The notes beneath the pieces are model-generated. The model did no database searches. It was not told where the DNA came from and saw only the letters and a program-made list of their open reading frames with translations. From positions 1 through 64,000 of the forward strand of contig JAIMBI010000014.1 of the NCBI GenBank assembly GCA_023565505.1: a DNA stretch of 64,000 nt. The letters run 5' to 3'. Both the position numbers and the translations under genes were made by a program. This DNA is from Actinomycetes bacterium. GTDB lineage: Bacteria > Bacillota > Sulfobacillia > Sulfobacillales > JAIMBI01. Positions 1 through 64,000 of this stretch are shown in pieces (the first letter of the stretch is position 1; each line of letters opens with the position of its first letter).

Positions 1-108
1 CACCGCATCCCGACGCTGGAGGACTGCGTGCGGCACGTGCGGGCGCTGGTGGAGTCCGACACCACCACGGGCACCGTAGTCGTGGTGGACGCGGGCGTGA
101 CCCTGTAG
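1..108 (+). CDS. C-terminal fragment of a short-chain dehydrogenase/reductase-like protein (truncated by window start)
   Basis: Frame 1 reads HRIPTLEDCVRHVRALVESDTTTGTVVVVDAGVTL* with stop at 106-108; 'TGTVVVVDAGVTL' resembles SDR C-termini (TGxVxxVDGGxxL). Confidence 0.5.
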   Translation, partial: HRIPTLEDCVRHVRALVESDTTTGTVVVVDAGVTL

Positions 109-156
109 GGGTGCCGAAGCATGCCGGACCGCCGGAAGCCGGGTGGAGACGGGGCC

Positions 157-879
157 ATGACACACGAGTCGTCCGGCGGGCACCCGGAGGTGCTGCACAC
201 CCCGAGCGCCCGCTCCATCCGCGAGGTGGTGTTCGGAGTCAACGACGGGCTGGTGTCCATCACCGGCCTGGTCGTCGGGGTGACCGCCTCGCACCTGTCA
301 GCGCGCCAGATCCTGGTGGCCGGGCTCGCGGCCACGGTCGCGGCCACGGTAGCCATGGGTCTCGGCGCCTACCTCTCGACGAGCGCGCAGAACGAGTACT
401 TCCAGGCCGAGTGGGACCGGGAGATGCGGGAGGTCCACGAGGTGCCCGACGAGGAGCGCCGGGAGGTCGAGGTCATCCTCCGCCAGAAGGGCTTCACACC
501 CGAGGAGGCCCGTACCTTCACGGCGCGGCTCATGGCGGACAAGCGGCAGTGGGTCGACTTCATGATGAAGGAGGAACTGGGCATCATGGTCGAGGGTCTC
601 GACAACCCCTGGAAGACGGCCGGCATCATGGCCCTGGCGGTGCTGGCCGGCTCCCTGCCGCCCATCCTGCCCTACGTGTTCCTCCCCGACCCTTCCCGTG
701 CCCTCCGGTGGGCCGTCGGCCTCGCCATGGCCACGGCCTTCGGCCTGGGGGTCGCCAAGGCCCGGGTGGCCCGCGGCACCTGGTGGAAGAGCGGCGTCCA
801 GTTCGTCGCCGTCGCGGCCGCAGCCATCGTGTTCGGCATCCTGCTCGGCCGCCTCTTCGGGACCATCACCGCGGCGTGA
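157..879 (+). CDS. VIT1/CCC1 family (iron/manganese transporter-like) membrane protein
   Basis: SIREVVFGVNDGLVSITGLVVGVTA...MGLGAYLSTSAQNEYFQAEWDREMREV is the characteristic VIT N-terminus; hydrophobic C-terminal segments. ORF open from 121; ATG 157 preceded by GGTGGAG. Confidence 0.85.
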   Translation: MTHESSGGHPEVLHTPSARSIREVVFGVNDGLVSITGLVVGVTASHLSARQILVAGLAATVAATVAMGLGAYLSTSAQNEYFQAEWDREMREVHEVPDEERREVEVILRQKGFTPEEARTFTARLMADKRQWVDFMMKEELGIMVEGLDNPWKTAGIMALAVLAGSLPPILPYVFLPDPSRALRWAVGLAMATAFGLGVAKARVARGTWWKSGVQFVAVAAAAIVFGILLGRLFGTITAA

Positions 880-1819
880 ACACCCGGACGGCCTCCACCC
901 CGGGTGGCGGGTAACTGGTGATGACCAGCTCCCGAACCGGACCCCGGCGGTCGGGCCGGGCGTTGATGGACCGGCGGGCCGACACCCGGGCGAACCAGAA
1001 GCCGGGGTAGATCGTCTCGAAAAACCGGTCGTCGGGGTCCGTGTTCCGGGGATCCGCGTTGGAGACCATCACCCAGGCGCCCGCGTCCGCCCACGCCCGG
1101 CAGGCGGCCGCGAGCCGCCGTTGGGCGTCGTCGTCGAACCCCTCGGGGATGTAGGCCGTGAACGAGGCCGTGCGCGACAGCGGCCGGTAGGGCGGGTCGC
1201 AGTAGACGAACGTCCCCGGACCGATCCACCGGTCCATCTGGCGGTAGTCCCCGGCCACGATGCGGGTCCGGCGCAGCACCGCCGCCACCCGCCGGAGGTT
1301 CGGCGCGTCGGCGATCCGGGGACGGCGGTAGCGTCCCGGAGGCACGTTGAACCGTCCGGCCGCGTTGACCCGGAAGAGCCCGTTGAACCCCGTCCGGTTG
1401 AGGAAGACGAATCGGGCCGCCTGCGCCGCAGACTCATCGCCCCGTGCGAGACCCGCGTTGAACGCCTCCCGGACTTCGTAGAAGAGCGCCTTCCGCCCGG
1501 CCTCGTCGGCGGCCCAGTATGCCGCCTGCCAGGCCTCGAGCGGCGCCACCACCGCCTCCACGTCCTCCTGCAGCGCACGGTAGGTCGCCATGAGCGCGGG
1601 GTTCAGGTCGCCGATAACCAACTCGACGCCCGGATACTGCTGGGCGACGGCCAGCCAGACCGCCCCACTGCCGACGAAGGGCTCGACGTAACGGCGGACG
1701 CCGCCCCGGCCCAGTTCCGCGGGAAAGCATCCGGAAAACGCCGGGAGAAGCTGCGACTTGCCCCCAGCCCATTTCAGAAAAGGCCGAGCCGCGCCGTCCT
1801 CCTTGCGCACCGTCGGCAA
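866..1819 (-). CDS. dam: D12-class (Dam-like) N6-adenine DNA methyltransferase
   Basis: FLKWAGGKSQLLP (SAM-binding), YVEPFVGSGAVWL, and catalytic FVYCDPPYRPLSRTASFTAY. ORF open to 2113; in-frame TTG at 1819 or GTG at 1810 are plausible starts just before the conserved N-terminus. Confidence 0.88.
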   Translation of the reverse strand: MPTVRKEDGAARPFLKWAGGKSQLLPAFSGCFPAELGRGGVRRYVEPFVGSGAVWLAVAQQYPGVELVIGDLNPALMATYRALQEDVEAVVAPLEAWQAAYWAADEAGRKALFYEVREAFNAGLARGDESAAQAARFVFLNRTGFNGLFRVNAAGRFNVPPGRYRRPRIADAPNLRRVAAVLRRTRIVAGDYRQMDRWIGPGTFVYCDPPYRPLSRTASFTAYIPEGFDDDAQRRLAAACRAWADAGAWVMVSNADPRNTDPDDRFFETIYPGFWFARVSARRSINARPDRRGPVRELVITSYPPPGVEAVRVFTPR

Positions 1820-2313
1820 ACCCGCGTCCCCCCGCCGAGGTCTCTCGGTTCGTCGTTCGCTCCGCGGACGCTCCGCTCCTGCCCGGCGGCGGCAGGCCAC
1901 GGCCTTTCGGGCCCCAGGGCGCCAGAGTGCCGGAACACGGCCGTGTCGAGGGAGGGACGAAGACCGACGCTGCGTCCCGTCTCGCCGGGCTGGCCGGCAC
2001 GCCCGCATGGCGCTCCGCGCCGCGACGTCCCGGTCTCCGGGGCGGCGCGCGGCACAGCCGCGGAGGCAGGCGGGCGCGGGTTCGTCCCGTTCGATGGCCC
2101 CCGACACCGGCAAAGGCCGGGCCAGGCGGCCCCGCGGAACAGGTGCGGACCCGCCGGACCTCGGCCGGAGCCCAGAGACGGTGGGACGCCGACCCCGCCC
2201 CCCGGAAGGAGCGGTCGGGGCGGAGCCCCGTTACGGAGCCGGAGCGAACCCAGCCGCCCGACGATCCGGTCCGTCCCCCGGCGGACCCGTGTCATCGGCG
2301 AGACCCCGGCGAC

Positions 2314-3027
2314 ATGCGGAAAAAACATTTTTTTGAGACAGGGACCGAGACGGGAAGACAGCGCACGAGGCCCTATCTTTTTTTGGAGGGCGTACCCCCG
2401 GCGCAAGCGGGCGGTGGGTTCAATCAGGTCCAGACGAGGTGGGGCCGAATCAACTCCGTAACGAAGGGTCTCGCGGTCAGGTGGATCAGGACGGCTTCGA
2501 CCGTCGCCGGCATCGCCGGTTTCCTCGCGTTCTTTTCGGGTGTGGGCTTCGCGGCATCCGGTCCCACCCTGTACGCCGGGGAGACGGTCGATGTGTTCAC
2601 GCTGCCGCACTACGGCTCCTCCGGCCTGAGCATCAGCCTCTTCGCGCTGGACGGAGGATCGTTTAACGCCACCGTTCCGCTCACCTATGTCGGGCAAATC
2701 AGCGGCGACTACACGCCCGCCTTTGCTTCGCAGGACGGGATCAACTGGGGCGACACGTGGGGCGAGTACCGTTTCGAGGTGCCGGCGGGTGAAACCCCGG
2801 GGCAATCTTACGGCGCGCTGATCCATCTCTCCAGCGGCGGCGTGGTATTCACGCGGTTCGTCGGGTATCCCGCTCCGGACGAGCCGTACGGTACCCAGTA
2901 TACGTTCGAAGCGGATCCTCCCGCGGGTCAGTTGCCGGAGGTGCCCTATACGGCCGCGCTCCCGCTGGTCGCCGCGGGCTTGTGGGGCCTCTCGGCCCTG
3001 ACCCGGCGTATCCGCTCGACGGGGTAG
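2314..3027 (+). CDS. Secreted/anchored protein with N-terminal signal segment and C-terminal PEP-CTERM-like tail; start uncertain
   Basis: Signal-like IRTASTVAGIAGFLAFFSGVGFAAS and C-terminal QLPEVPYTAALPLVAAGLWGLSALTRRIRSTG* (PE-P motif, hydrophobic helix, Arg-rich end). Nearest in-frame ATG to the signal segment is 2314; a non-ATG start nearer 2460 is possible. Confidence 0.55.
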   Translation: MRKKHFFETGTETGRQRTRPYLFLEGVPPAQAGGGFNQVQTRWGRINSVTKGLAVRWIRTASTVAGIAGFLAFFSGVGFAASGPTLYAGETVDVFTLPHYGSSGLSISLFALDGGSFNATVPLTYVGQISGDYTPAFASQDGINWGDTWGEYRFEVPAGETPGQSYGALIHLSSGGVVFTRFVGYPAPDEPYGTQYTFEADPPAGQLPEVPYTAALPLVAAGLWGLSALTRRIRSTG

Positions 3028-3120
3028 GCCGTCCGGTCCTCGCTCCACCAGGGACGGAGACGCGGCCGACTCGGCGGCGACGGCCAACGCCCATCGAAAC
3101 CCTTCGGCAGGCGCGACGAG

Positions 3121-3163
3121 GGTCCGGAAAGGCTCGGCGCAACCCGCCGAGCCTTTCCGGACC
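3121..3163. terminator. Perfect 19-bp inverted repeat, probable terminator hairpin
   Basis: GGTCCGGAAAGGCTCGGCG / caacc / CGCCGAGCCTTTCCGGACC, about 95 bp after the stop at 3027. Confidence 0.7.
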
Positions 3164-3869
3164 GTGACGGTTGCCGAGGGACCCGGTGCACCCTTCGCGA
3201 TCCGGCGGCCATGTGCTGCGGGGGTCGGTGGCGGCAGCGCGTGGGCGCACCCGGGACGTGTCGGAGTCCCCAAGCCCGCCTCATGCGGCCGCCGAATCCG
3301 AGGGCGATGAGGGATGCGCGCCAGGCCTCCGCGAGACGAGAGGTCCCGACCCGCGACTCAAGGTCGGCGCCGCATGCCAGAAGGAGTGCGCTCTGCTCCG
3401 CGCTAGTCTCGACCCGTTCGCCGGACCGGTCGCGGGTGCGGCACCAAAGCCAGGACCGTTTCCCGTGACAGCCGTTACGGCCTCGAGCGCGTCGCCAAAG
3501 GCTCCGGGGCAGGGGTTCACGGACCGCTCGAGTTGACGCCCAGCGATCCTCGCCCAAGGAGCGTCCCCGTGGCGGCCCTGCGGTCGACCGCGCGCACCCT
3601 CCGCCGGTCCAGCACCGCCCCGCCCCGCTGACCACCGTGGATACCGCCGCCCACGGAGCAGGAGACGTTCGACCCGGCAGCCAATGTGGCACGCTGAGCC
3701 TTGGCTGCCGGCGCTCGCCGCGCGGGTCGTCTTCCCGGCAGGACGGGGACGGCACGACCGCCTGACGGCGGTGCGCGTTCGGCTCGCCGCAACCGCTGGC
3801 GCGTGAAACGGTCGAACGCCGGCCGACGGAACTCCAACGCGCGCAAGCCGAGGCGGAAGGAGAGACGAC

Positions 3870-4529
3870 ATGGCCTCCATCGTGGACGAGCTGGTAGCCG
3901 CCGGCCGCCGCCTGCAAGCGGCTGGACTCGTCGTCGGCACCAGCGGCAACCTGAGCGCCCGGGATCCCGACCAGCCGGAGCGCTTTTGGATCTCTCCCAT
4001 GGCCATGGACATCGGAGACCTGCACCCTGACGACCTCGTGGCCGTGGACGAGGCTACGGGCATGGTCGTGGGAGGCCGGCGCCGGCCGTCTTCGGAGACG
4101 GCGCTCCACCGCCGCCTCTACCGGGACCGGACGGATATCCGGGCCGTGGTGCACACCCACTCGCTCTACGCAACCATGTTCGCCGTGGCCGGCGAACCCA
4201 TCCCGCCCGTCCACTACGCCATCGCCGACCTCGGCGACCGGATCCCGGTGGTCCCCTACGCCCCCTTCGGGTCGGAGGCGCTGGCCGACGGCGCGGCAGC
4301 GCATCTCGCCTCAGGAGGGGGAGCGGTCCTGCTGCAGAACCACGGCGTCGTGGCCGTCGGGACGAGTCTCCGCGAAGCGCTGCGGCGCGCCGAACTGGTG
4401 GAGTGGCTGGCCCGACTCGCCCTCGGCGCCCGGTTGGCGGGAACGCCCCGACTGCTCGCACCGGCAGAGCTCGACGACGTGCGTCGTCGCCTGGCGGACT
4501 ACCGGCAGCCCCCGCCGGCCGACTCCTGA
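3870..4529 (+). CDS. Class II aldolase/adducin family protein (L-fuculose-phosphate aldolase-like)
   Basis: GTSGNLSARD..., SSETALHRRLYRDRTDIRAVVHTHSLYATMFAV, LLQNHGVVAVG: class II aldolase metal-binding and fold motifs. Confidence 0.87.
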   Translation: MASIVDELVAAGRRLQAAGLVVGTSGNLSARDPDQPERFWISPMAMDIGDLHPDDLVAVDEATGMVVGGRRRPSSETALHRRLYRDRTDIRAVVHTHSLYATMFAVAGEPIPPVHYAIADLGDRIPVVPYAPFGSEALADGAAAHLASGGGAVLLQNHGVVAVGTSLREALRRAELVEWLARLALGARLAGTPRLLAPAELDDVRRRLADYRQPPPADS

Positions 4530-4954
4530 CCCGCGACGGCGACCGTGCCGGCCCGGTCGGGCCGTCCCGCGGCGAACAGCCCGGCACGCGCCCGCGGCCG
4601 TCGCCTCGCCGGCGCGGAAGCAAAGCTCCCGACCGGCGGCCCGGTCTCGAGTCCCCACGCCGCTCTCGGACGGGCCCAGGTGGAACCGGTCCCGCAGGCG
4701 GGATCTGGCGGCCGTTCGGCGGGCCGGATGGGTCCTCACGCCGTGTGGGAGACTCCGAAGCAGAACGCACAAAGAGGCGGACCCCGCCCGATCTCTCCCT
4801 CGCAGCGTTCCCGACCGGCGGCGTCGGGGACCCACCCCGCTCGGGGTACGAGACTGAAACGGTGGTCGGGTCCGCCGGTCGAGCGCCCGACGCGACCCCG
4901 GGACAAGCCGGTCGAACCGCCGCATGGTCGGGGTGGGCTCGTCGCGTCGGACAA

Positions 4955-4977
4955 GCCGGCCCGCAGCACGGGCCGGC
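4955..4977. terminator. 9-bp GC hairpin at the 3' end of the minus-strand hpa genes
   Basis: GCCGGCCCG/cagca/CGGGCCGGC immediately downstream of the stop at 4985 (minus strand). Confidence 0.5.
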
Positions 4978-4984
4978 CCCCTGT

Positions 4985-5989
4985 CTACGGGTCCGCCACC
5001 GCGCGCGGCCGATCCGGCAGCCGGGGTTCCCGCACCGGTACCGGTTCGCCCGTCTCCCAGTCGTAGGCCGCCATGGCCTCGTTGAACCAGCGGGGCGGCG
5101 CCGGGGCGCCCCAGAACGTGGCCCGCCGCGGGTCTTCGAGGTCCCACTTGACGGGCTCCCAGTCGGGATCCGCCACGAGGTAGTCGCCCGTAAAGAGCTC
5201 GAAGCGGTTGCCGTCCGGGTCGCGCACGTACAGGAAGAACGCGTTGGTGGTCCCGTGGCGACCCGGCCCGCGCTCGAGGTTGGCGACGAACCCGGACGCG
5301 GCCAGCACGTCCGCCACGTGGAGCAGGGTTTCGGTGCTGTGCGCGATGAACGAGGCGTGGTGGAAGGCCGGACCGCGGCCGTTGGCGATGGCCAGGTCGT
5401 GGGACGTCTGCTTGCGCCGGAGCCACGCGCCCCATAGCCGCTCGACGCCGTCGGGGCCGTAGCTCACGGTGCACTCCGAGCAGGCGAACCCGAGCCGGTC
5501 CATGTACCACCGCGCCGCCGCCTCGATATCCGGTGTCAGGTAGTTGACGTGGTCGAGCCGCATCACGGCCGCCCCGCGGTAGGCGGCGTAGTCCTGCAGG
5601 CGCCAGGCGGCCGGCTCCACCGCGTGGACGAACTCGACCGGGAACCCGAACGGGTCCCGCACCCGGAGCGCCCGTCCCACGCCGGTCTCGGTGCCGGCCT
5701 CGATCCAGCGGTGGAACAATCCGGCCTCGCGGGCCAAGTCCGCCAGAGCCTCGAGGTCGCCCTCGGTCCGAACGCGGAAGGCCACGTGCCCCACTCCGGG
5801 GGAAGGTGCGCGGGTCAGGACCAGACAGTGGTGGTAGCGGTCCTCGAGACCGCGGAGGTAGACGTGGTCCGCGTCCCGGCCGGTCTCCACGAAGCCCACC
5901 AGGTCGACGTAGAACGCCCGCGCCCGTTCCAGGTCGCTCACCCGGTATTCCACGTGGCTCGTGCGCAGGATGTCGACGGTCGGGGTCAT
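4985..5989 (-). CDS. hpaD: VOC-family extradiol ring-cleavage dioxygenase, probable 3,4-dihydroxyphenylacetate 2,3-dioxygenase
   Basis: Two VOC repeats: HVEYRVSDLERARAFYVDLVGF...GVGHVAFRV...RDPFGFPVEFVHA; LDHVNYLTPDIEAAARWYMDRLGF...FHHASFIA...VRDPDGNRFELFTGDY. Start ATG overlaps the stop of the upstream hpaB-like CDS by 4 nt. Confidence 0.82.
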   Translation of the reverse strand: MTPTVDILRTSHVEYRVSDLERARAFYVDLVGFVETGRDADHVYLRGLEDRYHHCLVLTRAPSPGVGHVAFRVRTEGDLEALADLAREAGLFHRWIEAGTETGVGRALRVRDPFGFPVEFVHAVEPAAWRLQDYAAYRGAAVMRLDHVNYLTPDIEAAARWYMDRLGFACSECTVSYGPDGVERLWGAWLRRKQTSHDLAIANGRGPAFHHASFIAHSTETLLHVADVLAASGFVANLERGPGRHGTTNAFFLYVRDPDGNRFELFTGDYLVADPDWEPVKWDLEDPRRATFWGAPAPPRWFNEAMAAYDWETGEPVPVREPRLPDRPRAVADP

Positions 5990-7482
5990 CGTGCGGCGCC
6001 TCCTTCGACGGCCGGTTCCGGAATGGGGGTGCGGTCCAGGAACGCCCGCACCCGCTCCTTCATCGGCGACTTGTCGTAGCTGAAGTAGAGCGCGCTCGCC
6101 ATGCGCACCGGATCCCCGAAGAAGAAGCGCTCGTAGAGCACCTGGCGGCTGCCGAAGGCGGAGAGCGCGATGTCCCACGCCAGCCGGAACAGGCGGATGC
6201 GCTCCGCGGCCGGGGCCCCCGCGGCCTGGTAGTACCGGTCGATTTCCGGCCGGAGCGCCGGGTGGGCCAGGTCCCGGGCGGTGGGGATGGCCATGAGTCC
6301 GCTCGCCCCGAGCTGCTGGAGGATCTCCACCAACCGCGGGTACACCCGCGGGAAGGTGTTGCGGGCGATGTTCAGCGGCGTCCAGGCGGGGGTCATCACT
6401 CCCCAGCGGTTCTCCCGCGCGCCGGCTTCGGCGGCGACGACGAACGCCCGCTGGGTCTCGACCGCCATGATGATCTCCGCAATCTTCTCCTGCACATGCT
6501 GAAACGGCTCGATGCCGATGGTGTCGACCATGAGGCTCGCCACGCCCAGGACGAACTCCGCCTTGGCGATGTTCTTGACCACCACCTGGTGCGTCATGTG
6601 CACCGTGGCGTCGGTGTCGGTGTAAAGCCGGTTGGCCAGTTCCCCGTCCTCGAGGAGGAACACCCGGTCCCAGGGGACCAGCACGTCGTCGAACACCACC
6701 ATGCAGTCCATCTCCTCGAAGCGGGATCCCAGAGGATGGTCGAAGTGGGACCGACCGTAGTCGAACGACTCGCGGCAGATGAGGCGCACGCCCGGCGTGG
6801 ACATCGGCAAGGCGAAGGCGAACGCGTACGGGCGGTCCTCCTCCGTGGCCCGGATGACGGTGGAGGGAAACACCAGCACCTCGTCCGCGAGCGGCAGCGT
6901 CGCGAGCATCCGGGCCCCGCGGACGACCACCCCGTCGGCACGCTTCTCGACCACCCGCGCCGCCAGGTACGGGTCGGCCTGCCGGCCGACGCTCACCGAC
7001 CGGTTCGCCTGCGGGTGGATGAGGGTGTGGGTGGTGCAGAGGTCGTTCTCCCGGACGTACTCGTAGTACCGGCGGATATTCTCCGCGAACCGCGGGTCGT
7101 TCTGGGCGAAGAACGGCGCCGCCGACGCCAGCGCCATCAGGTCGCTGTTGAGGTAGTCGGGCGTCCGCCCCATGAAGCCCCCCGAATAGGCCGCCCAGTG
7201 CTCCATCATTCGCCGACGCCGCACGAGATCCTCCTTGGTCCGCGGGATGAGGAACGACAGCCCCACCCGCTGGCCGGTGGACGGCGACGGATAGGTCATC
7301 TCGTCGCGCAGCGCCGGGTCGTGCTGGAGATCGTAGAGGTGCGCGACGCTCGCGGCGATGTTGCGGAAGGCGGGGTGCTCGGTGACCCGGGTGGTGATGC
7401 GCTCCCCGTCGATCCACAGCTCCCGCGGATGCCGGTCCAGGTCCTCCAGGTACTGCTGGCCGGTACGGACCCCCATGCCCAT
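5986..7482 (-). CDS. hpaB: 4-hydroxyphenylacetate 3-monooxygenase, oxygenase component (HpaB family)
   Basis: TGQQYLEDLDRHPRELWIDGERITTRVTEHPAFRN..., LCTTHTLIHPQANRS, CRESFDYGRSHFDHPLGSRFEEMDCMVVFDDVLVPWDRVFL; typical HpaB length. Confidence 0.92.
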   Translation of the reverse strand: MGMGVRTGQQYLEDLDRHPRELWIDGERITTRVTEHPAFRNIAASVAHLYDLQHDPALRDEMTYPSPSTGQRVGLSFLIPRTKEDLVRRRRMMEHWAAYSGGFMGRTPDYLNSDLMALASAAPFFAQNDPRFAENIRRYYEYVRENDLCTTHTLIHPQANRSVSVGRQADPYLAARVVEKRADGVVVRGARMLATLPLADEVLVFPSTVIRATEEDRPYAFAFALPMSTPGVRLICRESFDYGRSHFDHPLGSRFEEMDCMVVFDDVLVPWDRVFLLEDGELANRLYTDTDATVHMTHQVVVKNIAKAEFVLGVASLMVDTIGIEPFQHVQEKIAEIIMAVETQRAFVVAAEAGARENRWGVMTPAWTPLNIARNTFPRVYPRLVEILQQLGASGLMAIPTARDLAHPALRPEIDRYYQAAGAPAAERIRLFRLAWDIALSAFGSRQVLYERFFFGDPVRMASALYFSYDKSPMKERVRAFLDRTPIPEPAVEGGAAR

Positions 7483-7528
7483 GCCCCCTTCTCCCTCGCG
7501 TCCCCCCGGGCCGCCCGGGGGGTTGGCT

Positions 7529-8281
7529 TCAAACCGTCTCCGACTCGGCCACCACCGGGTTCTCCAGCCGGCCCACCCCCTCGACCTCGCAGGTCATCAC
7601 GTCGCCGGGCCGCACGGGCGCGATACCCTTGGGCGTGCCGGTGAGGATCACGTCGTAGGGCTCGAGGGTCATGAACGCGGACAGATACTCGATGATCTCC
7701 CCCACCGAGTGCACGAGGTGCGCCGTCGTCCCCTCCTGGCGGAGCGTGCCGTTGACCCAGGTCCGAACGGCCAGCCGTCCAGGGTCCTCGATTTCGTCCC
7801 GCGTGACCAGGTACGGTCCCAGGGGACCGAATGTGTCGAATCCCTTCGCCTTGACCGGCGGCCGGAAGGTGTTGGTCACGAAGTCCCGGCAGGTGAAGTC
7901 GTTCGCCACCGTGTAGCCCAGCACGTAGTCCAGCGCCTCGCCGGCCCGGACCCGCCGGGCGGGGCGTCCGACGACCACCGCGAGTTCCGTCTCGTAATGG
8001 CAGTGGGTCGCCTCCCGCGGGTAGATCACCGGCGCCCGGTGGCCCACCAGCGCCGACAGCGGCTTGAAGAACAGCGCCGGCGCCTCGGGGCGGGCCAGGC
8101 CCAGCTCGTCGGCGTGGGCGGCGTAGTTGAGCGCCAGCCCGATCACGCTGCGGGGTTCGAACGGCACCAGCCAGGTGACCGTCTCGGGATCGTACTGCTC
8201 CCCGCCGGGACCGACGAGCGCCTCCCCGCGCACCGTCACGGTCCGCACCCGACCGTCGGCGACTATCCGCGCGATCTTCAT
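7529..8281 (-). CDS. Fumarylacetoacetate hydrolase family protein (HpaG/2-oxo-hept-3-ene-dioate isomerase/decarboxylase-like)
   Basis: IGLALNYAAHADELG...PALFFKPLSALVGHRAPVIYP...CHYETELAVVVGR...GYTVANDFTCRD...VILTGTPKGIAPVRPGDVMTCEVEGVG. Confidence 0.9.
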   Translation of the reverse strand: MKIARIVADGRVRTVTVRGEALVGPGGEQYDPETVTWLVPFEPRSVIGLALNYAAHADELGLARPEAPALFFKPLSALVGHRAPVIYPREATHCHYETELAVVVGRPARRVRAGEALDYVLGYTVANDFTCRDFVTNTFRPPVKAKGFDTFGPLGPYLVTRDEIEDPGRLAVRTWVNGTLRQEGTTAHLVHSVGEIIEYLSAFMTLEPYDVILTGTPKGIAPVRPGDVMTCEVEGVGRLENPVVAESETV

Positions 8282-8462
8282 TCCAGGCTCCTCCTCCGGC
8301 AAGAGAACGTGGGGCGCCGAAAACCCCCGGGTCCGGCCCGGCAGCGGGCGAGGGCGGTACCACCGGCAGCGGGAGGGTCGGCGCCCACCGCCCCGGCACA
8401 CCCGGGCAGGCCTTGACCGGTCCGTGGTTCGTCGCCCCAAACAACGCCTGACTTAACGGCCT

Positions 8463-8474
8463 GTTGTCGACAAC
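8463..8474. promoter_or_regulatory. Candidate FadR/FCD-type GntR operator palindrome
   Basis: GTTGTCGACAAC, a perfect 12-bp palindrome fitting the TNGT..ACNA half-site pattern of FCD-subfamily GntR regulators; upstream of the FAH/hpaB/hpaD genes. Confidence 0.45.
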
Positions 8475-8858
8475 GCCGGGCAGATGCGCCACCGCCCCGG
8501 TCGCCTCGTGAGTCGGGTGGCTGCAGCAGGGCACGCCCACCAGGGCGCTCGGCACCGAGCTGCCCTGCTTCAGCCGTCAAGCCGGGCATCTCGCGCCGTC
8601 GCCCGGTCTTCTCCCCCGCACGACGGGAGGCCGTCCCGCCGTCGCCAGGACCGTCACGCGGGAGAGGTGGCCCCATGCGTCGACGGCGAGCCACGCCGGC
8701 TCGTCGGGGTTGTCGCCCACCGACACGCCCGGTGCCCTCCGTGGTCCGCCGGGCCACCGGCCGGCCGAAAGCGACCTCCGGATCGCGCGGCGTCGCCGGC
8801 GGGACGACGCATCGTCGCCAGCGTTCCACCCGGTGCGCCTCGGCCGCCGCCTCCGCCA

Positions 8859-9521
8859 TCATCGCCTCGCCTCCCGCCGAGCCGCCGCGAAGGCCTCCAG
8901 CGTGGCCCGGTGGTGCTCGCGGACCAGCCGTTCCACCACGGACGCCGGGGCCCGTTCCGCGAGCGTCTCGAGCAGGTGGAAGTGCTCCTGCAGCGCCGGC
9001 CGGGCCCGCTTCGGGATGCGCGTGAACACTGACGGCTCGATGGCGTCGAGGCGGTCATAGGCGCGGTTGACCAAGTCGAGGGCGTAGGCGTTGGGACACG
9101 GCAGGCACACGGTGCGGTGGAACGCCCGATCCAGCCGGCCGAAACCGACCAGGTCCCCGCCCTCCACGGCCTCCGTCATCCCTCGGGCGATGTCCCGGGC
9201 CGCCTCTAGGTCCCAGGGCCGGATCGTCTCGGCGGCTGTCGCCACCACGAACGCCTCCAGGACGGCCAGCGTCTCCAGGGTCTCGCCGTAGGCCCGGTCG
9301 TCCAGGGCCACCACCTCGAACCCCACGTGCCGGGTATGGACCAGGAATCCCTCGGCTTCGAGGCGCCGCCCTGCCTCCCGCACCGGGATGGTGCTGACGC
9401 CGAATTCTCGGGCGAGCTGCTCCATCACCAGGCGCGTGCCCGGCGGGTAACGCCCCTCGGTGATCCGGCGGCGCAGTTCCTGGTATACCTCTTCCGGCTT
9501 GGCCCCGCGTCCCGCGCTCAC
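8859..9521 (-). CDS. GntR family transcriptional regulator with FCD (FadR C-terminal) domain
   Basis: N-terminal wHTH EEVYQELRRRITEGRYPPGTRLVMEQLAREFGVSTIPVREAGRRLEAEGFL and helical FCD-like C-terminus (DRAFHRTVCLPCPNAYALDLVNRAY...EHFHLLETLAERAPASVVERLVREHH). Confidence 0.9.
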   Translation of the reverse strand: MSAGRGAKPEEVYQELRRRITEGRYPPGTRLVMEQLAREFGVSTIPVREAGRRLEAEGFLVHTRHVGFEVVALDDRAYGETLETLAVLEAFVVATAAETIRPWDLEAARDIARGMTEAVEGGDLVGFGRLDRAFHRTVCLPCPNAYALDLVNRAYDRLDAIEPSVFTRIPKRARPALQEHFHLLETLAERAPASVVERLVREHHRATLEAFAAARREARR

Positions 9522-9997
9522 GGCCCGCCGACCTCCGGATGCGTCCCGACGTCGTCCAGGTAGCGAGCCACCGTCCGGTCGAGACCGGCAAGCCGGGGCG
9601 GATACGTCTTGGCCACCCGGGGCCCCGCCTCCAGGACGCCGCCGGTGAACATCACGTCGCGGACGCCCTCGACCCGGATCTCCACCCGGGCAAGGGGGAT
9701 GGGCACCCCGGGGACGCGCGGCTCCACGACCCGTGCCTCTCCGGCGACGGCCAACACTGACGGGGCGAACGTCACGAGGACCACCGCGGGATGCACGGCC
9801 AGGCTCCGCAACAGCCGGGCACGCCGGCCGACGACGACGTCCACCCGGTCGGGCGGCCGACCCCGGACCCAGGTCACCGCCGAGACGGCCGGCTCACCTC
9901 GGTCGTCGAGGAAGGCCAGCACGAAGAGGCGGTCGGGGCGGATCTGCTCCACGACCTCGTCCGCCTGAAGCGCCGATCCCTCCGTTCGCCCGGCCAT
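9518..9997 (-). CDS. Pyridoxamine 5'-phosphate oxidase-like (split-barrel) protein
   Basis: LFVLAFLDDRGEPAVSAVTWVRGRPPDRVDVVVGRRARLLRSLAVHPAVVLVTFAPS pattern; start ATG with GGGAGG SD; 4-nt overlap with the GntR start. Confidence 0.55.
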   Translation of the reverse strand: MAGRTEGSALQADEVVEQIRPDRLFVLAFLDDRGEPAVSAVTWVRGRPPDRVDVVVGRRARLLRSLAVHPAVVLVTFAPSVLAVAGEARVVEPRVPGVPIPLARVEIRVEGVRDVMFTGGVLEAGPRVAKTYPPRLAGLDRTVARYLDDVGTHPEVGGP

Positions 9998-10029
9998 GGT
10001 CCCGCCTCCCGGCACCGCGCGATATGGTG

Positions 10030-10051
10030 TCGGATATCTGTTTCTATCCGA
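10030..10051. promoter_or_regulatory. Inverted repeat overlapping the predicted transcription start, candidate operator
   Basis: TCGGATA-tctgtttc-TATCCGA, perfect 7-bp arms, about 33 bp upstream of ATG 9997 (minus strand). Confidence 0.45.
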
Positions 10052-10052
10052 A

Positions 10053-10082
10053 ATCCTATGTGTTCCGGCGGCACTATGCCAA
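10053..10082 (-). promoter_or_regulatory. Candidate sigma-A-type promoter for the PNPOx-GntR transcript
   Basis: Minus strand TTGGCA (10082-10077), 18-nt spacer, TAGGAT (10058-10053) in an AT-richer patch. Confidence 0.4.
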
Positions 10083-10510
10083 GTCTGAGTTTGACGACAG
10101 TGTCCACCATGCTTGCCCGCATGCCGGTCGACCCACGGCCGTCCCTTCCGGAAGCGCCGGCAGGCGACCGTGATTGCCGCGGGACAAGTCGTGACGGCCC
10201 CCGGCGGACCAGGCCAGCCGAGCCCGCCGCAGGGAGGCTCGAAGGCCCACAGGCCGAAAACTCGCGACGTGCGATGCTGGCGCGCCCTGTGCAAAGCCCC
10301 CGGCGACGCACGTGGTCTGCCTGGCCTGTTCCCCGGTGGCGTCGGTCTCCTCACACAGGCGCAGCTTCCCGATCCCGTCCATCCAGGCCGGCGGAACGGC
10401 CGTGATTCCCTTTCTCCTCGTCCGGGGTCGGCCCCCCGGCACCCGGTCCGGGCACCCCGACGTCGCGGGGCGGCCCGTGGTATGCTCAGCCTGAAGGAGG
10501 GCGGCGGCGC

Positions 10511-11365
10511 ATGGCGTTCACCGTGGACGACTTTCACGACCTCGTCCGACTGCTTCAGGCCCGTCCGGACTGGAAGCAGGATCTGCGGCGTCTGGTGTTG
10601 ACGGACGAGCTGCTCGACTTGCCGGGGATCGTCCGGGACTTGGCGGCTGCGCAGCAACGCACGGAGGCGCAGCTTCAAGAGCTCGCCGCCGCCCAGAAGC
10701 GGACCGACGAGCAGTTGGCGATCCTCACGGCCCGCGTGGATGCGCTGGCCGACCAAGTGACGGCCCTCACGGCCCGCGTGGACGCGTTGGCCGACCAAGT
10801 GACGGCCCTCACGGCCCGCGTGGACGCGTTGGCCGACCAGGTCACGGCCCTCACGGCCCGTGTGGACGCCCTGGCCGACCAGGTCACGGCCCTCACGGCC
10901 CGCGTGGACGCCCTGGCCGTCGCCCAGCAGCGGACCGAGGTGCGGCTCGGGAAGATGGTCGGCGACTTATTGGAGGCGCGGTTCCGGGACCGGGCGGCGG
11001 CGTGGTTGGGCCGCCTGGGCCTGCGGCGCGCCCGGGTGGTCCCAGACCCCGAATGGGCGGAGCAACTGGACGAGGCCGTCGACACCGGTCGCCTCACGGA
11101 GGCCGACCGGGCGGAACTGCTGCTCACCGATGCCGTCGTGCGCGCGCGCGACGCGGACGGCGAGGTGTGGTTGGCGGTGGAGGTGTCGGCCACGGTGGAT
11201 GCCCACGATGTCGAGCGGGCGCAACGGCGCGCGGCACTCTTGGCCCGTCTTGAGGGGCGGGTCCGGGGGGCTGTGGCGGGGCAGGCGTTCACCGCGGGGG
11301 CGGAGGCGGCCCTGGCAGCGGACCCGGCGGTGGTCAAGATCCCGGTCCCCGGTGGGGACAACTGA
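10511..11365 (+). CDS. Coiled-coil repeat protein with C-terminal putative PD-(D/E)XK-like nuclease domain
   Basis: Tandem TARVDALADQVTAL coiled-coil units; C-terminus MVGDLLEARFRDRAAAWLGRLGL...TDAVVRARDADGEVWLAVEVSATVDAHDVERAQRRAALL resembles DUF3782-like families. SD GAAGGAGG upstream. Confidence 0.65.
   Translation: MAFTVDDFHDLVRLLQARPDWKQDLRRLVLTDELLDLPGIVRDLAAAQQRTEAQLQELAAAQKRTDEQLAILTARVDALADQVTALTARVDALADQVTALTARVDALADQVTALTARVDALADQVTALTARVDALAVAQQRTEVRLGKMVGDLLEARFRDRAAAWLGRLGLRRARVVPDPEWAEQLDEAVDTGRLTEADRAELLLTDAVVRARDADGEVWLAVEVSATVDAHDVERAQRRAALLARLEGRVRGAVAGQAFTAGAEAALAADPAVVKIPVPGGDN
10724..10918 (+). repeat. 42-bp in-frame tandem repeat (four full units plus a partial fifth)
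   Basis: Units start at 10724, 10766, 10808, 10850, 10892: CTCACGGCCCGCGTGGAYGCGYTGGCCGACCARGTSACGGCC. Confidence 0.9.
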
Positions 11366-11705
11366 CCGCCCCCGTGCCGCTCCCGACCCCGCCACTAGCT
11401 TGACCGCCGCACGGGGTCCGGCCACCCGGACGGCCTCCCGCACCTTTCGGCATCCGCCATCACGCCGCACAGGGTGCACGCTTTTGGCGGCGGGCGGACC
11501 CGGCACGCCTCGAGGCCGGGCCGGACCGGAGGCCGGAATGGCGGCCCGGCGGACGCAAGTCCGCGTCGGCGACGCGCCGTCAAGACCGGGGCAGTCGGAC
11601 GATCCGGCTCGCTCGCCTGCCCTCGTCGCGGAGGCCGTCGGTTGACGCAGACCCAGAGCCGAGCCCCGGTGGACAGGTGCGGTTCCGACGAGTAGGATGG
11701 AGGCG

Positions 11706-11763
11706 AACACCCTGACCCCCCGTAGGGAGGCCGCTCACTCCTACGGACGGGTCAGGGTGTTTT
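11706..11763. terminator. Bidirectional terminator-like hairpin with T-tract
   Basis: AACACCCTGACCC ... GGGTCAGGGTGTT with inner CGTAGG/CCTACG pairing followed by TTTTC; between convergent CDSs 10511(+) and 11787(-). Confidence 0.75.
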
Positions 11764-11786
11764 CGGACCGGGACGGGTCGCCGGAC

Positions 11787-12485
11787 TCAGTTCTCCCAGC
11801 GGTATTCGTAGTCGGGGTCGGTCTCGAGGCGCGCCCGCACCCACGCGCGGTCGACGCCGCCCGCGGCGATGCGCGCCAGCGTCGCCTCCTCGTCCTGCCA
11901 CTGGGCGTAGGCCGCGGCCACCACCGCCTCCATGTCCCGCGGGTCGATCACCACCACGCCGTCCGCGTCCCCCACCACGAGGTCGCCGGGGTGCACGGGA
12001 ACCCCGCCGCAGGTGATGGGCACGTTGATCTCCCCCGGTCCGTTCTTGTACGGGCCGACGTGGGTGGCCGCCCGGGCGAACACGGGGAAGCCCATCGCGC
12101 GGATGGCCTCCGAGTCGCGGATGGCCCCGTCGAGCACGAAGCCCACCGCCCCGTTGCGCTGCGCGAGGCGGCAGACGATCTCCCCGATGAGCGCGCGTGA
12201 CTCGTCCCCGCCGCCGTCGACGACGATGACCTGTCCCGGTCGCACGATGTCCGCCGCGTGATGGATGAGGAGGTTGTCGCCCGCACGCGTCCGGACCGTG
12301 AGCGCCGTTCCGATGAGCTTGGCGGAACCGTGCCAGGGTCGGATGGCGGCATGCATGCCGCGCGTGCGGGCCATGTTGTCGCTCAAGTGCGCCGTCTGCA
12401 CCTGTTCGAGGCGCCGTCGCACCTCGGGCGGGATCGCCGTCAGGACGGAGGGCCGAATCCGGAGCACCGCCTTGGCTTTCGCCAT
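11787..12485 (-). CDS. RraA-like / 4-hydroxy-4-methyl-2-oxoglutarate aldolase family protein
   Basis: ADIVRPGQVIVVDGGGDESRALIGEIVCRLAQRNGAVGFVLDGAIRDSEAIRAMGFPVFARA...VHPGDLVVGDADGVVVI. Confidence 0.88.
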   Translation of the reverse strand: MAKAKAVLRIRPSVLTAIPPEVRRRLEQVQTAHLSDNMARTRGMHAAIRPWHGSAKLIGTALTVRTRAGDNLLIHHAADIVRPGQVIVVDGGGDESRALIGEIVCRLAQRNGAVGFVLDGAIRDSEAIRAMGFPVFARAATHVGPYKNGPGEINVPITCGGVPVHPGDLVVGDADGVVVIDPRDMEAVVAAAYAQWQDEEATLARIAAGGVDRAWVRARLETDPDYEYRWEN

Positions 12486-12967
12486 TGTCGATTCCTCGCT
12501 TTCGCCGGCTTCGGGACGGACGGGCACGCGCCCGAGGACCGCATGCCGGCCGTCCGACTCGAGACTTGGCCAAAGGCTCCCGCGAGTCCTGCCGGCTGAT
12601 CGCCGGGCCCGGACGTCCACCCCGAGACACGTCCGGTGCCGGGACGGCCGGCGGGTGTTCCGGAAGCGGCGAATTGGGTCTGCATCACGCCCCCTGCCAC
12701 GGGGCCCCGGGGGCCGCCCGGGCTGGTCGGCGGCCGCGCGCCGGAACACGACGGCGTCGCGGGCCGGTCGTGTTCCCCGTGAGGCTCAACGGCGTCGCGT
12801 CGGGCGGGCGGGCCCGGGACCGGCACCGTTTTCCCCGTCCCGGCGCACCACCCGGGGTTGGCGGAAACGTGTCCGCGCCAGCCCGACGAAGCTCGCCCCG
12901 GCCGGCAGAGGGCCCGCACACCTTGCGGACCGATGGCGCTTCGGCCACAATCCCGGGCGGGGAGGCG

Positions 12968-13609
12968 ATGGCGGCGGACGGTCCTTTCGAACCGGTGCCG
13001 CGGGCGTGGTTCGACCGGCCCACGCTGGAGCTCGCGGCGGCGCTCCTGGGCACAGTGCTCGTCCACGACACACCGGAGGGCCTCGCGGCGGCCCGCATCG
13101 TGGAGGTGGAGGCCTACCGCGGCCCGCACGACCAGGCGGCGCACTCCTACGGCGGCCGGCGCACCGCCCGCACGGAAGCCATGTTCTGGCCGCCCGGACA
13201 CGCCTACATCTACCGCATCTACGGCATGTACTGCTGCTTCGACGTCGTCTCGGCGCCGGACGGCCACCCCGAGGCCGTGCTGGTCCGCGCGGTGGAGCCG
13301 CTCCACGGTCTGCCGCTGATGGCCCGGCGCCGCAGCGTGACGCTGAGCCGGCCCCCGACCCGGGCGGAACTCCGCGCGCTCGGGGCCGGCCCCGGGCGCC
13401 TGGCGCAGGCTCTGGGCATCACCATGGCGCAGTACGGCCTGCCGCTCTGGGAGCCGCCGCTCTACATTGCCGCCGCCCCGGAGCCGGTGCCGCCCGAAGC
13501 CGTGGCGACCGGTCCCAGGGTCAACATCGGCTATGCCGGGGAGGCCACGGCCTACCCGTGGCGCTTCTGGATCCGCGACCACCCCATGGTCTCCGTCCGT
13601 CCCCGCTGA
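12968..13609 (+). CDS. mpg: DNA-3-methyladenine glycosylase (AAG/MPG family)
   Basis: ARIVEVEAYRGPHDQAAHSYGGRRTARTEAMFWPPGHAYIYRIYGMYCCFDVVS...AVLVRAVEPL: AAG family motifs; GGGGAGG SD before ATG 12968. Confidence 0.93.
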   Translation: MAADGPFEPVPRAWFDRPTLELAAALLGTVLVHDTPEGLAAARIVEVEAYRGPHDQAAHSYGGRRTARTEAMFWPPGHAYIYRIYGMYCCFDVVSAPDGHPEAVLVRAVEPLHGLPLMARRRSVTLSRPPTRAELRALGAGPGRLAQALGITMAQYGLPLWEPPLYIAAAPEPVPPEAVATGPRVNIGYAGEATAYPWRFWIRDHPMVSVRPR

Positions 13610-13679
13610 CCGGGCCGCCGACCCCGCGGACGGCCGCGCACGGTGAGGATCGGAGCCTGCCGCCGGGGCCCCGTCGGCC

Positions 13680-14726
13680 TCACCCGGCCCAGGCCCGGAG
13701 GGCCTCCGGGAACGGCGGCCGGATGACCCCGCCGTCGGTGATGAACGCCGTCACGTACTCGGCCGGGGTCACGTCGAAGGCCCAGTTCCGGACCGCCACG
13801 CCCTCGGGGACCGTCCGCCGGCCCCCGCAGGACGCCACATCCTCCCGCGGGCGCTCTTCGACGACGATCTCCTCCCCCGTCTCTCGCGCCAGGTCGAAGG
13901 TGGACCGGGGAGCGGCGACATAGAAGGGGATGCCGTGGGCCCGCGCCAGGACCGCAAGCCCGTACGTCCCGATCTTGTTCGCCACGTCCCCGCGGGCCGT
14001 GATCCGGTCGGCCCCGACGATCACCGCGTCCACCAGGCCCCGGCGCATGACGGTGGCCGCGGCGCCGTCGACGACGACGGTCACCGGGATCCCGGCGCGG
14101 TCGAGTTCCCAGGCCGTGAGCCGAGCCCCCTGGAGCAGCGGCCGGGTTTCGTCGACGAACACCGGCACCGGGCGCCCCTGTTCCCGGAGCCGGTAGAGGG
14201 GCGCCGTGGCCGTCCCGTAGCCGGACGTGCCCAGGGCGCCGGCGTTGCAATGGGTGAGCACGCCCCGGCTCCCCGCGAGGAGGGGGGCGCCGGCCTCCCC
14301 GATGCGCCGGCACCGCTCCCGCTCCTCCGCCCACAGGCGTCCGGCCCCGGCCAGGGCGGCCGCCCGCACCGTCTCGCCCGCCGGCCGGGCCGCCACCTCG
14401 GCCAGGACCCGGTCCAGGGCCCAGAAGAGGTTCACGGCCGTCGGCCGGGTGCGGCGGAGCCGCGCCGCCGCCGCCTCGAGCCGCGCCTCGGCCGCCGGCC
14501 CGTCGGTGCCACCGACCTCGTCGAGGGCCGTCACGAGGCCGAAGGCCGCCGCGATCCCGATGGCCGGCGCGCCGCGGACCCGAAGCCGCTCGATGGCCTC
14601 GGCGACTGCCTCGAGCGTCGTCGGGGCCAGCACCTGGTAGGCCTCCGGCAGGCGGGTCTGGTCGACGAGCCGAAGCCCCCCGTCCCACCAGACCGCGGCC
14701 AAGCCGCCGGCCGCGTCAGGTCGCAA
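13680..14726 (-). CDS. mtnA: S-methyl-5-thioribose-1-phosphate isomerase
   Basis: LVDQTRLPEAYQVLAPTTLEAVAEAIERLRVRGAPAIGIAAAFG, LLTHCNAGALGTSGYGTATAPLY, VDAVIVGADRITARGDVANKIGTYGLAVLA. Confidence 0.93.
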   Translation of the reverse strand: MRPDAAGGLAAVWWDGGLRLVDQTRLPEAYQVLAPTTLEAVAEAIERLRVRGAPAIGIAAAFGLVTALDEVGGTDGPAAEARLEAAAARLRRTRPTAVNLFWALDRVLAEVAARPAGETVRAAALAGAGRLWAEERERCRRIGEAGAPLLAGSRGVLTHCNAGALGTSGYGTATAPLYRLREQGRPVPVFVDETRPLLQGARLTAWELDRAGIPVTVVVDGAAATVMRRGLVDAVIVGADRITARGDVANKIGTYGLAVLARAHGIPFYVAAPRSTFDLARETGEEIVVEERPREDVASCGGRRTVPEGVAVRNWAFDVTPAEYVTAFITDGGVIRPPFPEALRAWAG

Positions 14727-15606
14727 AGCGGGCCTCCAGGGTGCGGATCTCGTCGAGCCCGATGAGGTCCAGGAACTCGGGGAAGCTCACCTGGCGGTCG
14801 GCCAACGCGACGGGCGTTCCGTCGGCCTTCAGCCGCTCGAGCGCGGCGCGCACGGCGAAGGTGGCCGCAAACAAGGTCGTCACCGGGAAGATCACGAGCT
14901 TGAAGCCGTACTCCCGGAGCCGGCTCAAGGGCACCGGGGGCGTGCGGCCGCTCTCCACCCAGTTGAAGAGGAGCGGCACGCCCTCCAACGTCCGCGCGAT
15001 CCGCTCGATCTCCCCCTCGCTCTCCGGCGCCTCCACGAACAGCACGTCCGCCCCGGCGTCGCGGTACCGGCGGGCCCGTTCCAGCGCCGCGTCCAGGCCC
15101 TCCACGGCCCGCGCGTCGGTGCGCGCGATGATCACCAGGTCGCCCGCACCCCGCGCCGCCACGGCCGCCCGGATCTTCTGCACCATCTCCTCCGGGGGGA
15201 CGACCTGCTTGCCGGTCATGTGGCCGCACTTCTTGGGCGCGACCTGGTCCTCCAGGTGGAGGGCGGCGACCCCGGCCGCCGCATACTCCTGCACCGTGCG
15301 GATGACGTTCAGGGGGTTGCCGTACCCCGTGTCCGCGTCGGCGATGAGCGGGATGCCCACGGCCCGCGCCAGGCGCCGCGCGTGGTCCGCCATCTCCGTG
15401 CCCGACACCAAGCCGACGTCGGGGCGCCCGAGCACCGACGCCGCCGCCCCGAACCCGGTCATGTAGACCGCCGGAAACCCGGCCTGCTCCACCAACCGCG
15501 CGGACAGCGCGTCGTAGGCCCCCGGGGCCAGCACCGGCTCCGGGCCGGCCAGAAGCTCCCTGAGGCGCCTTGCCGGCGAAACCGCCGGCGTCAGAAAACT
15601 GCCCAC
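14716..15606 (-). CDS. Isocitrate lyase/PEP mutase family protein
   Basis: VLAPGAYDALSARLVEQAGFPAVYMTGFG...PLIADADTGYGNPLNVIRTVQEYAAAGVAALHLEDQVAPKKCGHMTGKQVV...IARTDA. Confidence 0.92.
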   Translation of the reverse strand: MGSFLTPAVSPARRLRELLAGPEPVLAPGAYDALSARLVEQAGFPAVYMTGFGAAASVLGRPDVGLVSGTEMADHARRLARAVGIPLIADADTGYGNPLNVIRTVQEYAAAGVAALHLEDQVAPKKCGHMTGKQVVPPEEMVQKIRAAVAARGAGDLVIIARTDARAVEGLDAALERARRYRDAGADVLFVEAPESEGEIERIARTLEGVPLLFNWVESGRTPPVPLSRLREYGFKLVIFPVTTLFAATFAVRAALERLKADGTPVALADRQVSFPEFLDLIGLDEIRTLEARFAT

Positions 15607-15658
15607 CCGAACGGCCTCCTTTCCCTGTCCGTCTCCCTCGCCCGCCCGGTCCGCGGGC

Positions 15659-16330
15659 CTAGCCGAACACCTGCTTCAACCGCTCGAGGTCGAACGGCCG
15701 GGCGTCCGCCGCGGCGATGATGCGCCGCTCGCGCTCCAGCACCTTGGCGATACCCTCCTCGATCCGCCCCGCCGCCTCCTCGGGGACGGTCATGACCCCG
15801 TGCTTGTCGGCGTGGATCAGCTCCCCGGGCCGGACCACGAGACCGCCCACCTCGACCGGCGTGCCGATGTCCACCAGGTGGACGTAGGCGTGGGAGACCA
15901 GCACGGCCGCCGCGAAGAAGTGGAAGCCCAGTTCGCGCACCTCGTCCAAGTCCCGGACGCCCCCGTTGGTCACGACCCCCTCGACGCCGAGGGCCCGGTG
16001 GACGTGCGACTGCACCTCGCCCCAGAACGCGCCGACGGGCCGCGGGTCGAGGTCCTGGATCACCAGGACGCGCGGCTCCGGGATGCTCAGGACATAATCG
16101 TAGTATTCCGACCGCGTCGGCCCGCGCCGGTTGGTGTCCGGCACCGCGGCCCGGATGGTGGCCGTGACCGCGTGGCCCACCATGGGCCCCAACTCCGGAA
16201 ACAGGCACCGGATCTCCGGTCCCATGAACCCCTGGTTCCACGGCCGGACGTCGAGCTGCTCGAGACCGTTGGCCACGGTCGGCGTCGAGTAGCCGCGCAG
16301 CCGTTCGATGATCTCGCGTGCCACCGCCAT
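15659..16330 (-). CDS. RraA-like / dimethylmenaquinone methyltransferase-fold protein (second paralogue)
   Basis: YSTPTVANGLEQLDVRP...ALGVEGVVTNGGVRDLDEVRELGFHFFAAA...VRPGELIHADKHGVMTVPEEAA. Confidence 0.85.
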   Translation of the reverse strand: MAVAREIIERLRGYSTPTVANGLEQLDVRPWNQGFMGPEIRCLFPELGPMVGHAVTATIRAAVPDTNRRGPTRSEYYDYVLSIPEPRVLVIQDLDPRPVGAFWGEVQSHVHRALGVEGVVTNGGVRDLDEVRELGFHFFAAAVLVSHAYVHLVDIGTPVEVGGLVVRPGELIHADKHGVMTVPEEAAGRIEEGIAKVLERERRIIAAADARPFDLERLKQVFG

Positions 16331-16516
16331 GCGTCCCCACTCCCTTGCACCGTTGTCGCCGCCGTCTGCTCTTTCGCCTCGTCCCGCCAAAACCCTGCGT
16401 GGTGCGGAGGCTCAGGCGCGGGAGCGGGGCGGCCCCCGGACGCGCCAGAACCAGAACCGTCGGGAACCGAACCGGCCGTGCCGGCCCTATAACGGGTGTA
16501 AGGACGAAGCGGGAGG

Positions 16517-17086
16517 ATGGTCGGGCGGTTGGACGACGAGGAGCTCCTGCGGCGCTGCCGCGCCGGCGACCAGGACGGCTACGCGGAACTCTTCCGACGC
16601 TACCGGGACCGGGCGTATCGCCTGGCCTACGTCATCACGGGCGACCCGGGCCTGAGCGAGGACGTCACGCAGGAGGCCTTCATCCAGGCCTTCCGGCGCC
16701 TCGAGAACGTCCGCCCGGGATCCCCGTTCGGGCCCTGGTTCTTCGCCATCGTGGCCCACTGCGCCCGGCGCCAAGGCCGTGCCCGGCGCACGCCGTGGCT
16801 GGCCCTGCCCGCTGCGGAGAGCCTGTCCGACACCCGCGCGGCCGACGCCCTGGACGCCGTGGAAAGCGAGGTGTGGCGCGCCGTGCAGGATCTGCCGGTC
16901 GACCTCCGGGTGCTGGTCGCCCTGCGCTACGTCCTCGACCTGACCGAGGCGGAGGCGGCCCACGTGCTCCGCCTTCCCCTCGGCACGGTCAAGTCGCGCC
17001 TCCACCGGGCGCGGCGGCTCCTCCGGCAAGCTCTCGACCCCCTCGTAAAGGAGGCGGACCCCGCGTGGACGACTTCGACGCGCTGA
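16517..17086 (+). CDS. ECF-type RNA polymerase sigma factor
   Basis: ELFRRYRDRAYRLAYVITGDPGLSEDVTQEAFIQAFRRLENVRPGSPFGPWFFAIVAHCARR (region 2) and DLTEAEAAHVLRLPLGTVKSRLHRARRLLRQ (region 4). Confidence 0.93.
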   Translation: MVGRLDDEELLRRCRAGDQDGYAELFRRYRDRAYRLAYVITGDPGLSEDVTQEAFIQAFRRLENVRPGSPFGPWFFAIVAHCARRQGRARRTPWLALPAAESLSDTRAADALDAVESEVWRAVQDLPVDLRVLVALRYVLDLTEAEAAHVLRLPLGTVKSRLHRARRLLRQALDPLVKEADPAWTTSTR

Positions 17087-17796
17087 TCCGCGCCGCCCTG
17101 CACCGGGCGGCGGACCAGGCCCAGCCCCCCGACGACCTCCTGCCCCGGGTGCTGGCGAGTCTCCCGCCGCCCCGCCGCCGGGCGGCCCGCCGGGCCGCGG
17201 TCGTGGCGGGCCTGAGCCTGGCCACCCTGCTGCCGTTGGTCCGGCCGGCCGTCGTCGGTCTGACCCAAAGCGCCGGGGCGGCCCAGGAAGCGCCGCCCCG
17301 GCCCGGGGCCGCACAGCTCGCCGGCGCGCCGCCACGCACCCCGCCGGAGAACGCCGCCGTCCGGGCGGCGGTCCCCCCGCCGGTCCTGCGCTTCAGCGGA
17401 CCGCCGGGGGTCCTCCCCCCGGCGGCCCGGGCCGCCCTCGCCCACGCGGGCGCCCCCTGGCGCATCCCGCGCTGGCTGCCCCCGGACCGGCCCGTCCGCG
17501 TCACCCTCGCCGGCACGCCGCCCGCCGCCGTGCTCGCCATCGCGCTGGAGGGGAGGTCCGGCCGCCCGGTCGTCATCCAGGAACGGCTCCGCGCCGGATC
17601 CACGTCGGGGGCCGCGCCGGAACCAAGCGCCGCCCAGGTCCCGGAGACGCTCCGGGGGCGCCCTCCCCTGCTGGAGACCTGGACACCCGCCACGGTGACC
17701 TACCGCTTCCGGACGGGTCGGCTGGCGATCACCGTGAGCGGCCCGGCCGACGCGCGGGACCTCGTCCGGCGGGTCGTGGCGGGCCTCGTCCCGTAG
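17065..17796 (+). CDS. Membrane-anchored anti-sigma-factor-like protein
   Basis: GTG start 17065 preceded by AAAGGAGG; overlaps the sigma CDS by 22 nt; cytosolic N-terminus, Arg-rich stretch, one TM segment (AAVVAGLSLATLLPLVRPAVVGL), extracytoplasmic Pro-rich C-terminus. Confidence 0.6.
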   Translation: MDDFDALIRAALHRAADQAQPPDDLLPRVLASLPPPRRRAARRAAVVAGLSLATLLPLVRPAVVGLTQSAGAAQEAPPRPGAAQLAGAPPRTPPENAAVRAAVPPPVLRFSGPPGVLPPAARAALAHAGAPWRIPRWLPPDRPVRVTLAGTPPAAVLAIALEGRSGRPVVIQERLRAGSTSGAAPEPSAAQVPETLRGRPPLLETWTPATVTYRFRTGRLAITVSGPADARDLVRRVVAGLVP

Positions 17797-17860
17797 CCGC
17801 AATCCGCCCCGCACCGGACGCACGCGTCTACCCCACGGCTTCCCTAAGGAGGAATCGCTC

Positions 17861-18589
17861 ATGTCCTTCGCGGTATTCCAGAAGCCCGCCGTCCGCTGGG
17901 GCTCGGCGGCGGCCCTCGTGCTGGTCGCCTTCGCCCTGGTCGGGGCGCACCGGCCGGTCCAGGCGGTCGCCCCCTCGACCACCGTCGTGACCGTCGCGGG
18001 CGTCGCCACCGAGACCCTCACCCCGGCCCAGGCCGTGGTGGATCTTGGGGTGACCGCCTCCGACGCGTCCGCGGCCGGGGCCCTCGCGACCGTCGCGCAC
18101 CGCGTCGCCGCCGTCGTCCAGCGCCTGTCGGCCGCGGGTCTCGTGCCCGCCGCCGCCGTCCGGACCGGCGCCGTAAGCCTCTATCCCCAGTACGGCCCCG
18201 GGGCTCCCGGCTCCCCCGTGGGGTACCAAGCCAGCGAAACCCTCCGGGTAACCGTGTCCGACGTCGGTCGGGCGGGCGACCTCATCGACCAAGCCGTCGC
18301 CGCCGGCGCCAACCAAGTGGACGGGCTGACGTTCCTCCCCGCCCATCCCCGCGCGGTGGCCGCGGCCGCCTACCGTCAGGCGCTGGCCGAAGCGGCGGCC
18401 CAGGCGGAGGCCCTGGCGGAGGACACCCACACCCGCGTGCTCGGCTTGGTGTCGGTCGACACGACCGCGAGCGCCGCCCCGTCCCCGGTGTTCCAGAACG
18501 CGACCGCCGCGGCGCCACGGCTGCCCGTGTACCCGGGGACCCAGCAGGAGACCGTCACCGTGGTGGCGCGCTACCGCCTCGGCCCCTGA
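17861..18589 (+). CDS. SIMPL (DUF541) domain secreted protein
   Basis: Signal peptide, VTVAGVATETLTPAQAVVDLGVTAS...VRTGAVSLYPQY...GYQASETLRVTVSDVGRAGDLIDQAVAAGANQVDGLTF...YRQALAEAAAQAEALAE. Confidence 0.85.
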   Translation: MSFAVFQKPAVRWGSAAALVLVAFALVGAHRPVQAVAPSTTVVTVAGVATETLTPAQAVVDLGVTASDASAAGALATVAHRVAAVVQRLSAAGLVPAAAVRTGAVSLYPQYGPGAPGSPVGYQASETLRVTVSDVGRAGDLIDQAVAAGANQVDGLTFLPAHPRAVAAAAYRQALAEAAAQAEALAEDTHTRVLGLVSVDTTASAAPSPVFQNATAAAPRLPVYPGTQQETVTVVARYRLGP

Positions 18590-18620
18590 TCCGCCCGGCT
18601 CTCCCCCGCCGGCGGGGCGC

Positions 18621-19781
18621 TCAGGCGGGCGACGCGTGCGGGAACGCCCACGTGCTCGTGGGGTGGGGGGTCCCCTCGACGAAGCTGGCGCCGGACACCC
18701 AGTAGCCCACGGCGAGCGTGCCCGTGTTGTAGCCGCCGTCGTGCGCCAACACGACCTGCGCCGCGCTGTTGTTGGTGACGAGGCCGGTGTAGTAGCCGCT
18801 CGCCACGGCGACCTCGGGGGTGCCCACGACGAGTCCGGGGGCCCGGGTCCCGTTGGCGGTGCCGTTGCTGTAGAGCAGCAGGCCGATGAGGGCGCAGGTG
18901 CTCACGGCGACGCGCACGCCGCCCAGGGCGTTGCTCTCCGACTCCACCAGGTTCCCGAACACCGTGCCCTGGCAGTCGAGGCCGAAGCCCCCGTTCCAGT
19001 ACGCGTGGAAGTTCTGGAGCATGAGACCGGCCCCGCCGTAGCCGCGGCGGGCGTCGTACTCGACGCGGAGCCCATGGCCTCCGTTGGCGTAGAGGAGCAG
19101 GTTCACCAGCCGCGAGTCGTGCGGCCCGCGGTGGAGCACGCCGTCGCCGCCGTTGTCGTGGACCCGGACGTTCAGCCACGAGTCCTCCATCATGTCTCCG
19201 TCTGCGTTGCGGGCCAGCACTAGGCCGTTCTCGGTGTAGATGCCGCCGGCGGCGGCGTGGCGCACCTCGACGTTCTGGATCGTCCAGCGGTAGCCGTAGC
19301 GCCGGAGGCCGTAGCCGCCATGCGGCGCCCGCTCCCGGTTGCCGTCGAGGGTGAGGTCGGCCAGCGTCACCCCGGCGACGCCCCCGTTGCTGTTCCGGCC
19401 GGTCAGGCGGGCGAAGTCCCGGGTAATCAACACGTCGGCGGTGGACCCGTCCAGGAGCTTCAGCACCGACTGTCCCATGCCCTGGCCGCGGAGGCTCACG
19501 GACGACGGCAGCACGAGGCCCGCCACGCGGAAGACGCCCGGCGGGAACCAGACCGTCCCCCGCACCTCGCCGGCGGCGTCGAGCGCCGCCTGGACGGCCC
19601 GCGTGTCGTCGTGCCGCCCGTCCCCGCGCGCGCCGAAGCGCCGGACGTCGAAGACGCCCTCTCCGCCGGCCGGCACCGGCGGGGCGGCCGGCGTCTGTCG
19701 CAGCGCATAACCAGCCGCCCCGCCGAGGACCCCCGCCCCGAGCCACTCCGCCCCGCGGAGCACCAGCCGCCGCCGGGACAA
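18621..19781 (-). CDS. Secreted right-handed beta-helix (pectate-lyase superfamily) protein with Tat-like signal
   Basis: N-terminus MSRRRLVLRGAEWLGAGVLGGAAGYAL; VFDVRRFGARGDGRHDDTRAVQAALDAAGEVRGTVWFPPGVFRVAGLVLPSSVSLRGQGMG typical of pectate_lyase_3. Confidence 0.82.
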   Translation of the reverse strand: MSRRRLVLRGAEWLGAGVLGGAAGYALRQTPAAPPVPAGGEGVFDVRRFGARGDGRHDDTRAVQAALDAAGEVRGTVWFPPGVFRVAGLVLPSSVSLRGQGMGQSVLKLLDGSTADVLITRDFARLTGRNSNGGVAGVTLADLTLDGNRERAPHGGYGLRRYGYRWTIQNVEVRHAAAGGIYTENGLVLARNADGDMMEDSWLNVRVHDNGGDGVLHRGPHDSRLVNLLLYANGGHGLRVEYDARRGYGGAGLMLQNFHAYWNGGFGLDCQGTVFGNLVESESNALGGVRVAVSTCALIGLLLYSNGTANGTRAPGLVVGTPEVAVASGYYTGLVTNNSAAQVVLAHDGGYNTGTLAVGYWVSGASFVEGTPHPTSTWAFPHASPA

Positions 19782-19826
19782 CCGGGCCGCCCGCGACCGC
19801 GGCCCGTCTTCCCCCGTCCTGTCCGT

Positions 19827-20798
19827 TCAGATCCCCTCCTCCGTCCGATGCCACGCCACCGCCGTCTCCACGATGGCGTCGAGCGCCTCGTAGCGCGGCC
19901 GCCAGCCCAGGACGGCCCGGGCGCGGGCGGACTCACCCACCAACAGGGCGGGATCCCCGGGCCGCCGGGGCGCCGCCTCCCACGGCACCGGCCGGCCGCT
20001 CGCGCGCTCCACGGCGCGCACCACCTCCCGCACCGAATAGCCTGTCCGGTTGGCGAGGTTGAACGGTCCCGACGCGCCGCCGCGCGCGAGGTGTTCCAGG
20101 GCCAGGACGTGGGCCGCGGCCAGGTCCGCCACGTGGACGTAGTCCCGCACCGCCGTGCCGTCCGGCGTCGGGTAGTCGGTGCCGAAGACCCGGAGCGGCG
20201 GTCCGCCGAGGGCCGCCCGGATCGCGTTGGGGATGAGGTGGCCCTCGGGCCGGTGCCGTTCGCCCGGCACCCCCGGCACCGCCCCGGCGGCGTTGAAGTA
20301 GCGGAGGGCGACGTACGCCAGCTCCCCGGCGTGGGCGGCGTCGGCCAGCGCCCACTCCGCGGCGAGCTTGGTCCGCCCGTAGGGACTGAGCGGCCGGGCG
20401 GGATGGTCCTCGGGGATGGGGATCGTCTCCGGCTCGCCGTAGACGGCCGCGGACGACGAGAACACCAGCGGGACGACGCCCGCCCGGCGCATGGCGCCGA
20501 GCAGCGCGAGCGTCCCGCCGACGTTGTGCGCCCAGTACCAGCCCGGCCGCACCACCGACTCGCCCACGGCGATCTTCCCCGCGCAGTGGACCACCGCCTC
20601 GACGCGGTGGCGGCGGAGCACGTCGTGGAGCGCCTCGACGTCCCGGACGTCCCCGCGCACGAACACGCCCAGGTCCGGGCCGGGGTCCCCCGTCTGCGAC
20701 AGATCGTCGTACCGCACCACGGCGTGGCCGGCCTCGAGCAGCGCCGCGCTGACCGCCAGCCCCACGTAGCCGGCGCCGCCTGTCACCAGGACCCGCAT
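19827..20798 (-). CDS. galE: UDP-glucose 4-epimerase
   Basis: MRVLVTGGAGYVGLAVSAALLEAGHAVVRYDDLS...VVHCAGKIAVGESV...SSSAAVYGEPETIPIPEDHPARPLSPYGRTKLAAEW...YFNAAGA...TPDGTAVRDYVHVADLAAAHVLALE. Confidence 0.93.
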   Translation of the reverse strand: MRVLVTGGAGYVGLAVSAALLEAGHAVVRYDDLSQTGDPGPDLGVFVRGDVRDVEALHDVLRRHRVEAVVHCAGKIAVGESVVRPGWYWAHNVGGTLALLGAMRRAGVVPLVFSSSAAVYGEPETIPIPEDHPARPLSPYGRTKLAAEWALADAAHAGELAYVALRYFNAAGAVPGVPGERHRPEGHLIPNAIRAALGGPPLRVFGTDYPTPDGTAVRDYVHVADLAAAHVLALEHLARGGASGPFNLANRTGYSVREVVRAVERASGRPVPWEAAPRRPGDPALLVGESARARAVLGWRPRYEALDAIVETAVAWHRTEEGI

Positions 20799-22144
20799 CA
20801 GAAAACGCCTCCCTCGCGCCGGAAGCCGAGCCCCCGTCCGCGCTCCCAGCCGACCACCGACGCCACCAGGGCGCTCAGCAGGTAGTCCTCGAAGGAGACG
20901 CCGCCGAAGAAGGCCGACTCGGCCACCTGCTCCGTGAGGGCGGCGAGCAGGAGGGCGAGCCAGACCCAGAACAGTGGGGTCCCGCCCCGGACGCGGACCG
21001 CCCGCGCCAGGGCGGCGACGACCGCCCCGCCGGCCAGGACCAGGCCCGGCAGGCCCAGTTCCACGAGCGTCTCGAGCGCCCCGTCGTGCGGGGTGAGTCC
21101 GCGGTAGGCGGCCGACACGTAGGGGGCGAGCGCCGTCGGGGCGTTCCCCGGCCCGACCCCGAGGAGCGGGTGCTGCCGGAAGACGGCCAGCGCCGCCGCC
21201 CACAGCCCCCCGCGACCGCTCAGGCCGTGTCCCCAGAGGGCGTCGAGGCGGGTCGCGCCGGTCTTGACCACCACCAGCGCGGCCGCGGCGGCGAGCGCCG
21301 CGAGCAGGCCGACACGCGCCCGGCCGCGGGCCAGCCCCAGGATGAGCACGACGAGTCCCACGGCCGCCGCGATCCATCCCGTCCGGGCATAGCTCATGCC
21401 GAGCCCCACCAGGTCCACCAAGAGGACCGCCGTCCAGCCCGCGCGCGCCCCGCCCCGTGCGTCGAGCGCCAGGGCGGCCGCCGCGGGCACGCCCAAGGCG
21501 CCCAGGTAGCCCAAGGTGTTCTTGTTGGCGAATGGCCACTGCCAGGCCAGGATGGTCCGGCCGCCGACGGGCACCAGGTACCCCACGTGGGCCGAGAGGG
21601 CCGCCGCCCCGGCCGCCGCCGTGAGCACCGCCATGGCCAGGGCGGCCACGCGGACGAGTTGCGCCAGGGGGGCCGTCGGCCGCTCCCCGGCGGCGCGCGG
21701 CAGGGCCCAGAAGAGCACCACGAGCACGAAGGGGACGCCCACCGCGTACCGGAGGTCCCCGGTCCGCCAGTGGAGGGCGGCCGAGAGCACCACCCAGCCC
21801 GCGTAGAGGCCGGCGGCCCACGCTACGGCCGTCGCCGGCGGCGCGCGGAAGCGCCGCCGGCGGAACCCGACGACGAGGACCAGTACGGCCGCGGGGATCA
21901 TCCAGGGTGCGTACTGCCACAGGGTGGATACCGCGGCGTGGACCACCTCGACCGCGACCGAGTCGGCCGCCAGCACACCCGGCGCCCAGCCGGGTTCGAC
22001 GATCACCAGGGCACAGGACACCACCACGACGGCCACAAGAAAGAGGGTGACCAGGCGTATGCCCCCTTGCTCCGCGCCGCCGGATCCGCCCGCGGACGGC
22101 GTTCCGTACGGACGCGCTCTTTGTCGTCCCGATTCTCCTGGCAT
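20798..22144 (-). CDS. O-antigen ligase/polymerase-like multi-pass membrane protein
   Basis: Many TM segments; GVGPGNAPTALAPYVSAAYRGLTPHDGALETLVELGLPGLVLAGGAV matches the Wzy_C/WaaL loop pattern. Confidence 0.85.
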   Translation of the reverse strand: MPGESGRQRARPYGTPSAGGSGGAEQGGIRLVTLFLVAVVVVSCALVIVEPGWAPGVLAADSVAVEVVHAAVSTLWQYAPWMIPAAVLVLVVGFRRRRFRAPPATAVAWAAGLYAGWVVLSAALHWRTGDLRYAVGVPFVLVVLFWALPRAAGERPTAPLAQLVRVAALAMAVLTAAAGAAALSAHVGYLVPVGGRTILAWQWPFANKNTLGYLGALGVPAAAALALDARGGARAGWTAVLLVDLVGLGMSYARTGWIAAAVGLVVLILGLARGRARVGLLAALAAAAALVVVKTGATRLDALWGHGLSGRGGLWAAALAVFRQHPLLGVGPGNAPTALAPYVSAAYRGLTPHDGALETLVELGLPGLVLAGGAVVAALARAVRVRGGTPLFWVWLALLLAALTEQVAESAFFGGVSFEDYLLSALVASVVGWERGRGLGFRREGGVF

Positions 22145-22186
22145 GCCGCCGCTTCCTGCCGCCGTGCGCCACGATTCGCGACAGGC

Positions 22187-23269
22187 CTAGACTTCGCGTC
22201 GAACCCCGTCGATTCCCAGCAACGCGGTCAGGCGCGCCGCCTGCGCCGCCCCCCACGGTTCGACCGCGCCGAGGCCCGCCGCCACCCGCCGCTCCCACTC
22301 GCCGCGATCCGCCAGAGCGGCCAGCGCGTCCCGCCATTCGCCCGGCTCCGCGACCGTCAGCACCGCCGCCCGTTGGGCCTCCGTGAGGCCCCCCACGCCC
22401 TCCGCCCAGGCCACCACCGGCCGGCCGAAGGCCAGCGCCTCCAGCACCTTGGTGGGCGTCCCGGCCCCCACGCGGATGGGCGCCACCACGGCGCCGGCCG
22501 CCGCGTAGTACGGCCGGACGTCGGGGACCCAGCCCTTCCCGGCCACGCCCGGCGCCCGGATGCCTTCCGTCCCGCGGCCCACCGCCGTCAGGCGGTAGCC
22601 CGCGCGGGCCAGCTCCGGCCAGACCCGGCGCAGGAAGTCCGCGAGTCCCAGGCGGTTCGGCGGGTAGGCCAGGTTGCCCACGAAGAGGAGCTGCCGCGGG
22701 TCCTGCCAGCCGAGCGGCCGGATCTCCGGCACGCCGTTGGGCACCACGCGGGGCGCGACGCCCCGGGCGCGGAGCCACGCCGCGTCCGCCTCCGCCGCGA
22801 CCCACACCTCGTCGAAACGCCGGGCCCAGGCGGCTTCGGCGGCGGCGACCCCGTAGAGGCGCACGCGCGCCGCCCACGTCCCCCTCCCCTTGAGGCGCGC
22901 GGCCAGCAACCCCAGGCTGTCGGCCAGATCCAGCACGCGGACCCGGGCGTCGACGTCGAAGGCCCAGGGCGCCAACTTAAGCGGGTAGACGGCCACGAGG
23001 TCGAAGCGGCCCGGCACCGCGGGCCGGTCGGCCCGGAACGGAGCCAGCACCAGGGGCGGGCCGGCCCCGAGCCCGCGCACGGCGCGGCGCACCCACTCCC
23101 CCCGGCCCAGGGGCACGTAGCGGTGGGACCCGCGCCGGGCCCCGCCCCACTGGACCACGGTGACCTCGCCGAGGGCCAGAAGCCCGCGGAGCAGGCCGTG
23201 GGCGCGCCACTCGTCGCCCTGGCTCGGCGCGACCGGGTCCGCCCCGGTGAGCAGGAGCAGCCTAGGCAC
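22187..23269 (-). CDS. Glycosyltransferase, GT-B fold (GT4-like)
   Basis: VPNGVPEIRPLGWQDPRQLLFVGNLAYPPNRLGLADFLRRVWPEL...GWVPDVRPYYAAAGAVVAPIRVGAGTPTKVLEALAFGRPVVAW; GTG start 23269. Confidence 0.88.
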   Translation of the reverse strand: MPRLLLLTGADPVAPSQGDEWRAHGLLRGLLALGEVTVVQWGGARRGSHRYVPLGRGEWVRRAVRGLGAGPPLVLAPFRADRPAVPGRFDLVAVYPLKLAPWAFDVDARVRVLDLADSLGLLAARLKGRGTWAARVRLYGVAAAEAAWARRFDEVWVAAEADAAWLRARGVAPRVVPNGVPEIRPLGWQDPRQLLFVGNLAYPPNRLGLADFLRRVWPELARAGYRLTAVGRGTEGIRAPGVAGKGWVPDVRPYYAAAGAVVAPIRVGAGTPTKVLEALAFGRPVVAWAEGVGGLTEAQRAAVLTVAEPGEWRDALAALADRGEWERRVAAGLGAVEPWGAAQAARLTALLGIDGVRREV

Positions 23270-24332
23270 GGCCCCACCCCGCCGCCTCTTCCAGAACGGC
23301 CGCCGTCCGCTCCACCATCGCGGCGAGGCTGTAGTGCGCGGCGATGTGGGCGCGGGCGCGGGCGGCGAAGTCCGCCGGCGGGGCGAGCGCACTCCGGACG
23401 GCCCGGCCCAGGGCAGCGGGGTCCCCCGGCGGCACCACCCAATCCGGCGCCAGCGGCCGGAGCACGTCGCCCATGCCGCCGACGTCCGTCGCCACGGCCG
23501 GCAGCCCGGCGGCCAGGGCGTCCAGCAGGGTGTAGGGCAGACCCTCCTTCCAGGACGGCAGGACCAGCACGTCGACGGCGGCGAAGAACGCCGCGGGGTC
23601 GTCCTGCCATCCCAGGAACACGGCCGGGATGCCCGCCCGGTCGCACCAAGCGCGGTACGCCTCGGCGAGCGGCCCGGCCCCTGCCACGGCGAGCCGCGGC
23701 CGCTCCTCCAGGGTCGCCAGGGCCTCCACCAGGACCTCGAACCCCTTCTCGCGGGTGAACCGCCCCAGGAACCCCACCACCGGCTCCGCGCCCGGCCGGC
23801 GCGCCCGCCCGCCCGGGGGGATGTCCACGCCGTTGGGGATGTAGACCAGCCGCGCGATGCCGAGCGCCCGGCCGGCTTCGAGATCGCGGCGGCTGACGGC
23901 GATGACCGTGCGGGCCAGGCGCCCGGAGGCCGCCTCGACCCACCGGTACACCCGCCGGGCGCGCGGGGAGAGCGTGGGATCCGTGAACACGAAGCCATGG
24001 GCGGTGTACACCGCCGGCACCCGGGCCAGCCGCGCGGCCCACCGGGCCACCACGCCCGCCTTGGAGCTGTGGGCGTGCACCACCGCCGGCCGAAAGCGCC
24101 GGATCTCCCGCGCGAGGCGGACGACGGCGGTCGCGTCGCGCCCGGGGCTGATGTCGCGCACCAGCCACGGGACCCGGCGCGCCCGGATCCCCGCCTGGCG
24201 GTCGAGCCAATCGCCGCCCCCGTGGAGCACCAGCACCTCGTGGCCGCGTGCGCCGAGACCCCGGGCCAGATCGCGGACGTGCCGTTGGGCGCCGCCGGCC
24301 TCGCCCCCGGTAATGACCTCCAGCACACGCAC
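23262..24332 (-). CDS. Glycosyltransferase family 4
   Basis: MRVLEVITGGEAGGAQRHVRDLARGLGARGHEV...VHAHSSKAGVVARWAARL...YIPNGVDIPPGG...FLGRFTREKGFEVLVEAL...VLPSWKEGLPYTLLDALAAGLPAVATDVGG. Confidence 0.93.
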   Translation of the reverse strand: MRVLEVITGGEAGGAQRHVRDLARGLGARGHEVLVLHGGGDWLDRQAGIRARRVPWLVRDISPGRDATAVVRLAREIRRFRPAVVHAHSSKAGVVARWAARLARVPAVYTAHGFVFTDPTLSPRARRVYRWVEAASGRLARTVIAVSRRDLEAGRALGIARLVYIPNGVDIPPGGRARRPGAEPVVGFLGRFTREKGFEVLVEALATLEERPRLAVAGAGPLAEAYRAWCDRAGIPAVFLGWQDDPAAFFAAVDVLVLPSWKEGLPYTLLDALAAGLPAVATDVGGMGDVLRPLAPDWVVPPGDPAALGRAVRSALAPPADFAARARAHIAAHYSLAAMVERTAAVLEEAAGWGRA

Positions 24333-24470
24333 TCTGGCAATCCCCTTCGATCCGGTTTACAACTATTGTGTCCGGTTTGTGTCGAAGGCGCCACGCGGCG
24401 GTCGCAAAAAGGCCCGCCGCGCATCAAATCAACAGGAAGCCTGGTGCGGCGAAGGGCGTGACCGATAGTC

Positions 24471-25775
24471 GTGAGATTCTCCACCATCGCGCGAGGGATT
24501 CTGCCGCTCGTCGACGTCGTCATCCTGAACGCCGTCACGACGCTGGCGTTCCTGCTGCGGTTCTGGGGATTCCCGGTCAGCTACAACTGGGCGGCGTACA
24601 TGCATCTGTTCCCCTGGGACGCCGCCGCCCTGGTGGCCATCTTCTACGCCTACGGGCTGTACGCCCCGCCCAAACAGACGCCCGCCGACCTCAACCAGAC
24701 GGTGGCCACCGCGGTCATCGTCCACGGGTTCGCCACCCTCGCCGTGACCTTCCTGGCCACGGCCATCGGCTTCCCGCGGAGCGTGTTCCTGATCTCGGCC
24801 TTCCTCCAGGTGCCGGCGTTCCTCCTCTGGCGGCGGGTGTTCCGGTCGCTCTGGCTGCGCGAGGCCCCGGTCACGCGCGTGCTCGCCGTCTGTGGCGAGG
24901 ACGAGCTGCCCGCCCTGGTGCACCAGGCGGGACAGGTGTTCCCCCACGTCGACGTGGTGCGGGTGGACCCCGACGCGCCGGTGCCCGACCTCTCGCTGGC
25001 CGGCGTGGTGCTGCTGGGCAAGCGCGTGCCGCGGGCGGTGCGCGAGCAGTACTTCATCGGCTGCCTGTCCCGGGACCTGCCGTGCTTCTGGTCGCCCGAC
25101 GGCTACGACCTCCTCGTCGCGGGAGCGCAGCTCACGGCGCTGGGGGGCACGCCCTACCTCGAGCTGGCGCCGGTCCGCATCCGCCGGGGATCCCTGGTGG
25201 TCAAGCGCCTCGCGGACATCGTGCTCTCGGCCATCGGGCTGGCGGTGCTGAGCCCGCTCATGCTGCTCATCGCGGTGGTGATCCGCCGGACTTCGCCCGG
25301 CCCGGCGCTGTACTGGCAGGAGCGGGTCACCGTCGGCGGCCGGATCTTCCGGCTGGTCAAGTTCCGGACGATGTACCAGGACGCGGAGGCCGAGACGGGA
25401 CCGGTGCTCGCCGACGTCGACGACCGGCGCGTCACCCCCGTGGGGCGGTTCCTGCGCGCCACGCACCTGGACGAGCTGCCCCAGCTGTGGAACATCCTGC
25501 GCGGCGACATGTCCATCGTGGGGCCCCGCCCGGAGCGGCCTGTGTTCGTGGACGAGTTCCGCAAGACCATCCCCCACTACGACCTCCGGCACCGGGCGCC
25601 GCCCGGGCTCACCGGCCTGGCCCAGGTCTCCGGGGGCTACTACGCCAAGCCGGAGGACAAGGCGGCGTTCGACCTCCACTACGCCAAGACCCACAGCCTG
25701 CTCAAGGACCTCTGGCTCATCGCCACGACGGCGCTGCGCCACACCTTCGGTCGGGGGCCCGACGCGTCCGACTGA
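24471..25775 (+). CDS. Undecaprenyl-phosphate sugar-1-phosphate transferase (bacterial sugar transferase family)
   Basis: N-terminal TM bundle, then VKRLADIVLSAIGLAVLSPLMLLIAVVIRRTSPGPALYWQERVTVGGRIFRLVKFRTMYQDAE...FLRATHLDELPQLWNILRGDMSIVGPRPERP. Confidence 0.94.
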   Translation: MRFSTIARGILPLVDVVILNAVTTLAFLLRFWGFPVSYNWAAYMHLFPWDAAALVAIFYAYGLYAPPKQTPADLNQTVATAVIVHGFATLAVTFLATAIGFPRSVFLISAFLQVPAFLLWRRVFRSLWLREAPVTRVLAVCGEDELPALVHQAGQVFPHVDVVRVDPDAPVPDLSLAGVVLLGKRVPRAVREQYFIGCLSRDLPCFWSPDGYDLLVAGAQLTALGGTPYLELAPVRIRRGSLVVKRLADIVLSAIGLAVLSPLMLLIAVVIRRTSPGPALYWQERVTVGGRIFRLVKFRTMYQDAEAETGPVLADVDDRRVTPVGRFLRATHLDELPQLWNILRGDMSIVGPRPERPVFVDEFRKTIPHYDLRHRAPPGLTGLAQVSGGYYAKPEDKAAFDLHYAKTHSLLKDLWLIATTALRHTFGRGPDASD

Positions 25776-25991
25776 CACATTCCGTAAGAAGACGCCGTCC
25801 TGTCCGGGCCGCGCGTCCGTCCGCCCGATGGGCGGCCGACCGCAGCGCCCGAGCCGGCGAGCGGCGACGCGCGCCGAGGCGACGGCGCCCGACGGGAGGG
25901 CGGAGACGGTCGGCTTACAGGGGACGACCGCGTGGCGCCGGGCCGCTCCGGCCCCGTTGGACGGCAGGGACGCGGCGCAGGGCGCGCTCCC

Positions 25992-26444
25992 TCAAGGCCG
26001 GCTCCGGACCGTGACGCTCTGGATCCCTCCGAGGCCCAGCACCTGCGCCTTGGTCATCCCCCGGGTGTCCAGCAGCAACTGCCCGCGGACCTGGATGGCC
26101 GCATGCGGGGCCAGGGTCCGGTCGACGGTCAGCCAGGGGCTCCCCGACACCACATGGCGCCCGAGCGCGTCCGCAAGCCTAAGGCGGACCGTGCTCACGG
26201 ACTCGGGCCGATCCTGGGCATTCCACAGCGTGACCGCAAACGCCAGCCGCTGCTCGTTGAGGGCGGTATCCGAGGGGCCGACGACGGCCCCGAGGCTCAT
26301 CTGCCAGCCGGCCGCCACGACGCCCCGGGAGGGCGGCGGCGCCGCGCCGCGCGACGCGCTCCGGAACCCCCCGAGGCCTATCCCGACCGCTGCGACGCCC
26401 ATTCCGACGAGGCCGACCCACCGGAGCCCCCTGCGCCGCATCAT
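25992..26444 (-). CDS. Hypothetical secreted/membrane-anchored protein
   Basis: MMRRRGLRWVGLVGMGVAAVGIGLGGFRSASRG signal/anchor followed by a beta-rich 110-aa domain. Confidence 0.5.
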   Translation of the reverse strand: MMRRRGLRWVGLVGMGVAAVGIGLGGFRSASRGAAPPPSRGVVAAGWQMSLGAVVGPSDTALNEQRLAFAVTLWNAQDRPESVSTVRLRLADALGRHVVSGSPWLTVDRTLAPHAAIQVRGQLLLDTRGMTKAQVLGLGGIQSVTVRSRP

Positions 26445-26723
26445 CGCGCATCCCCCCTCTTGATCCCGTGCCGGGGCAACCCCGGCGTCGCCGTCCCGCG
26501 TCGCGAGCGCCGGCGACCGGTCGGGGCGGATGCGCCGATGCCGCCGAGAGGCGGGCTCGACCTCACGCCCATCGACCACGATGCTCCCTCCGGGATCCCC
26601 GACGGGCCAGCGGGTCGCCGCTCCCGACCCACGGGGAGGGGGCGGCCCGGCGAGCTCCACGCCGCCGGCAGTCCCCGCCGCCACCGGGGATCCCCCGGAT
26701 GGCCGGGAAGAACCCAGCGGGCT

Positions 26724-27077
26724 TCACCCCCGGGAGCCGGACGCCGGACGTCGCCAGGGAAACACTCCCGCCAGGAGGCAGAGGACGGCGCTGGGAAGCC
26801 AATAGAGGTCGATGCCGAAGGAGAGCCAGAAAAATCCGACAAGGAATGCGCCCCAGAGGATAAGCCCCCAGCGACGACGGCGACTCCACCAGGGGATGAC
26901 GATCCCCGCCACGGTCAAGGCCACGACCACCGCGAACAGCGCCCGCGGATAACCGGGCTGGGCCATCGCGGCCACGATCCCGGACGCGTGGCATCCGCCG
27001 TCGGTGGTGCACGTCGTCCCGAAGGCTCCGAACATGGCCCAGACGCCCGCGACCAGGCTGGCCACGGCGGACGACAT
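26724..27077 (-). CDS. Small integral membrane protein
   Basis: MSSAVASLVAGVWAMFGAFG..., YPRALFAVVVALTVAGIVIPWW, WGLILWGAFLVGFFWLSFGIDLYWLPSAVLCLLAGVFPW: about 4 TM segments. Confidence 0.55.
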   Translation of the reverse strand: MSSAVASLVAGVWAMFGAFGTTCTTDGGCHASGIVAAMAQPGYPRALFAVVVALTVAGIVIPWWSRRRRWGLILWGAFLVGFFWLSFGIDLYWLPSAVLCLLAGVFPWRRPASGSRG

Positions 27078-27734
27078 CGCAAGCACCGGACGGACCCGAG
27101 GCACCGCGCCTCTCCCCCTCCCGCATCCCCGACCGGAGGCCGCTAGGGCCAAACCTCCCGGCGGGGATCACCGGGGGCCGTCCCCGCCGGACCAGAAAGA
27201 CAAGGGATCCCGCCGCCTCCGGCAAAGGTGCCGGTCGTCGCTTGGTCTCCCGGCCGCGACGGACCGTTGGGTCCACTATACCCGAGTCCGGTTCGTAGCG
27301 GCCCGACCCTTCGTCGAATGCGAGCCCGTCGCGATCCCCGAATCCGCGCGACGCGTCCTCGCGTCGGCCTGCGACAGGACGGAAAAGGCCAGACTCGCCC
27401 GTCGCGCGCGCCGGGTGTCCCCCCGCACACCAGGGGGCGCGGGCGGCGCCGCGGTCGCGGCCGCCTCTTCGCCGGCACCTCCCCCGGCGGTCCTCGGCGC
27501 GGCCCCTGACCCGTACGCCTGCCGACGCGCGACGGCGACGCGGAACGACCCGGCGCGGCCCCACGCCCCGGCCGTAGCCCGAATCCCCGAATCCGACGCG
27601 AGGCCAAGCGAGTCGGTCCCCGGCCCGGACGCAGGCTGAGCGGCGTTGGACACCCGCTTGGGGCCGGAAGGGGATCGCGCTCCGCAGAACGGGAGCGGCG
27701 GGGACGGCGGACCGGATCCCCTTCCCCCGTCCCG

Positions 27735-28994
27735 TCAGCGGACCCAAACGGTGGGGGTCGTCGTCAAAGCGTCCGCCAACCATCGGGGGTGCATGGGCAG
27801 GAGATTTTCCGGCAGCCGGGTGATCTCGAAAAACCCGACGGCGGTCGTCTCGCGCTCGTCGGGACGGAGGGCTCCGCCCCGCACCCGGCATGCGAAACAG
27901 CACGTCACAAAATGGACGACGGGACCGGAGGGATAGGCAAACACCTGCGACGGGGGATCCGAATACACGCCGACGAGCCGGTCGATGTCCACCGCCAAGC
28001 CGGTTTCTTCCGCCACCTCGCGGACGACGGCGGCCGCCACCGTTTCCCCCGCCTCGACGTGGCCGGACGGCAGGCCCCACTGGCCCGTGTCCCGGCGTTG
28101 CACGAGCAACACACGTCCTTGGGCGTCGAAGACCACGGCCGCGACCCCGGGTAGGATGGCCTCGGGCCACGGGAATCCGAGGCGCGGTCGGGGTGTCAGG
28201 GTGCCGGGGCGGAAAAGGTCTTCAAGGCTGCGGATCGTCGCCTCCGGCCGGCGGGGATCCTCGGCGACGGCAAAGGTCGGCGGCTGGTCGGCCACCAGGA
28301 CGGCCGCATAGCCCATGCGATGGGCCCCGGCCACGTCGGTGGCCGGAGAGTCCCCAATGACCACGACCCGGGCCCGTGGGTCCAGCCCTCGCGTGGCCTC
28401 CTCGAAGAGGGGCGGAGACGGTTTGCCGACGACCACCGGACGTTGGCCGGTCGCCGCCTGAAGGGCCGCCACGACGGCCCCGGTCCCCAGGGCACGGCCC
28501 TTCTGCGTCGGGAAGGAGGGATCCGTGTTGGTCGCAAGGAACCGGGCGCCTTGGGCGATCCACCCGGCCGCTTCGTCCAGTTGCCGAGCCGTGATCGTGT
28601 CCGCGTAGCCCATGACGACGACGTCGTAGGGCCCCCCGTCGTTCACGCGAAGGTCCGGGCATGCCGCCGCGATGTCGGCGAGGAGGCCCGCGGTCCCCAA
28701 CACCAGGGCCGACCGGACCGCCAGGCGCTTGAGGACCTTTCCCGTCGTCCAGCCGACGGTGCACACCTCCGCCGGGGAGCCGGCCATCCCCTCCGCCGCC
28801 AGTTCGCCGAAGACCTCGCTGCGACGCGGACGGGGGTCGTTGGTGACGAACCGGATGGTCTTGCCCAGGTTCCGCAGGCGGTCCACCGCGGCCCGGGCGC
28901 CGGGCAGGATGTCGGCCCCCACCCGGACGACACCGTCCACATCCAGCAGGAATACGTCAAAGGCGTCCGCCAGGATGCCTGCCGTCGACGACAA
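27735..28994 (-). CDS. HAD-IIA (NagD-like) phosphatase fused to a C-terminal Nudix hydrolase
   Basis: HAD: DVFLLDVDGVVRVGADILPGA...IRFVTNDPRP...VVVIGDSPATDVAGAHRMGYAAVLV; Nudix box GHVEAGETVAAAVVREVAEETGL in one frame. TTG start 28994 preceded by GGAGGGA. Confidence 0.88.
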   Translation of the reverse strand: MSSTAGILADAFDVFLLDVDGVVRVGADILPGARAAVDRLRNLGKTIRFVTNDPRPRRSEVFGELAAEGMAGSPAEVCTVGWTTGKVLKRLAVRSALVLGTAGLLADIAAACPDLRVNDGGPYDVVVMGYADTITARQLDEAAGWIAQGARFLATNTDPSFPTQKGRALGTGAVVAALQAATGQRPVVVGKPSPPLFEEATRGLDPRARVVVIGDSPATDVAGAHRMGYAAVLVADQPPTFAVAEDPRRPEATIRSLEDLFRPGTLTPRPRLGFPWPEAILPGVAAVVFDAQGRVLLVQRRDTGQWGLPSGHVEAGETVAAAVVREVAEETGLAVDIDRLVGVYSDPPSQVFAYPSGPVVHFVTCCFACRVRGGALRPDERETTAVGFFEITRLPENLLPMHPRWLADALTTTPTVWVR

Positions 28995-29150
28995 CGCTGT
29001 CTCCCTCCACCTCGCGGGCACATTCCGCCCCAACGGGGCGAACCGTCCTGCCAGCCATTCCGGTTGAGCGGGACCATCTCCTGCCGCACGGGCCGCGGGG
29101 CCGGCATGGGTCCGGGGACCCACACCTGTTGGGAGGCGCTCGGCCGCCGC

Positions 29151-30407
29151 CTACAGGAGCTCCTCCACCGCGCAAGCCAACTGCGCGGCGCCGTCCTCCC
29201 GGACCAGGCGGGCGGCCAGGGACGCGAGGGACGGCGTCCCGGCGGGCGGGCGCAACAGGCCTTCGAAGGCCTGAACGGCCGCCGCGGGGGTGTAGCGTCG
29301 GGGCGCGACCGTCCGTCCCACCCCCAGGCGGACGACCTGCGCCGCGTTGAAGGCCTGGTCGAACGCCCAGGGCACGATGAGCGAGGGGATCCCGGCCCGG
29401 ATGGCGTGGGCCGTCGTCCCGATGCCGCCGTGGTGGACCGCGAGCCGGCAGCGCGGAAACAGCCAGGCGAAGGGGACCTCGGGGACGCCGACCACCTCGT
29501 CCGGCAACGGCTCCGCGAGCACGTCCGGGGGCGCCCCGACGAGCACCGCAGCCAGGCGAAGCCGCCGGACCGCCTCGAGGCTGGAGCGCCAGAAGTGGCG
29601 GCCGAAGGCGAAGTGCGCCCCGCTGGCAGCCCCGCCGGTGATCGCGACGAGGGGCCGCCCGGCGGCCGCCACCCCGGCGACCCGCCGCGCGACGGTCGGG
29701 TCCAGGGGAGGGTTCCACCAACAAAAGCCGGTCACCCGGAGTCGCGGCGGCCAGCCCGTGCGTCGGGGCACGAAGGCGGGCGAGACGGCCACCGCGGCCA
29801 GTCGCGCGGACGACGGGGCCGGCGCCAACACGAAGCGCAGGGGACGAAGCCCATGGCGGCGCCGCACGCGATTGACCGGCGCGTCGGCCAGACGGCGGAG
29901 CGCCAGGGTGCCCGCGCTCCAGAGCAGGCGGTTGACGAGGCGCCGCGGCCCGTCGGGCAGGCGGAGCGGGTACGGCACGGGGTCGAGATCCGGCGAAGCC
30001 ACCGCCGCGGACACGTTCAGGGCCACCCACGGGGTGCCCTCGGCTTCGGCCGCGATGGCCGCGGCGGGATGCACGGGCGGGGCGACCACGACGTCCGCGG
30101 TGCGCGCCAACGGACGCAGCACGCCGACTTTCGCCTCGAGCGTCGGCAGGATGTAGTGGCGGAACGAAGCGGACAGCGAGACGAGGCCCGGACGTCCGCC
30201 GAAGACCGTGGCCGCGTAGGGGTCGAGGCACGCGGGGTCCCCGGGAAGGACCACCGTGGAATGACCGGCCGTGCGGGCGAGCACCGCCGCGCCGGCCTCC
30301 AAGGCGAACGTCACCGCGTGGCCGCGCCCGGAGAAGGCGTCGGCGAGCGCCAACAACGGGTAGACGTCGCCCCGAGACCCGATGGTGGTCAGCAGGACCC
30401 GTGCCAT
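29151..30407 (-). CDS. UGT-like glycosyltransferase (GT1 family)
   Basis: MARVLLTTIGSRGDVYPLLALADAFSGRGHAVTFAL ... LAVHHGGIGTTAHAIRAGIPSLIVPWAFDQAFNAAQVVRLGVG. Confidence 0.92.
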   Translation of the reverse strand: MARVLLTTIGSRGDVYPLLALADAFSGRGHAVTFALEAGAAVLARTAGHSTVVLPGDPACLDPYAATVFGGRPGLVSLSASFRHYILPTLEAKVGVLRPLARTADVVVAPPVHPAAAIAAEAEGTPWVALNVSAAVASPDLDPVPYPLRLPDGPRRLVNRLLWSAGTLALRRLADAPVNRVRRRHGLRPLRFVLAPAPSSARLAAVAVSPAFVPRRTGWPPRLRVTGFCWWNPPLDPTVARRVAGVAAAGRPLVAITGGAASGAHFAFGRHFWRSSLEAVRRLRLAAVLVGAPPDVLAEPLPDEVVGVPEVPFAWLFPRCRLAVHHGGIGTTAHAIRAGIPSLIVPWAFDQAFNAAQVVRLGVGRTVAPRRYTPAAAVQAFEGLLRPPAGTPSLASLAARLVREDGAAQLACAVEELL

Positions 30408-30747
30408 CTCCCGCCCTCCCTGCTTACCTTAGCGGATTTGTGGGCGCGGCGGCGGCCCGGAGCCGGATGAACGGCCCCGCGGCCGTCGACCTCCGCGCGG
30501 CACCCGGCCGGCGGGAGGCGTGCCCGGCGGGTCCGGAGGGACGCTGCGGCCTGGGGGCCGTCCCCGCCGCCGCCGCGCCGGGCCCCGTCGGCACGGCTTT
30601 CGCCGCTCCGCGAATTCCGGGAATCCTCCGGTGCCGCGGCAGGGGTTTTGCCAATTGCCGCGAAATCCTCGGAAGCATAGGAAGAGTCGGGAGTCGCGCG
30701 AGCGATCCGCGAGAGGGACGCGGGGCCGCGGGCGACGGGGAGGCGCC

Positions 30748-32469
30748 ATGGCTTCGACGGGACGGACACATCCTTCCTCGGCGCGGACGGTCGGGCTGTT
30801 GTCCCTGCTCCTGGCCGCCGTCACGGGTCTGGGATCCGTGGGCGGACTGGTCCGGGCCGCCTCGGCCCGGCTTCTAGCCATCCCCGCCCCGCGCTACGCG
30901 GAGGTGGCGGCCTCGGGCTGGCCGACCCTGAAGACCGCGGGGCCCCTCCCGGACGCGGCGGTGCTCCATCCCTTCGTCGCCCACCCGGACGGCCAGGCCC
31001 GGGCCGCCGTCGGCCCCCACGTGGCCGCGGCCGGCCCGCTCTCCGGCCGGGCCGTCACGGAGCCCACCGTCGCGGCCGTCGTGCCGACCGCCGCCGGACC
31101 GAGCCCGGCCCCCGCGGAGGTGCCCGCCTTCGCGCCCCCGGCGGCGGCCTCCGGCACCTGGACCCTCACCTCGGCCGCGGCCCAGATCCGGGCGCTCGGC
31201 AAGGACCAGGCGACGAGTCCGCCGGATCCCCAGATCGCGGTGGGACCCCAGGACGTCCTCGAGATGGTCAACGCCAGCGCGGCCGTCTACGCCAAGACCG
31301 GTGCGCTCCGGGCCCGCGTGGACCTCAACGTGTTCTTCCCCGTGCCGGCGGGCTGGACGTTCACCGATCCCCGGGTCCAATACGATCCCCTGAGCGGCCG
31401 CTGGTTCGCGACGGGCTTCGCCTACGACCGCCGCGCGGACAGCGAGGTGTACGTGGCCGTGTCCGCCGCCGGCGACCCGGCCGGCCGCTGGACGGTCTGG
31501 ACCGTCGGCCGGACGGCCGGCCTGCTCGCCGACCAGCCCAAGTTCGCCGTCTCCCGCGACAAGCTGGCCGTGTCCTGGAACGACTTCCAGGGCGGCACGG
31601 GGCAGTACGTGGGGGAGGAGACGTGGATCCTGGACAAGGCGGGGCTCCTCGCGGGGGCGGCCGCCGTCCCCGCGGCGGAGCTCTTCGGCGGCCCGGATCC
31701 CGACCGCTACGGGCTCGTGCCGGCCACCGTGCTCAGCCCCACCGCGACGCTGTGGCTGGTCTACAACAACGCCGACCCCGCCCTGGACCAGAACACCACC
31801 GGACCCACGCTGGGCGTCGTCGCCGTGACCGGCGACCCCGCCGCGCACACCGTGGCGGTCCGGGAATACGACCCGCCCATCCTCCCCATGACGGCGCCGC
31901 CGGCGGCGGACCAGCCCGGCGCCCCGGGCTCCGTCGAGACCGGCGACGACCGACTGCTGTCCGCCGTCTGGGCCGACGGGCGGCTGTGGGCCGTCGGGAA
32001 CGACGGGTGTGTGCCGCCGGGGAGCCGGTCGCCGCGCGCCTGCCTCCGGCTCCTCGAGGTCCGCACCACCGGGGCGGCGCCCGCCGTGCGGCGGGACTTC
32101 GACCTGGCCGAGCCGGCGGCGGACCTCTACTACCCCGCCGTGACGGCGGACGCCCGCGGCGACCTCCTGGTCGCCTTCAGCTGGTCCTCGGCCACCCAGT
32201 ACCCCAGCGCCGCCGTCGCCGTCGCCCCCGCCGCGGGGCCGCCCGGCGCCTTCGGGCCGGTCCTCACCGTCGCGCCCGGCCGGGGCCGCTACGGGCTCCC
32301 CGGACCGGACCCCACCCGGTTCGGCGACTACAGCGGCGCCGCCCCCGACCCGGCGCGCCCGGACACCCTCTGGGGCGTCGCCGAGTACGCCGCCTCCGCC
32401 TCCCGTCCCCTCGACTGGGGCACGGCCGCCGCCGCGGTCACGCTGCCGGGGCCGACCGCCGCCCCGTAG
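30748..32469 (+). CDS. Large secreted protein of unknown function (possible beta-propeller)
   Basis: Signal-like TVGLLSLLLAAVTGLGSVGGLVRAASA; repeated W/Y-rich segments (YDPLSGRWFATGFAYD..., DQPKFAVSRDKLAVSWNDFQ...). Confidence 0.65.
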   Translation: MASTGRTHPSSARTVGLLSLLLAAVTGLGSVGGLVRAASARLLAIPAPRYAEVAASGWPTLKTAGPLPDAAVLHPFVAHPDGQARAAVGPHVAAAGPLSGRAVTEPTVAAVVPTAAGPSPAPAEVPAFAPPAAASGTWTLTSAAAQIRALGKDQATSPPDPQIAVGPQDVLEMVNASAAVYAKTGALRARVDLNVFFPVPAGWTFTDPRVQYDPLSGRWFATGFAYDRRADSEVYVAVSAAGDPAGRWTVWTVGRTAGLLADQPKFAVSRDKLAVSWNDFQGGTGQYVGEETWILDKAGLLAGAAAVPAAELFGGPDPDRYGLVPATVLSPTATLWLVYNNADPALDQNTTGPTLGVVAVTGDPAAHTVAVREYDPPILPMTAPPAADQPGAPGSVETGDDRLLSAVWADGRLWAVGNDGCVPPGSRSPRACLRLLEVRTTGAAPAVRRDFDLAEPAADLYYPAVTADARGDLLVAFSWSSATQYPSAAVAVAPAAGPPGAFGPVLTVAPGRGRYGLPGPDPTRFGDYSGAAPDPARPDTLWGVAEYAASASRPLDWGTAAAAVTLPGPTAAP

Positions 32470-32503
32470 CCGGACGCCGGCCCGCGCCCGCCGGGCGGAA
32501 CAC

Positions 32504-32541
32504 GCCGAGGCCTCCGGACCCTCCGGTCCGGAGGCCTCGGC
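32504..32541. terminator. Perfect 17-bp hairpin between convergent genes
   Basis: GCCGAGGCCTCCGGACC/ctcc/GGTCCGGAGGCCTCGGC. Confidence 0.75.
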
Positions 32542-32550
32542 CGCACGCGC

Positions 32551-34737
32551 CTACCGCACTTTGGCCACGTTGAGGTACTGGCTGATGTCCGACCAGTAGC
32601 CGGCGCTCTCGAAGCCGAGCCGCCAGGGCGCGATGCCCGCGAGGCCCTGCTGCACGGCGTACTGCATGCGGAGCCCCAGCGCCTGGCTGTCCTCCACCCA
32701 GTACACCGTCTGCCCGATCTGCCACGTCTGGATGAGGTTGGCCAGTTCCTGCTGCGTGGCGGCGTCGTACACGCCTGTCACCGGCAGCCCCGCGTCCTTC
32801 TGGAACAGCTCCAGCGCGGCCTGGGTGGCGGGGCCGAAGTACCCGTCGACCACCAGGTTGGGCGGCTCGGCACTCTGGTTGTCCTGCACCGCGTACCGGA
32901 CGAGGATGTAGTTCAGCAGGCTCTGCAGCGCCTGGACCTGGGTCGAGAACTGGGTCGGGGCGTACTGCAGCGGGCCCTGCGGCGCCTGGGCCAACGGCCC
33001 GGCGGTGAACACCTCCTCCTCCTGCCACGGGTCCCAGACCACGCCGCTCTTGGTCATGGTCGAGGCGGCGTAGTCGGTGATGTAGTCGGTCGTGGCCGGC
33101 GGGACGTACCCCGACGGCGTGTAGGTCCAGCCGTGCCCGTACGGTCCCAGCCCCAGGATGATCTTCCCCGCCGGCACCCCCGCGGCGATGGCCTGCTGCA
33201 CGTAGCGGTTCACCCAGGGCATCCCGGCGTTGGGTCCCTCGTACTTGGCGTAGCTGCCCTGGTTGGTGTGCTCCGAGTAGGTCATCAGGTTGATGTAGTC
33301 CGCCGCCTGCGCGAGACCCGCGAAGTCGTAGGCGCTGTCGGGATAGCCGCTCGGGTAGGTCGCGACCATGAGCTTCTTGCCCACTGCGTGGAGACTCTGC
33401 GCCAGCGCCGCGACGAACTGGTCGAAGGCCTGCCAGTCCGCCGTCGGCATCCCCTCGAAGTCGAGGGTCATGCCGTCGAACCCGTTCTGCACCGCAATCT
33501 GGGTGATCTGCTGCACCAGGCTCTGGGCCAGTGCGGGCGTGGCCACGACGTCGACGCCGTGGGTGCCGGACGGACCGGGCCAGCCGACCGAGGGCCAGAC
33601 CGCCACCCCCTGGGCGTGGGCGTAGGTCTCCACCTGCTGCACGAGGCTCGGTGACGGTCCGTCGACGACCACCGCGGGGCCGGACGGGGCGGTCCCGCTG
33701 CCGGACGGCGGCGCGCCCGCGTTGGTGCTCACGGAGGGCCAGTACCAGTCTGGCACGATGACCGAGAGTTCGTTCCAGTAGTGCTGGAGGTCCCACCAGG
33801 CGCCCGGCTGGGTGCCCGGATAGGTCGTGAAGAAGCCCCACCCCAGAGAGAGCACGGGCGTGTCGCCCACCAGGCCCACGCCGCCCACGACGGGCGCGGG
33901 CGCCGGCTTCGGCAGCCCGGGGACGCTCCCGAAGAAGTGGGCGTCGCCGAACGAGAAGATGCCCCCGTCGCGCCCAACGAGCCAGTAACCCTGCCCGTCG
34001 GCGGTCCGGATGAGCCCCACCACCGGGGCGTTCATCGGACGGCCGCCCATGGACCCGTAGAACCCTGCGTCGCCGAAGGTGAAGACGCCGCCGTCGCGGG
34101 CCACCAGCCAGTACCCGCGGCCGTCCGGCGTGGCCACGATGCCCACCACCGGGGCGTTCAGGGGATGGCCCGCCATCGAGCCGTAGTTCTGCGCGTCGCC
34201 GAAGGCCCAGACGGCCCCGTTGGCCGCCGCGAGCCAGTAGCCCCGGCCGTCGGGCGTCGCGGCCATGCCCACCACGGGGAAAGGCGGCGGATTGGCCCCC
34301 AGGGACCCGTAGAACGTCGCGTCGCCGAAGGTGAAGATGCCCCCGTCGCGGGCCACCTCCCAGTACCCTTTGCCGTCGGGCGTCGCCGCCATCCCCACCA
34401 CCGGCTGGTTCAGCGGATGGCCGCCCATGGAGCCGTAGAACCCCGCGTCCCCGAAGGTGAAGATGCCGCCGTCGCTCGCCACCTCCCAGTACCCCTGCTG
34501 GTCGGGCGTCACCGCCATCCCGACCACGGGCTGGTTCAGGGGTTTGCCGGCCATGGACCCGAAGCCCTTGGCGTTGCCGAACGGGTAGATGCTGCCGTCG
34601 GCCCCCACCAGCCAGTAGCCGGCGGACACCAGCACCTGGGCGTGGGCCGGCGCGAGCCCCGGGAACGCGGATCCGCCCGCGGCGGCCAGGAGCGCCGCCA
34701 GAAAGGCCGCGGCACGCCGCCGCCAGGCCCGGCGCAC
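32551..34737 (-). CDS. Secreted protein: tandem 42-aa 'GYWLVxxDGGIFTFGDAxFYGSMGG' repeats plus GH18-type TIM barrel with inserted PG-binding domain
   Basis: Repeats, then NGFDGMTLDFEGM (GH18 strand 4-like), DYINLMTYSEH, VVDGYFGPATQAALELFQKDAGLPVTGVYDAAT (PG_binding_1), QTVYWVEDSQALGLRMQYAVQQGLAGIAPWRLG. ORF open to 34974; GTG 34737 precedes a signal peptide (VRRAWRRRAAAFLAALLAAAGGSAFPGLAPAHA). Confidence 0.82.
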   Translation of the reverse strand: MRRAWRRRAAAFLAALLAAAGGSAFPGLAPAHAQVLVSAGYWLVGADGSIYPFGNAKGFGSMAGKPLNQPVVGMAVTPDQQGYWEVASDGGIFTFGDAGFYGSMGGHPLNQPVVGMAATPDGKGYWEVARDGGIFTFGDATFYGSLGANPPPFPVVGMAATPDGRGYWLAAANGAVWAFGDAQNYGSMAGHPLNAPVVGIVATPDGRGYWLVARDGGVFTFGDAGFYGSMGGRPMNAPVVGLIRTADGQGYWLVGRDGGIFSFGDAHFFGSVPGLPKPAPAPVVGGVGLVGDTPVLSLGWGFFTTYPGTQPGAWWDLQHYWNELSVIVPDWYWPSVSTNAGAPPSGSGTAPSGPAVVVDGPSPSLVQQVETYAHAQGVAVWPSVGWPGPSGTHGVDVVATPALAQSLVQQITQIAVQNGFDGMTLDFEGMPTADWQAFDQFVAALAQSLHAVGKKLMVATYPSGYPDSAYDFAGLAQAADYINLMTYSEHTNQGSYAKYEGPNAGMPWVNRYVQQAIAAGVPAGKIILGLGPYGHGWTYTPSGYVPPATTDYITDYAASTMTKSGVVWDPWQEEEVFTAGPLAQAPQGPLQYAPTQFSTQVQALQSLLNYILVRYAVQDNQSAEPPNLVVDGYFGPATQAALELFQKDAGLPVTGVYDAATQQELANLIQTWQIGQTVYWVEDSQALGLRMQYAVQQGLAGIAPWRLGFESAGYWSDISQYLNVAKVR
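33940..34640 (-). repeat. About six tandem 126-bp (42-aa) units within the CDS
   Basis: GYWEVASDGGIFTFGDAGFYGSMGGHPLNQPVVGMAATPDGK and five related units (last one degenerate). Confidence 0.85.
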
Positions 34738-35070
34738 CCGCCGCGGCGGCCCGGTCTCTACGCCGCAGGCGGTACCACGCGCGGACGGGACCGCCGCACG
34801 CGAAAGCTGCTCGGAGCCGGAGGGAAGACGGGCGGAGGTTCGGGAAGAGGGCTCGGGGACGTTCGGATCCCGGGGGGACAGCCGGGAAAAGTCTAACCAT
34901 GCACGTTTTTCACGTCTCAAGGGGAATCCCGCTCCTCGTGGCCGAACCCGGGACAATGGAGTCGACCCGGACATGGATGTGGATGGATATTCGAGGGAAG
35001 TGCTTCTCGGCCTGGAGACGAACTCCTCTCTTGGCTACACTTTTTTCGACAGAAAGCGGGGTGGGGCGAC

Positions 35071-36177
35071 GTGACGGTCGGGTTCGACGCCCGGCTCCTG
35101 GCCCACGACCGCCGCCCCACGGGGGTAGGCCTCTACGCGCGCCACCTGGTTGGGGCCCTGGTCCGCCTGGGCGTCGCGCTCACCCTGTACACCGACGCCC
35201 CGCCGCCGGAGGTCCCGGCGGGCGCCCGGTTGCGCCGGGTGCGCCCGTGGGCTCGCCTGCCCTGGCAGCAGACGGCGCTCGTCGCCGCCCTCGGGCGCGA
35301 CCGGCCGACCGTCTACCACTCGCCGAGCTTCACCCTGCCGGCCTGGGCGCCCGTGCCGCTGGTGGTGACGGTTCACGACCTGAGCTTCGAGCGCTACCCG
35401 GCCTACGTGGAGCCGGCCACGCGGGACTACCTCCGGCGCATGGTGCCCCGTGCGCTGCGGGCGGCGGCGCGGGTCATCACGCCGAGCGCGCGGGTGGCCG
35501 AGGAGATCGCGGCGCACTACGGCCTGTCGCCCCGGGACCGGGCCAAACTCCGGCCCGTGCCGCTGGGCGTCGATACGGAGCGATGGCGGCCCGGATCGCC
35601 CGAAGCCGTCGCCGCCGCGCGGGCGGCGGCCGGGCTGGACCGCCCCTACCTCCTCTTCGTGGGCACCCGCGAGCCGCGGAAGAACCTGGGCCGGCTGCTC
35701 GAGGCGTACCGCCGCCTGCGGGCCGGCCGCGGCGCCGAGGCGCCCGACCTGGTCCTGGTCGGCTCCCCCGCCCCGGGCGCAGAGGCCCTGGAGGCGGCGC
35801 TTGCGGCCGCGCCAGGCGTCCGGCGGCTCCCCTACACGGCCGCCGACACCCTGGTGCGCCTGGTCGAAGGCGCCGTGGGCCTGGTCTACGTCTCCGAGTA
35901 CGAGGGATTCGGCCTGCCGGTGCTGGAGGCGCTGGCCGTGGGCACGCCGGTCCTGACAGCGCGGGAGAGCCCCATGGCGGACCTCGCGGGCGCGTTCGCC
36001 CACCTCGCGGATCCCCTGGACGTGGCCGACATCGCGCGGGGCCTGGAGGCCCTGGTCGACGGGCGGGCAGCGTGGGCGGAGCGGGCGGCGGCGGCCCGGG
36101 CGTGGGCCGCCGCCTGGACCTGGGAGCGGACGGCCCGGGCCACGCTGGCGGTCTACGAGGAGCTCGACCGGCCGTGA
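35071..36177 (+). CDS. Glycosyltransferase family 4
   Basis: VTVGFDARLLAHDRRPTGVGLYARHLVGAL...VTVHDLSFERYP...FVGTREPRKNLGRLLEAY...VYVSEYEGFGLPVLEALAVGTPVLT; GTG start. Confidence 0.93.
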   Translation: MTVGFDARLLAHDRRPTGVGLYARHLVGALVRLGVALTLYTDAPPPEVPAGARLRRVRPWARLPWQQTALVAALGRDRPTVYHSPSFTLPAWAPVPLVVTVHDLSFERYPAYVEPATRDYLRRMVPRALRAAARVITPSARVAEEIAAHYGLSPRDRAKLRPVPLGVDTERWRPGSPEAVAAARAAAGLDRPYLLFVGTREPRKNLGRLLEAYRRLRAGRGAEAPDLVLVGSPAPGAEALEAALAAAPGVRRLPYTAADTLVRLVEGAVGLVYVSEYEGFGLPVLEALAVGTPVLTARESPMADLAGAFAHLADPLDVADIARGLEALVDGRAAWAERAAAARAWAAAWTWERTARATLAVYEELDRP

Positions 36178-37298
36178 TCACCGTCGGGGTCGACGCCCGC
36201 TACGGCTTCCGGGCCCAGCGCCGGGGCATCGGCGTCTACGTCCACCACCTGCTCGAGGCGGTCGCCGCGCTGAACCCCCCCGACGTGCGGGTGGTCGCCT
36301 ATGTGGACGCGGCCGCCGACCCGGTGCTGGTGGCCCGGGCGGAGGCGTCCGGGCTCGAGGTGGTACGGCTCGGCGCCCGCCCCTTCGCGGCGTGGGAGCA
36401 GGTGGCGTGGCCGTTGGCCGCCCGGTACCGGGGGGTCGACCTGCTCCACGCGACGGCCAACGTGGGCCCCCTCCTCCCGCCGGCACCGCTCGTGCTCACG
36501 CTCCACGACGTCATCGAATGGCACCGGGGGCGGGACTTCCCCGGGCGGCTCTCTCTGCGCCACCGGCTGAGCCGCCTCTACCGCATGAACGCCATCCGCG
36601 CCAACGTCCGCCGGGCCGCGGCGGTCCTCACCGTCTCGCGCCACGCCGCGGCCGACATCACCGCCACCCTGGGCCTGCCCCCCGGTCGGGTCCAGGTGGT
36701 CCCGCCGGGCTTCGCGCTGCGCCCGGTCACGCCCGACCCGGCCGTCCTGGCGGAGGAGGGCCTCGTCCCGGGCGGATACGCCTTCGCCTTCGGGGCCCTC
36801 GACCCCCGGAAGAACGTGGACCTCCTGCTGCGCGTGTGGGCGGAGGACCCGCCTCCGATCCCCCTGGTGCTGGTCGGGTTCGAGCCGGAAGCCCTCCCGG
36901 CCGTGCGGCGACGGGTCGCCGACCGGCCCGCGGTGCGGGTCCGCGGCTTCGAGTCCGACGCACGGGTCCGGGCGCTCCTGGAACACGCGGCCGTCTTCCT
37001 CTACCCTTCGTACTACGAAGGATTCGGGCTTCCGGTGCTCGAAGCCATGGCGGCCGGCGTCCCGGTGATCCTCACCCGCGGCACCTCGGCGGAGGAGGTG
37101 GCGCAGGGCGCGGCCGTGGCCCTGCCCCCCGACGACGTCGCCGCCTGGCGCGCGGCGGTGCGGCGGCTGGTGGCCGACAGCGCGCACGGAGCGGCGCTGC
37201 GCGCCCGGGGGCGGGCTGTCGCCGCGTCGTATAATTGGTCGAAGACGGCCGCGGCGATCTTGTCCGTCTGGCGGGCGGCGGCCCGCCGCCGCGGGTAG
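36174..37298 (+). CDS. Glycosyltransferase family 4
   Basis: ITVGVDARYGFRAQRRGIGVYVHHLLEAV...LHDVIEWHRGRDFPGR...AFGALDPRKNVDLLLRVW...LYPSYYEGFGLPVLEAMAAGVPVILT; GTG start overlapping the previous stop. Confidence 0.93.
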   Translation: MITVGVDARYGFRAQRRGIGVYVHHLLEAVAALNPPDVRVVAYVDAAADPVLVARAEASGLEVVRLGARPFAAWEQVAWPLAARYRGVDLLHATANVGPLLPPAPLVLTLHDVIEWHRGRDFPGRLSLRHRLSRLYRMNAIRANVRRAAAVLTVSRHAAADITATLGLPPGRVQVVPPGFALRPVTPDPAVLAEEGLVPGGYAFAFGALDPRKNVDLLLRVWAEDPPPIPLVLVGFEPEALPAVRRRVADRPAVRVRGFESDARVRALLEHAAVFLYPSYYEGFGLPVLEAMAAGVPVILTRGTSAEEVAQGAAVALPPDDVAAWRAAVRRLVADSAHGAALRARGRAVAASYNWSKTAAAILSVWRAAARRRG

Positions 37299-37326
37299 CC
37301 TGGCCGAGAGAGGTGGCGTCACGTCC

Positions 37327-38400
37327 GTGAGCCGTAGCGAGGACTCGACCCTGCCGCCGGCACCGGCGGCATCCGGCCCGACGCCCGAGGCCGCCCTCAC
37401 GGATCCCCGGGCGCCGGAGTGGCTCCTGCCCCACCCGACCATCGACACCGCGGCTATCGAGCAGGAGATACACCAGAGCCTCCGCGAGCGCCGGGCCGCC
37501 GGCGCGCTCACGGAGCAGCTGGTGGACCTGCTCTACCGGGAGCGGCTCGACTACGGCCGGCCCGACGCGGCCGACCTCGGCGTCCGCGGGTACATAGACC
37601 AACTCCTGGCCATGCCCCCGCTCCGCGCCGACTTCCGCCCGGTCTCGGTCCGCCGCGGCGTCGGCCGCCTCATCCAGGCCGTCAAGCGGCTGGCCGTCTG
37701 GGCGGTGCGGGGACTGGTGCAGGACGTGGCCGAGCAGCAGAACGCGGTCAACCGGACGGTCGCCGTGGTGCTCGACCGCCTGGCCGCCGCCGTCGACCAG
37801 AAGGTAGACCGGCGCGCCGACGAGACCGTCCTCGGCGTCGACCGGCTCGCCTTCTACCGGGCCCTCCGCTATCCCGAGCCGTTTCCGGTGGACCTCGTGG
37901 CGCGCCTGGTGCCGGAAGGCGCCCGCGTCTGGGACCTCGGCGCGGGCGACGGCACCGTGCTCGCCGCCCTGAGCCACGCCCGCGGCCTGGGGGTGGAGTG
38001 GTCCCCCTCGCTGGTGCGGGCGGCGGAACAGGCAGGCCAGACGGTCCTGCACGCCGACCTGGTGGACTTCCTGGCGGAGCGTGCGGGCGAGACGGCGGAC
38101 GTCATCCTGCTCGCCCGAGTGGTCGACCACCTCTGGCCGCGGACCCTGGTCGAGGTGCTCCAGCTCGCCCGCGAGCGGCTCGCGCCAGGCACGGGCCGGC
38201 TCCTGGTGGCCTCCGGCCCGCGCGCCTACGTGGAGCGGGACCTCTTTGCGGTGCGGTTCTATCCCTGCGCCGCCCTGGTGGCGCTCCTCGAGGCGGAGGG
38301 CTTCGCGGTGCAGCTCTGGACCCCCGCCGGCGTCCGGCCGGCGGCCGGGGCCGAACCCGACGGCTGGTACGTGCTGGAGGCCACGCCCGCCGATGGCTGA
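37327..38400 (+). CDS. Class I SAM-dependent methyltransferase with helical N-terminal region
   Basis: VWDLGAGDGTVLAALSHARGLGVEWSPSLVRAAEQAGQTVLHADLVDFLAE (motif I and following); long helical N-terminus. Confidence 0.75.
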   Translation: MSRSEDSTLPPAPAASGPTPEAALTDPRAPEWLLPHPTIDTAAIEQEIHQSLRERRAAGALTEQLVDLLYRERLDYGRPDAADLGVRGYIDQLLAMPPLRADFRPVSVRRGVGRLIQAVKRLAVWAVRGLVQDVAEQQNAVNRTVAVVLDRLAAAVDQKVDRRADETVLGVDRLAFYRALRYPEPFPVDLVARLVPEGARVWDLGAGDGTVLAALSHARGLGVEWSPSLVRAAEQAGQTVLHADLVDFLAERAGETADVILLARVVDHLWPRTLVEVLQLARERLAPGTGRLLVASGPRAYVERDLFAVRFYPCAALVALLEAEGFAVQLWTPAGVRPAAGAEPDGWYVLEATPADG

Positions 38401-39568
38401 GCGGTGGCGCATCGGGCTGGTGGTGCCCCGCTTCGGGGCGGACGTCTACGGCGGGGCCGAGACCCACGCCCGCACCCTGGCGCACGCGCTGGCCGAGCTG
38501 GGCCACACGGTCGACGTGCTCACCACGACGGCCCGGTCCGCGCTCAGCTGGCTGCCCCGGACGGCGCCCGGCACGGCGGTGGAGGACGGCCTGGTGGTCC
38601 GCCGCTTCGACCCCGAGCCGCGCGACTGGACCACCTACGGCCGCCTGCTCGACCGGCTGGAGCGGGAGGGGGCGCTCGGGCCCGAGGACGCCCGGGCCCT
38701 GGTGCGGGCCATGGGCCGAAGCCCCGCCCTCGTCGACTATCTCGCGGCCGAGGCCGACCGCCGCGACTGGTGGCTCTTCATCCCCTACCTCTTCGCCACG
38801 ACCCTGGAAGGCATCCACGCCGTGCCCCGCGCAGTCCTCGTCCCCTGCCTGCACGACGAGCCGCTGGCCGCCCTGGCGCCGGTGGCCGAGGCGTTCGCCG
38901 CGGCCGCGGCCGTATGGTACAACACCCCCGAGGAGGCCGAGCTGGGCCTCCGGCGGTTCGGGCGCCCCGGACCCGTGGTGGGCATCTGGACGGAGCCGGC
39001 CGAGCCGGACCGCCGGATCCTCGAGGACCTCCGCGCCCGGGGGCTTCCGCCCCGCTACCTCCTCTACGTGGGCCGGCTCGAGCACGGCAAGGGGGTCGGG
39101 GAGTTGTTCGCCTGGCACCGGGTGCTCGTCGAGGCGGCGGACGACGCCCCGGCCCTGGTGGCCGTGGGGGAGGGCCCGGTCGAGCCGGACCCCGACGCGG
39201 CGGTGGTCTTCCGGCGGGCCCCGCCGGCGGTCAAGCACGCCCTCTACGCCGGGGCCCTGGCGCTGGTGCTGCCCTCGGTCCGGGAGAGCCTCTCCCTGGT
39301 CCTCCTGGAAGCCTGGCAGCACGGCCTGCCCGTCCTGGTGCGGGCGGGGTCCCCGGTCACGACGGGCCACGTGCGCCGCTCGGGCGGCGGACTCGTGGTC
39401 GACGGGCCGGCCGCCTTCGCCGCCGCCGTCCTGGCCTTGGTGCGGCGCCCCCGGCTCCGCGCCGCGCTGGGGGCGGCCGGCCGGCGCTACGTGGCGGCGC
39501 GCTGGAGTCCGGCGGCGGTCAAGGCGCGCCTTCGGGCGGCGCTCGCCGATCTCGCCGCCCTGTCCTAG
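38393..39568 (+). CDS. Glycosyltransferase family 4
   Basis: RWRIGLVVPRFGADVYGGAETHARTLAHALAELGHTVDVLTT...LYVGRLEHGKGVGELFAWHR...VLPSVRESLSLVLLEAWQHGLPVLV. Confidence 0.92.
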   Translation: MAERWRIGLVVPRFGADVYGGAETHARTLAHALAELGHTVDVLTTTARSALSWLPRTAPGTAVEDGLVVRRFDPEPRDWTTYGRLLDRLEREGALGPEDARALVRAMGRSPALVDYLAAEADRRDWWLFIPYLFATTLEGIHAVPRAVLVPCLHDEPLAALAPVAEAFAAAAAVWYNTPEEAELGLRRFGRPGPVVGIWTEPAEPDRRILEDLRARGLPPRYLLYVGRLEHGKGVGELFAWHRVLVEAADDAPALVAVGEGPVEPDPDAAVVFRRAPPAVKHALYAGALALVLPSVRESLSLVLLEAWQHGLPVLVRAGSPVTTGHVRRSGGGLVVDGPAAFAAAVLALVRRPRLRAALGAAGRRYVAARWSPAAVKARLRAALADLAALS

Positions 39569-39582
39569 AGGAGGAGTCCGCG

Positions 39583-40686
39583 ATGCGGGTGGATCAGGTG
39601 CTTCCGGGCTTCAACCGCGGGGACGCGATGTCCAACGCGGCCCGGTTCCTCAGGCGGCAGCTCGCCGCGCGGGGGTTCGCCACGGCCATCTACGCCGAGC
39701 ACATCCAACCCCGGGCGCGCGACGAGGCCATCGACGTGGAGCACTTCTTCGCCGCCCCGCCGCCGGACCTCACCATCTACCACTACGGCATCGGCACGCC
39801 GGTGACGGCCCGGCTCCGCCGCCGGCCGGAACCGAAGCTCATGATCTACCACAACGTGACCCCGGCGCACTACTTCGTCGGCGTCAACGAGGAACTGGCC
39901 CGCCTCTGCCGGCTGGGCCGGACGGACCTGGTCGCCGACCGCCGCCGGTACGACGCGGTCTTCGCCGTCTCGGAGTACAACCGGCGCGAGCTCCTGCGCC
40001 TCGGCTACGAGCAGGTGGATCTCTGGCCGCTGCCCATCGACTGGAGCGACTACGACCGGGAGCCGGACGCGGCCGTGCTCCGGACGCTCGAGCGGCTCGG
40101 CGGCCCGCACCTCCTGTTCGTCGGCCGCATCTCGGTCAACAAGCGGCAGGACGACGTCATCCGCGCCTACGCCGCCTTCCGGCGCCTCTTCGCGCCCACC
40201 GCCCACCTCTGGCTGGTCGGGACGGCGGTCGGCCAGGAGTCCTACCTCGAGGCGCTCCGGCGCCTGGCCCAAGCGCTCGGAGTCGCCGACGGGACGCACT
40301 TCATCGGCCACGCCTCCTTCCCGGAACTGTTGGGCTACTACCACGGGGCCCATCTCTTCCTCTCCATGAGCGAGCACGAGGGCCTCGGCATCCCGCTGCT
40401 CGAGGCGATGTACTTCGGCGTCCCGGTCGTGGCCCACGCCGCCGCCGCCGTCCCCGAGACGGTGGCGGACGCGGGTCTCCTCTTCACCGAGAAGCGCTTC
40501 GACGCCGTCGCCGCCCTCCTCGACCGGGTGCTCTCGGACCGGGCGCTCCGCGACCAGCTGGTGGCCGCGGGGCGGCGGCGGGTCCTCGACTTCGCCCCCG
40601 AGCGGTGCATGGCCCGCTTCGACGCGCTGCTCGCCGAGCGCTTCCCGCGCCTCTTCGACGGCGCCACGGCCGCGCCGGCGCGGTAA
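39583..40686 (+). CDS. Glycosyltransferase family 4
   Basis: MRVDQVLPGFNRGDAMSNAARFLRRQL...LLFVGRISVNKRQDDVIRAYAAF...LFLSMSEHEGLGIPLLEAMYFGVPVVAH; SD GAGGAGG. Confidence 0.92.
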   Translation: MRVDQVLPGFNRGDAMSNAARFLRRQLAARGFATAIYAEHIQPRARDEAIDVEHFFAAPPPDLTIYHYGIGTPVTARLRRRPEPKLMIYHNVTPAHYFVGVNEELARLCRLGRTDLVADRRRYDAVFAVSEYNRRELLRLGYEQVDLWPLPIDWSDYDREPDAAVLRTLERLGGPHLLFVGRISVNKRQDDVIRAYAAFRRLFAPTAHLWLVGTAVGQESYLEALRRLAQALGVADGTHFIGHASFPELLGYYHGAHLFLSMSEHEGLGIPLLEAMYFGVPVVAHAAAAVPETVADAGLLFTEKRFDAVAALLDRVLSDRALRDQLVAAGRRRVLDFAPERCMARFDALLAERFPRLFDGATAAPAR

Positions 40687-40794
40687 AACCTGTCCGGTGC
40701 CGGCCCCGACGGCGGCGTGATAGAATGTGACGGCGTCCGACGGCGGCGACGCCGCGGACCTGCGGGCGGACAGGGCGACGAGGAGGCTTCGGCG

Positions 40795-42186
40795 ATGGCG
40801 GTCGAGACGGTCCCGGCCGAGGAGCGGGTGGGCATCACCTCGCTCCGGTGGACGGTGCCGCTCGCCTTCGCCGCCTTCGCCACCTCGGTGGCGCTCCTGC
40901 GCTACCACGTGTTCCTCGCCGGCGGATTCGACCTCGGGCTGTACCAGCAGGGCCTGTGGGCCCTCTGGCACGAAGGGCTTTCGGCGTGGTCGTCGTGGGG
41001 CGGCTATCCGGTCCTCGCCCGCGGCGCCTCCTGGCTCCTCCTTCCCCTCGCCCCGCTGTACGTGCTCTTCGGCGTGGGGTTCCTGCTGCTCCTGCAGGCG
41101 TTCTTCGTGGGCACCGGTTATCTCTTCCTCTTCGACTGGCTCGCCGAGCGCGGCGCGCCCTGGGCGGCGGTGCGGCGGCTCGGGTGGCTCTACCTGCTCA
41201 ACCCCGTCCTATGGGGCGCGACGCTGTTCGACTTCCACCCGCTGCTGCTCGCGGTGCCGGCCCTCCTGGCGGCGATCTCCCTGGCGGAGCGGGGGCGGTA
41301 CCGCGGCGCCCTGGGCTGGGGGGCGGTGGCTCTGGCCAGCCACGTCCTCGCGGTCCTGCCCGCGGCGGCGGCGGGCGTGGTGTGGCTCGTGCGCCGCCGG
41401 GTCGGGCCGGGGCTGGCGGCGCTGGGTCTCGCGGCCGCCGTCCTGGCCGTCGACCTCGCGGCGCTCGCCCGCCTCGACCCGCACGGCCCGGTGATCCTCA
41501 CCCTCCTGTACGGGGAGCCGCGCCTCCCCGCCGGCTGGCTCGCCCACGTGGGCGCCGCCCTGACCCGCCCGTCGACCTGGGTCTGGCTCGGGTGGCTCCT
41601 CGGGCCGTTCGCCGTGCAGGGCTGGCCCGGCCGGGGGGCGCTCTGGCTCGTCGCCCTGGTCCCCTGGCTCCTGCTCGACCTGTCCGCGACCCTGCCCGCG
41701 GCGACCGACCCGTTCACCCAGCTCGCCGCCCCGGCCCTGGTGCCGCTCTTCCTGGCCTGGGCCGAGGCTCCCGAGGCCGGCGCCGCCGGCTCGAGGGGGT
41801 GGCCCAAGGTGGCCCTGGCGGTGGCGGTGGCGCTGTTCTTCGCGTTCCTCGCCCGGGAGGCGGGGCTCCGCCACCAGGCGCCGGCGACCCACGAGGCGGC
41901 GGCGCTCGCGGCGGCGGTGGCGGCGGTGCCGCCGGGGGCCCGGGTGTACTGCCAGGACTTCGTCGCCCCGCACCTGGCCGACCGGGCGGCACTGCTCCCG
42001 GTGCGGCCCGGGGTACGGTTCGCCGCCCCCGGCTACGTGGTGCTCGACACCCAAAAGGGCACCGCCGCCGCCCCGCTCGCGGCCGTGCGGGCCGACGCGG
42101 CGCGGCTCCGCCGGACGGCGGTGACGGTCTTCGACCAGGAGGGCGTCTTGGTGTTCCGCCTCGTCCGCACGGTGGAGGGGGTGTGA
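40795..42186 (+). CDS. DUF2079-type multi-pass membrane protein
   Basis: FAAFATSVALLRYHVFLAGGFDLGLYQQGLWALWHEG... LLLQAFFVGTGYLFLFDWLAER ... DFHPLLLAVPALLAAISLAERGRY: DUF2079 pattern. Confidence 0.85.
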   Translation: MAVETVPAEERVGITSLRWTVPLAFAAFATSVALLRYHVFLAGGFDLGLYQQGLWALWHEGLSAWSSWGGYPVLARGASWLLLPLAPLYVLFGVGFLLLLQAFFVGTGYLFLFDWLAERGAPWAAVRRLGWLYLLNPVLWGATLFDFHPLLLAVPALLAAISLAERGRYRGALGWGAVALASHVLAVLPAAAAGVVWLVRRRVGPGLAALGLAAAVLAVDLAALARLDPHGPVILTLLYGEPRLPAGWLAHVGAALTRPSTWVWLGWLLGPFAVQGWPGRGALWLVALVPWLLLDLSATLPAATDPFTQLAAPALVPLFLAWAEAPEAGAAGSRGWPKVALAVAVALFFAFLAREAGLRHQAPATHEAAALAAAVAAVPPGARVYCQDFVAPHLADRAALLPVRPGVRFAAPGYVVLDTQKGTAAAPLAAVRADAARLRRTAVTVFDQEGVLVFRLVRTVEGV

Positions 42187-42188
42187 GG

Positions 42189-43022
42189 ATGACGGCGGCA
42201 CGTCCCGACGCCCCGGCGGGTCCGCGGCCGGCCCTCTGGCGCCGGCTGGTCCGGCCCGGGTCCCGGCGGTGGGTGGAGCTCATCCGCAACCTCGCCGTGC
42301 GCGACGTCGAGACCCGGTACAAGCACTCGCTCCTGGGTCTCTACTGGGCGCTCATCAACCCGCTGGTGATGGCGCTCATCTACTCGTTCGTGTTCGGCAC
42401 CATCTTCCACGCCAACTCCGGGACCATCCCGTACGTGGTCTTCCTGCTGACGGGGCTGACGTTCTGGAACCTCTTCAACAACGGCGTCATGTCGGCCACG
42501 GTGAGCATCACCGGCAACGCCCAGCTCCTCGCCAAGCTCTACTTCCCCCGCGTGGTCCTGCCCACCGCGGCGGTGCTGGCGCGGCTCATCGACTTCGGGT
42601 TCTCCTTCGTGATCCTGCTGGTGTTCATCGCGGTGTACCGGGTGCCGCTGCACTGGAGCTTCCTGTTCCTGCCGCTCGTGCTGGTGCCGCAGATCCTGTT
42701 CACCCTGGGCGTCTCGTTCCTCACGGCGGCGCTCAACGTGCTCTACCGCGACATGAACCAGCTCATCGGCTTATTCTTGATGCTGTGGATGTACCTGACG
42801 CCGGTGATGTACCCGGCCACGAACCTGCCCACGGACTTCCAGGCGGTGATGCTGCTGAACCCCATGGGCAACTTCGTGGAGATGGAGCGGGATCTCTTGT
42901 TCCTCGGGCACATCGGCCACCCGTCGTACGTCTGGACCATGCTGGTGTGGACGGTGTTCGTCTACGCCCTGGGGCTCCGGGTGTTCAAGCGGATCGAGCC
43001 CCTGTTCGCCGAGGTGATGTGA
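42189..43022 (+). CDS. wzm: Polysaccharide/teichoic-acid-type ABC exporter permease (Wzm/TagG-like)
   Basis: WVELIRNLAVRDVETRYKHSLLGLYWALINPLVMALIYSFVFGTIF...NVLYRDMNQLIGLFLMLWMYLTPVMYP. Confidence 0.92.
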   Translation: MTAARPDAPAGPRPALWRRLVRPGSRRWVELIRNLAVRDVETRYKHSLLGLYWALINPLVMALIYSFVFGTIFHANSGTIPYVVFLLTGLTFWNLFNNGVMSATVSITGNAQLLAKLYFPRVVLPTAAVLARLIDFGFSFVILLVFIAVYRVPLHWSFLFLPLVLVPQILFTLGVSFLTAALNVLYRDMNQLIGLFLMLWMYLTPVMYPATNLPTDFQAVMLLNPMGNFVEMERDLLFLGHIGHPSYVWTMLVWTVFVYALGLRVFKRIEPLFAEVM

Positions 43023-43813
43023 TGGCCGCCGTCATCGAGGTCGAGCACGTGTGGAAGCAGTTCCTGCTCCGGCGGGACCGGGCCGACAGCATCGGCCAGC
43101 TCCTGTTCCGCATGCTGCCCACCTGGCGCCGGCCGCGGCCCAAGGCGGAGCCGTTCTGGGCGCTCCGCGACGTGAGCTTCACCGTGGAGCAGGGCAAGAG
43201 CCTCGGCATCATCGGCAACAACGGGTCGGGGAAGAGCACCATGCTGAAGCTCCTCACCCAGACCATGCGGCCCACGCGGGGCACCATCCGCGTGAGCGGC
43301 CGGATCTCCGCCCTCATCGAGCTCGGGGCGGGGTTCCACCCCGACTTCACCGGGCGCGAGAACATCTACCTCAACGCCTCCATCCTGGGCTTCACGCGGC
43401 GGGAGATCGAGGGGAAGATCCCGGAGATCATCGCCTTCTCGGAGCTCGAGCCGTTCATCGACACGCCCGTGAAGTACTACTCCTCGGGGATGCACGCCCG
43501 GCTCGGGTTCGCCGTGGCCACGGCCGTCCAGCCCGACATCCTCATCGTCGACGAGGTGCTGGCCGTGGGCGACGAGGGCTTCCAGAAGAAGTGCATGGAC
43601 AAGATCCTCGCCATGAAGCGGGAGGGCGTGAGCATCCTCCTGGTCTCGCACGCGCTCGACACCATCGAGGCGCTCATGGACGAGGCCATCTGGCTCGACC
43701 ACGGCGAGGTGCGGGCGGCAGGCCCGCCCCACGAGGTCGTCCAGGCCTACCGCAAGGGCGCGTTCAACACCGAGGGGCCGCCGGTGGCGGAGCTCCGGGA
43801 GCACTGGGGTTAG
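43022..43813 (+). CDS. wzt: Polysaccharide ABC exporter ATP-binding protein (Wzt/TagH-like)
   Basis: WALRDVSFTVEQGKSLGIIGNNGSGKSTMLKLLTQTMRPTRGTIRVSGRISALIELGAGFHPDFTGRENIYLNASILGFTRREIEGKIPEIIAFSELEPFIDTPVKYYSSGMHARLGFAVATAVQPDILIVDEVLAVGD. Confidence 0.95.
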   Translation: MAAVIEVEHVWKQFLLRRDRADSIGQLLFRMLPTWRRPRPKAEPFWALRDVSFTVEQGKSLGIIGNNGSGKSTMLKLLTQTMRPTRGTIRVSGRISALIELGAGFHPDFTGRENIYLNASILGFTRREIEGKIPEIIAFSELEPFIDTPVKYYSSGMHARLGFAVATAVQPDILIVDEVLAVGDEGFQKKCMDKILAMKREGVSILLVSHALDTIEALMDEAIWLDHGEVRAAGPPHEVVQAYRKGAFNTEGPPVAELREHWG

Positions 43814-43815
43814 CG

Positions 43816-45642
43816 ATGGGCGAGACCTCCCCGACGGCCCGGACCGCCCCGCCCGCAGGCCGGATCTCCCCCGAGGCCCTGGGCGACCTGGTCGAGACCC
43901 GCGCGAGCGAACGGCGCGCCCTGATGGAGACCATCTGCCGGCTCCGGGAGGCGGCCCTGGCACCAGACCTTCGTCCCCCGCCCCGGCCGGTCCGCCTCCT
44001 CTACCGCATCCGGCGACGCCCGCGGCCCTGGCAGCGCCTCGCCGACTGGCGGGCGACGCTGCCCGAGGACCCCGCCTACCGCGCCTGGGCGCTGGCCCAC
44101 GAGCCCCCGCTGGTGGTCCGTCCCGACCCGCCCCGGCCGCCGGTGGCGTTCTGGGTGCGGCTCCTGCCGGCCGTCGACCCCGCGCGCTACCGTCCCCTCG
44201 CGGAAAGCCTCGACCGCGTGGCGCGCCCCGCCGACCGGAAGGTGTACGTCGCGGCGGCGGACCGGCCCGACGTGTTCGGCCCCGGCTGGGTCCGCGTCGC
44301 CCCGGACGACGGCGGAGCCGCGCGGCGCGTGCTGCCCCCCGCCGCGTGGGTGCTCTGGTTCGACGCGCCGGGCGTCGTGCCGTTCTGGCTCTGGGCCGCC
44401 CTGGCCCCCCACCTGGCCGAGGCGGGCGCCGCGGTGCTCTACGCCGACGAGGACGTGCTCCGCGCCGGCCGCCGCGCCGCGCCGCAGTTCAAGCCGGAGT
44501 TCGCGCCGGCGATGCTCCGGGCGACGCACTACCTCACCGGCCTGTTGGCGGTGCGCCGCGACCGGTTCGAGGGCGCCTGGCCGGTCGCGTCCGGCTATGC
44601 CCTGGCCCTGGCCGTCACCCAGGAGGCGACGGCCGTGCGCCACGTGCCGGAGGTGCTGTTCTCGGCCCTCGATCCGCCGGCGCGGGACGCCGAGGAGGAG
44701 TGGCAGGCGCTCCGGGCCGCGCTGGACCCCACCGGTTGGACGGCGGCGCGCACCGCCGTCCCCGCCGTCTTCGCGGTCCGCCCGCGCGTGGCGGCCTGGC
44801 CGTCTGTGGCCGTCATCATCCCGTCGCGGGACAACTGGCCCTACCTCTCCCGCTGCCTGGCCTCGCTTGAGCCGGCGACGTACCCGGACCTCTCCGTGCT
44901 GGTGGTCGACAACGGCAGTCGCGACCCGACGACGCTCGCCGGTCTCGCGACGCTCGGGGGGCGGATCCGGGTGCGGCGGGACGACCGCCCCTTCCACTTC
45001 GCCCGCCTGATGAACGCCGCCGCGCGGGAGGTGGACGCCGAGGTGCTGCTCTTCCTCAACGACGACACCGAGGCGCTGGCGCCGGACTGGATCCAGGCCA
45101 TGGTGGCCCATCTCGCGGATCCCGGCGTCGGGGCCGTGGGGGCGGTGCTGCTGTTCCCCGACGGTCGCATCCAGCACGCCGGGGTGGTGCTCGGCATCCG
45201 GGGCGGCGCGGCCCATGCCTTCAAGTTCCACCCCTGGGGGGAACGGGTCTACCACGACTACCCGCTGCTCGTCCGGGAGTGGTCCGCGGTCACGGGCGCC
45301 TGCCTCGCCGTCCGGCGGGAGACGTTCTGGGCCGTCGGAGGCTTCGACGAGGCATACGCCGCCTCGTTCAACGACATCGATCTGTGCCTCCGGCTCGGGG
45401 AGCGAGGCCTTCGCATCCTGTGCACCCCCGAGGCCCGGCTGGTCCACCACGAGACCATAAGCCGCCCCCGGACCATGGACCCCGAGGAGGTGCGCCGCTT
45501 CATCGCGCGCTGGAGCCAGCACCTCGCCCGGCCCGACCCGTACTACAGCCCCCACCTCTCCCAGTGGACGGAGGACTTCACGCCCCGGGTGGTCGACGTG
45601 GCGCCGGCCGCCGGGGCCGAGCGGGAGGCCCGGCGGCCGTGA
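43816..45642 (+). CDS. Glycosyltransferase family 2 with N-terminal extension
   Basis: VAVIIPSRDNWPYLSRCLASLEPATYPDLSVLVVDNGSRDP...LLFLNDDTEALAPDWIQAMVAHLADPGVGAVGAVLLFPDGRIQHAGVVLG...GGFDEAYAASFNDIDLCLRLGERG. Confidence 0.93.
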   Translation: MGETSPTARTAPPAGRISPEALGDLVETRASERRALMETICRLREAALAPDLRPPPRPVRLLYRIRRRPRPWQRLADWRATLPEDPAYRAWALAHEPPLVVRPDPPRPPVAFWVRLLPAVDPARYRPLAESLDRVARPADRKVYVAAADRPDVFGPGWVRVAPDDGGAARRVLPPAAWVLWFDAPGVVPFWLWAALAPHLAEAGAAVLYADEDVLRAGRRAAPQFKPEFAPAMLRATHYLTGLLAVRRDRFEGAWPVASGYALALAVTQEATAVRHVPEVLFSALDPPARDAEEEWQALRAALDPTGWTAARTAVPAVFAVRPRVAAWPSVAVIIPSRDNWPYLSRCLASLEPATYPDLSVLVVDNGSRDPTTLAGLATLGGRIRVRRDDRPFHFARLMNAAAREVDAEVLLFLNDDTEALAPDWIQAMVAHLADPGVGAVGAVLLFPDGRIQHAGVVLGIRGGAAHAFKFHPWGERVYHDYPLLVREWSAVTGACLAVRRETFWAVGGFDEAYAASFNDIDLCLRLGERGLRILCTPEARLVHHETISRPRTMDPEEVRRFIARWSQHLARPDPYYSPHLSQWTEDFTPRVVDVAPAAGAEREARRP

Positions 45643-47906
45643 CGGGGGGCTTCCCGCCGCTTGCGGCCTTCGCCGACGGCCCGGCGCGACCCGGGCCCCT
45701 CCGCGTGGGCCTCGTCACCCCGGAGGTCGGCGGGCTGGTGCGGACCGGCGGCGTGGGGACGGCCTACGCGCTGCTCGCCCGCGCCCTGGCCCGGGCGGGC
45801 CACCGGGTGACCGTGCTCGACGCGAGCGGGACCTACGCGGGCGGACCGGCGGACTGGCTCGCCGCCTACCAGGCGCTCGGGATCACGGTGGAGCCACTGC
45901 CGACGCCCCCCGGCCCGCCGCCCGACGGCTCCCTGCCCCGCCGGCGCGCCTGGGCCGTCTACACCTGGCTCCGGGACCGGCCGGAGCCGTTCGACGTGGT
46001 CCACGCCCCGGACTGGCAGGGAACCCTGTACTACGCGCTGCTGGCCCGACGGCAGGGTCTCGGCTTCGCCGGCACGCTGTTCTGCGTCGGGATGCACGGC
46101 CCCACCCTCTGGGCCAAGGAGGGCAACGGCCAGTTCGTGGAGACGCTCGACGACGTGGAGAGCGACTTCATGGAGCGGCGGGCGGCCGCCTGGGCGGACG
46201 TGGTGATAAGCCCGACGCAGTACCTGCCGGCGTGGCTCGCCGCCCGGGGCTGGACCTTCCCCGCCCGCACGGCGGTCCAGCCCAACCTCCTCGACCTCGC
46301 CGACCTCCCCCCGGCGGGCGGGCCGGACCCCCGACCCGTGGCCGAACTGGTGTTCTTCGGCCGGCTCGAACCGCGCAAAGGCCTTGACGTCTTCTGCGAC
46401 GCGGTCGACCGGCTGTACCGGACGGCCGGGGTCCCCCCGTTCCGGGTGACCTTCCTCGGCCGCGCGCTCGACCTGCCGCAGTTCTCCACCCGCGCCTTCC
46501 TCGCTGCCCGCGCGGCGCAGTGGCCCGAGCCGCCGACCCTCCTGGACGACCTCGACCGCCGGGCCGCGCTGGCCTACCTCGCCGGGCCCGGCCGGCTGGC
46601 GGTGGTCGGATCCGCCGTGGACAACGCCCCCTACACCGTCCTGGAGTGCCTCGCCGCCGGCATCCCGCTCGTGGCCACGGACCGGGGCGGCATCCCGGAG
46701 CTGGTGGACCCGGCCGACCGGGTCCGGGTGCTCGTCCCGCCCGAGCCGGCCCCGCTGGCGGCCCGGCTCGCCGCGGCGCTGTCCGCCGGCTGGGCGCCGG
46801 CCCGGCCGGCGTTCGACCCGGCCGCCAACGAAGCCGCGTGGCTCGCCTTCCACCACCGGCTGCCGCGGCCGGCCTCGCCCCGGCCCCCGGCGGCCCGTCC
46901 GCCGGTGAGCGTCGTGCTGGTGCACCACGACCGGCCGCGGCACCTGGAGCGGGCGCTGGCCTCGCTCCGGGCGCAGGATTACCCTGCCTTCGAGGTCGTC
47001 CTGGTGGACGACGGGAGCGAGACGCCCGAGGCGCACCGGGCCCTCGAGGATCTCGCGCCGGAGTTCGCCGCCCGCGGCTGGACCCTGCTGCGCGAGCCCA
47101 ACCGCTACCTCGGGGCGGCCCGGAACCGCGGAGCCGCCCGGGCCCGCGGCGACTTTCTACTCTTTATGGACGACGACAACGTGGCCGAGCCGGAGGAGAT
47201 CTCCACCTTCGTCCGGGCGGCTCTCGCCTCGGGCGCCGACATCCTCACCGCCGTGATGGATGTCTTCCGGGACGAGGCCCCGGAGGCCCCGGTGCGCCGG
47301 TTCGTCCCGCTCGGCGGAGACGCGGCAGCGGGCCTGTTCGAGAACGCCTTCGGCGACGCCAACGCGCTGGTGCGCACGGCCGTCTTCCGGGCCCTCGGCG
47401 GCTTCACCGAGGAGGTGGGCGTAGGCCACGAGGACTGGGAGTTCTTCGCCCGCGCGGTGCTGGCGGGCTACACGCTCGAGGTGGTGCCGGTCCCCCTCTT
47501 CCGCTACCGGGAGAGCGCCGACAGCATGGTGCGGGCCACCCTCCGGGGCCGGAACCACTGGCGGAGCGCCCGTCCCTACCTCGCGGCCGTACCGCCGGCC
47601 CTCGGCCCGCTCGTCCTGTTCGCGCAGGGCCACTACCTGGACCGGCTGTACCGTCCGCCGGACCCCGGGCCGCCGGATCTCCTGCCGACCCTCCGCGCCG
47701 CGCTGGAGGCGTACCGCGGCTCGACGTCGTGGCGGATCACCGAGCCGTTCCGGCGCCTCGGGAGGCGGTCCTCCGCCGCGGAGACGGCGGAGCCGGCGGA
47801 CGCACAGGCGGCCTGGGCGGCGCTCGAGGCCCTCCGCCAGTCCGCCTGGTGGGAGCTCACCGGGCCGCTCCGGGTCCTGGCGCGTTGGCTGCGCCGCCGC
47901 CGCTAG
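45639..47906 (+). CDS. Bifunctional glycosyltransferase: GT4-like N-terminal half + GT2 C-terminal half
   Basis: GLVTPEVGGLVRTGGVGTAYALLARALARAGHRVTVL...FFGRLEPRKGLDVFCDAV...NAPYTVLECLAAGIPLVATDRGG + VSVVLVHHDRPRHLERALASLRAQDYPAFEVVLVDDGSE...FLLFMDDDNVAEPEE; GTG start 45639. Confidence 0.92.
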   Translation: MTGGFPPLAAFADGPARPGPLRVGLVTPEVGGLVRTGGVGTAYALLARALARAGHRVTVLDASGTYAGGPADWLAAYQALGITVEPLPTPPGPPPDGSLPRRRAWAVYTWLRDRPEPFDVVHAPDWQGTLYYALLARRQGLGFAGTLFCVGMHGPTLWAKEGNGQFVETLDDVESDFMERRAAAWADVVISPTQYLPAWLAARGWTFPARTAVQPNLLDLADLPPAGGPDPRPVAELVFFGRLEPRKGLDVFCDAVDRLYRTAGVPPFRVTFLGRALDLPQFSTRAFLAARAAQWPEPPTLLDDLDRRAALAYLAGPGRLAVVGSAVDNAPYTVLECLAAGIPLVATDRGGIPELVDPADRVRVLVPPEPAPLAARLAAALSAGWAPARPAFDPAANEAAWLAFHHRLPRPASPRPPAARPPVSVVLVHHDRPRHLERALASLRAQDYPAFEVVLVDDGSETPEAHRALEDLAPEFAARGWTLLREPNRYLGAARNRGAARARGDFLLFMDDDNVAEPEEISTFVRAALASGADILTAVMDVFRDEAPEAPVRRFVPLGGDAAAGLFENAFGDANALVRTAVFRALGGFTEEVGVGHEDWEFFARAVLAGYTLEVVPVPLFRYRESADSMVRATLRGRNHWRSARPYLAAVPPALGPLVLFAQGHYLDRLYRPPDPGPPDLLPTLRAALEAYRGSTSWRITEPFRRLGRRSSAAETAEPADAQAAWAALEALRQSAWWELTGPLRVLARWLRRRR

Positions 47907-48984
47907 TCCCGTCCTCCGGCGGCCGCGGCCGGCCCAAGAGGGCGGTCCTGAGCGCCCGCGCCAGGCCGCGGGCGGGCGAGGTGTCCATGAAGTCCCAGTA
48001 GCGCTTGACGAGGCGCCAGGAACGGGACGCGAGGATGACGTCGAGGCGGCGCGCCGCCTCCTCCAGGCGCGGAATGCGGGCCGCCTCCGCGGCCAGCCGG
48101 TCGAGCTCCCGGTGGAGGGCGAGGATGTCCTCCGCCAGCCGGCGGTTCTCCTCCCACAGGACGGCCCGGGCCTCCTCCGCCGCCCGAAGCTTTTCGCGCA
48201 CGTCGGCGAGTTGGTCCAGTTCCCACCGGAGCCGGCCCACCTCGGCCCACAGGCGCTCCAAAAGACCCCGGTCGCGCGCCACGAGGGCCCCGGAGAGGTC
48301 GCCCGGGAAGGGAACGTCCCCGGCCACGGCGACCAGGTAGAGGTGGAGGTCCTGGCCGAACGGCGCCGGCTCGGAGCCGTCCGCGGTGCGGGCGATGCCG
48401 CCCACCCGGCCGACCTCGGCGGGCCGGGCGGGGTCCCAGATGACGCTGGCGGCGTTGATCTCCTGGTAGAAGACCCGAACGTGGCGGAAGTGCCGGCCGA
48501 GGCGGTCGACCAGCTCGGCTTCGGTGAGCTCCGCCGCGTGAAAGGGGTTGGGCGCGGCGAACGCCGCCGTGCGCGTGCGGTCCGGCGTCGACAGGAAGAG
48601 GTGGCCGCCGGGCTTGAGCACGCGGCGCACCTCGCGCAACACGGCCTCCTGGTCCGGCGCCGGCACATGCTCTATCATTTCGAACATGGTCACGGCCTCG
48701 AAGGCGGCGTCCGGAAACGGCAGGTCCTGCGCCGGGGCGACGAGGTAGCGGAGGTTGTCCCGCCGGTAGCGGGCGGCGGCGTGCCGGACGGTCTCCGCAT
48801 CGACGTCCACGGCCGTCACGAACCGGGCGGCGGCGGCCAGGGCGTGGGCCCCGAACCCGTCCCCGCACCCGACGTCGAGCACGGTGCGGCCCTGGATCCA
48901 GGGGACAACCGCCTGGTAGCGGTGCCAGTGGAACAAGAGCTCCGCCTCGTCCAGCGTGGCCGGCGAGAGGCGTTCGGTCGCCAT
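47857..48984 (-). CDS. SAM-dependent methyltransferase with C-terminal coiled coil
   Basis: VLDVGCGDGFGAHALAAAARFVTAVDVDAETV...VTMFEMIEHVPAPDQEAVLREVRRVLKPGGHLFLSTPD; coiled coil LLERLWAEVGRLRWELDQLADVREKLRAAEEARAVLWEENRRLAEDILALHRELDRLAAEAARIPRLEEAARRL. Confidence 0.9.
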   Translation of the reverse strand: MATERLSPATLDEAELLFHWHRYQAVVPWIQGRTVLDVGCGDGFGAHALAAAARFVTAVDVDAETVRHAAARYRRDNLRYLVAPAQDLPFPDAAFEAVTMFEMIEHVPAPDQEAVLREVRRVLKPGGHLFLSTPDRTRTAAFAAPNPFHAAELTEAELVDRLGRHFRHVRVFYQEINAASVIWDPARPAEVGRVGGIARTADGSEPAPFGQDLHLYLVAVAGDVPFPGDLSGALVARDRGLLERLWAEVGRLRWELDQLADVREKLRAAEEARAVLWEENRRLAEDILALHRELDRLAAEAARIPRLEEAARRLDVILASRSWRLVKRYWDFMDTSPARGLARALRTALLGRPRPPEDGTSGGGAANAPGPGAAR

Positions 48985-49122
48985 GGGTCGGATCCCGCCT
49001 TTCGTGGGGCGTGGTCACGGGATAACTATACGGTACCCGAGCCGGTTCGCCGAAACCGGCGGGCCGCGGCGACGGCCGTCGCACGCCGGCGATCCGTGTC
49101 GCAACGTGGAGGGACACGTCTT

Positions 49123-51159
49123 TTGCACATCGGCCTCATGACGACCGAGTACCCGCCCTTCTTCGGCGGGGGGATCGGCACGTACGCCCGCCACATGGTG
49201 GAGCAGTGGCTCGCCGACGGCCACGCCGTCACCGTCCTCTTGTACGACCCCCGCCTGGGCGAACGCGCGGACGTGGTCGAGGAAACCACCGGGCGGCTCC
49301 GCCTGGTGCGCTTCGGCGAAGGGCCGAAGCCGGACCCTCCGGTGCCGGGCCTCGCCTACGCCGCCGCCGTCAGTTTCCGGTTCGCCGAGGTGCTGGCGGA
49401 CCTGGTGCGCCGGGGCGACGCCCCCGACGTCGTCGAGAGCCAGGAGTACGACGCCATCGCCTACTTCGTCCTGCAGCGCAAGCACACCCACGACCCGGCG
49501 TTCCGGGAACTTCCGGTGGTCCTTACCGCCCATGGTCCCAAGTTCATCTGGGACCGGTACGAGGACGGCCCCCTGTACAAGCTGCCGCACTTCTGGACGG
49601 GCGAGATGGAGCGGTTCTGCCTCGCGGCCGCCGACGCCGTCGTCTCCCCCTCGGCCTACCTCCGGGACCTCATCCGGGCCGAACGCCCGGATCTGGCCGT
49701 GCACGTGGTGCGCAATCCCTTCCGACCGGCCCCGGACCCCGCACCCGCCGGCTCCGGGCGAGGGATCTACTACGTCGGGCGCATCCAGCGCCTCAAGGGC
49801 GTGCTGGAGCTGGCCGCGGCGTTCGACCGCCTGTGGACCGAGGGCTTCCCCGACCCCCTCCACCTGGTCGGCGGCGACACAGCGTACCGTCCCCTCGAGC
49901 GTTCCATGACCGAGTACCTCCAGCGGAAGTACGCCCGGTGGGCGGACCAGGACCGGCTCCGCTTCCTCGGTCCCCGGCCCCCCGACGCGCTGCGCCGGCT
50001 GTTGGCCGACGCGCGGCTCGTGGTGGTGCCCTCGCTCATCGAAAACTTCCCGTACGTCGTGCTCGAGGCCATGGGGGAGCAGCGCGTGGTCCTCGCCTCC
50101 GACCGGGGCGGGCAGCGGGAGATCATCCGGTCCGGGGAGAACGGCTTTCTATTCGCCCACGAGGGCCCGGAGGCCCTCGCGGCCCGCATCCGCGAGGCGC
50201 TCGCCGCCGACGGACGGGCGCTGGGGGAGGCGGCGCGCGCCACCGTGCTGAGCGCCACCGACCCGGCCCGGGTGGCGGCCGAGAAACTGGAGCTCTTCGA
50301 GACCGTCGTGGCGGGACGTCGCCGCCCCCGGCGGCTCTTCCCCGTCGCCCGGGCGGGGTGGAACCGGGCCCGTCCGCCCGCCCCCGCGCCGCCGCGACGC
50401 CTTTCGGTCATCATCCCCTACTTCAATCTCGGTGAGCTAGTGCGGGAGACCGTCGAAAGCGTGCTCCAGGCCTCTGAGCCGCCGGAGGAGATCATCCTGG
50501 TCAACGACGGCAGCACCGACTCCCGGAGCCTGGCCTTCACCTACCGCCTGGAGGCCGAGTACCCCACCCTCCGGGTGGTCCGGCAGCCCAACCGCGGCCT
50601 CTCCGAGGCGCGCAACCAGGGCGCCCGGGCCGCACGTGCCCCCTACCTGGCCTTCGTGGACGCGGACGACCGGGTCCACCCGGATCTCTTCCGGACCGCG
50701 CTGGACCTGCTCGAGGCCTACGACAACCTCGGCTTCGTGGGATGCTGGGTCCAGTACTTCGAGGGCGACGACAGCATCTGGATGGCGTGGAACCCCGAGC
50801 CGCCCTACATCCTCTACCACAACACCGTGCTGAGCGGCGGCATCGTGGTGCGGCGGGACGTGTTCCTCGAGGCCGGGCTCAACGACCCGGGGATGACCTT
50901 CGGCATGGAGGACTGGGACTCCATCATCCAGATGGTGGGCAACGGCGTCGGCGGGGCCATCATCCCCCGGCCGCTGTACTACTACCGCGTCCGCCGCGAC
51001 TCCATGTCCCGCGCCTTCAACCGCACCAACCGGGAGTTCCTGTACCAGCGCATCGTCGCCAAGCACAAGGACCTGGTCGCGGCCCACGCCGAGGCGTTGG
51101 CCGGGCTTTTGAACCAGAACGGGCCGCAGTGGGGCGTCGACGGACCGACGGAGGTGTAG
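49123..51159 (+). CDS. Bifunctional glycosyltransferase: GT4 N-terminal + GT2 C-terminal
   Basis: LHIGLMTTEYPPFFGGGIGTYARHMVEQWLADGHAVTVL...YYVGRIQRLKGVLELAAAF...VPSLIENFPYVVLEAMGEQRVVLASDRGGQREII + LSVIIPYFNLGELVRETVESVLQASEPPEEIILVNDGSTD. TTG start 49123 with GGAGGGACA upstream. Confidence 0.93.
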   Translation: MHIGLMTTEYPPFFGGGIGTYARHMVEQWLADGHAVTVLLYDPRLGERADVVEETTGRLRLVRFGEGPKPDPPVPGLAYAAAVSFRFAEVLADLVRRGDAPDVVESQEYDAIAYFVLQRKHTHDPAFRELPVVLTAHGPKFIWDRYEDGPLYKLPHFWTGEMERFCLAAADAVVSPSAYLRDLIRAERPDLAVHVVRNPFRPAPDPAPAGSGRGIYYVGRIQRLKGVLELAAAFDRLWTEGFPDPLHLVGGDTAYRPLERSMTEYLQRKYARWADQDRLRFLGPRPPDALRRLLADARLVVVPSLIENFPYVVLEAMGEQRVVLASDRGGQREIIRSGENGFLFAHEGPEALAARIREALAADGRALGEAARATVLSATDPARVAAEKLELFETVVAGRRRPRRLFPVARAGWNRARPPAPAPPRRLSVIIPYFNLGELVRETVESVLQASEPPEEIILVNDGSTDSRSLAFTYRLEAEYPTLRVVRQPNRGLSEARNQGARAARAPYLAFVDADDRVHPDLFRTALDLLEAYDNLGFVGCWVQYFEGDDSIWMAWNPEPPYILYHNTVLSGGIVVRRDVFLEAGLNDPGMTFGMEDWDSIIQMVGNGVGGAIIPRPLYYYRVRRDSMSRAFNRTNREFLYQRIVAKHKDLVAAHAEALAGLLNQNGPQWGVDGPTEV

Positions 51160-51174
51160 ACGCCCGCCGCCCCC

Positions 51175-52221
51175 TCAGGGCGTGACGCCGATGGGGACCA
51201 CCGCGGAGGCGACCTCGTACGCCGCGCGCTCGGCAGCGGTCTCGTTCGTCGGGGCCGAGGCCGGCCGCGCGTAGACCATCGCGTACCACGTCCCCGGGGC
51301 GTCGGCCGGGGTCGAGAAGGTGTCGGCCGGACCGTAGGGTCCGCTGCTCTCCCAGATGCCGGCCGGGGTCTTGAACCAGAACTGGAACACCGGATCCGCG
51401 ATGCCGCGGGGTTCCGCGGCGAAGGCCAGACGGCCGCCCAGGGGCACCCAGGTCCGGGTCGAGAGCACCACCGATCCCGTGGCCGTCGCCGGCGGCGGCG
51501 GGGCGACGGCGGTGCCGCCGCCCGACACGACCACCTGGTGAGTCGCCGACTTGGCCTCGTACCGGGCCTGTTGGGCCGCCGACTCGGGGTCGGGCGCCGT
51601 GGCCTCGCGCGCGTAGACCAGGACCTGCCACACACCCGGCTCCGTGTCGGGCACGGTGAAGGACGCCGCCGGGGCGAACGGGCCGCTCGACTGCCACCGC
51701 CCGTCGGGGCCGGCCCACCAGAACTGGAACACGGGATCCATGAACCCGTGGGGCACCGCCTCCACCGTGAGCGGAGACCCCGAAGCCACGGCGGCGGGCG
51801 CGAGAAGGCTCACCGTCTGGCCAGCGGCGTTCTGGTAGCCGGTCGTGGTCCCGTTGGGGTGCGCGGCCCAGTCCACCTCCACCGGCGTCGAGTAAGTGGT
51901 CAGCTCCGCCAGGAAGCGCTCCGTGCCGGGGTCGTTGGTGACCACCCGGGCCACCAGGGGGCTTTGACTCCCCGAGGCGACGATCTGGGCGGTGGTGACG
52001 TTGACGATGGCCAGGGTCTGGCCGGGGGCGAGCGGGGCCGCGGTCACGGCCGTGAGATCCACCGGCTCGCCCGTCCGCGCCTCCGGCAGGCTGGCCGTGA
52101 GGCTCACGGGCTGCCCGGTCGCCAAAGCCGTCCGGGCTTGCGCCGCGGCGGCCAACACCGCGAGTGCGCCGGGCACCAGCAGGGCGGCCAAGCGGCGGGA
52201 CCATCTCTGTCGCTCGTTCAT
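51175..52221 (-). CDS. Secreted protein with two 'FQFW...VYAR' (YQFW) domains
   Basis: Signal RRLAALLVPGALAVLAAAAQARTALA; PVFQFWWAGPDGRWQSSGPFAPAASFTVPDTEPGVWQVLVYAREATAPDPESAAQQARYE and PVFQFWFKTPAGIWESSGPYGPADTFSTPADAPGTWYAMVYARPASAPTNETAAERAAYE. Confidence 0.75.
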   Translation of the reverse strand: MNERQRWSRRLAALLVPGALAVLAAAAQARTALATGQPVSLTASLPEARTGEPVDLTAVTAAPLAPGQTLAIVNVTTAQIVASGSQSPLVARVVTNDPGTERFLAELTTYSTPVEVDWAAHPNGTTTGYQNAAGQTVSLLAPAAVASGSPLTVEAVPHGFMDPVFQFWWAGPDGRWQSSGPFAPAASFTVPDTEPGVWQVLVYAREATAPDPESAAQQARYEAKSATHQVVVSGGGTAVAPPPPATATGSVVLSTRTWVPLGGRLAFAAEPRGIADPVFQFWFKTPAGIWESSGPYGPADTFSTPADAPGTWYAMVYARPASAPTNETAAERAAYEVASAVVPIGVTP

Positions 52222-52636
52222 GTCGACATCCTTCCCTTTTTTCGTTTTTTTTGGCGGGCGCTCCGGCCGAGTCCGCCGGGTCCTCGCGCCCCCGGCGGCG
52301 ACGGCCCGAGCCAGACCGGATCACCGGGGAAGCCCGTCCAGGGACGTTCCTCGGGCCGCCGCCCGGCACCGGGAGGAGGCCCCGCGGGCGTCCCTGACCC
52401 CAAGAGGGACCCAGGGCAGTCGCACGGGGCTGCGGATGAAGACGCGGCTCGTCCGCCGCGATCCCGGGGCGGTCCCGGCGTATCACGCGATTCGCGGCGG
52501 GCGCCGGGTGGCCGTCGTTCCCACCGTGACTCCCGCGGGTCGACACCCCCGTTAGTCGTCGGGCGCAGCGGGATGATGCCGTGCCTCCCCCCTCCACCGG
52601 CAAAGGCGAGACGGACCCGCAACGCAGCGTTTACGC

Positions 52637-53927
52637 TCAGAACGGCACGTCCGGGTCGTCGTCCAAACGGTCCCTGGTGTTGAGCCTGTTGAACCTAGTG
52701 CGCCCAGCAGTCCACGGGAGTGTCTGCCTGCAGCGTGGAAAGTTGGTGCAGCCCCAGAAGCCTCGGTGGTCACGATGGTTGATTCGGACCACCAGACGGC
52801 CGTCACACCCCGCCCCGGGACACTTGGCGGTATTGACGTCCAGGGACATGACCACTCGTTGATTCATGGCCAGGGACAGCGTAGTGACGAAACGTGCGCC
52901 GGCCGCCAGCAGCACCGCCGCGCATTCTGCGGCGGTGCTCCCGGTGGTGATGATGTCGTCCACCAAGAGCACATGCTGTCCCCTCAACTCTCTGTCGCAG
53001 CGGAACGCCCCGGCTACGCCGTCGGCTCTCCAGGCTGCCCGCCGCCTTCTGGGGAGGATAGTCTCGGACACATTGCAGCAGGTCGGGCTGGAACCGCGGC
53101 CCAAGGGGGCGCGCAGCATTGACTCGCCCGAGCCGACAGGCCGCCTGCACAAGGTCGGCCAGCGAATCGGGCCGCCCGTGCCGCCTGTCGTCCGGCTTTT
53201 GCGGGACGCGCGTGATGGCGTCGAAGGGGCAGCCATCATCCACCCATCGGAGGGCAACAGCCAGCACCTCCACGAACGGCTCACGAGGGCCAGGCGATCG
53301 GTTCTTCAGATCCAAGAGTCTCCGGGTCGGCTGGTGGCAGCCGTGGCGCGCGTCTCCTTCGGGGAAATAGCGCCCCAACACGACGGTGCGCGTTGTCGAG
53401 CGGATGTGTTCCCGCAACGGCCGCGACGGCATCACCAGTGTTCCCGAGTTCCCCACCGGGCGGCCCGACTCGCCAATGGTGGTCAAAACCTCTCCAAAGT
53501 AACCGGGGACGCTGTCGGGCGTGACGTTGGCCAGGATGTCCGCCGCCTTGCTGATGTCATCGGCCATCACATCAGTCAGTGCCTCGTCCACGGGTTCGCT
53601 GCCGACGAGCACCGTACCGACACGGGTCCGGGCGGCCTCTGGAATCTCCCGGGGATCGCAGGTGACGTAGACCGCCTCATACGGCTGGGCGCCGGCCTCG
53701 TCCAAGGCGCGTTTGATGTTCGCCCGCACCGGATAGAGATACCCATCGGCCCAGAGGACGACGTGGTTGCCGGCACCCGTCGGGATGCCGGGCGGAGGCG
53801 GACCATCAACCAGGTAGACACACCGGACACGCGGCGCCAGTCTGGCACAGGCTCGCAAATCGACCGTCAGCCCGCTCTCCGGAACCCGGACGATGACGCA
53901 CCGCAGATCATTCAGCTCGACGAACAT
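52637..53927 (-). pseudogene. ComF-like phosphoribosyltransferase with HAD-like N-terminal region and topoisomerase-type Zn ribbon; coding split by a frameshift near 53000-53060
   Basis: Frame of 52803..53927 gives MFVELNDLRCVIVRVPES...ITRVPQKPDD...FQPDLLQCVRDYPPQKAAGSLESRR; frame of 52637..53284 supplies ...VAGAFRCDRELRGQHVLLVDDIITTGSTAAECAAVLLAAGARFVTTLSLAMNQ and CPGAGCDGRLVVRINHRDHRGFWGCTNFPRCRQTLPW. Confidence 0.7.
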
Positions 53928-54885
53928 CGACTGTCAGCAAGGGCGGGGCCGACGCGACCGTCCGCTGCGCCGTGAAGGGTTCTTGCTGGGGTATCAGGCC
54001 GTCTTCCTCGAGCACCATGAGGAGGTCCTCGATGGTGCGAAACACGTGCGCGCCTCGTGCGGCGAACGTCTTCGGCCACGTGAGGTCGGGCCGCTCAATC
54101 GCGCTCTGGGGGATGAACAGCTTGCGCCCTTGCTGCAGGCACTTTCGGGCCTGGATGAGGGCCCCGCTCGTCTCCGAGGCTTCCACCACCACCGTGCCGA
54201 GCGAGAGACCGCTCATCACCGCGTTGCGCATGGGGAAAAAGTATCGCTGAACCCGCTCTCCTGGGTAGAACTGCGATACGAGTGCTCCCGTCTCGGCGAT
54301 GAGCTCCTGGAGAGCGGCGTGTTCCTGCGGATACACGCGATCCACAGGGGTCCCGAGCACCGCCACGGTTTGGCCACCCCCCTCGAGGGCGCCGAGATGT
54401 GCCGCTTTGTCAATGCCCCGCGCGAGGCCCGATACGACGACGATGCCGCGCTGGCTCAGGAGGTAGCCCAGCTTCCGCGCCCGCCGCGCGCCGTCCTCCG
54501 AAGGCTGCCGGGTGCCGACCACGGCGATGGCCGGCCGGTACAGCAAGTCGAGGTCGCCGACCACGAAAAGGAACGCCGGCGCATCGGCAACCTCGCCCAG
54601 CCGAGGCGGATACTGAGGAGTTCCCCGTTCGACCACCGTCGCCCGGGGTCCCAGCTTGCGCATCCTGTGCAGGATGGACGCGTGAGTCTGCTGGACCACG
54701 TCAATCCCAGCACCCGTGGCGCGGGACACCAGCTTGAAGAAGTCCGGCAGCGGCAGATCCAGTGCGCCCTGAACCTTCCCCCAGAGTTGTCGGGCCTCGG
54801 CTTTTCGCGAGCGGGACAGCTCGGCAACGGTGAAGAAGGCGCACGCCCGTGCCCGCGCTCTGGAAGCGGCAGCTCGGTCCAGCAC
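53908..54885 (-). CDS. DprA/Smf-like (SLOG-fold) protein
   Basis: AIAVVGTRQPSEDGARRARKLGYLLSQRGIVVVSGLARGIDKAAHLGALEGGGQTVAVLGTPVDRVYPQEHAALQELIAETGALVSQFYPGERVQRYFFPMRNAVMSGLSLGTVVVEASETSGALIQARKCLQQGRKLFI. GTG 54885 with AGGGAGG SD; ORF open further upstream. C-terminus overlaps the PRTase start by 20 nt. Confidence 0.88.
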   Translation of the reverse strand: MLDRAAASRARARACAFFTVAELSRSRKAEARQLWGKVQGALDLPLPDFFKLVSRATGAGIDVVQQTHASILHRMRKLGPRATVVERGTPQYPPRLGEVADAPAFLFVVGDLDLLYRPAIAVVGTRQPSEDGARRARKLGYLLSQRGIVVVSGLARGIDKAAHLGALEGGGQTVAVLGTPVDRVYPQEHAALQELIAETGALVSQFYPGERVQRYFFPMRNAVMSGLSLGTVVVEASETSGALIQARKCLQQGRKLFIPQSAIERPDLTWPKTFAARGAHVFRTIEDLLMVLEEDGLIPQQEPFTAQRTVASAPPLLTVDVRRAE

Positions 54886-55669
54886 GGCGTAACGTCCCTC
54901 CCTCGTTTCAGGACGGTGCCTTCTTTCCCTCACGGCGGATGAACGCGCACGGATGTGCCGGCCCGCTGGTAGCATACCCCTTTTTTCCCTGACCGGAAGC
55001 CCCTTTGGCGGGTGGATTCGCCCAGCCGACAGCCGTCTCCTTCCGCCCGCCTGGCCTGTGCCACCCCCCAGGGTCTTGCCGTCGCGCTCCCCTGGCGCGG
55101 AGACGCTCGCCGCCCTGCGCTCTCGTGAGGCCCGGGGCGCATCGAGACACCCCCGGATCCGGCGGACGCTGTGGCCGCGCAACCGGCAGCGCGCTCGGCC
55201 CAGGGCACCCAGACGGCCTCGAAAGCCTTCAGGCGCGGGGCACGCCCGCCGCGAGCCGATAGTCCGTCTGGCCGTCGAGGCGGCCTGAAATCCCCGGAAC
55301 TACCGAGGCGTCCTGGCCATCCGGTCGTCGCATGGCCGCCACGGAGCAACGGGCCCAAGCCCAGGGGGGTCGGGCCAGGGAGCCGGTCCCGAGGCAGCGG
55401 GCAACCGCGGGGCCGCGCCTCGCCCAGTCCGCCCCGGCCGGCCGGACACCGGGCGTGCCGTGGACTCCCCCACCACGTCCGTCGGACCGGCCCGCACGGG
55501 CGCCGCCTTCCAACCGGCTCCCCTACCCGAACTTGCCGACCCCCGGTCGGGTAGCGGACGTGCTCCCCCTTTCCTCCCGCCTGGGTCTTCCGGGAGCACC
55601 GGGCACGCCTCGGCGAAAGCCAACCGGATCCGGTGACGCGGCGTTAACCGAATCGAGGGGGGTCGGGCT

Positions 55670-57469
55670 GTGGGCACACGGCGCCCAGGGTGGGCGATCG
55701 GCGGGCTTTCCGTGTTGTCGGTGTTGCTGGCCGGTTGCGGGACGCCGGCGCCGTCGGCACCGCCGGGGCGGGCAGGGGCCGTCCTCCCGTTTCGGGTCGT
55801 GGCGCAGCGGACGGCCGACCTTGCCCGCGACCCCGTGATGCGCCCGGCGGCGTTCGCCGCGCTGGCCGTCACGGCCGACGGGTGGGTCGCCGCGGTCCCG
55901 GCGTCGAGCGGGACCGTGATCGCGGGGAGCCCCGACGCGGGGGCGACCTGGACCCGGCTCGCCGACCTCTCCGACACTGTCACCGCCCTCGCCTTTCCCA
56001 CGCCCAGCGTCGGCTACGCCCTCGCCCGCCCCCCGGCGGGCGGGCCGCCGGAGAACCACACGCTCCTCCGCACTGCCGACGGCGGCCGGACGTGGACCCC
56101 CGTTTTCCGGGGGGCCGTCGTCCAGGTCCAGTTCCTCTCGGCGAACCAGGGTTACGCGCTGGCGCTGGGGAGTCCGGCCCCCGCGTTGCTCGCCACCCGC
56201 GACGGCGGCCGGTCGTGGACCGCGGTGGGAGTCCTCCCGGCGACGAACGGGGTGGTCGACGCCCGCATGGCCTGGAGCGATCCCCGGGTCGGCTGGGTGC
56301 TGCTCGCCTCCGAGCCCGGGGCGGGAAGCCAGGCCAAGGTCCTCTATCGGACGGTCGACGGGGGCCGCACCTGGACCCTGGCCGCCGCGAGTGGGCCGAT
56401 GGCCGGGATGACGACCGCCCGGCCGTCGGGCGCGGGGACCCTGCCCATGGGAGGCTACGTGAGCGGCCTCGCCGTCTTCGACGCCCGTGACGCCCGGATT
56501 GCCCTCGCCCGCGGCGGCGCGTGGGCCACCGCCGACGGCGGCCGCACGTGGACGCCCGTATGGACGGCCACGTTCCCGCCGGACGTGCGGGACATCACGG
56601 ACCTCGTCATGCCGACGCCGACGGACGGGGTGGCCCTCACCGGCCGCGGCGCGATCTGGATCACCTCGGACGGCACGACTTGGCGGCGCCGCTATCCCCC
56701 CGACCGGCGGATCGCGGCGCTGGCCGCCGGCCCCCAGGGGCTCGCCATGCTCACGACCGGCGGGCAGGTCGAGACGCGCGCGAGCGGAAGGTGGACTGTC
56801 CGGGGATCCGTGCCGACGGGCGCCTTCGGCGTCACCTGGGCGGGACGAGGCGTCCTGGCGCTGACACCGACCGCCCTGGTGCGTCCGGGACGTCCCGGAC
56901 GGTTCCTCCCCCTGCCGCGGGGGTGGCGACTCCTCGCCGCAAGTTTCAGCTCCAGCCGCGACGGGGTGGCCACCGTCCTGCCCTCGGGGGATCCCAGGGG
57001 GCCGGCCCTCGCGGTCACCGCCGACGGCGGGGGACACTGGCGGCTTCTGGCCACGCCGTTCCGACCGGCGGCGCTGGCGGCCCTCGGGCCCGGGCGCTGG
57101 TGGGTCGCGGGCGGCGTGCCGGCGGCGGGACCCCTCCCCCCGAAACCCAAGCCTCCGCCGCTCCGCTGGAACCTCTACGTCACCCGCGACGGCGGCCGCT
57201 CGTGGACCACGGTGGCCACCGAACAGGGGCTCATCGAGGGCCTGGATATGGTCTCGCCCCAAAACGGCTGGTTCTGGACCGGTACGACGTTGTACCGCAC
57301 CACGGACGGCGGCCGCACCTGGACCGCCCTGACGCTTACGGACGCCCTCGCGTCGGGGACGTTCGCCTTCGCGTCCGCGACCGTCGGCTGGACCGCAGGA
57401 GCCTGGGGTTATCCCCTCTACCGGACGGTCGACGGCGGCCTCGCCTGGCACGCCGTGGCGACGCCCTGA
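55670..57469 (+). CDS. Lipoprotein with BNR/YCF48-like beta-propeller repeats
   Basis: Lipobox VLLAGCG; recurrent DGGRTWT motifs (LLRTADGGRTWTPVF, ATRDGGRSWTAV, YRTVDGGRTWTLA, ATADGGRTWTPVW, VTRDGGRSWTTV, YRTTDGGRTWTAL); GTG start. Confidence 0.85.
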   Translation: MGTRRPGWAIGGLSVLSVLLAGCGTPAPSAPPGRAGAVLPFRVVAQRTADLARDPVMRPAAFAALAVTADGWVAAVPASSGTVIAGSPDAGATWTRLADLSDTVTALAFPTPSVGYALARPPAGGPPENHTLLRTADGGRTWTPVFRGAVVQVQFLSANQGYALALGSPAPALLATRDGGRSWTAVGVLPATNGVVDARMAWSDPRVGWVLLASEPGAGSQAKVLYRTVDGGRTWTLAAASGPMAGMTTARPSGAGTLPMGGYVSGLAVFDARDARIALARGGAWATADGGRTWTPVWTATFPPDVRDITDLVMPTPTDGVALTGRGAIWITSDGTTWRRRYPPDRRIAALAAGPQGLAMLTTGGQVETRASGRWTVRGSVPTGAFGVTWAGRGVLALTPTALVRPGRPGRFLPLPRGWRLLAASFSSSRDGVATVLPSGDPRGPALAVTADGGGHWRLLATPFRPAALAALGPGRWWVAGGVPAAGPLPPKPKPPPLRWNLYVTRDGGRSWTTVATEQGLIEGLDMVSPQNGWFWTGTTLYRTTDGGRTWTALTLTDALASGTFAFASATVGWTAGAWGYPLYRTVDGGLAWHAVATP

Positions 57470-57635
57470 ACCCGGCTCCGAGGGGCGGCGCCCCCCAGCC
57501 CCGGATGGGTTGACTCGGCCGGACCCTGGGCTCACCCGTGCCCGTCGGCGCATGGCTCCCCGCGGCGACCGGATCCGTACGACCTCCGGGAGAGCCCCGA
57601 AGTGCCGTGCCCCGGCGACGATCGACCCCGGCAGC

Positions 57636-57663
57636 TTGCGGCCGGGCCAGGTTGCCATATACT
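57636..57663 (+). promoter_or_regulatory. Candidate sigma-A-type promoter
   Basis: TTGCGG (57636-57641), 16-nt spacer, TATACT (57658-57663), about 50 bp upstream of ATG 57716. Confidence 0.5.
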
Positions 57664-57715
57664 GGGTGCCAGGGATCCGTCGGCGACCGCGCGAGGAAGA
57701 GGAAGGGAACCGTCG

Positions 57716-59611
57716 ATGTCTTTTCCGCCGTGGAGGCGCCTCGCGGCGACAAGCGTGCTCCTGGGTCTCGTGATGCCCGCCGTGGCCCACGCGGCGCCGG
57801 CGCGGGTGTCCGACCTCGTCGCGACCGGGCCCTCCGGGTCCGTGGCACCGGGCACGACCGCGATCTTCACCGCCCACGCCAACGGCAACGGGGCGACGCC
57901 CTGGTACCAGTTCTGGGTGGAGACGGAGGCCGGCTGGCAGCTCGCCCGCGACTACGGACCGGACGGCACGCTCACCCTCACGGACCTCGCGCCGGGCAGC
58001 TACGTGGTCGTCGTCTACGCCTTGGACGCCGGCCAGGTCGCCGCCGGGGAGTGGAGCGCCGCCCTGTCCCGGACGTTCGTGCTGAACGTGGCCAGCCGCG
58101 TGACCCTCACCGTGCCCGCCGCGGCGACCGCCGGTCGCCCGGTCACGCTCGGGGCCCAAGCCAGCCATCTCATCGATCCGGTCTACCAGTGGTGGTGGGA
58201 GGACCCGGCGGGCCAGTGGCACGCCAGCGGGGACTATGCCCCGGCGGCGACGTTCACCTGGACGCCCGGCATGGCGGGTACGTATCACGTCGTCGTCTAC
58301 GCGAAGGACCCCCTGGCGCCGAACAACGCCACGGACGCGGTGTGGTCGACGGTCGCCACCTTGACCGTCCGCCCGCTCACGCTCGCCTACGGGTCGTTCA
58401 GCCTGACGGGCACGACGCCTGGTCATGCGTGGTACGACCTCCGGACCCACGCCGCCCAGCTCTCGGCAATCGCCCCGCTGTGGTACCGCTTCGACCCCAA
58501 CGCCCCGACCCCCTTGAGCGCCACGGCCGACGCCGCCACCATGGCCACGGTGACCGCGTTCGCGCGGGCCCACGGCGTCAGGGTGTGGCCTTGCGTCACG
58601 GCCGCCGGACCCGTCCCGGACGCCTGGTGGTCGAGTCCGTCCGCCGCCGCGCTGGTCGCGACGCTCGTGACCACGGCCGCCGCCCAGGGTTACCAGGGCT
58701 ACGTCCTCGACTGGGAGACCGTCGCCCCCGGCCAGGCAGAAGCCTTCGCGGCCTTCGTCGGGCGGCTCGCGGCGGCGCTCCATGCCGCCGGCGCCTCGCT
58801 GACCGTCGACGTCCTGCCGCCGCCGAACGCCGCGTACGACCTGCCCGCCCTGGCGGCGGCCGCGGACTATGTCGACCTGCTGGCCTACCCGGAGTACACC
58901 ACCGCCACGCCCTCGGCCGTCGCGCCCAACCCCGGGCCGACCGCCGGGGCACCCTGGGTCGCCCGGGCGCTCCAGGCCGCCCTGGCCGGGGTTCCGGCCA
59001 GTCACCTGCTGCTCGGGATCTCCCCCTACGGGCAGAGCTGGACGTACACCAACGCCGGCTTCCAGGGCGGGACGGCCATCCCCGACCGCACCATCGCCGC
59101 CAACCTGGCCGCCGTCCCGGCTCCTACCGTCTGGGACCCCGTACAGCAGGAGGCCGTCATCTCCACCGGGCCGACGCCGGTGGTGCCGCCGGCCCCGCTG
59201 GCCCCCAATCCCGGGGTCTTCAGCCCGGCGGTCCAGCATTTGCAGTTCCTGCTCAATCAGGTGCTCCTCCGCTATGCGGTGGATCACGGGCTTCCGCCGC
59301 CCGCCCCGCTCGCCACCGACGGCGGCTACGGCCCGCTCACCGCCGCCGCCGTCGCCGCCTTCCAGCAGGACTACGGCCTCGCCGCGGCGACGCCGGGCGT
59401 TTACGACGCGAGCACGGCCGCGCGGCTCCAGTCCGTGGTCGACGCGGACGGCATCGGCGACACCGTCACCTGGGACGAGAACACCCGGGCGGCGGCGGTC
59501 CTCCTCGGTCTCGCCGCGGACGCCCACGTCGGCGGCATGAGCCTGTGGCGCCTCGGCTACCAGGCCCCCGACTTCTGGCCGATGCTGGCGTGCACGCCGT
59601 TCGGACCGTAG
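57716..59611 (+). CDS. Secreted protein: two YQFW domains + GH18-type TIM barrel with inserted PG-binding domain
   Basis: PWYQFWVETEAGWQLARDYGP...VVVVYALD and PVYQWWWEDPAGQWHASGDYAP...HVVVYAKD; YQGYVLDWETVAPGQAEAF; YVDLLAYPEY; ATDGGYGPLTAAAVAAFQQDYGL; GGMSLWRLGYQ. Confidence 0.8.
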   Translation: MSFPPWRRLAATSVLLGLVMPAVAHAAPARVSDLVATGPSGSVAPGTTAIFTAHANGNGATPWYQFWVETEAGWQLARDYGPDGTLTLTDLAPGSYVVVVYALDAGQVAAGEWSAALSRTFVLNVASRVTLTVPAAATAGRPVTLGAQASHLIDPVYQWWWEDPAGQWHASGDYAPAATFTWTPGMAGTYHVVVYAKDPLAPNNATDAVWSTVATLTVRPLTLAYGSFSLTGTTPGHAWYDLRTHAAQLSAIAPLWYRFDPNAPTPLSATADAATMATVTAFARAHGVRVWPCVTAAGPVPDAWWSSPSAAALVATLVTTAAAQGYQGYVLDWETVAPGQAEAFAAFVGRLAAALHAAGASLTVDVLPPPNAAYDLPALAAAADYVDLLAYPEYTTATPSAVAPNPGPTAGAPWVARALQAALAGVPASHLLLGISPYGQSWTYTNAGFQGGTAIPDRTIAANLAAVPAPTVWDPVQQEAVISTGPTPVVPPAPLAPNPGVFSPAVQHLQFLLNQVLLRYAVDHGLPPPAPLATDGGYGPLTAAAVAAFQQDYGLAAATPGVYDASTAARLQSVVDADGIGDTVTWDENTRAAAVLLGLAADAHVGGMSLWRLGYQAPDFWPMLACTPFGP

Positions 59612-60101
59612 CGGAATCCGGAACCGAAGACCCGCCCACGGGCCCCGGATGCCGGGCCGGTCGGGCCCCGCGGGGCGCCGTGCCGAAGCCCGGTCGGCCC
59701 GCCCGCCGGGGCTCGCCAGGGCGCGTGCCCTGTCCGCGGTTCACCGACGCGGCGCGACGAGGCCGCGACGGGTGCGGATCCTGTAGGCCGGTCGCGTCCT
59801 CGGGCGTCGGCGGACGTCCACCGGGGTGGCCGTGGCGCGACATGATCGGTTCACGCGCCGGGCGGGGTCGAACCACGCCGAGCCGTCCCTTCTCCGCGTC
59901 CGATGCCGGTTCCCGTGGCGGACGATGGCCGACCACCAGGACCAAGCACGTCGCGCCCGGTCGGTCTGGGGCGGCCGGCCGGCCCCCGGCGGGACTTGCC
60001 TGGCGCAGCCCAAGCGGTTTTTCTGTTAGGTAGGTAGGGACAGCATCGACCTCCCTCGCCCCGGCTCCCGTCGCCGCTCCCCGTGAAGGAGGCCTCCCAC
60101 G

Positions 60102-61943
60102 CTGCGGCAGGTTCCCCATCGCCTCGGACGCACGCTGCTGGTCGGCTGGACGCTGCTGCTGGCCGTCTTCACCCTGACCACGCCGGCACGGGCCGCCGGC
60201 CCGACCGTGACGGCGGTGACGCTCACCGTCTCGGGGCCCGTCCGTCCCGGTGCGACGGTCACGCTCACTGCCGCCGCCGTCGACCCCGGCGGTCAGCCGG
60301 AATACCAGTTCTGGGTCGAGACGCAGACGGGATGGCGAGCCGTCCAGGGTTACAGCCCGACCCCCACGTACACCCTCTCCCTTGAGGCGGGAAGCGCCGT
60401 CGTGGTGGTCTACGCCCTGGACCGTGCCGCCGTGGCCGCCGGAGCGTGGTCCCAAGCCCGCGCAGCGGAGACGGTCCTCGACGTCGGAAGCACGGTGAGC
60501 GTGACCGCGTCGGCCTCCTCCGTGCCACTCGGCGAGGCCGTCACCGTGAAGGCCGCCGCAACCGGTCTCATCCGTCCAGTCTACCAGTTCTGGGTGAGGG
60601 ATCCCGAAGGCCGCTGGACCGGTACCGCCTTCTCCGCCTCCCCCACGCTCCCGGTGACGCCGACCGGCACGAGCGGGATCTGGGAGGTGGTGGTGTACGC
60701 CAAGGACGCGGAGGCCCCCGACGTGCCCGCCGATCTCGTCGACGCCACCACCACCTTCCAAGCGTACGGACCCGCGGCCGCCCTCGCGTTCGTCTCCGCC
60801 GCCCCGTACGTGCCGGCCGACGGGACTTTCACCAAGACCTTCACGGCCACCGTCGTCGACGCCGACGGCACACCGGTCGCCGACCTCAACGGCGCGCTCA
60901 CGCTCACGTACGCCAACCCGGAGGGGGACCGGAGCCAGGGCGCGGTGTCGGTCTGGAACGGCTCCGCCTTCGTGACGGCGGGCCCGGTGACCATCCCGGT
61001 CCGCGACGGTGTCGCCCAAGTGACGGTGCGGGCCGGGTCCACGCCCGGGGTAACGGACGTGCTCGACCTCGCCGGGACCGTAGGTCAAGGTCGCTTGACC
61101 GTGCTCGCGGCGGCGCCGGATCCGACGGCCCAGGTCGGTTATCGCTTCTTCACGCCCCAGGGGGTCCCGCTGGGCGCCCAGAACCCCCTCGTCCTCGCCG
61201 ACACGGGGGCTATTGAGTTGCTCTTGAAGCCGGTGAACGCGTGGGGCGAGCCGGTGGCCGCCACGTTCGCCGACGACGCGCTCCTGTCCACGCCGTCACC
61301 GGTGTGTCTCGTGTCCTGCGGATCCGGCTCGTCCGGCGGATCCTTCGCCACGTCCCCCAACACCTTGAGCGTAGGTCCCAACCTCAGCGTGTACGTACCC
61401 GCCGGCACCACCGCGGTGCCGGTGTGGTACACGCCGCCGTTGGCCGACACGTTCGTCCCGCTGGCCGCGCCGGCCGGCCCGGCCTACGCGCTGGTCACGA
61501 CGTTCACCGACCCGGCCACGGGTCAAACCCTTCCCGCCGCGCCCGCCGCGGGAGCGCCGCCCGGGGTGTTCATCCCTGCCGGACTCGCGCCCCGTTTCGA
61601 GACCGTGACCGGCGTGGAGCCGGGCACCACCTACACGGTGACAGCCCAGCTGTATGATCTGTTCGGCCATGCCCTGACGGGGCTGCCGGCGGATCTCCTC
61701 CCCCTGGCCCGCGGCCCGGTCGACGACACGGTGGCGGTGGGCATCGCCTCGCCGTGGGGCCGGAGTCCCGCGTCCCAGGTCACCGGCGCCCGCCTCGGCG
61801 ACGGGGGGACCCTCCAGTTCACCTACACGGCGGGGGCCTCTCTCGGGCGCCCCGATGTCCTGGAGCTGACCCTCGACTGGAGCCGACAGACGGGACCCAC
61901 CACCGAGGGGATCCTGACGCTCGTGTCCACCAACGCCTTCTGA
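60102..61943 (+). CDS. Secreted protein with two YQFW domains and Ig-like/adhesin-type repeats; probable CTG start
   Basis: ORF track begins at GTG 60207 but the frame is open upstream and encodes (L/M)RQVPHRLGRTLLVGWTLLLAVFTLTTPARAAG; AAGGAGG at 60086-60092 sits 9 nt before CTG 60102. Domains PEYQFWVETQTGWRAVQGYSP...VVVVYALD and PVYQFWVRDPEGRWTG...EVVVYAKD. Confidence 0.75.
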   Translation: MRQVPHRLGRTLLVGWTLLLAVFTLTTPARAAGPTVTAVTLTVSGPVRPGATVTLTAAAVDPGGQPEYQFWVETQTGWRAVQGYSPTPTYTLSLEAGSAVVVVYALDRAAVAAGAWSQARAAETVLDVGSTVSVTASASSVPLGEAVTVKAAATGLIRPVYQFWVRDPEGRWTGTAFSASPTLPVTPTGTSGIWEVVVYAKDAEAPDVPADLVDATTTFQAYGPAAALAFVSAAPYVPADGTFTKTFTATVVDADGTPVADLNGALTLTYANPEGDRSQGAVSVWNGSAFVTAGPVTIPVRDGVAQVTVRAGSTPGVTDVLDLAGTVGQGRLTVLAAAPDPTAQVGYRFFTPQGVPLGAQNPLVLADTGAIELLLKPVNAWGEPVAATFADDALLSTPSPVCLVSCGSGSSGGSFATSPNTLSVGPNLSVYVPAGTTAVPVWYTPPLADTFVPLAAPAGPAYALVTTFTDPATGQTLPAAPAAGAPPGVFIPAGLAPRFETVTGVEPGTTYTVTAQLYDLFGHALTGLPADLLPLARGPVDDTVAVGIASPWGRSPASQVTGARLGDGGTLQFTYTAGASLGRPDVLELTLDWSRQTGPTTEGILTLVSTNAF

Positions 61944-61966
61944 CCCCGTGTCCCGAGGGGTGTCGC

Positions 61967-61991
61967 CGGCCTCGGCCCACGCGGCCGAAGC
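61967..61991 (+). terminator. Near-perfect hairpin downstream of the CDS
   Basis: GGCCTCGGCC/cacgc/GGCCGAAGCC, 24 nt after the stop (one mismatch). Confidence 0.35.
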
Positions 61992-62409
61992 CTTCCCCTC
62001 CCGGCGAGTCGACGCGGACCAAGACCGCCCGGGGTGACGCGGTCCTCCAGACGGCCGACCAGGCCCCGGCGGCGGGGCCATCGGGCGCGGCTTCCCCGAC
62101 GCACGCGGGAAGACCGGGAACCCGAGCCGGCGCGCCGCAGCACGGCGACCCGCCCCCCTTTCGCCCGGAGCGGCCCCAGGGCGAAGCGCTCGTGGCCACC
62201 GGGCTCAGGGCGAGCCCACGACGACCGAGCCCGGTCCGCCGCAGACGGAGGACGAGGCGACCCAAGCTGCGGAGTCGGGGCCGGGCGGCGCGGGCGGGCG
62301 GTCGGAAAGATCTCGGCCGGCGCCGGCGCCCGGCGTCAGTCGATACCAGGAGACCCCTCCCGTGGCACTCCGCGCGCCCGGTGCCCGCGTCGGGAAGGGC
62401 CGGCTCGGG

Positions 62410-63696
62410 TCAGGGAAGCTCGCGCGCCAGCATGGGCCAGACGCCGGCGTCTTCCTCCCCCAGATCCCAGAGGGCCACGCCGCCCAAATGGTCCTGGGCG
62501 ACTAGGGCCGCCTTGGGAGCCTCGCTGCGGCTGTCCTCGTACCAGACGGTATGCGCCACGCCACCGGCGTCCGTGTACGTGATCTGCCACTCCTGCACCG
62601 TCCCTCCGACCCAGGCGGCGCCGTACCGGCGGGCCAGACCCGCCGCCGTCGGGTCGTCGACCTCGCTGGACCCGGCCGCCGACCAGTCGTAGCCGTACCC
62701 GGCGAGGCCGACCAGAATCTTGGCGGAAGGGATGGTCTTCACGGCGTAGCGGACGATGCCGTCCACCCAGCCCAGGGGCGCGACCGGACCCGGCGGCCCG
62801 CCGTCGTCGTGGTCGTCGTAGGTCATGAGGTCGACGTAGTCGGCCACGCGTCCGAGGAAGCGGTAGTCGTACACGTGGTAGCCGTTCTGGTCGCTGGTCC
62901 GGGGACCCACCGAGACGACGAGCTTCCGGCCCATGCGGTGCAACCCGGCGGCCAAGTCCGCCGCCAACTGGTCGAGCCTCGCTTGGTCGGGGTTGTTTAG
63001 CCCCTCGAAGTCGAGATCCAGCCCGTCGTAGCCGACGGACCGGACCAGGGCCAGCAGGGCGGTCACGTCCGCCTGCAGCAGGGCGGGATCGTGCAGCGCG
63101 CGGTCGTTCCCGTAGCCGTTGATGACCAGCGGGTAGACGGCGACGTGGTGGGCGTGCGCCCACGCGGTGAGGGCAGCGGTCCCGCCGGCCAGGGCGTGCA
63201 GGCTGCCGTCGGGGCGGATGGAGTACCACAGCGGCGCGACGGCGGTGATCTGGTCCGCGTGGGCCACGAGGTCGTTCCAGGCATGGGGACCGGGGACGTA
63301 GTAGCCGAGGACCATTGCCGACGCCGAGGCCGTAGCCGCCGGGGCTGCCGCCACGGTCGGAGCCGCCGGGGACGGTCTCGCTGCGGCGGTTGCGGAGGCG
63401 TCCGCGACGACGGAGCCGCTCGCCGACCGGGGGGAAGCGGGCGAGTTGCCGGGCGTCCTCGCGGCCGCCGCATCGGCTGCCGCCGTCGACGGGGACCGGG
63501 CGGCGTGACGGGCCCGACTGAGGACGGTCCTCGCGCCCGCGGGCCCCGAGGGCGCGGGGGAAGACGGCACGTCCGCCCGGGAGGGCGCCGACGCGCGGGG
63601 CATGGCTGTTGCAGGGCGCCCGCAGGCCGCCAAGCCCAGCGCCGACCCGAGCAGGACCACCGCCCCGAGGAGGGCCGCATGGGAGGTGGTGGGCAT
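62410..63696 (-). CDS. GH18-type lipoprotein (YaaH-like catalytic domain, no PG-binding insertion)
   Basis: Lipobox LGLAACG; MVLGYYVPGPHAWNDLVAHADQITAVAPLWYSI, VGYDGLDLDFEGL (complete DxxDxDxE), YVDLMTYDDHDDGG, AHTVWYEDSRSEAPKAALVAQDHLGGVALWDLGEED. Confidence 0.88.
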   Translation of the reverse strand: MPTTSHAALLGAVVLLGSALGLAACGRPATAMPRASAPSRADVPSSPAPSGPAGARTVLSRARHAARSPSTAAADAAAARTPGNSPASPRSASGSVVADASATAAARPSPAAPTVAAAPAATASASAMVLGYYVPGPHAWNDLVAHADQITAVAPLWYSIRPDGSLHALAGGTAALTAWAHAHHVAVYPLVINGYGNDRALHDPALLQADVTALLALVRSVGYDGLDLDFEGLNNPDQARLDQLAADLAAGLHRMGRKLVVSVGPRTSDQNGYHVYDYRFLGRVADYVDLMTYDDHDDGGPPGPVAPLGWVDGIVRYAVKTIPSAKILVGLAGYGYDWSAAGSSEVDDPTAAGLARRYGAAWVGGTVQEWQITYTDAGGVAHTVWYEDSRSEAPKAALVAQDHLGGVALWDLGEEDAGVWPMLARELP

Positions 63697-64000
63697 GGGA
63701 GACGACAACCCCTTCCTGACCTGCCTCCGGAGTTAGCTGACGGGTGAGGCGGCAGGAATATCGCCCGGCCGCGTGGGCCTTAACCCCAAAGACGGGTCCT
63801 CCGTACCGGCTTCTGCCGGATTCGGCGAGGGTTGGTGGAAATGGATCCGTCTGCATGTTACCGGGCCGGGCGGAGCGCGTCAGGCCCGTGAAAGCGCGAC
63901 GGACAGTCCGGACGCGCCGGGACGTGTCCCGAAAGAGACGTCCTGGGCCAGGACGGCGCAAACGAGGGACCAGGAAGGATATGCCATCGCGCCGGCCGCG

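What the first reader, a model, noticed from the sequence alone, without database searches (positions are those of the whole stretch)
52637..54885. Low-GC two-gene island: DprA/Smf-like protein + ComF-like PRTase with topoisomerase Zn ribbon, a candidate defence or nucleotide-sensing module
Seen: two minus-strand genes overlapping by 20 nt. The first has the full DprA Rossmann motif set (SGLARGIDKAAH...VYPQEH...FFPMRNAVMSGLS...SGALIQA). The second combines a PRPP loop (VLLVDDIITTGSTAAE) with a C-x4-C/C-x5-C ribbon like type IA topoisomerase C-termini (GFWGCTNFPRC). Hand GC counts of lines 53881 (34/60) and 54241 (36/60) are about 57-60%, versus 43/60 for line 45001, suggesting horizontal acquisition. 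Knowledge: DprA belongs to the SLOG superfamily, which recurs in nucleotide-centred conflict systems; housekeeping dprA and comF are usually not one two-gene operon with a DNA-binding ribbon. Inference: the pair may act in DNA or nucleotide surveillance rather than competence. The N-terminal part (NIKRALDEAG...VYVTCDPREIPEAARTRVGTVLVG) may be HAD-like.
Basis: partly seen in the sequence, partly recalled or inferred. Interest (0 to 1): 0.8.

Follow-up and report, generated by a model that had tools for sequence, protein, structure and literature searches.

The report
ShosTA-like toxin–antitoxin pair, toxin broken
This is a horizontally acquired two-gene module of the known ShosTA kind (a DprA-like antitoxin plus a phosphoribosyltransferase toxin used against phages), in a poorly described branch whose toxin adds a zinc ribbon and a tail that looks like the end of the cell's own single-strand DNA-binding protein; in this genome the toxin gene carries a frameshift.

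Summary
Gene 1 (53908–54885, −) is a DprA in a clade of toxin-linked DprAs, apart from housekeeping DprA (PADLOC ShosA 4.8e-74; tree 95/88). Gene 2 (53927–52637, −) encodes a degenerate HAD-like domain, a ComF-type phosphoribosyltransferase and a zinc ribbon, but is split by a frameshift near 53012–53030. Nine relatives have it intact beside DprA, some in prophages or beside a recombinase. The three solved ShosT structures are the top fold matches of a relative's model (E 3–4e-9). So this is a ShosTA-type toxin–antitoxin variant. It is the only dprA in the genome because this bacterial family lacks a housekeeping copy. GC is 66.8% against 73.9 ± 2.2%: acquired, but not 57–60%. New here: toxins of this clade end in an SSB-like tip (window DDDPDVPF, L011 FDDIPF, others DWDLPF); among 3,320 ORFs only SSBs and these toxins end so. 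I infer, unproven, that tip and ribbon bring the toxin to ssDNA/SSB repair sites or to DprA. In the window the module is probably inactive, unless the frameshift is an assembly error.

The parts
53908..54885 (-). dprA-like antitoxin gene (ShosA-type), GTG start, 325 aa, lacks the N-terminal excisionase-type HTH seen in several relatives
   Evidence: PF02481 1.6e-64; PADLOC ShosA PDLC03961 4.8e-74; tree position
54894..54903 (-). purine-rich putative ribosome-binding site (GAGGGAGGGA) before the GTG start
   Evidence: read from the sequence
52637..53927 (-). toxin-like gene, HAD-like + PRTase + zinc ribbon, broken by a frameshift; overlaps dprA by 20 nt
   Evidence: tblastn with intact relatives L011/L012/L013 in two frames; profile match in two pieces 1.9e-82 and 7.2e-54
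53373..53927 (-). N-terminal degenerate HAD-like domain (motif I Asp absent: CVIVRVPES; motif IV region VTCDPREIPEA); boundary approximate
   Evidence: alignment to rhizobial HAD-IA-PRTase proteins; fold of a relative
53012..53030 (-). site of the one-base frameshift
   Evidence: three-frame translation against relatives
52934..52972 (-). PRPP loop VLLVDDIITTGST
   Evidence: sequence; PF00156
52730..52822 (-). topoisomerase-type zinc ribbon, C-x4-C ... C-x5-C
   Evidence: PF01396 6.7e-6, below the curated cut-off; the cysteines align in the relatives
52640..52663 (-). SSB-like C-terminal tip DDDPDVPF, Phe is the last residue
   Evidence: compared with host SSB tails ...PDDLPF and ...EPESVPF and the ORF survey

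Best explanation
The pair is a horizontally acquired toxin-antitoxin module of the ShosTA kind. Shown by sequence: a toxin-linked DprA upstream of, and overlapping, a gene for a degenerate HAD domain fused to a ComF-type PRTase with an intact PRPP loop, a zinc ribbon and an SSB-like C-terminal tip; intact relatives occur in prophages and integrative elements. Inferred from the literature on ShosTA and RqlHI: the PRTase is toxic, using PRPP and disturbing purines or DNA, while the DprA partner holds it in check and phage infection tips the balance. Inferred here: the ribbon and SSB-like tip target the toxin to ssDNA repair sites, or are the handle by which the DprA partner or SSB-binding proteins hold it, in place of the RecQ helicase of RqlH/PsyrT. 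In the window the frameshift has probably inactivated the toxin while the antitoxin stays intact.
For: DprA: PADLOC ShosA 4.8e-74; 13-member clade of toxin-linked DprAs 95/88, sister to phage P2-type ShosA 99/94, apart from class housekeeping DprAs. Toxin: nine intact relatives next to DprA (L011, L012, L013, L101, L102, L104, L107, L110, L112); profile match to HAD-IA-PRTase-Zn proteins 5.7e-35 and to the solved-ShosT family 7e-7; the top three PDB fold matches of the phiOH2 toxin model are ShosT 8zvb/c/d at 2.8-4.3e-9. Mobility: phage phiOH2, prophage with RusA, terminase and portal, serine recombinase beside the pair in L102; low GC and GC3; sporadic in the order. Mechanism precedent: the RqlH PRTase domain is genotoxic, needs the PRPP-pocket Asp, and is countered by DprA-like RqlI (PMC4670107); ShosT disturbs purine metabolism and ShosA binds DNA (review PMC12593503). 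Tip: [DE].?[ILV]PF at the very end in 17 of 3,320 ORFs, 12 of them from the SSB loci and 5 these toxins.
Against: Toxicity, neutralisation and phage defence are untested in this branch. By sequence alone, PADLOC ShosT models match only a PRTase segment (best 4.2e-8 over 46 aa) and no ShosT chain in the PDB is reached by hmmsearch. TM-scores to ShosT are low (0.31) with an uncertain domain arrangement. The window copy is frameshifted. The tip is exact in only 3 of 8 toxin lineages, and in L013 it is poor (LDKF). No defence or mobile genes flank the window copy.
Confidence: 0.83

Rival explanations
1. The pair is the organism's housekeeping dprA with a competence comF gene, serving DNA uptake.
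For: It is the only DprA in the genome, and DprA and ComF are both competence proteins; the PRTase part matches ComF models.
Against: The DprA lies in the toxin-linked clade, not with the class housekeeping DprAs; 6 of 6 other family members lack any DprA, so there is no sign of a vertical competence copy; gene 2 has an HAD-like domain and a C-terminal zinc ribbon; relatives sit in phages and plasmids.
Confidence: 0.04
2. The toxin gene is intact in the living organism and the frameshift is a sequencing or assembly error, so the module is active.
For: Both parts keep their conserved residues (PRPP loop, four cysteines, tip); the genome is a 49-contig assembly with 6.6% estimated contamination; one-base errors are common in high-GC assemblies (general knowledge).
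Against: The close relatives L010 and L014 have toxin stubs beside an open DprA, so toxin loss happens in this clade.
Confidence: 0.4
3. The window holds an orphan antitoxin: the toxin decayed first, and dprA persists as a neutral remnant or as protection against related invading modules.
For: Toxin broken or missing in four of 13 clade loci (window, L010, L014, L103), antitoxin open in all 13.
Against: Most loci were found by their DprA, which biases this count; toxin-first searches gave only pairs.
Confidence: 0.5
4. Programmed frameshifting makes the full toxin at a low level.
For: One-base shift between two otherwise well-conserved frames.
Against: All nine intact relatives read the gene in one frame, and I saw no classical slippery heptamer at the site.
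Confidence: 0.03

Closest known systems
ShosTA (solved ShosT 8zvb/8zvc/8zvd, ShosA 8zva/9vzo)
   Same: DprA-like antitoxin next to an HAD-like + PRTase toxin of about 400 aa; top fold matches
   Different: Toxin has a zinc ribbon and SSB-like tip where the solved-ShosT relatives end in WDWP; sequence similarity is remote; the window DprA is closer to the P2-type ShosA model PDLC03961 than to PDLC02997 (4.8e-74 against 5e-22)
P2-phage DprA-PRTase system (PADLOC PDLC03961/PDLC03962; PMC9122126)
   Same: Closest antitoxin clade; DprA then PRTase, often in phages
   Different: Its toxin is a short PRTase (about 200-225 aa) with no HAD domain or zinc ribbon found
RqlHI / PsyrTA
   Same: DprA-like antitoxin, C-terminal PRTase toxin domain; the PRTase section aligns with the PsyrT model
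   Different: RqlH/PsyrT carries a RecQ-like helicase; this toxin has none
Rhizobial and Psychrobacter plasmid HAD-IA-PRTase + DprA pairs (L108, L166, L167)
   Same: Same domain order; ribbon aligns; profile E 5.7e-35
   Different: HAD motif I (DxDxT) intact there, lost here; their DprAs form a different clade

Membership tests
ShosTA | DprA-like antitoxin adjacent to the toxin gene | tested here: met
ShosTA | PRTase toxin with intact PRPP loop | tested here: met
   DDIITTGST present, in the 3' frame
ShosTA | HAD-like domain N-terminal to the PRTase | tested here: met
   in relatives by profile and fold; in the window copy by alignment only
ShosTA | Full-length sequence match to a ShosT model | tested here: not met
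   only PRTase segments match PADLOC ShosT; hmmsearch finds no PDB ShosT
ShosTA | Uninterrupted toxin gene | tested here: not met
   frameshift in the window; intact in nine relatives
ShosTA | Toxicity neutralised by the antitoxin, and phage protection | not testable with these tools
   needs experiments
P2-type DprA-PRTase | Short stand-alone PRTase toxin (PDLC03962 over its length) | tested here: not met
   window and relatives 1e-5 to 1e-8 over part of the model, against 1e-41 and 1e-44 for phages Mana and Riah
PsyrTA/RqlHI | RecQ-like helicase domain in the toxin | tested here: not met
   no helicase hit in window pieces or relatives
Housekeeping DprA | Groups with the DprAs carried by other genomes of the class | tested here: not met
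   tree; absent from the family
SSB C-terminal tip | Acidic residues then [ILV]-P-F as the very last residues, after a variable linker | tested here: met
   window DDDPDVPF; exact in 3 of 8 toxin lineages, terminal Phe in all eight
SSB C-terminal tip | Binds SSB-interacting proteins | not testable with these tools
   no complex prediction available

The most novel reading that the evidence does not exclude
A branch of DprA/PRTase toxin-antitoxin systems carries a mimic of the SSB C-terminal tip on the toxin. The tip lets DprA or SSB-binding repair proteins hold the toxin, so that phage replication, which floods the cell with ssDNA and SSB tails, displaces or re-targets it: infection sensed by competition for the SSB-tip pocket.
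Probability: 0.3. Interest if true: 0.75.

Novelty: new variant of a known kind. Interest (0 to 1): 0.45.

Why it matters
ShosTA is reported to respond to phage proteins including an ssDNA-binding protein (gp32; PMC10732053) and T7 Gp0.7 (PMC12593503), and how it senses them is open. A toxin branch with a zinc ribbon and an SSB-like tip gives a simple testable link between sensing and ssDNA metabolism. It also shows DprA-guarded PRTases carrying interchangeable companion modules (none in P2-type, RecQ in RqlH, ribbon plus tip here), and explains a sole dprA in a lineage that otherwise lacks one.

Tried and rejected
Empty-site comparison: the flanking genes have no close syntenic copies in the six same-family genomes, so the insertion could not be dated. 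Viral-contig scans with toxins found only phiOH2 again, and alignment A2 was too divergent to scan with. Flank repeats, promoters and terminators gave nothing that bounds an element. Neighbour scan for defence genes: nothing near the pair; weak hits to parts of large defence proteins elsewhere in the window were discounted. The first structure model (L011 toxin, pLDDT 57) was too weak in the N-terminus; the phiOH2 toxin gave 69. The idea that all ShosT proteins have an SSB-like tip was rejected: eight of nine P2-type ShosT do not end in Phe, Riah (DEAFEF) being the exception, and the solved-ShosT relatives end in WDWP. Terminal-Phe invariance alone is weak evidence, since 28 columns of A4 are invariant; the exact-tip survey is the stronger test, though the rows are related by descent and the pattern was written after seeing the toxins and knowing the SSB tail.

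Full report
What is there. On the minus strand, dprA (GTG at 54885, stop at 53908) is followed with a 20-nt overlap by a second gene starting at ATG 53927. Translation in the frames shows that the second gene is split: intact relatives align to the window in one frame over their first ~290-300 residues and in another frame for the rest, with the shift near 53012-53030, and a profile of relatives matches the window in two pieces (1.9e-82 and 7.2e-54). Both pieces keep their conserved residues, including the PRPP loop, four ribbon cysteines and the C-terminal tip.

Composition. The pair is 66.8% GC, the lowest 2.2-kb stretch in a window averaging 73.9% (sd 2.2); GC3 is 0.78-0.79 against 0.91-0.93 in neighbouring genes. 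Neighbours are glycosyltransferases, BNR/sortilin-like and GH18 secreted proteins, with no defence or mobile genes found.

Which DprA. It is the only DprA in the 97.6%-complete genome. None of six other family members has one, and in the order only a handful of genomes do. Three of those (G011, G017, G036) carry the same DprA + PRTase + ribbon pair. A tree of 44 DprAs puts the window copy in a clade of 13 toxin-linked DprAs (95/88), sister to P2-type ShosA (99/94), away from the DprAs of other genomes of the class. PADLOC names it ShosA at 4.8e-74. The lineage therefore appears to have no housekeeping dprA; this is an accessory copy.

Which toxin. Nine relatives have the second gene intact: L011, L012, L013, L101, L102, L104, L107 (phage phiOH2), L110 and L112. 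Profile comparison ties them to HAD-IA-PRTase-ribbon proteins that sit beside DprA on rhizobial and Psychrobacter plasmids (5.7e-35) and more remotely to the family of the solved ShosT (7e-7). The plasmid forms keep the HAD motif DxDxT; in the window clade it is degraded. A model of the phiOH2 toxin (pLDDT 69, N-terminal core mostly above 75) has the three ShosT crystal structures as its best PDB matches (2.8-4.3e-9), though the low TM-score shows that the domain arrangement is not settled. The window's own broken protein was not modelled.

Mobility. In phage phiOH2 the pair lies between an ArpU-type activator and the terminase genes; in L011 it lies between RusA and terminase/portal genes; in L102 it lies near a large serine recombinase, and a similar arrangement, with an HtrA-like PDZ fragment downstream, is seen in L104. 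Related HAD-PRTase + DprA pairs are plasmid cargo.

The tip. All toxins of the clade end in Phe: eight lineages, window included. Window: DDDPDVPF. L011: FDDIPF. L101/L102/L104: DWDLPF. E. coli SSB ends DDDIPF and S. aureus SsbA DDDLPF, the protein-binding tail (PMC5531588); the window genome's own two SSBs end PDDLPF and EPESVPF. Of 3,320 distinct ORFs of at least 120 aa in all fetched loci, 17 end in [DE].?[ILV]PF: five are these toxins and the other twelve come from the SSB loci. Fisher p is about 1e-8 for 3 of 8 lineages against none of about 3,300 others, rows not being fully independent. This is a real resemblance; its function is inferred.

How it likely works. In RqlHI the PRTase domain is the genotoxic part, needs its PRPP-pocket aspartate, and is restrained by the DprA-like RqlI, which binds it (PMC4670107). 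ShosT is described as a PRTase and pyrophosphatase that disturbs purine metabolism, with ShosA binding DNA, triggered by T7 Gp0.7 (review PMC12593503); a DprA-PRTase pair protects against T7 and lambda (PMC9122126). By family the window pair should act alike. In this branch the ribbon and SSB-like tip would place the toxin at ssDNA, or on SSB-binding proteins or DprA, doing what the RecQ helicase may do in RqlH. These last steps are inference.

State in this genome. The toxin is frameshifted; the sister locus L010 has a 58-residue stub, L014 a stub, L103 none, all with an open DprA. Either the toxin is decaying while the antitoxin stays, or the frameshift is an assembly error; reads are needed.

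Verdict. Not a new kind of system: a new variant of the known DprA/PRTase toxin-antitoxin class, with a new and testable SSB-tip feature.

Noticed in passing
L203, L205, L206 (rhizobial plasmids): Two different DprA/PRTase pairs sit tail to tail: a P2-type ShosA with a short ShosT, and a 414-aa HAD-PRTase (2.6e-60 to the solved ShosT in L203) with its own DprA.
   Followed up: partly
L167, whole 6,238-bp Psychrobacter plasmid pA3H5: A tiny plasmid whose only annotated genes are MobA/L, an HAD-PRTase, DprA and RepB: the pair as sole cargo.
   Followed up: no
L102 and L104: DprA-toxin pair near a large serine recombinase, with an HtrA-like PDZ fragment and what looks like rlmH downstream; a possible shared integration site.
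   Followed up: partly
L108:2317-5319: TrlF-family ATPase directly downstream of the DprA-HAD-PRTase pair on a Sinorhizobium plasmid.
   Followed up: no
window 51178-52221, 57602-59611, 60207-61943: Secreted-looking proteins that share related repeat stretches (Y_Y_Y-like); the first matches parts of the other two in the own-genome search.
   Followed up: no
G000:C34 and G000:C48: The genome has two SSB genes with different tails (EPESVPF and PDDLPF).
   Followed up: no
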